From a virus: 20,216 bases of DNA. This document shows positions 1 through 20,216 of the stretch, piece after piece (position 1 is the stretch's first letter; every line of letters starts with the position of its first letter). The translations under genes were made by a program, and so were the position numbers. The DNA is taken from IMG/VR virus record IMGVR_UViG_3300022200_006318, positions 1 through 20,216 of that record; one strand, 5' to 3'. A model generated the notes under the pieces. It saw nothing but the letters and a program-made list of their open reading frames with translations, had not been told where the DNA came from and did not search any database.

Positions 1-844
1 AATTAGGCAATTGATTGATAAAGCTAAAGAGAGTGGAGAGATTCCTAATGTACTTCTTGTAGGTAGTCCAGGTATTGGTAAGACTACTCTTGCAAAGATT
101 ATTGTTAATGAACTAATCGAATGTGATCATCTATATATCAATGCATCAGATGAGAATGGTATTGATACTATCCGTAGTAAGGTTACGAACTATGCTAAGA
201 CAAAGAGTCTATTTCCTATCAAAGTTATTATATTAGACGAATGTGATGGTTTGACTCAAGATGGTCAGAGAGCATTGCGTAATGTAATGGAAGAGTATAG
301 TGCAATTACTCGATTTGTTCTTACTGCAAACTATAAGCATCGTATCATTCCAGCATTACAGAGCAGGTGCCAAGTATTTAACATAACTCATGATGTAGAG
401 GACGTAACCAGACGCATGGCTCATATATTGAATGAGGAAAACATCGTATGTAGTGAAGATGACTTGAAACAAATTGTTAGGGATAACTTTCCAGATCTTC
501 GTAAGACCATCAATACGATTCAAAAGCTTACAAATGATGGTAAGATTGAAGTTGATGATAGCTCTAACGTATCCAAACTTGTCGCTGATTTGTATAAGCT
601 TATTGAGCATGGACATGTTCTTAAGTGCAGAAAGCTTGCGATAAAGAATGAGCATGTGTTTAATAATGATTACCCTGTATTGATTAAAGAGATGTTTAAT
701 TACATCGATGACGTGCCATGCATTCAAGAAGATAAGAAAAAGTCGCAGCTTACTACTTGCCACGACTTTATCTATAAATCAGCGTTTTGTATGGATCAAG
801 AAATCAACGCATATGCATGCTTTATTACTTTAAGTAAATGCTAG
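1..844 (+). CDS. Clamp-loader large subunit, T4 gp44/RFC-small-subunit-like AAA+ ATPase (5' partial)
   Basis: The reading frame is open to the left edge (in-frame codons from base 2), so the true start lies outside the window; the TTG at 11 is not a credible start. Numbering from that TTG, the product shows Walker A GSPGIGKTT at 18-26, Walker B VIILDECD at 72-79, a sensor-1-like LTANY at 104-108, and the arginine-finger motif SRC at 118-120. NFPDLRKTI, just past the AAA+ core, also resembles T4 gp44. T4 gp44 has 319 residues, so roughly 30-40 N-terminal residues are missing here. In the family, this ATPase works with a small subunit (gp62) to load the sliding clamp onto primer-template DNA. 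The last 20 bp overlap the end of the convergent gene at 825-1451. G+C is higher than in the structural genes downstream. The family is clear; the exact subunit name is inferred. Confidence 0.93.
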   Translation, partial: IRQLIDKAKESGEIPNVLLVGSPGIGKTTLAKIIVNELIECDHLYINASDENGIDTIRSKVTNYAKTKSLFPIKVIILDECDGLTQDGQRALRNVMEEYSAITRFVLTANYKHRIIPALQSRCQVFNITHDVEDVTRRMAHILNEENIVCSEDDLKQIVRDNFPDLRKTINTIQKLTNDGKIEVDDSSNVSKLVADLYKLIEHGHVLKCRKLAIKNEHVFNNDYPVLIKEMFNYIDDVPCIQEDKKKSQLTTCHDFIYKSAFCMDQEINAYACFITLSKC

Positions 845-1451
845 TGTCGGGCATGTTACCGCCACCGATTGCTTGAGCATCATGAGAAGGTGCACCAAAC
901 TGATCTGTCTTTGCATTGACATTATGTAACTCTCTATCATTACCCATAGCAGGTTGTTTTTCAGCATCAGGTAAATAACCTGCTTCAACCTGAGACTTAA
1001 GAGGATTAGACCCAACATAAGATTCTTCATCTTCATATTCTAATGTATCTGGGTCAATTTTAGTGCCGTTAGGACGTACCATACTATCAGGCACCGGCAT
1101 TCTGTTAGGATATACATCTACTGGTTCAAAGATGTCATCAGGAAATTGATAAAAACCATCATACCTACCAGGAGCTGTTTCTTGAGAAACCGTAATAGAA
1201 AACTCTCCGCTTGAGTTATCTGTGTTACCAGGTTGGCTAGAAGGGTATTTGTTCTCAATACCAGAAACACGCAAGTTAAGATCACTAGCTAAAAGATCAT
1301 CTAACTTGGCCTGATACTCTGGGCTTAATTGTTTATAACCTTCAGTAGATTTGTAGTTATCTCTTACTTTAACTAAATCTCCAGTAAGAAAACCACCTCT
1401 GGTAAATCTAGATACGTAAGATTCGTAAATCTTATTGAATTTCTTTTCCAC
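825..1451 (-). CDS. Hypothetical acidic protein, 208 residues, possible late protein
   Basis: I do not recognise a named family. The N-terminal 45 residues (MEKKFNKIYESYVSRFTRGGFLTGDLVKVRDN...) look folded and mixed-charge. The rest is rich in Asp, Glu, Pro, Gly and Asn, without hydrophobic segments, and is probably extended or disordered. The chosen start is a GTG at 1451-1449. It lies directly downstream of a CATAAATA late-type octamer on the same strand, with its first base 13 nt before the GTG, which supports this start. No Shine-Dalgarno sequence is visible. The gene stands alone on the minus strand between a replication gene and the baseplate operon. Its 3' end overlaps the clamp-loader gene by 20 bp with no room for a terminator. 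A virion or assembly role is only a guess from the late-type promoter. Confidence 0.75.
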   Translation of the reverse strand: MEKKFNKIYESYVSRFTRGGFLTGDLVKVRDNYKSTEGYKQLSPEYQAKLDDLLASDLNLRVSGIENKYPSSQPGNTDNSSGEFSITVSQETAPGRYDGFYQFPDDIFEPVDVYPNRMPVPDSMVRPNGTKIDPDTLEYEDEESYVGSNPLKSQVEAGYLPDAEKQPAMGNDRELHNVNAKTDQFGAPSHDAQAIGGGNMPDTSIYLK

Positions 1452-1456
1452 AATAT

Positions 1457-1464
1457 TATTTATG
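1457..1464 (-). promoter_or_regulatory. T4-type late promoter octamer CATAAATA
   Basis: Read on the minus strand, the octamer is CATAAATA, 7 of 8 bases of the T4 late consensus TATAAATA. In T4 this octamer occupies -13 to -6. By that geometry +1 falls on base 1451, the G of the GTG start of the minus-strand gene. It is almost back to back with the plus-strand octamer at 1490-1497. Confidence 0.55.
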
Positions 1465-1489
1465 CTGCAGAAGCTAATTAAAAGGTAGT

Positions 1490-1497
1490 TATAAATA
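1490..1497 (+). promoter_or_regulatory. T4-type late promoter octamer TATAAATA (perfect)
   Basis: This is an exact TATAAATA. It ends 5 nt before the ATG at 1503, so T4 late-promoter geometry (octamer at -13 to -6) puts +1 on the A of that ATG. It heads the baseplate operon. An AAGGTAG stretch lies further upstream (1482-1488), too far to act as a normal ribosome binding site. Confidence 0.7.
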
Positions 1498-1502
1498 TTA
1501 AT

Positions 1503-1991
1503 ATGGCTAACATAGTACTTGATAACTTAGCTAAACCTAAAAATATTACTGATAAACCTCAGTTTACATATGCTGATGTTAAAGTAGATTTTGAATGGGA
1601 TCAAACCCAACAAGCAGAGTTATATTCTAATCTTAAAGATGTTGATCTAGTAGGTAGTTATGATTTAGGAGCTATTGAAAATAGTATTGTTAATATCTTT
1701 ACTTCCTTTCCAGGAGATAAAATATTAAACCCTCAATTTGGTCTTAATTTAAATCAATTCTTATTTTTACCTTGTTCAGAAGATACAGCTCTTAATATAG
1801 GTAATACTATAAAAAATCAGTTATATTTGCAAGAGCCAAGAATTACTGTAAAAGAAGTATTAGTTACTGCTATACCAGAACAAAATCAATACACAATCAA
1901 CCTGTCACTTGGTGTGCCATTCATAAATAATAATACAACTATAAAATTTAAAGCTTTACTTAACTCTACAGGAGTTACATTTTATCAATAA
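1503..1991 (+). CDS. gp25-like baseplate wedge subunit
   Basis: The 162-residue protein matches the gp25/TssE/W family pattern of contractile injection systems. It has an N-terminal extension with FEWD at 30-33, then the core DLGAIENSIVNIFTSFPGDK (54-73) and NPQFGLNLNQFLF (76-88). The diagnostic EPR triplet sits at 111-113, followed by the C-terminal beta strands. T4 gp25 has 132 residues; the excess is N-terminal. In the family this protein joins the tail sheath to the baseplate wedge and helps trigger sheath contraction. The ATG start directly follows the perfect late octamer, without a Shine-Dalgarno sequence. Only 2 nt separate its stop from the next gene (gp6-like), the usual partner in the wedge. 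Well supported by motifs and by gene order. Confidence 0.92.
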   Translation: MANIVLDNLAKPKNITDKPQFTYADVKVDFEWDQTQQAELYSNLKDVDLVGSYDLGAIENSIVNIFTSFPGDKILNPQFGLNLNQFLFLPCSEDTALNIGNTIKNQLYLQEPRITVKEVLVTAIPEQNQYTINLSLGVPFINNNTTIKFKALLNSTGVTFYQ

Positions 1992-1993
1992 CT

Positions 1994-3820
1994 ATGCCTG
2001 ACAACGATTATAAATTTAAACAAGACGGTTATGTAGCATTTGATGCTATAAGTCTTAAAGATCTTATCATCGAAAAGATGAATGATCAGAAAGTCTTTAC
2101 CGATCAAAACTATGAAGGTAGTAACTTATCAGCTATTATTGATATTGTTGCTTATTCTTATCACGTTTTAATTTACTATTTGAATAAAAATTCTTCTGAG
2201 AGTAATTTTAGTCAGGCTGAACTCTACGAGAATATCAATCAAATAGTAAAGAGCATTGATTATAACCCTACAGGCCCGCAATCTGCAAATATTAACTTCG
2301 AAGCAGTAGCTAATGCTAACTTACCAATTAACTCTTATACAATACCTAGATTTAGTTATTTTACCTTTTCAGGTACTTCATATAGTTTTGTACAAGATGT
2401 TACATTTCAGAAAACATTAAATGGTGTTGAAGCATTAATTGACTTACAAAACAACAATCTATTATATAATGGTCAGTTTGTTGAGTTTCCTATATTTTCT
2501 GCAATAGGTGAAGAAAATGAAGTAGCATTTCTTGCTGCAACCGATACAACAGATAATTTTTATATAGATAATAATAACATATATGTTTATGTATTACCAG
2601 GTGGAGTCTTAAACCCTAAATGGGAGCAATGGACTAGATCATCATCATTGTATCTTGAAACAGGGTCTGCTAAAAAATATTCAGTTCGTTTTAATGAAAA
2701 TGAACAATACGAAATTAAGTTTGGTAATAATATTAATGGTAAGAAACTTAACGAAGGTGATCTAGTTGCTATATATTATCTTAAGTCTGATGGACAAAAT
2801 GGTCAGATCAGCAAAAACCAAATTGACAACCAGCAGTTATATTTTTATAACACTACACAATTTAATGCAATTTTAAATGATACCACATCAAGCGGTGCTA
2901 ACATTATAACTAGTGCTGAAGCAGCTAATGTTTCATTTACTAATGCAAATGCATCTACATTGTTTAAAACTAAAGAGAGTGTTGAAGAAATAAAAATTAA
3001 TGCTCCTAACTTATTCAATTCTCAATACAGGTTAGTTACTACGGATGACTATAGAAATTACATTCTTAAGAATTTTGGTAATTGGGTAAAATCTGCATCA
3101 GTAGTTAATAATTTCGATTATACTGCAATATATCAGAAATACTTTTTTGATATAGGTTTAGATAGACCTAATGACGATTCAAGGGTTTTGTTTAATCAGG
3201 TTAATTTTTCCGATGCTTGTGATTTTAACAATGTTTACATTTTTGCAGTACCTAATAAGATTTTAGAAACAAGTTTAGATATTAGAACAAATTTCTTATC
3301 AATAGCTCAAAAGAATGCAATTAATATATTATTAAACGATGTTAAATCAGCTACAACCGAATTGGTGGTTTCAGATCCAGTTTACATGGAAATAAATTTT
3401 GGAGCAAGCAATGGTAATGATTATAACTTTATAGATGCTGCAGGAGATGAATCATACTTATATGTTGAAGTAGATAGAAATTCTAGAAGAGATTTAAGTT
3501 CAGTTCAAAAAGAAATAGCTTCTATATTCTTAGATTATTTTAACAACAATAATTTAGATTTAGGGCAGCTTATATCGTTAAAAGATTTATCTCAATTAAT
3601 TTTAGATGTCGATGGAGTTGTTGAATTTTCAACAAGAAGAAATTATAAAGGAAGCACTATTATTAATAATCAATTACAATTAGCTTTATATAATCCAGTT
3701 TATCTAACATCTGATTTTACTACTACAGATCAAGATGTAAGATTAAAATATTTTCAATTCCCATATTTTAAAAACTTATCTTTAGTATCGGAAAGAATTG
3801 AAGTAATAAGACAAGGTTAA
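1994..3820 (+). CDS. gp6-like baseplate wedge subunit
   Basis: The 608-residue protein (T4 gp6 has 660) begins with the characteristic gp6/J-type N-terminus: LKDLIIEKMN (21-30), FTDQNYEGSNLS (35-46), the helix AYSYHVLIYYLN, NSSESNFSQAELYENIN (66-82) and YNPTG (90-94). The middle is beta-rich and Asn/Thr-rich. The C-terminal part has a helical section (near 500-545) of the kind seen in the gp6 dimerisation region. In the family gp6 forms the iris-like ring that holds the wedges together around the hub. The ATG follows the gp25 stop by 2 nt and the next ATG is 1 nt after this stop, so translation is probably coupled. No Shine-Dalgarno sequence is visible. Confidence 0.9.
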   Translation: MPDNDYKFKQDGYVAFDAISLKDLIIEKMNDQKVFTDQNYEGSNLSAIIDIVAYSYHVLIYYLNKNSSESNFSQAELYENINQIVKSIDYNPTGPQSANINFEAVANANLPINSYTIPRFSYFTFSGTSYSFVQDVTFQKTLNGVEALIDLQNNNLLYNGQFVEFPIFSAIGEENEVAFLAATDTTDNFYIDNNNIYVYVLPGGVLNPKWEQWTRSSSLYLETGSAKKYSVRFNENEQYEIKFGNNINGKKLNEGDLVAIYYLKSDGQNGQISKNQIDNQQLYFYNTTQFNAILNDTTSSGANIITSAEAANVSFTNANASTLFKTKESVEEIKINAPNLFNSQYRLVTTDDYRNYILKNFGNWVKSASVVNNFDYTAIYQKYFFDIGLDRPNDDSRVLFNQVNFSDACDFNNVYIFAVPNKILETSLDIRTNFLSIAQKNAINILLNDVKSATTELVVSDPVYMEINFGASNGNDYNFIDAAGDESYLYVEVDRNSRRDLSSVQKEIASIFLDYFNNNNLDLGQLISLKDLSQLILDVDGVVEFSTRRNYKGSTIINNQLQLALYNPVYLTSDFTTTDQDVRLKYFQFPYFKNLSLVSERIEVIRQG

Positions 3821-3821
3821 C

Positions 3822-6125
3822 ATGCCAAATTATAACACAGGATATTGGAATTTTAAAAGTTATAACGTCTTTGACGTTGAGTCTTTATCTTCTTACGCTT
3901 TACCTCAAACACCCGTTAGATTTGTTCCTGGGAATTATGAAACATCTGATTTCAGTAACAAGTATATTTTATGGGACTTTGGCGATGGTTCAACAAAAGT
4001 AAACGCTTTTTCAGCTGAACATTATTTTTATTACCCCGGTACATATAGCGTTACTATGACGTTAATGTTATCATCAGGTAACACGGTTTTAGATTCATAT
4101 AGAAAAGATATTCAAATATTAGATTTTGTAAGTAATAGTTTTAGATTTAAACCTCTTAGCGGTTTAAATTCTTTATATCTTTATCTTACTGCAGGTAATG
4201 CTTCACCTCAATTAACTTTAGAAAGATATAACAGTTTACAAACTTACGGTAACAAATATTCTTTCTTTTTAAATGTTAGTGGAAGTAATTCCTTATATTA
4301 TAACATTACTAAGTTAGAAAAAGAACCTTACTCTCATTTATTACCTACTCATAGATTTTTTGAAAGAGAAAATATTACTTTAGAAACAGGATCCGTTTTC
4401 AGTGATACTATTGTTAATAAAGTAGATACTATTGATACCAATTTATATGGTAGACTTAATCAAAATACTTTAGTTGAACCTACTTCCTCATCTGATAAAG
4501 GAGCATTTTTCGTAGGCACAAGTGGATCAGCTGACTTTTACTTTGTTGATGATACTGTAAACAATTCTACATACCATCTTTTAGCTACAGTAGACACATC
4601 TAATTTTCCTGATAATTATACCAAATACTATAACTTAAAATATGATTCAGATTTACCAGTAAAAAATAGTGATACTGCAAAATATAGTGTATTTGAAAAT
4701 ATATATAAACAACCTGACCTTATACATATTTCTTCTAACGGTATAGATGGTGAAGGTAAAAAGATAAACACTTTTAATATTAACCCTAGTAAATTTTTAG
4801 ATCAACAAATTAGTTTTGTTGCTAAAACAAAGTTTAATAATTGGTATGATAGTAAAACAATACCTACTAATTTTAATTATAATTTTGATTTTGCAGAAAA
4901 TGCTGTACAACTAAAGTTAGTAACAGCTGATAAGTTAACCTTAGTATCAGAATTAACTGAATATGTGAGTTTTGATACAGAGTTATTTAAAAATTATAGA
5001 TTAGGTTGGGTAAAAGGTAGTTTTGTTTTTCCTACTAGTGCTTACAAACTTTGGAACAATACAGACTTTGATAACACAAATCAAATGTTTAGATTATCAG
5101 CTTATATGTATACTGATAGTTTTGAGTTATCTGGTACAAGTGATGCATTTCATTTATACCCTTCATCGGGCGTTAATAAAGTAGCTAAGATAAATGAAAA
5201 TTTTGATATGTCTACTTACATGAAGGATTTAGCATTTCAGCCTTCAATATATAAAAGACCTCAAATATTTGATTCATTCTTTGGAACTATTTTAGGTACT
5301 TTAAGTTCTGAAACTAATGCTATAGGAAAAAGAATATACGAAAAGACTTCTAATTTTATTCAAAATAATGTAAACATTGATACGTGTGACATAAGAAATT
5401 TATATGGTTATGCTTTAGAGTATAATGTTGACTTAGATGATTTTGCTTCTTCTAACTTATTAATTAACTACCCTGCTGATTTAAGCAGATTAGTTAATAT
5501 ATTCTCTATCAAAAAATCTTTACTATTCGGTAAAAGAAGTCAATATCAACTAAACTTTCATGATAAGTATAACTTAGCTGATAAACCAAATGATACCCAT
5601 ACTGCAGCTAAAAACTATAGAGATGGAAAAATATATGGCAACAATCTTGGTGATAGATTAAATGTATTGGATGGCATTATCTATAAGAATGAAGATTATA
5701 TTGTAGGGTATGAAACATTTTCAGAAAGATATACACTACTTAGAACTAATGTTAATACTATTCCTACTAGTAGTTATGCGTTAAGTTCGTTTAGTAAAGA
5801 TTGGGGATGGGGATTAGTATTACCTAATGATTTTTACGATCAAAGTAATTTTGTTTACGAATTATCTTCTTATTATAAATTTTATAGATTTGTACCAGTT
5901 GTGCCTGGTGACTGGACTAATAATATTATTAACTGGGATGATGTTTATCAGACTACTATTAACTTAGAGGGTGAAAATACATTATCTGCTTACTTGCCTT
6001 CTTATATGAGTAATTACAATATTGATACTTCACCATTAAAAAATTGGGAAAGTTATGCTGGTGTTATAGAACAGAACTTAAATTATCAATTAAGCTTAGG
6101 ACTTGAATTGTTATCTGCTAGCTAA
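3822..6125 (+). CDS. Large baseplate/tail structural protein with N-terminal PKD domain
   Basis: This is a 767-residue protein. Residues about 30-100 form a PKD (Ig-like) domain, recognised by WDFGDGS at 51-57 and YYPGTYSVTMT at 70-80. The remainder is beta-rich, with many Tyr, Asn, Ser and Phe, and I cannot assign it to a named family. A mixed helical segment (near 480-600, FFGTILGTLSSETNAIGKRI onward, then KKSLLFGKRSQYQLNF) may be the part anchored in the baseplate. The gene starts 1 nt after the gp6-like stop and is followed by a second large structural gene, so by position it is a wedge or wedge-associated component. PKD domains usually mediate protein or glycan contacts at surfaces, which would fit an exposed part. 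The only ribosome-binding-like sequence is AAGG about 11 nt before the ATG. Confidence 0.8.
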   Translation: MPNYNTGYWNFKSYNVFDVESLSSYALPQTPVRFVPGNYETSDFSNKYILWDFGDGSTKVNAFSAEHYFYYPGTYSVTMTLMLSSGNTVLDSYRKDIQILDFVSNSFRFKPLSGLNSLYLYLTAGNASPQLTLERYNSLQTYGNKYSFFLNVSGSNSLYYNITKLEKEPYSHLLPTHRFFERENITLETGSVFSDTIVNKVDTIDTNLYGRLNQNTLVEPTSSSDKGAFFVGTSGSADFYFVDDTVNNSTYHLLATVDTSNFPDNYTKYYNLKYDSDLPVKNSDTAKYSVFENIYKQPDLIHISSNGIDGEGKKINTFNINPSKFLDQQISFVAKTKFNNWYDSKTIPTNFNYNFDFAENAVQLKLVTADKLTLVSELTEYVSFDTELFKNYRLGWVKGSFVFPTSAYKLWNNTDFDNTNQMFRLSAYMYTDSFELSGTSDAFHLYPSSGVNKVAKINENFDMSTYMKDLAFQPSIYKRPQIFDSFFGTILGTLSSETNAIGKRIYEKTSNFIQNNVNIDTCDIRNLYGYALEYNVDLDDFASSNLLINYPADLSRLVNIFSIKKSLLFGKRSQYQLNFHDKYNLADKPNDTHTAAKNYRDGKIYGNNLGDRLNVLDGIIYKNEDYIVGYETFSERYTLLRTNVNTIPTSSYALSSFSKDWGWGLVLPNDFYDQSNFVYELSSYYKFYRFVPVVPGDWTNNIINWDDVYQTTINLEGENTLSAYLPSYMSNYNIDTSPLKNWESYAGVIEQNLNYQLSLGLELLSAS

Positions 6126-6128
6126 CTT

Positions 6129-6136
6129 ATTAAATA
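6129..6136 (+). promoter_or_regulatory. Late-type octamer ATTAAATA
   Basis: ATTAAATA matches 6 of 8 bases of TATAAATA, including the core TAAATA. Its first base lies 14 nt before the ATG at 6143. It fills the only substantial gap (17 bp) among the first four genes of the structural operon. By T4 geometry +1 would fall 1 nt before the ATG. Confidence 0.4.
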
Positions 6137-6142
6137 TTATCA

Positions 6143-9100
6143 ATGCCAGTTAACACTATAGATAGATTTAGTGATTATAAAATCGAAAGATCAATTACCG
6201 TTTTAGGTAATTTATCTGATGCTGTTGATTACAACAATCCTTTAGATTTTAAAGCTTGGCTTTCTTACTTTAAAAATAATTCTGTTTCAATTGAAACATT
6301 TAAAAATTCTTATCAAAAATATCTTACTTCTTGGAATGTAGTAAAAAACACTTTCTTAATAAATCAAAATAATGATGTAAAACAACAATATATTTCTTTA
6401 GTAGAGCAAATATCACTAGATGTATTTACCGAGCAAGAAAGAAAATTTTTAAGGTCAATAAATTATAATGATAGTCAACAATTAGATACTATCGTTCCCT
6501 TAGTTGCTTCCAAAATTAAGTCACTTACTAGTTATTATAAAAACTTTAGAGAGACAGTAAAGACGCAACCGAGACGTAATAATATATTTTCTTCCAATAT
6601 AGGTATTACTTCTTTCTTAACCAAATTAATAAGTGATCTTTTAAATTATAATTCAGATACTATCTCTTTAGCTCATCGTTTTGGAGCAAATAAGAATTTT
6701 GTACTTAGTAATGTTAACTATGTAATAGATGAACTTTATGATAATTATGATGATTACTTTGATTTAACTGCATCAGTACCTGCTTCGGGATATGAGTATG
6801 GGGGTAAAGAAAGAAACGATCAATGGAATAGCAATACTAATCCTTGGGATCCAGATTTGTTTATCAATTATGATAACTCAATAGTAAGAACATTGTCATC
6901 TTACAATTATATTTTAGAAGATTTTATATCTAATCTTTCATTTCCTGTATCATTAAATTCAACTGATGTTGATTATCTTAAAAATAAAGATTTTATAAAT
7001 CAGTTAAATGATGGTAATACTAATAATTTAAACTTACAAAATAAAAAAGCTTTATTTGAAAAGTTTATTGGTACAGATTGGTATTATTTAACAGCTGGTG
7101 AAAATACTTCTGAAGCTTTATCTGGTAAATTAATAGAAGCTAAAAATATATCTCAAAATTATCTCAATAGAAATAATGTTAGTACCGCTACATTACCTAA
7201 CACTGCTTTCTTAGTAAGAGAAAAAGATATGGGTGGTTTTTATAAACCATCTAATTTAGGTACTTTAGTTTATAATGTTTTTAAATTTAATTACAATATA
7301 AATTATCAAGCTTTATCTGGGAATACTATTTACTATTTTCCAGACCCTACAAAGTATATAGGCACATATGGTAATTCTAAATACACTAAATCAACATTTG
7401 AAATATTTGATGTAAATGAAAATGCATACATTGTTAACTATGATGTAAGCAATTCTGCAGCTTTTGGTTATATAAATGATAATTCATTTTATCTCAATTT
7501 TCATGGTTATGAAAATGTAGAAGAAAAAAATCAAATTTATTCTTCTGGTGTATCTAGAAATTATGATAAAGTAGATTTCTTTAAAGGTAAAGGAGATATA
7601 TGGAGCAATAATGATATCTATAATATTAATAATAAAGCTCTTTACCCTATTGATGAAAGACAAAGTACTTTATTAGTCGGTAACAACAGTTTAGTATTTA
7701 ACTCAAGCGATATCTATGGTAATAGTATAGGCTTGCTAAAAAGTTCAACTAAATCATTATTTAACAGTGTATCATCTACTTATAATAATATAACTCAAAG
7801 ATGTTTATTTTTAAGTAATGGTTTATTTTATATAAACAATGAACCATTTAATTATGAATCTGCTATTAATGGAGATTATGGTGAGTTTATTTACGATATA
7901 TTACCTAGTCAATCATTTACTTCAAGTTTATGTTCTTTAGGGGATTTAGAATTTACTACTGAAACCTCTAGTAGATTATATAACGGTAGCTTTGATATGC
8001 CTTGGTGTTTTACCTCGTCTATTTTTTATAATAGAGGTAATATTTACGATGGTGTATTTTATTCTACTTTTAATAATGTATTGTTACCTGATTCTCCTAG
8101 CAGTGATTCACCTTCTTGGAATCAAAATATTCAAACTGTTTATTATAATAAGTTAGTTGACGGTGCTAGTGATATAAATGGTAACAGACCTAACTTTGTA
8201 AGAACGGCTACATTTTTAAGGTCGTTAAGTTCTGTTTTAGATTGCGGAAGATTTGAGTATGTAAATCAACTAGACCCTTTCAACATATCTAATGTAGAAT
8301 TAAAACGTTTCGATAAAATAAAACATTATGGTACTATTTTAGAAGGTTTATCTACCCAATATGTAAATGAAGATGCTACTTCTAATAAATCCATTTATGA
8401 TAAAAAGTATCAGTTATCATCTTATTCATACTTTAGAGATTTAAACAATAATGTAACTCCATTATCTGCTTCACTTAGTGCAATATTTGTTAAATATTCA
8501 GCTAAACCTGAAATATATAATGAGCTTAATAATAACATTATTAAACTTGATGTAGTATTTGATGTTTGTGTAATTGAAACTCCTAACTACCAGGTTATTG
8601 AGAAGATAGATTATGATTATAGCACAGGAAAGGTTCTAGCATTTAACAGCTCATTAAATTATATTAGTAGAATAACTTCTGGTAATACTCATATAGAAAA
8701 GTTTGGTAATTTTTATTACCATGAAAAATCAAACACTATATTATTTCATAAAACATCAATTCATTCTGCATTATCTGCTACTAATTACAAATATCTTTAT
8801 CCTACAATTTATAAAATGGAATTAGATAGTCTTAATTTAAGGCAAATATTTCCTAAGTCTACTAACTCATTAATATATAGAGAGTTATCTGCTTATAGTT
8901 TTAGATCTGTCAATAATATTAACAGCAGTATAGTAGATGCTGCAGATCCATATTATAATGTTTATGAAGTAGATAGACCTGTTTTAACTTATGATTCTGA
9001 AACCAATACATATAGCTATGTTATAAAGAGTGTTGATTTATCAGATAGTATTGCGTTCTATTACCAGAATTATAAGTTTATTAACGGTAAGTTTGAAAAT

Positions 9101-9259
9101 GTAGATAATGAAATATACTTCCAAAATTCTAGAATAAGAAATGAAAATTATTCCAACCCTCTAACAGCTAGTTTTATTGACTATAATTATTTGGACGGCA
9201 CCCAGCAAAGTGTATGGCTTGAAAGTGAAGGTGTTTTGAAATTAGGAGAACAACAGTAA
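6143..9259 (+). CDS. Large baseplate/tail structural protein in gp7 position (1038 residues)
   Basis: Length (1038) and position after gp25 and gp6 resemble T4 gp7 (1032 residues), but I cannot confirm homology by motif. The N-terminal third is helical and charged: FTEQERKFLRSINYND (95-110), then KIKSLTSYYKNFRETVK (124-140), then GITSFLTKLISDLL (154-167). Next comes a segment REKDMGGFYKPSNLGTL (359-375), and then a long Asn/Tyr/Ser-rich beta region to the C-terminus. The build suggests a helical anchor in the wedge followed by an exposed beta-rich arm. The protein has no signal peptide and no membrane segment. Its stop codon TAA at 9257 is also part of the late-type octamer in front of the next gene. 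Confidence 0.78.
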   Translation: MPVNTIDRFSDYKIERSITVLGNLSDAVDYNNPLDFKAWLSYFKNNSVSIETFKNSYQKYLTSWNVVKNTFLINQNNDVKQQYISLVEQISLDVFTEQERKFLRSINYNDSQQLDTIVPLVASKIKSLTSYYKNFRETVKTQPRRNNIFSSNIGITSFLTKLISDLLNYNSDTISLAHRFGANKNFVLSNVNYVIDELYDNYDDYFDLTASVPASGYEYGGKERNDQWNSNTNPWDPDLFINYDNSIVRTLSSYNYILEDFISNLSFPVSLNSTDVDYLKNKDFINQLNDGNTNNLNLQNKKALFEKFIGTDWYYLTAGENTSEALSGKLIEAKNISQNYLNRNNVSTATLPNTAFLVREKDMGGFYKPSNLGTLVYNVFKFNYNINYQALSGNTIYYFPDPTKYIGTYGNSKYTKSTFEIFDVNENAYIVNYDVSNSAAFGYINDNSFYLNFHGYENVEEKNQIYSSGVSRNYDKVDFFKGKGDIWSNNDIYNINNKALYPIDERQSTLLVGNNSLVFNSSDIYGNSIGLLKSSTKSLFNSVSSTYNNITQRCLFLSNGLFYINNEPFNYESAINGDYGEFIYDILPSQSFTSSLCSLGDLEFTTETSSRLYNGSFDMPWCFTSSIFYNRGNIYDGVFYSTFNNVLLPDSPSSDSPSWNQNIQTVYYNKLVDGASDINGNRPNFVRTATFLRSLSSVLDCGRFEYVNQLDPFNISNVELKRFDKIKHYGTILEGLSTQYVNEDATSNKSIYDKKYQLSSYSYFRDLNNNVTPLSASLSAIFVKYSAKPEIYNELNNNIIKLDVVFDVCVIETPNYQVIEKIDYDYSTGKVLAFNSSLNYISRITSGNTHIEKFGNFYYHEKSNTILFHKTSIHSALSATNYKYLYPTIYKMELDSLNLRQIFPKSTNSLIYRELSAYSFRSVNNINSSIVDAADPYYNVYEVDRPVLTYDSETNTYSYVIKSVDLSDSIAFYYQNYKFINGKFENVDNEIYFQNSRIRNENYSNPLTASFIDYNYLDGTQQSVWLESEGVLKLGEQQ

Positions 9260-9262
9260 ATA
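9255..9262 (+). promoter_or_regulatory. Late-type octamer AGTAAATA overlapping the upstream stop codon
   Basis: The core TAAATA is present and its first three bases are the stop codon of the preceding gene. The octamer starts 14 nt before the ATG at 9269, the same spacing as at 6143. This is a weak match to TATAAATA (6 of 8) and is supported mainly by the repeated geometry. Confidence 0.35.
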
Positions 9263-9268
9263 TATATA

Positions 9269-11440
9269 ATGCCTTCAACAATTAACACAGCTAAAGCAAA
9301 TAATATAATCTTAGAAGATGTACTAGATCTTACTAAAGATATTATTATATCTGGTGAGTTTTCTTTCTTTGGTAGTTTAGTCAATGGAGGTGAAGGCTTT
9401 TGTGTTTTTTTATTAGATGCTAATTCATCTGGTAATGTTGGTAGCCCTGGTTCGGGGTTAGGTTTTGCACCTACTGAAGGTTTAATTGAGTATGAAGGTA
9501 ATGATATATTTCTTGGTACTGATCAATCTTTACTTGGTGTAGCTTTTGATCATGTAGGGGATTTTTCTAGACCATTAGGAGGTCAATATACTTCAGGTAC
9601 AGTTGACACAAGACCTAATTCAATTGGATTAAGATATGGTAATAGCGGTAATAAAAACTTTGATTATATTGACACAAGTGTTAATTTGATCAATTTTGGT
9701 TTAAATTTGTATGAAACTATTGGTTACAAATACCCTTCAGTTACCGCAACTAAAACTAAAACCCCTACAATAACACCTACCAAAACTTTTACCAACACGA
9801 TAAATTCAACTTTAACGTCTACACAAACAAATACAGTAACTAGAACTAAAACTCAATCTAGAACCAACACCCAAACAAGAACACCTACCCAAACATTTAC
9901 CCCATCTAATACAAGTCAAGCTTGTTCAGTAGTAACACCTACACCAACAAGAACAATTTCACCTACTTTATCTCAAACTAAAACATCTACCCCAACAAAC
10001 ACCCCTACTAATAATGCAATTAATCCTATACGTAAAGCATTTAAAGTAAGAATTACTAATTACGGTAAAAAGGTTATTGTATATCTAAGAAACGATGCAT
10101 ATTCTAACTTTATAAAAGTATATGAATATGATAATTTAAATTTAGAAATGCCGTTATCAGGTAAAACTAGAGTAGGTTTATCTTACGCTACCGGGGTTGA
10201 TACATCAGCTTTTCACATTTATAATTTTTCAGTTAATGGTATAGGATATGAAAATCCATTTACCCCTACACCTACTGCTACAAGAGGGTTAACACCAACA
10301 ACTACTTTAACTCCTACATTAACTAATACAATTACAGTATCTTTAACTCGTAATCATACATCCACACCTACTCAATCTAGAACGAATACTATAACCAAAA
10401 CAAATACACAAACCTATACTCAATTTGCCACACCTAGTAGGACAAGAACTAATACAGCTACTCAAACTAGAACTAGTACTCAATCTAGAACAGCTACTCA
10501 ATTTGCTACAAGAACACAAACACCAACCCAGACTAGGACATCAACTCAAACTAGATCTAATACACCTACTCAAACACAAACTCCTACCAATACAAGAACC
10601 CCAACTCAAACTCAATCACCAACCAAAGCTGTATCATCTCCTTTTGTTACTGAAGCAAATGCTACTTACAAATTTGTATTTGAATCAAATTGGGTTCAAG
10701 CTGATAGTGCAGCTGCTGCAGTAAATGTATTAATTAATAATGCTAGATTTGGATTTAATAAAAATAATTCTACAAGTAATCTTCTTAATTTAAGATCTAC
10801 TTCTAATCCAGGAGGTGTTATAAATGATTTTGCTAATACTTACTTTAGAGCATTTTTCTTTAACAGTGATGCTAACACAGGTCAAACTCAAGGTGAATCA
10901 GCTCCTGATGGACAATCAAGTTGGTTAGGTATACCTTTTGTAGAAAATAAACAGCTATCTAGTAACCCTAACACAGATTATAGAAACGGTATATCTTCTA
11001 ATATATATCAAGCATTACAACTTTTAGTTACTACTGGTTCAACATTAAGTGCTACATTGTTAGATATTGATAAGGAAGATAATTCTTTAGACTCTGCTGG
11101 TACTAATTACAATATTTGGGGTATAGACGGTTTATCGTCTGACTATAAAACACCCACGTTTGATTTAAATTCAAGTGATTTGTATGTACCTAATTTTAAC
11201 AATACAGGTAATATTTTATATAATACAGATTATATTGAAGGTACAATTACTAAAGATAACTTTTTATTGACACCTGACAATTACAGATTAATACCTAATG
11301 TTAGGTATATAATTGTTAATAATAATGAGATAGGTATAACATTTAGTTATTGTTCAGAATTAATTTTCTACTCAGATACAGCTAACCAATCTTCTTATTG
11401 GGGAGCAAGATTAACTTTATTTACTAATGCCAGACAATAA
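9269..11440 (+). CDS. Adhesin-like tail protein: L-type-lectin-like domain interrupted by a Thr-rich tract, second Thr-rich tract, C-terminal domain
   Basis: This is a 723-residue protein. Residues 12-152 read like the first half of an L-type (concanavalin-like) lectin sandwich: GEGFCVFLLD (41-50), GSGLGFAP (61-68), LLGVAFDHVGDFS (88-100) and PNSIGLRYG (116-124). Residues 157-250 are a low-complexity T-x-T-x tract. Residues 253-327 resemble the closing half of the same fold: FKVRITNYGKKVIVYLRN, then RVGLSYATG and FHIYNFSVNG. A second tract fills 330-455, and an unrecognised domain of about 265 residues ends the protein. Probable role: receptor or glycan binding at the tail, with flexible or decorated linkers. 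The lectin assignment is by pattern only. The stop overlaps the next ATG by one base (TAATG), indicating coupled translation. Confidence 0.82.
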   Translation: MPSTINTAKANNIILEDVLDLTKDIIISGEFSFFGSLVNGGEGFCVFLLDANSSGNVGSPGSGLGFAPTEGLIEYEGNDIFLGTDQSLLGVAFDHVGDFSRPLGGQYTSGTVDTRPNSIGLRYGNSGNKNFDYIDTSVNLINFGLNLYETIGYKYPSVTATKTKTPTITPTKTFTNTINSTLTSTQTNTVTRTKTQSRTNTQTRTPTQTFTPSNTSQACSVVTPTPTRTISPTLSQTKTSTPTNTPTNNAINPIRKAFKVRITNYGKKVIVYLRNDAYSNFIKVYEYDNLNLEMPLSGKTRVGLSYATGVDTSAFHIYNFSVNGIGYENPFTPTPTATRGLTPTTTLTPTLTNTITVSLTRNHTSTPTQSRTNTITKTNTQTYTQFATPSRTRTNTATQTRTSTQSRTATQFATRTQTPTQTRTSTQTRSNTPTQTQTPTNTRTPTQTQSPTKAVSSPFVTEANATYKFVFESNWVQADSAAAAVNVLINNARFGFNKNNSTSNLLNLRSTSNPGGVINDFANTYFRAFFFNSDANTGQTQGESAPDGQSSWLGIPFVENKQLSSNPNTDYRNGISSNIYQALQLLVTTGSTLSATLLDIDKEDNSLDSAGTNYNIWGIDGLSSDYKTPTFDLNSSDLYVPNFNNTGNILYNTDYIEGTITKDNFLLTPDNYRLIPNVRYIIVNNNEIGITFSYCSELIFYSDTANQSSYWGARLTLFTNARQ
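9737..10018 (+). repeat. Thr-rich T-x-T-x coding repeat, tract 1 (inside the lectin-like domain)
   Basis: About 94 codons in which Thr occupies nearly every second position, alternating with Lys, Arg, Gln, Asn, Pro and Ser. The coding strand is A/C-rich and poor in G. The tract lies between the two halves of the lectin-like fold. Confidence 0.9.
10256..10633 (+). repeat. Thr-rich T-x-T-x coding repeat, tract 2
   Basis: About 126 codons with the same alternation, here dominated by Gln-Thr and Arg-Thr. Nucleotide units of the type ACTCAAACTAGAAC recur imperfectly, so the tract could expand or shrink by slippage. It separates the lectin-like domain from the C-terminal domain. The apparent open frame at 10425-10724 is a shadow of this repeat. 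Confidence 0.9.
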
Positions 11441-13506
11441 TGGAAACGTCAATCTATATAACAAACTCAACAGATTATTCAGTACTTAGTGCTGCTGTAG
11501 CATCTGGCTACTATTTTAAAAACCCTGTAGATTCAAGCAGTGACTATTACACTAACACAGCAGAAAGTGTTACGTTTACTTCTGATACATTTGCTCAATC
11601 ATTTTCAGGTTACGAGTTTAATAGTAATGAATTAGTTTACAAAAGAACAACAACTGTTAATTTGAGCAGTGTCAAATATAGTGAGTATAATACAATTGTA
11701 TATAATTTATCAGGTATCAATGATAGTAATAATACAATTGTAAAAATTGTATTTGAACCATTATCCGGAATATATCAGACTGTAACTTATAATGGTGAGA
11801 GTTTAGAATTTGATAAAGGGTTGCCTTACAAATTTGCTATTGGAGGAAATACTAATAACAACCCTAAAAATATTCTTTACCCGTATGATTATTATCTTAA
11901 AGATGAAGATGGTGAAGAGAAAACATTTACATCTAGATTCTCTGCATATAGGCAAGATGGTTTAGTTGATGAGTATGTAATTGATATTTTAATCGCAAGG
12001 GATAGTGTTTATAATATATCAGATAAAATGAATCTTTTAGATTCACAAACGTTACCTTTATCATCTAAAGACCCTGTTGTAAAGATTGAATTAGAGAATC
12101 CTAATTATGTTAACAATTTTGTTTTAAGAAGATTTGTAACACCAACTCAAACTAGAACCATTACACCATCACAAACTCCAGATGCTACACCTACAAGAAC
12201 ACTTACACCAACATTTACCAGAACAAGATCTCAAACTCCTACAGCAACTAGAACTAGAACTCAAACTAGAACAAGATCACAATCTCCAACCCAAACAAGA
12301 ACAAAAAGTAGAACTTCTACCCCTGGAGCAACACCAACCAGAACAGTTTCTCCTTCCGAATCTAGAGCACCTAGAGTAGCGGTACCTCCTACCCCTCCTC
12401 CATCTAGTCCACCAAAATGTAATAGTAAAGAGGTTTGGATTTTTTATAAAGGTCTTAACAGCAGTATTGACCCAACTACAGTTACCTTGGGTTTAAGATA
12501 TAAAGCTAACAATGTTATTAGTAGCTTTGGTGTACCTTTAGAAAAAGTAACAGGTGAAAATATTGCTAAAGTTAAAATACCTGTAGATTATTCTTTATAT
12601 AACTTACAACCCTTTGTTAACTTTACTAGTGATGACCCTATTATTACAGTTACTAATTGGGTTACATCAGTTGAATGCTCTTCATCACCTGTAGACACTT
12701 TTAATCCACCTGTTATTGAAACCCCTCCACCAGTTGAACCACCCCCGGTATCTAACGTACCTCCTGTTATACCCCCTGTTATACCACCACCTGAACAACC
12801 ACCTATAATTGTACCGCCTGTCGATCCTGTAGTACCAGACGAACCTTTACGAAGTGTTTTCTCGTTTGGTTTCGGTAACGTTGTTGAACCACCTATTGCT
12901 TGTAATATTGCTTTACCTGGGGAAGCTGATCAAATAATTACCGGCGGGGTATGGAATGTAAATATAGATGTTAACTACATTGTATTTGTTTCTTCTTTAG
13001 ATATTACACAACTTAGAAGAAACATTATAAGCCCTGAAGATCACAAAGCTAAATTTATTCTACCCGATGGTGGTACTCATCTTCAAGCAGGCACATTTAG
13101 CCAGAGAGTAAATTATACTACAATTCCTACAGGTACCGTAGCTTTATCTATGGGACCTCCTATACAATTAACAACTCCATCTGTTAGAGATTTATCACCG
13201 TTGATTACTCAGGCTACTTATATAATCTATAAAGTAGACGTTAAAAATGAAATTGATGATTTTGATGATTATTATAGGCCATGGAATGAAGACTTTAATA
13301 ACCCCTGCGAAATTCATAGAGATTGGGATTTAGACATAACAAAAAGAGATTATCCAGACTTTGCAAAATTTGTAACAGAAGAAAATGGGAGATATCCAAT
13401 TGCAAAAGCTCCAAATCATTCTTATATTCAAATACAACCTCTTGTAAGTTATCAACAATGGGAAAAAGATAACTATCCATTCACACATATAGTAACTAGA
13501 AGTTAA
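11440..13506 (+). CDS. Adhesin-like tail protein with Thr-rich tract and two Pro-rich linkers
   Basis: This is a 688-residue protein built as beads on a string. An N-terminal beta-rich region (1-230) is followed by a Thr-rich tract (233-306) of the same type as in the preceding gene. Then come a short Pro-rich linker (311-325), a small domain (about 328-412, starting at CNSKEVWIFYKG), a long Pro-rich linker (422-468, PPV/PPP repeats) and a C-terminal domain (470-688). I recognise no catalytic motif or named fold. The N-terminal region may attach to the tail and the C-terminal domains may be exposed, but that orientation is a guess. Its ATG overlaps the previous stop by one base. The shared tract suggests that the two genes exchange sequence or arose from a common adhesin module. 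Confidence 0.82.
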   Translation: METSIYITNSTDYSVLSAAVASGYYFKNPVDSSSDYYTNTAESVTFTSDTFAQSFSGYEFNSNELVYKRTTTVNLSSVKYSEYNTIVYNLSGINDSNNTIVKIVFEPLSGIYQTVTYNGESLEFDKGLPYKFAIGGNTNNNPKNILYPYDYYLKDEDGEEKTFTSRFSAYRQDGLVDEYVIDILIARDSVYNISDKMNLLDSQTLPLSSKDPVVKIELENPNYVNNFVLRRFVTPTQTRTITPSQTPDATPTRTLTPTFTRTRSQTPTATRTRTQTRTRSQSPTQTRTKSRTSTPGATPTRTVSPSESRAPRVAVPPTPPPSSPPKCNSKEVWIFYKGLNSSIDPTTVTLGLRYKANNVISSFGVPLEKVTGENIAKVKIPVDYSLYNLQPFVNFTSDDPIITVTNWVTSVECSSSPVDTFNPPVIETPPPVEPPPVSNVPPVIPPVIPPPEQPPIIVPPVDPVVPDEPLRSVFSFGFGNVVEPPIACNIALPGEADQIITGGVWNVNIDVNYIVFVSSLDITQLRRNIISPEDHKAKFILPDGGTHLQAGTFSQRVNYTTIPTGTVALSMGPPIQLTTPSVRDLSPLITQATYIIYKVDVKNEIDDFDDYYRPWNEDFNNPCEIHRDWDLDITKRDYPDFAKFVTEENGRYPIAKAPNHSYIQIQPLVSYQQWEKDNYPFTHIVTRS
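12136..12357 (+). repeat. Thr-rich T-x-T-x coding repeat, tract 3
   Basis: About 74 codons of alternating Thr with Arg, Gln, Pro and Ser, Arg being more frequent than in the other tracts. Short nucleotide strings such as ACTCAAACTAGAAC are shared with tract 2, about 1.6 kb upstream, so recombination between the tracts is possible. Confidence 0.88.
12703..12843 (+). repeat. Pro-rich coding repeat (PPV/PPP)
   Basis: About 47 codons of Pro-Val-Ile-Glu repeats form a likely stiff linker between the small middle domain and the C-terminal domain of the second adhesin-like protein. Confidence 0.75.
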
Positions 13507-13507
13507 A

Positions 13508-13648
13508 ATGAACGACGATAAGACTAAAATATCAGAAGAAGAAAAGAAGCAACAGATAGAAAAAATGTGGTCTGATTATGAAAAGAAAGATCAATTTGTA
13601 GATGATCCTTTTTACTTCACTAACCCAGACGAAGACTATTACGATTGA
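13508..13648 (+). CDS. Small acidic protein, 46 residues, last gene of the structural operon
   Basis: An ATG 1 nt after the previous stop opens a 46-codon frame ending in TGA at 13646. The product (MNDDKTKISEEEKKQQIEKM..., ending NPDEDYYD) is highly charged, with a helix-prone N-terminal half and an acidic aromatic C-terminus. The tight 1-nt spacing matches the spacing between other genes of this operon, which is the main support. The function is unknown. Confidence 0.6.
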   Translation: MNDDKTKISEEEKKQQIEKMWSDYEKKDQFVDDPFYFTNPDEDYYD

Positions 13649-13660
13649 TTTATACAGCTC

Positions 13661-13682
13661 ATATATAAATTATCTTATATAT
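13661..13682 (+). promoter_or_regulatory. Inverted repeat ATATATAA-N6-TTATATAT over the late promoter and start codon
   Basis: There are perfect 8-bp arms at 13661-13668 and 13675-13682. The repeat covers the late octamer TATAAATT (13664-13671) and the first two bases of the ATG at 13681. It is very AT-rich, so chance is not excluded. Confidence 0.4.
13664..13671 (+). promoter_or_regulatory. Late-type octamer TATAAATT
   Basis: It matches 7 of 8 bases of TATAAATA. By T4 geometry +1 is about 13677, giving a 4-nt leader before the ATG at 13681. It lies in the 32-bp gap between the structural operon and the next gene group. Confidence 0.5.
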
Positions 13683-13953
13683 GAGACAAGTTTTTTCCTT
13701 AGAATTAATTCGTAATTTACATCTAGCCAGGTATGTATATTTCAATGAAGAATTTCAAGAAGTGTACGCCTGGTTTAATGGTCCTCAAATTAAGATATTC
13801 GATTTTACTGGAGATGAAGTAGGACATACTACTATCATTAATGAACAAACAAAGTCAGAATATAAACAAAACGATGATATTGAATACAGAGATGTAACCA
13901 CATCTATTGATAGTATCGTACGACAGCTTTACGTCGAATCGGAAAATGAGTAA
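13681..13953 (+). CDS. Hypothetical protein, 90 residues
   Basis: I recognise no family. The protein is soluble, with alternating hydrophobic and charged residues (MRQVFSLELIRNLHLARYVYFNEEFQEVYAWFNG...) followed by a probable two-strand region (QIKIFDFTGDEVG) and an acidic C-terminal helix. The ATG follows a TATAAATT octamer. Its end overlaps the next gene by 8 bp (ATG at 13946, TAA at 13951), so the two are probably translated together. Confidence 0.75.
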   Translation: MRQVFSLELIRNLHLARYVYFNEEFQEVYAWFNGPQIKIFDFTGDEVGHTTIINEQTKSEYKQNDDIEYRDVTTSIDSIVRQLYVESENE

Positions 13954-14173
13954 ATTCGAAAATGATTTAGCAGAGGTACTTGAAACATTAATAGAACTCG
14001 ACGATATAGAAGAAATCGAAAAGGGTTTTTCATTATTTTGTTACAACAATCACCTTATGCCAGGTTCAGATGAATATGAATTAGTATTTAGTTACCTGTC
14101 AATGGCATTAAATGCTAAAATGAATGCTTCAATTATAACTAAACTTAGAGTATTATTAGACGAATATGAGTGA
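13946..14173 (+). CDS. Hypothetical acidic helical protein, 75 residues
   Basis: The ATG at 13946 (MSKFENDLAEVL...) is preferred over an upstream TTG at 13907. It gives the compact ATGAGTAA overlap with the preceding gene and avoids a 39-nt overlap. The product is mostly helical and acidic (LAEVLETLIELDDIEEIEKG) and its C-terminal helix ends in LLDEYE. It overlaps the next gene by 8 bp (ATGAGTGA). No family recognised; a small helical adaptor or chaperone-like role is conceivable but unsupported. Confidence 0.7.
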   Translation: MSKFENDLAEVLETLIELDDIEEIEKGFSLFCYNNHLMPGSDEYELVFSYLSMALNAKMNASIITKLRVLLDEYE

Positions 14174-14816
14174 TCAATTAAAGATAGGAGTTAAACAACT
14201 TAATAACGCAGCAGCTGAATGGGGTGATGGTAATTTTTGTTCTATTACTTCATGGCATAATGAAGAAGGAGCTGATATAACCTTTCATAATATACCTTCT
14301 ATATCTGTAGATAGTACACAATTATATGCATTACTTGCAGTGCTTAACAATTACATAATGGTAAATAATATTAAGCCTTCTGGTTTATCATTTATGCCAA
14401 TGCAGCCTGCTCCTGCACCTACCCCTCCTCCTGCACCAGAGCAACACAAATCAGAACCAGCACCCGAACCATTACCTATTAGTCTTGAAACTATGCCGGT
14501 TGAACAACCGCCAGAGACTAAAGATGAATTCTCAGGTATCATTCCAAATGAGGATATTCTTAATAAAAAGAAGACAATTAGGATTGCTAGTTTAGAAAAA
14601 CTTATTAATGAAATTTTAAGCTTTGGTGAATATCTTGATAAGGAATGTGAAGCATTATATCCTATAGTACTAGAGCACGAGTCTAGTAGAGATTCAGATG
14701 AAACATCACAAAAAGTTCAAGCAGAGTTAGAAAGACGACTTGATCTTATTAATTTCGTTCGTACACTATTTAAAAAACAAATTGAATCAAAACTCATTTA
14801 TGAAGACGTCAATTAA
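14166..14816 (+). CDS. Hypothetical protein with Ala/Pro-rich linker, 216 residues
   Basis: Three parts are visible: an N-terminal domain (1-76, LKIGVKQLNNAAAEWGDGNFCSI...), a Pro/Ala/Glu-rich linker (about 78-118, PAPAPTPPPAPE and following), and a charged helical C-terminal domain (about 130-216) with coiled-coil potential. No named family was recognised. It starts in an ATGAGTGA overlap with the gene before it, and its end overlaps the glycosyltransferase start by 17 bp, so all four genes from 13681 to 15648 form one unit. Confidence 0.75.
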   Translation: MSDQLKIGVKQLNNAAAEWGDGNFCSITSWHNEEGADITFHNIPSISVDSTQLYALLAVLNNYIMVNNIKPSGLSFMPMQPAPAPTPPPAPEQHKSEPAPEPLPISLETMPVEQPPETKDEFSGIIPNEDILNKKKTIRIASLEKLINEILSFGEYLDKECEALYPIVLEHESSRDSDETSQKVQAELERRLDLINFVRTLFKKQIESKLIYEDVN

Positions 14817-15648
14817 AGCTTTATTCGCAACGGTAGCTGTCGGTGAAAAGTATAGTAAATTGTGCCATGACAGCATTAAAACGTTCGATAAATGTGGGTA
14901 TGACAGTGAGGACGAACTTGTTATCATAACAGATCACGTTGATCTATTCAAAGATGTAAATTGTAAAATAAAACTCACTGTCATGCCTTATTACCTACCT
15001 CAAGGTTGGCCTGTAGTAGATAAAGATAACTTTAGACAAAATACTATTGTTAAACATCTCTTATTGATAGATGCTTTAAAGAGAGATACGACTCATAATC
15101 TATTTGTATGGTATGATAGTGATACATTTCCTTGCGTTAAAAGAGAAATGTTAGAAAAATATACATCTCACCCTGCAGGTATATATTATAAAGATTGTCA
15201 TAAGTTTAACAATGAGGAAGAGATTATTGAGCATCATTTATGGCAAAGAGGGGAACGTTACTATAAAGATGGGTTACGGTTTGTAGGTGATGTTTTAAAG
15301 TCGCCTCAAATTAATTTAGCTAAATGTGAAGATAATAATCTAGCCTTTCCTGTAGAGACTTGCATTGTTATAAATAGAGATTTAGATGATATAGAGTATA
15401 AAGCTAAAGAAAATAAATTCTATGTAGTTACTCATAACTTAGTTAAGTATTGTTTAATTAATTATCTTGATGACAATTATGGAGAGTCATTTGAGTTAAG
15501 TTTGACAATTGGTAATAGTTTTGGTGAAGTAAAACAAGCTCCAGTCATACCAACCTTCTGTGACTTTCATACATCACCAAGTAGAAATTTTGAACAAGAT
15601 AGAGAGTTCTATAAAGACATGCCAATGTTTAAAGAGTATCTAGCCTAA
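14800..15648 (+). CDS. Putative GT-A-fold glycosyltransferase
   Basis: This is a 282-residue protein from the ATG at 14800 (MKTSIKALFATVAVGEKYSK...). The longer frame from 14740 would overlap the previous gene by 77 bp and is rejected. Features of a GT-A enzyme are an N-terminal strand with FATVAVGEKYS (9-19, nucleotide-sugar side), an LVIITDH strand (40-46), and FVWYDSDTFP (102-111), in which DSD at 106-108 fits the metal-binding DxD. No signal peptide and no membrane segment are present, so it acts in the cytoplasm. Acceptor and donor are not predictable. It is convergent with, and overlaps by 4 bp, the carbamoyltransferase gene, which suggests joint action on one glycan. A non-enzymatic or diverged GT is possible. 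Confidence 0.7.
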   Translation: MKTSIKALFATVAVGEKYSKLCHDSIKTFDKCGYDSEDELVIITDHVDLFKDVNCKIKLTVMPYYLPQGWPVVDKDNFRQNTIVKHLLLIDALKRDTTHNLFVWYDSDTFPCVKREMLEKYTSHPAGIYYKDCHKFNNEEEIIEHHLWQRGERYYKDGLRFVGDVLKSPQINLAKCEDNNLAFPVETCIVINRDLDDIEYKAKENKFYVVTHNLVKYCLINYLDDNYGESFELSLTIGNSFGEVKQAPVIPTFCDFHTSPSRNFEQDREFYKDMPMFKEYLA

Positions 15649-17372
15649 CGCTTTTCAAACAAAGTAATATCTTCGAGATATTTAGACTTAATAATAAGAC
15701 CATTCATATCTTCTTTATCTAATATCTCGAATGCATCTTTATATGTATTAAGAATAGGTTTACCTGCTACATTAAACGATGTATTTAACAATACGGGTAT
15801 ATGTCCTTGATTAGATACTTCAGTTAAAAGATCATACATTAACTCATTTTGTTCTCTTGTTACTGTTTGTATTCTAGCTGTACCGTCTTCATGAGATATA
15901 CTAGCTAAATCATCTCTATATTCTTCTCTAACAAAAGCAGCAAAGTTCATATGCCTACTCTCACCTTCCCAATCAAAGTAAGTCGATACATCTTCTAGTC
16001 TAACTATAGGAGCAAAAGGTCTGAAGTACTCTCTATGCTTAACTCTGTTGTTAAGTATATCTTTCATACCTTTCTTAGGCGAACAAATGATTGATCTATT
16101 ACCTAATGCTCTAGGTCCATGCTCAGCTCTTCCTTGAACCACACCATAGATACTATTTTGATTAAACATCTTATTAACTACATAAGATATATCTAACGGG
16201 GTATTATTTCTAAGCATGTAGTAAAAGATATTATTATCATCATATACTTCTTCACCAGCATATGTTAAATCAAAAGATATCATTGGTCTTAAATGATCTA
16301 ATACTAGCCCTGTACTTAACCCACAATCAGATGAATTAGGAGCAACATAAACATCTTTACCGATAACTTCTTTAACATACTTTCTTACTTTGTTATTGTA
16401 TAAAATGTTCATAGCACACCCCCCAGTTAAGCATACATTAGTTTTATATTCATCGATTAAAGGTTTAATCTCAGCAAAGTGTAACTCTTCAAACACATAT
16501 TGACTAGTTGCAATTAGATCTTTTGCTACCACACCTTTTAACCTCTTGTTAGGGTCAGGTTCGTTATCATCTCCATAAGCAAAGCTTACATTTATTTTCT
16601 TACCTAACTCTTCCATGAAAAGTTTAGCATCATTTTCAACACAATACCACCCTGCTCTATTCCATCTCTTGTAATAATCTTTTAATGGTTCAATCCAATC
16701 TTCTCTTACACTACCATAAGAGCAATAACCCATAAGCTTACCTGCATATGTTAAACAAGCTTTGCCATAATCTTTTATAAAGGTTATATCATCAATAAAG
16801 TACCCTAGATAGAAATACGGATTACCATAATCATTGAAATTAAACATTACAGTTTTAACATGATTTTCTTTAGGTTGAAGTTTATCAAAATAATACCCTA
16901 TGTTCCATCCATCATCACCTCCACCGTCAAAAGAAAATACTAATGCTTTATTAAATGAACTTTGATAGAATGTACCTGCAGCGTGTGATTTATGATGATA
17001 AGCAGCCCATCCATTACCACTAGTCATCTCTGTATCTGAATTAACCTCAATAGTATTATAATCTTTATCAATCCTTATTTGGTTATGTTCAGTTAGTTCA
17101 GTATTGAACAAAGGACCAATTTGTTTGTTACTCCAATCAGAGTTAATAGTTCTAATTAAATCAATCTTATCTATTCCATATTTTTCTTTTATGTAATGTT
17201 TGATTAATTTAGTCATATAATCTCCTCCCATCATGGTACAGAAATTACACCAGGCTAAGTTCTTATAATTGAAAAGCCTCTCTAGTTCTATTGCAATAAA
17301 TTCCCCTTTATTATATATTGTGATGCCAGCGTTATGGCCACCAGATATACCTACTATAACTTTATCATGCAC
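15645..17372 (-). CDS. NodU/TobZ-family O-carbamoyltransferase
   Basis: At 575 residues this is full length for the family (TobZ about 570). Motifs are an N-terminal GISGGHNAGITIYNKGEFIAI (from 8), HHKSHAAG at 126-133 with the family's conserved histidines, FSFDGGGDDG (147-156), LTGGCAMN (315-322), GRAEHGPRALGNRSI (414-428) and LLNTSFNVAGKPI (528-540). The last two belong to the YrdC-like C-terminal part. The family transfers a carbamoyl group from carbamoyl phosphate, through carbamoyl-adenylate, to a hydroxyl, usually on a sugar. The start is GTG at 17372-17370; the nearby ATGs are out of frame. A GATAAGTA octamer lies 13 nt before it. With the neighbouring glycosyltransferase it probably modifies a phage or host glycan. 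Confidence 0.93.
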   Translation of the reverse strand: MHDKVIVGISGGHNAGITIYNKGEFIAIELERLFNYKNLAWCNFCTMMGGDYMTKLIKHYIKEKYGIDKIDLIRTINSDWSNKQIGPLFNTELTEHNQIRIDKDYNTIEVNSDTEMTSGNGWAAYHHKSHAAGTFYQSSFNKALVFSFDGGGDDGWNIGYYFDKLQPKENHVKTVMFNFNDYGNPYFYLGYFIDDITFIKDYGKACLTYAGKLMGYCSYGSVREDWIEPLKDYYKRWNRAGWYCVENDAKLFMEELGKKINVSFAYGDDNEPDPNKRLKGVVAKDLIATSQYVFEELHFAEIKPLIDEYKTNVCLTGGCAMNILYNNKVRKYVKEVIGKDVYVAPNSSDCGLSTGLVLDHLRPMISFDLTYAGEEVYDDNNIFYYMLRNNTPLDISYVVNKMFNQNSIYGVVQGRAEHGPRALGNRSIICSPKKGMKDILNNRVKHREYFRPFAPIVRLEDVSTYFDWEGESRHMNFAAFVREEYRDDLASISHEDGTARIQTVTREQNELMYDLLTEVSNQGHIPVLLNTSFNVAGKPILNTYKDAFEILDKEDMNGLIIKSKYLEDITLFEKR

Positions 17373-17377
17373 ATATA

Positions 17378-17385
17378 TACTTATC
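17378..17385 (-). promoter_or_regulatory. Late-type octamer GATAAGTA for the carbamoyltransferase
   Basis: It matches 6 of 8 bases of TATAAATA on the minus strand. Its first base is exactly 13 nt before the GTG, the geometry seen at 1451, 1503 and 18828. The sequence match alone is weak; the spacing makes it credible. Confidence 0.4.
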
Positions 17386-17386
17386 C

Positions 17387-17402
17387 AAATAATTAAATAA
17401 TT
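17387..17402 (+). repeat. Two tandem copies of AAATAATT in the divergent promoter region
   Basis: AAATAATT occurs at 17387-17394 and again at 17395-17402. It lies between the two divergent start codons, which are only 33 bp apart, and overlaps the plus-strand octamer. Confidence 0.6.
17392..17399 (+). promoter_or_regulatory. Late-type octamer ATTAAATA
   Basis: It matches 6 of 8 bases of TATAAATA and lies 14 nt before the GTG start at 17406. It forms a back-to-back pair with the minus-strand octamer at 17378-17385. Confidence 0.4.
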
Positions 17403-17405
17403 AAA

Positions 17406-17618
17406 GTGTTAGGTTTTATACGATTTTTTGTTATCTGGGTTAGTGAGAACTTATCTATTCCTTTTTGGACAGTAGGTCATATTCACTTATCTATTAAAGA
17501 TTATCATATAACAGAAGCTTTATTAGCTAGTTTAGCATTACATCTTATTGTAGGTATTGGGTTCTTTATGTCGTATAAAGATTATTTAGCTGATCAAAAA
17601 AATGAAAAGAAAAATTAA
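17406..17618 (+). CDS. Small membrane protein, 70 residues, probably two transmembrane segments
   Basis: The frame starts at GTG 17406 (LGFIRFFVIWV...). Hydrophobic stretches at about 3-20 and 37-58 (TEALLASLALHLIVGIGFF) could both span the inner membrane. A charged tail, KDYLADQKNEKKN, ends the protein. Size, two segments and a charged tail fit a holin-like protein, but many phage membrane proteins look alike and no lysis enzyme is next to it. The last 17 bp overlap the following gene. A late-type octamer lies directly upstream. Confidence 0.65.
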   Translation: MLGFIRFFVIWVSENLSIPFWTVGHIHLSIKDYHITEALLASLALHLIVGIGFFMSYKDYLADQKNEKKN

Positions 17619-17862
17619 ATCATTCAAAAAGTTTTATAAAGATGAAGATGAAACTGTCTTCTCTGGCCCCGGTGAAGAGGAAGCTCGTATCAAAGGGGAG
17701 ATAATGCGTAAAAATATAAAACAACAACCCAGTGCTGATAAAGCCCCAGATATAAGAAACCAACCTGGCCCTAATTATACCAATCAGCCATCCTTACCAA
17801 AGATATCCTACAAAAGAAAATCTAAAGTATTACAGCCGGGAATTCGCAAGACTGATGTGTAA
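17602..17862 (+). CDS. Hypothetical basic, low-complexity protein, 86 residues
   Basis: The ATG lies inside the end of the membrane-protein gene and the stop is 2 nt before the nuclease gene. The N-terminus is strongly basic (MKRKIKSFKKFYK). An acidic patch (DEDE) and a Pro/Asn/Gln-rich stretch follow, then another basic C-terminus (SYKRKSKVLQPGIRK). It is probably disordered, and nucleic-acid binding is possible from charge alone. No family recognised. Confidence 0.6.
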   Translation: MKRKIKSFKKFYKDEDETVFSGPGEEEARIKGEIMRKNIKQQPSADKAPDIRNQPGPNYTNQPSLPKISYKRKSKVLQPGIRKTDV

Positions 17863-17864
17863 AT

Positions 17865-18233
17865 ATGCGTATGTACGAATACAGAGCGAAGATCACGAGA
17901 GTGGTTGACGGCGATACTCTCAAGGCTTTAGTCGATGTAGGGTTTAATATGCATCATGATGTTACCTTAAGATTATATGGCATTGATTGTCCTGAAACAA
18001 AAACCAAAAATCTGAAGGAGAAGGAAAAAGGATTCGAAGCTAAAGCTAGAATGATACAATTACTTGAAGCTTGTGATTATGTTGTTAATATCAAATCACA
18101 TGGTGTTGACAAATATGGAAGATGTCTTGCTGAAATAGTATCTGTTACCCCTCATGGAGAAAGAAAAAATATTAATCGTGTTCTTCTAGACGAAGGTCTT
18201 GCTGTCGATTATCATGGTGGTAAAAAAAGTTGA
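17865..18233 (+). CDS. Staphylococcal-nuclease-like (SNase) endonuclease
   Basis: The 122-residue protein is an OB-fold SNase domain without a signal peptide. It keeps the catalytic set: VVDGDT (13-18; Asp17 matches SNase Asp21), RLYGIDCPE (36-44; Arg36, Asp41 and Glu44 match Arg35, Asp40 and Glu43) and DKYGR (82-86; Arg86 matches Arg87). SNase Thr41 is replaced by Cys, which is common in bacterial members. The family hydrolyses DNA or RNA in a Ca2+-dependent way. A cytoplasmic phage version could degrade host nucleic acid, but the substrate is unknown. A second in-frame ATG lies at 17871. Its stop codon overlaps the -35 box of the next gene. Confidence 0.88.
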   Translation: MRMYEYRAKITRVVDGDTLKALVDVGFNMHHDVTLRLYGIDCPETKTKNLKEKEKGFEAKARMIQLLEACDYVVNIKSHGVDKYGRCLAEIVSVTPHGERKNINRVLLDEGLAVDYHGGKKS

Positions 18234-18256
18234 CGTTATTAGTTTGTCATTATAAT
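18230..18256 (+). promoter_or_regulatory. Sigma70-like promoter TTGACG-N15-TATAAT
   Basis: The -35 TTGACG is at 18230-18235 and the perfect -10 TATAAT at 18251-18256. The -35 box starts 34 nt before the ATG at 18264 and the -10 box 13 nt before it, so +1 is predicted at the start codon. The -35 box covers the SNase stop codon. Confidence 0.65.
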
Positions 18257-18261
18257 AACGT
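18233..18261 (+). promoter_or_regulatory. Inverted repeat ACGTTATT-N13-AATAACGT within the promoter
   Basis: Perfect 8-bp arms at 18233-18240 and 18254-18261 flank the spacer and overlap both hexamers of the promoter. A second dyad pairs TTGTCAT (18244-18250) with ATGACAA at the start codon (18264-18270). GTTTGTCAT (18242-18250) also pairs with ATGACAAAC (18273-18281). Operator function is inferred. Confidence 0.5.
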
Positions 18262-18263
18262 AT

Positions 18264-18533
18264 ATGACAACAATGACAAACACAAACTACGATGGAACCA
18301 CTACAACCTATATGACCGGACGTCCTATTGACTACAACAAGCGAGTCGAAGGCAATCCTCAGCGTATCTTTGCTGAGTTTGAAGTCGGTGCTGATGGATC
18401 ATTGCATGTTGTAGAGGCTCACGGAGAGGTGAAAGTTAATCAATTCGCTTCTCGTATTAAGAAGCTTCGTGCACGAAGCGTTCATCGCGTTCTGCGTAAT
18501 GCAGGTATCAAGCGCACGTTGACTGTCAATTGA
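18264..18533 (+). CDS. Hypothetical protein, 89 residues, G+C-richer
   Basis: The N-terminus is Thr/Asn-rich (MTTMTNTNYDGTTTTYMTGRP). A predicted beta part (RIFAEFEVGADGSLHVVEAHGEVKV) and a basic C-terminal helix (ASRIKKLRARSVHRVLRNAG) follow. The basic helix could bind nucleic acid; no family is recognised. Codons use more C and G than those of neighbouring genes, as expected for a strongly expressed early gene or for one acquired from elsewhere. The start is fixed by the promoter at 18230-18256; a second in-frame ATG is at 18273. No Shine-Dalgarno sequence. Confidence 0.72.
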   Translation: MTTMTNTNYDGTTTTYMTGRPIDYNKRVEGNPQRIFAEFEVGADGSLHVVEAHGEVKVNQFASRIKKLRARSVHRVLRNAGIKRTLTVN

Positions 18534-18536
18534 TAG

Positions 18537-18564
18537 TTGACTAATTAGAGAGCGTCCCTATCTT
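18537..18564 (+). promoter_or_regulatory. Sigma70-like promoter TTGACT-N16-TATCTT
   Basis: The -35 box is at 18537-18542 and the -10 box at 18559-18564. They start 34 and 12 nt before the ATG at 18571. The 40 nt ending with this start codon match the 40 nt ending with the DUF932 start codon at 30 positions without gaps. Confidence 0.65.
18546..18560 (+). promoter_or_regulatory. Operator-like dyad TAGAGA-N3-TCCCTA
   Basis: The dyad is in the promoter spacer, with its right arm running into the -10 box. The same dyad, TAGGGA-N3-TCCCTA, occupies the same position in the promoter of the DUF932 gene. It is the best-conserved part of the shared 40-nt segment and may bind a common regulator. Confidence 0.5.
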
Positions 18565-18570
18565 AAACGT

Positions 18571-18819
18571 ATGAAATGCATTACTTGTTCTAACGATATT
18601 GAGCAACCTAGAGTTGAGTTCGGAATGAAAACTTGCAAAGCTTGTGCGTTTAGAGGTAGGGACGTAGCTCGTTATAAAGGTAACATGGTATATGATCACA
18701 AAACGAGTCCTAGTATTCAGATTATGTCGTCTGAATGCTGGAATGAGCAGAAGAAATATTATAAGCCTCAAGGTGCTAGATCAGCTGTAAAAAACTTTTC
18801 TAAGCATCTGTGCGCTTAA
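18571..18819 (+). CDS. DksA/TraR-like C4 zinc-finger protein, 82 residues
   Basis: Cys3-x2-Cys6, 15 residues, then Cys22-x2-Cys25 (MKCITCSNDIEQPRVEFGMKTCKACA) fit a four-cysteine zinc finger. Its surrounding pattern (CxxC, then I..xR, then CxxC) resembles the DksA/TraR finger, with a slightly shorter interval than in DksA (17). The long N-terminal coiled coil of DksA is absent, so it cannot act on RNA polymerase exactly as DksA does. It may bind nucleic acid or RNA polymerase. A basic C-terminal stretch follows. The start is fixed by the adjacent promoter. Confidence 0.7.
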   Translation: MKCITCSNDIEQPRVEFGMKTCKACAFRGRDVARYKGNMVYDHKTSPSIQIMSSECWNEQKKYYKPQGARSAVKNFSKHLCA

Positions 18820-18822
18820 ATA
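18815..18822 (+). promoter_or_regulatory. Late-type octamer CTTAAATA
   Basis: It matches 6 of 8 bases of TATAAATA, including TAAATA. It starts 13 nt before the ATG at 18828 and overlaps the stop codon of the zinc-finger gene. Confidence 0.4.
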
Positions 18823-18827
18823 ATTAT

Positions 18828-19136
18828 ATGGCGAAAATAAGCTTTTTTACAGTAGATAGATCTATAACTGTAAATCATCTTAATGGGGGATTTCTTAGCT
18901 ACTTTCCAGATTTCATTGCTTTTTCTATAAATCATGAACATTTAAATCATGATCTTTACTATCTATCTTCTAATATACTTCACCATAAAAAAGAAGAAGT
19001 ACCTTTTACTGGAACTTTTACCGGAACTTATCAAGGATCTTACAATCATGGTCCGTATATAAAACTAAAAATGAGTTTTAAATTTGAAGATGGATTGTTA
19101 AGGGATAGAGATCTTATCAGTTTTGATATGTCTTAA
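18828..19136 (+). CDS. Hypothetical protein, 102 residues
   Basis: The ATG at 18828 (MAKISFFTVDRSITVNHLNGG...) is chosen over a GTG at 18810. It avoids overlap with the preceding gene and sits at the usual distance from the octamer. The sequence is aromatic and beta-prone, with His-rich parts (INHEHLNHDLYYLSSNILHHKK) and a Gly/Thr/Tyr segment (FTGTFTGTYQGSYNHG). There is no signal peptide or membrane segment. It is low in G+C like the structural genes, unlike its two G+C-richer flanking early genes. No family recognised. Confidence 0.68.
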   Translation: MAKISFFTVDRSITVNHLNGGFLSYFPDFIAFSINHEHLNHDLYYLSSNILHHKKEEVPFTGTFTGTYQGSYNHGPYIKLKMSFKFEDGLLRDRDLISFDMS

Positions 19137-19146
19137 TTTTTTTTAG

Positions 19147-19174
19147 TTGAAAAAGTAGGGAGAGTCCCTACTAT
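19147..19174 (+). promoter_or_regulatory. Sigma70-like promoter TTGAAA-N16-TACTAT
   Basis: The -35 box is at 19147-19152 and the -10 box at 19169-19174, starting 34 and 12 nt before the ATG at 19181. Predicted +1 is the A of the ATG. Confidence 0.65.
19154..19172 (+). promoter_or_regulatory. Perfect dyad AGTAGGGA-GAG-TCCCTACT in the promoter spacer
   Basis: Two 8-bp arms with a 3-nt centre lie between the -35 and -10 boxes and run into the -10 box. No T-run follows and it is upstream of the predicted transcription start, so an operator is more likely than a terminator. It is a stronger version of the dyad at 18546-18560. Confidence 0.55.
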
Positions 19175-19180
19175 ATATGT

Positions 19181-20164
19181 ATGTTAATTGATAATAGCTT
19201 AGTCAGCCTAGACAAATTGGTCGGAAATAAAATCGAAGGTTCTTCTATCAATGATGTAATGGATGCTGGAGGTTTTAATTTTGAAGTAGTAGAAGAAAAT
19301 CTTGGAAATGATGTTCAAGGAGCAGATAATTGGAAGGTGCTCCGAAGAGGCGAAGGAGGAGATGTAATCAATGTTGTTCGTGATACATACCAGGTCATTC
19401 AGAATAGAGAGATTCTAGAGCCATTTGATGAAGTTCGTCGTCAGTTCAAAGCAGAATGGTCTCAGTGCGGTGTTATTGGCAAAGGTAATAACATTTGGGT
19501 TAGTGCAAAGCTTCCTGAAGAGCTGCAGCTTAAGAGCAATAGCCAAGATAAACTTTGCGGTTATATCATGGCCATTCTTAATCATGATGGTACAAGAGCA
19601 GATGCGGTCTTTCCATATGTTGATAGATTGTTTTGTAACAATCAGTTTAATACAGTAGCTAGATCAGCAAGGGGTATGACTATTATGCACCGTTCTAATT
19701 ATGAGCAACGTATTAATGTATTGATGAATAGTTTTAAGAAAGGTATCGAAAAGAATATCGAATTTGTCAAGACTGCAGATGATCTAGACTCTCAGAAGAT
19801 CTCTAGAGAAGAGCTAGAAAAGGTAGTCAGTCGATTGTTTCCAGATAAGAAGGTTCGTAACAAAGGAGAAGAAGTACTCCTATCAGGAGAGACGTCTAGG
19901 AATAGAGTTATGGAGTTGTTCTCTAACGGCGCTGGAAACAAAGGAGAAACTCGTTGGGATGCTTTCAATGCTGTTACTGAGTATATTGATCATCATCAGG
20001 GAGCAAAGCGGATAAACAATGCAATCCTACGGGAAGGTCAGAGCGTGCTAGCATCAGATAGAATGCGCAGAGGATTTGAGCGACGATTTATGAACAATAT
20101 GGTTGGCGGTCAAAGCAACAATCTGAAACATTCAGCCTTGAAACTACTTAGCGGTAAGCTATAA
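19181..20164 (+). CDS. DUF932 (phage/plasmid-type) protein
   Basis: This is a 327-residue protein of the DUF932 family found in phages and plasmids, often near replication genes. Supporting patterns are the YQVIQNREILEPFDEV segment (about 70-85), the middle CNNQFNTVARSARG (about 151-164) and the C-terminal TRWDAFNAVTEYIDHHQGAKR (from about 257). The biochemical role of the family is unknown. G+C is about as high as in the clamp-loader gene and higher than in the structural genes. The start is fixed by a promoter whose predicted +1 is the ATG. The promoter of the following gene lies inside its last codons. Confidence 0.88.
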   Translation: MLIDNSLVSLDKLVGNKIEGSSINDVMDAGGFNFEVVEENLGNDVQGADNWKVLRRGEGGDVINVVRDTYQVIQNREILEPFDEVRRQFKAEWSQCGVIGKGNNIWVSAKLPEELQLKSNSQDKLCGYIMAILNHDGTRADAVFPYVDRLFCNNQFNTVARSARGMTIMHRSNYEQRINVLMNSFKKGIEKNIEFVKTADDLDSQKISREELEKVVSRLFPDKKVRNKGEEVLLSGETSRNRVMELFSNGAGNKGETRWDAFNAVTEYIDHHQGAKRINNAILREGQSVLASDRMRRGFERRFMNNMVGGQSNNLKHSALKLLSGKL

Positions 20165-20165
20165 T
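20138..20165 (+). promoter_or_regulatory. Sigma70-like promoter TTGAAA-N16-TATAAT
   Basis: The -35 box is at 20138-20143, inside the DUF932 coding sequence. The perfect -10 box is at 20160-20165. They start 34 and 12 nt before the ATG at 20172. A short dyad TAGC-N5-GCTA (20149-20161) lies in the spacer. Confidence 0.65.
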
Positions 20166-20171
20166 AGTTAC

Positions 20172-20216
20172 ATGATCGAACAACGATATATAAGCGGGCT
20201 GCTCTTTGAGAGAGCA
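20172..20216 (+). CDS. Start of a gene cut by the window edge (15 codons)
   Basis: The open frame reads MIEQRYISGLLFERA and runs off the window. The start is supported by the TTGAAA-N16-TATAAT promoter at the standard distance. The first residues vaguely resemble the N-terminus of T4-like primases (gp61 type), which would suit the replication context, but 15 residues are too few for a call. Confidence 0.55.
   Translation, partial: MIEQRYISGLLFERA

Follow-up and report, generated by a model that had tools for sequence, protein, structure and literature searches.

Where do the messages of a phage begin when its promoters stand a dozen bases before its start codons? The window analysed here is an entire virus record of 20,216 bases, a fragment of a phage genome, in which four sigma70-type promoters each run straight into an ATG (Table 1). 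The preliminary description placed TTGA 34 nt before all four ATGs and the -10 hexamers 13, 12, 12 and 12 nt before them, and read the mRNAs as leaderless; re-read on the sequence, all of these positions are right. The spacers between the two elements (starts 18264, 18571, 19181 and 20172) measure 15, 16, 16 and 16 nt, a little under the sigma70 reference of 17 nt, and TATCTT (18571) and TACTAT (19181) are weak -10 boxes with 4/6 matches each. A GGA-nnn-TCC dyad, which may have a regulatory role, is present in two spacers. Judging from promoter type, the four genes would belong to the early class; the products of those at 18264 and 18571 have no Pfam or PHROG match. Our reading, held at a probability of roughly 0.84, is that a T4-superfamily clade sets promoters directly against start codons and makes leaderless mRNAs (leaders of 0-3 nt) from early and late promoters alike.

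Table 1. Promoters and genes of the window discussed in the text
Feature	Position	Strand	Remarks
sigma70-type promoter TTGACG/TATAAT	18230-18235 / 18251-18256	+	ATG 18264
sigma70-type promoter TTGACT/TATCTT	18537-18542 / 18559-18564	+	ATG 18571
sigma70-type promoter TTGAAA/TACTAT	19147-19152 / 19169-19174	+	ATG 19181
sigma70-type promoter TTGAAA/TATAAT	20138-20143 / 20160-20165	+	ATG 20172; overlaps DUF932 gene stop codon
Small protein gene, 89 aa, no family	18264..18533	+	Predicted leaderless or 1-2 nt leader
Small Cys-containing protein gene, 82 aa	18571..18819	+	Predicted leaderless
DUF932 protein gene, 327 aa	19181..20164	+	PF06067, E 4.5e-34; predicted leaderless
5′ part of gene truncated by contig end	20172..20216	+	Predicted leaderless
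Late promoter TATAAATA	1490..1497	+	TAAATA 11 nt before ATG 1503, gp25-like baseplate wedge (PHROG 261)
Late core TAAATA	1457..1462	-	11 nt before GTG 1451; divergent from 1503
Late core TAAATA	6131..6136	+	12 nt before ATG 6143
Late core TAAATA	9257..9262	+	12 nt before ATG 9269
Late core TAAATA	17860..17865	+	11 nt before ATG 17871, SNase-like nuclease (PF00565)
Late core TAAATA	18817..18822	+	11 nt before ATG 18828

Relatives were collected in two steps. The DUF932 protein, used as a query, gave four close loci (L001-L004, 81-99% identity) on contigs G001-G004 (23-69 kb; G004, 69 kb). Searches with the portal and the clamp loader then found 68 loci, including a few on contigs already collected, and six additional contigs of 42-209 kb, including G005 (209 kb) and the distant relative G008 (117 kb), were analysed at full length. 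G000-G004 share gene content and so are not fully independent, while G005-G008 are much more divergent; G008 is linked by its clamp loader (39% identity) and has no portal match. Gene starts came from a simple codon-statistics gene finder that is blind to upstream sequence. Among phage records, a nucleotide search turned up no relative, and the close relatives carry no tRNAs.

Membership in the T4 superfamily follows from core genes and from the transcription apparatus. The window encodes the clamp loader gp44 (PHROG 168, E 8e-68) and the baseplate wedge gp25 (PHROG 261, E 1e-18); the baseplate wedge gp6 gave tblastn matches, and G004 adds the portal gp20 (PHROG 213, E 2e-104). The sliding clamp gp45 profile gave only a single weak match. 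With these go a gp55-like sigma in relatives and TATAAATA-type late promoters in the window and the clade. A search of 84,980 species genomes with the portal protein and the portal profile found only one relative, at 39% in a goat-colon Lachnospiraceae MAG, and this single match is not usable for a host call.

Could the four promoters be accidents of composition? The genome has a G+C content of 31%, and hexamers resembling a -10 box abound in it. Yet TTGA at -34 with TAnnnT at -12 or -13 occurs at 4 of 21 window gene starts, against a shuffled mean of 0.01 (maximum 1 in 5,000 shuffles), and at 33 other offsets the same pair occurs once altogether. Scanned on both strands, the window holds 24 such pairs, four of which have an ATG at +34. 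Together with the conservation described below, these controls refute chance, whose probability we put at next to nil, and they bear out the earlier judgement that it could hardly produce the shared spacing.

Conservation in related contigs is often of better -10 boxes (TATAAT) than those of the window. Orthologues of the 19181 gene are preceded by TTGATA-16-TATAAT-6-ATG in G001 and G003 and by TTGATT-16-TATAAT-6-ATG in G004; those of the 18571 gene have TATCAT or TATTAT at 12-13 nt; and those of the 20172 gene (G001, G003, G004) have TTGAAA-16-TATAAT at 12-13 nt, a stretch partly under coding constraint. Variable sites in codons 1-25 fall on codon positions 1, 2 and 3 in counts of 7/1/11 (19181), 4/2/9 (18571) and 3/2/12 (20172), and because they follow codon positions these 5′ stretches are coding. 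For the 18264 gene the first ATG is the start, since the second is absent in L004. Misassigned start codons were rejected on these two grounds, the substitution bias running from the ATG and the missing second ATG.

The preliminary description had made its reading depend on the motif pair recurring at this distance elsewhere, and the check, run on the relatives, found it enriched: each contig of G001-G010 has 4-11 genes preceded by a TTGA..-10 pair with the box at 12-14 nt, where shuffling gives 0.01-0.4. In this strict promoter scan the window itself scores 0, owing to the weakness of two of its -10 boxes and to the small number of genes listed for it. The two elements also go together, which is independent support for their being promoters. 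Of genes picked solely by a -10 box at 12-14 nt, 33/64 in G005-G007 and 9/14 in G004 have TTGA at -37 to -31. The corresponding figures are 13/95 and 4/22 for late-box genes, and 46/385 and 4/43 for genes lacking both boxes.

The arrangement extends beyond genes of early type. The T4 late promoter TATAAATA has the core TAAATA, and this hexamer precedes structural genes by 11-12 nt. The T4 late box has 8 bp and begins at -13 (PMC2988020); it thus ends at -6, and a TAAATA starting at -11 would put +1 on the start codon. Position histograms have one sharp peak and are nearly empty outside it; in G004, TAAATA stands at 11-12 nt in 22 genes, against 0.05 per position at 41-80. At 11-13 nt it precedes 22/81 genes in G004 (shuffled 0.5), 57/309 in G005 (2.3), 27/206 in G008 (1.3), 13/85 in G009, 15/53 in G010, 14/124 in G006 and 24/111 in G007, the shuffled means across these contigs being 0.5-2.3. 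Late-box genes of the close group start with GTG in 12/54 cases, so the host probably accepts leaderless GUG also. The leaderless reading is supported, but its restriction to early genes was too narrow: late promoters carry the same geometry on more genes, as a genome-wide property.

Four relatives, G005, G007, G009 and G011, encode a gp55-like late sigma factor (PHROG 234, E 1e-27 to 4e-29); none turned up in the window, itself a fragment. Upstream of the G005 gene for this factor, TTGAAA..TATAAT stands 12 nt from the ATG, as expected of an early or middle gene; in G009 the box lies at 17 nt, and in G007 no early-type promoter was seen upstream.

How exactly transcription would start on the initiation codon is the next question. 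Box-to-ATG distances vary somewhat: TATAAT lies 13-14 nt from the ATG in orthologues of the 18264 gene (G001-G004), the box lies at 14-19 nt in some orthologues, corresponding to leaders of 2-8 nt, and a few genes in G003, G004 and G009 have it at 17-19 nt. These cases fit a reading in which the promoters are real, leaders are very short (about 2-8 nt) rather than absent, the start is not on the A of the ATG, and initiation is still SD-independent. As a general account we think it unlikely, for the modal distances are 12 nt for TATAAT and 11 nt for TAAATA, from which the usual sigma70 and T4 late rules would place +1 at the start codon. Promoters set against start codons remain the preferred reading, with the refinement that some genes are better described by leaders of 0-3 nt than by a strict zero.

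A third promoter class, a repeated one, appears in G008. Of the 70 copies of TTAAAAACTA in its 117 kb, 51 stand exactly 25 nt upstream of an ORF that begins with ATG, and TATAAT or a near form lies between the element and the ATG.

The preliminary description noted no Shine-Dalgarno (SD) sequence at the four genes, and the lack proves to be general, SD motifs being at or near background across the clade: SD-like motifs occupy the SD region of 0-14% of clade genes, with a background of 3-10%. Among the phages compared the figures are 54% for T4, 54% for Mosig, 53% for Melnitz, 49% for HTVC008M, 41% for Rhizobium phage I1_18, 27% for Syn9, 25% for P-SSM2 and 12% for RM378. The sequence signature of leaderless expression found here is the -10 box some 12 nt upstream of the start codon together with the lack of an SD. 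Gene arrangement in G004 is in keeping with it. Among genes lying 11-40 nt past the previous stop, 16/19 carry an early- or late-type promoter at the start, and of the 38 genes that have no such promoter and no SD, 27 overlap the previous stop or lie directly against it, as expected of coupled re-initiation.

Absence of SD also suits an altogether different explanation, that the A/T-rich motifs are the translation context of an SD-less host (Kozak-like A at -3, -6 and -12/-13, in the style of Bacteroidetes) on mRNAs with ordinary leaders. Adenines at such positions stimulate initiation in Flavobacterium (PMC6847099), and 66% of unpromoted G008 genes have A at -3. We regard this as very unlikely, because it leaves unexplained why TTGA at -34 is coupled to the -10 box, why exact TAAATA and TATAAT hexamers stand at one distance, and why TTAAAAACTA stands at 25 nt; moreover, the Bacteroidetes promoter box TAnnTTTG, tested upstream of genes, was not enriched.

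With promoters set against start codons, expression could proceed as follows. Host sigma70 polymerase would read TTGA-16-TATAAT, probably early, and the gp55-like sigma would presumably serve the T4-type late promoters (TAAATA); in both cases transcription would begin at the first base of the start codon or about 1-3 nt ahead of it. The resulting mRNAs, leaderless and SD-free, would need ribosomes that bind a 5′-terminal AUG and sometimes GUG; most likely these would be 70S particles, as a review of leaderless mRNAs describes (PMC9031893). Downstream genes of operons, most of which overlap or adjoin the preceding stop codon, would probably be reached by coupled re-initiation, and genes can also sit on longer read-through transcripts. 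To a still wider proposal we give even odds: that an entire T4-superfamily branch gave up SD initiation, moved its early, late and, in one relative, third repeated class of promoters to the start codon, and runs its infection programme on leaderless mRNAs. This would imply a preference for 5′-terminal AUG or GUG, either in the host itself or in ribosomes modified by the phage.

The observation is real and larger than first described, since it covers a T4-superfamily clade and several promoter classes; leaderless phage mRNA as such is known, lambda cI being one case. T4 serves as the reference model for how phages express their genes, and the T4 stretch that we examined has, after its late promoters, a leader containing a ribosome site. 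In a large uncultured clade, two or three classes of promoter have apparently been joined to the start codon, which ties the choice of transcription start to that of protein start and provides a clean evolutionary contrast for studying the reasons for leaderless translation. The clade also suggests a host in which ribosomes take leaderless mRNA, GUG starts included, as a bulk mode. Gene callers that rely on SD may place starts wrongly in viral contigs of this kind.

In the open-licence literature we found no report of systematic leaderless use in the T4 superfamily, the reports on point being those of phiYS40 and lambda cI. By its description the Thermus phage phiYS40 is similar, most of its middle and late mRNAs being leaderless, and the phage is associated with a rise of IF2 and a fall of IF3 (PMC3594737); the present clade differs in involving both sigma70-type and T4-type late promoters. 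A paper on phage AR9 notes in passing that transcripts of phages often lack leaders (PMC5312081). In Deinococcus-Thermus, leaderless genes are driven by a -10 motif, TANNNT, that lies a few bases from the ORF (PMC12340547), a likeness to the clade; but those are host genes, whereas the clade consists of phages that often add a -35 element and use a T4-type late core. The clade bears a general resemblance to the Far-T4 phages, uncultured T4-like contigs distant from T4 and cyanophages; the main text of the paper describing them uses neither the word promoter nor the word leaderless (PMC4360716).

T4, Syn9 and P-SSM2 share T4-type core genes and the late core TAAATA with the clade. In T4 and Syn9, however, that core mostly lies about 26-34 nt upstream, with space for a leader, and SD motifs are found, whereas in the clade it lies at 11-13 nt. 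Mosig and Melnitz show almost nothing of the leaderless geometry. For pelagimyophages, late promoters were reported as not predictable by cyanophage methods (PMC7029224). The Pelagibacter phage HTVC008M differs from the clade in its strong SD use and in showing no early leaderless class; its portal is among the nearest cultured relatives (32%) and, like the clade, it has TAAATA exactly 11 nt before the start, in 8/194 genes.

A repeated promoter arrangement was found in the distant 117-kb relative (G008, comprising L116-L121), which was taken as a whole contig. It holds 70 copies of TTAAAAACTA, 51 of which have an ATG-started ORF exactly 25 nt downstream, with a TATAAT-like box lying between TTAAAAACTA and the ATG. 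This is a repeated promoter class, and a phage-specific one, not seen in the contigs other than G008.

The T4-type late core TAAATA also recurs close to start codons. In the cultured Pelagibacter phage HTVC008M (L025-L027) it lies exactly 11 nt upstream of the start in eight genes, although most genes of this phage have a Shine-Dalgarno sequence. A 238-kb contig from a goat-colon Lachnospiraceae MAG (L138), which encodes a relative of the portal protein (39%), has TAAATA 11-13 nt upstream in 5 of 20 genes.

Two promoter spacers of the window and those of their orthologues have a dyad in common, with the forms GGAGTGTCC and GGAACGTCC, which is possibly an operator or the trace of a promoter duplication. 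The inverted repeat of the 20172 gene is conserved in three close-relative contigs (G001, G003 and G004), its copy at L001:5987-6060 giving a fold z of -4.1; it is predicted to form a hairpin ~25-30 nt into the putative leaderless mRNA.

Sequence features of the window
Feature	Position	Remarks
GGA-nnn-TCC-like dyad, promoter spacer of 18571 gene	18549-18558	Common to orthologues
GGA-nnn-TCC-like dyad, promoter spacer of 19181 gene	19157-19168	Common to orthologues
Strong inverted repeat, GCTGCTCT..AGAGCAGC	20195-20216	Within first codons of 20172 gene
Two large structural genes	9269-13506	Long low-complexity repeats, (S/T/N)PTQTRT-type

Whereas no tRNA genes were found in the close relatives, a nearly complete set of 27 was predicted in the 209-kb relative (G005; L097-L098, L105).
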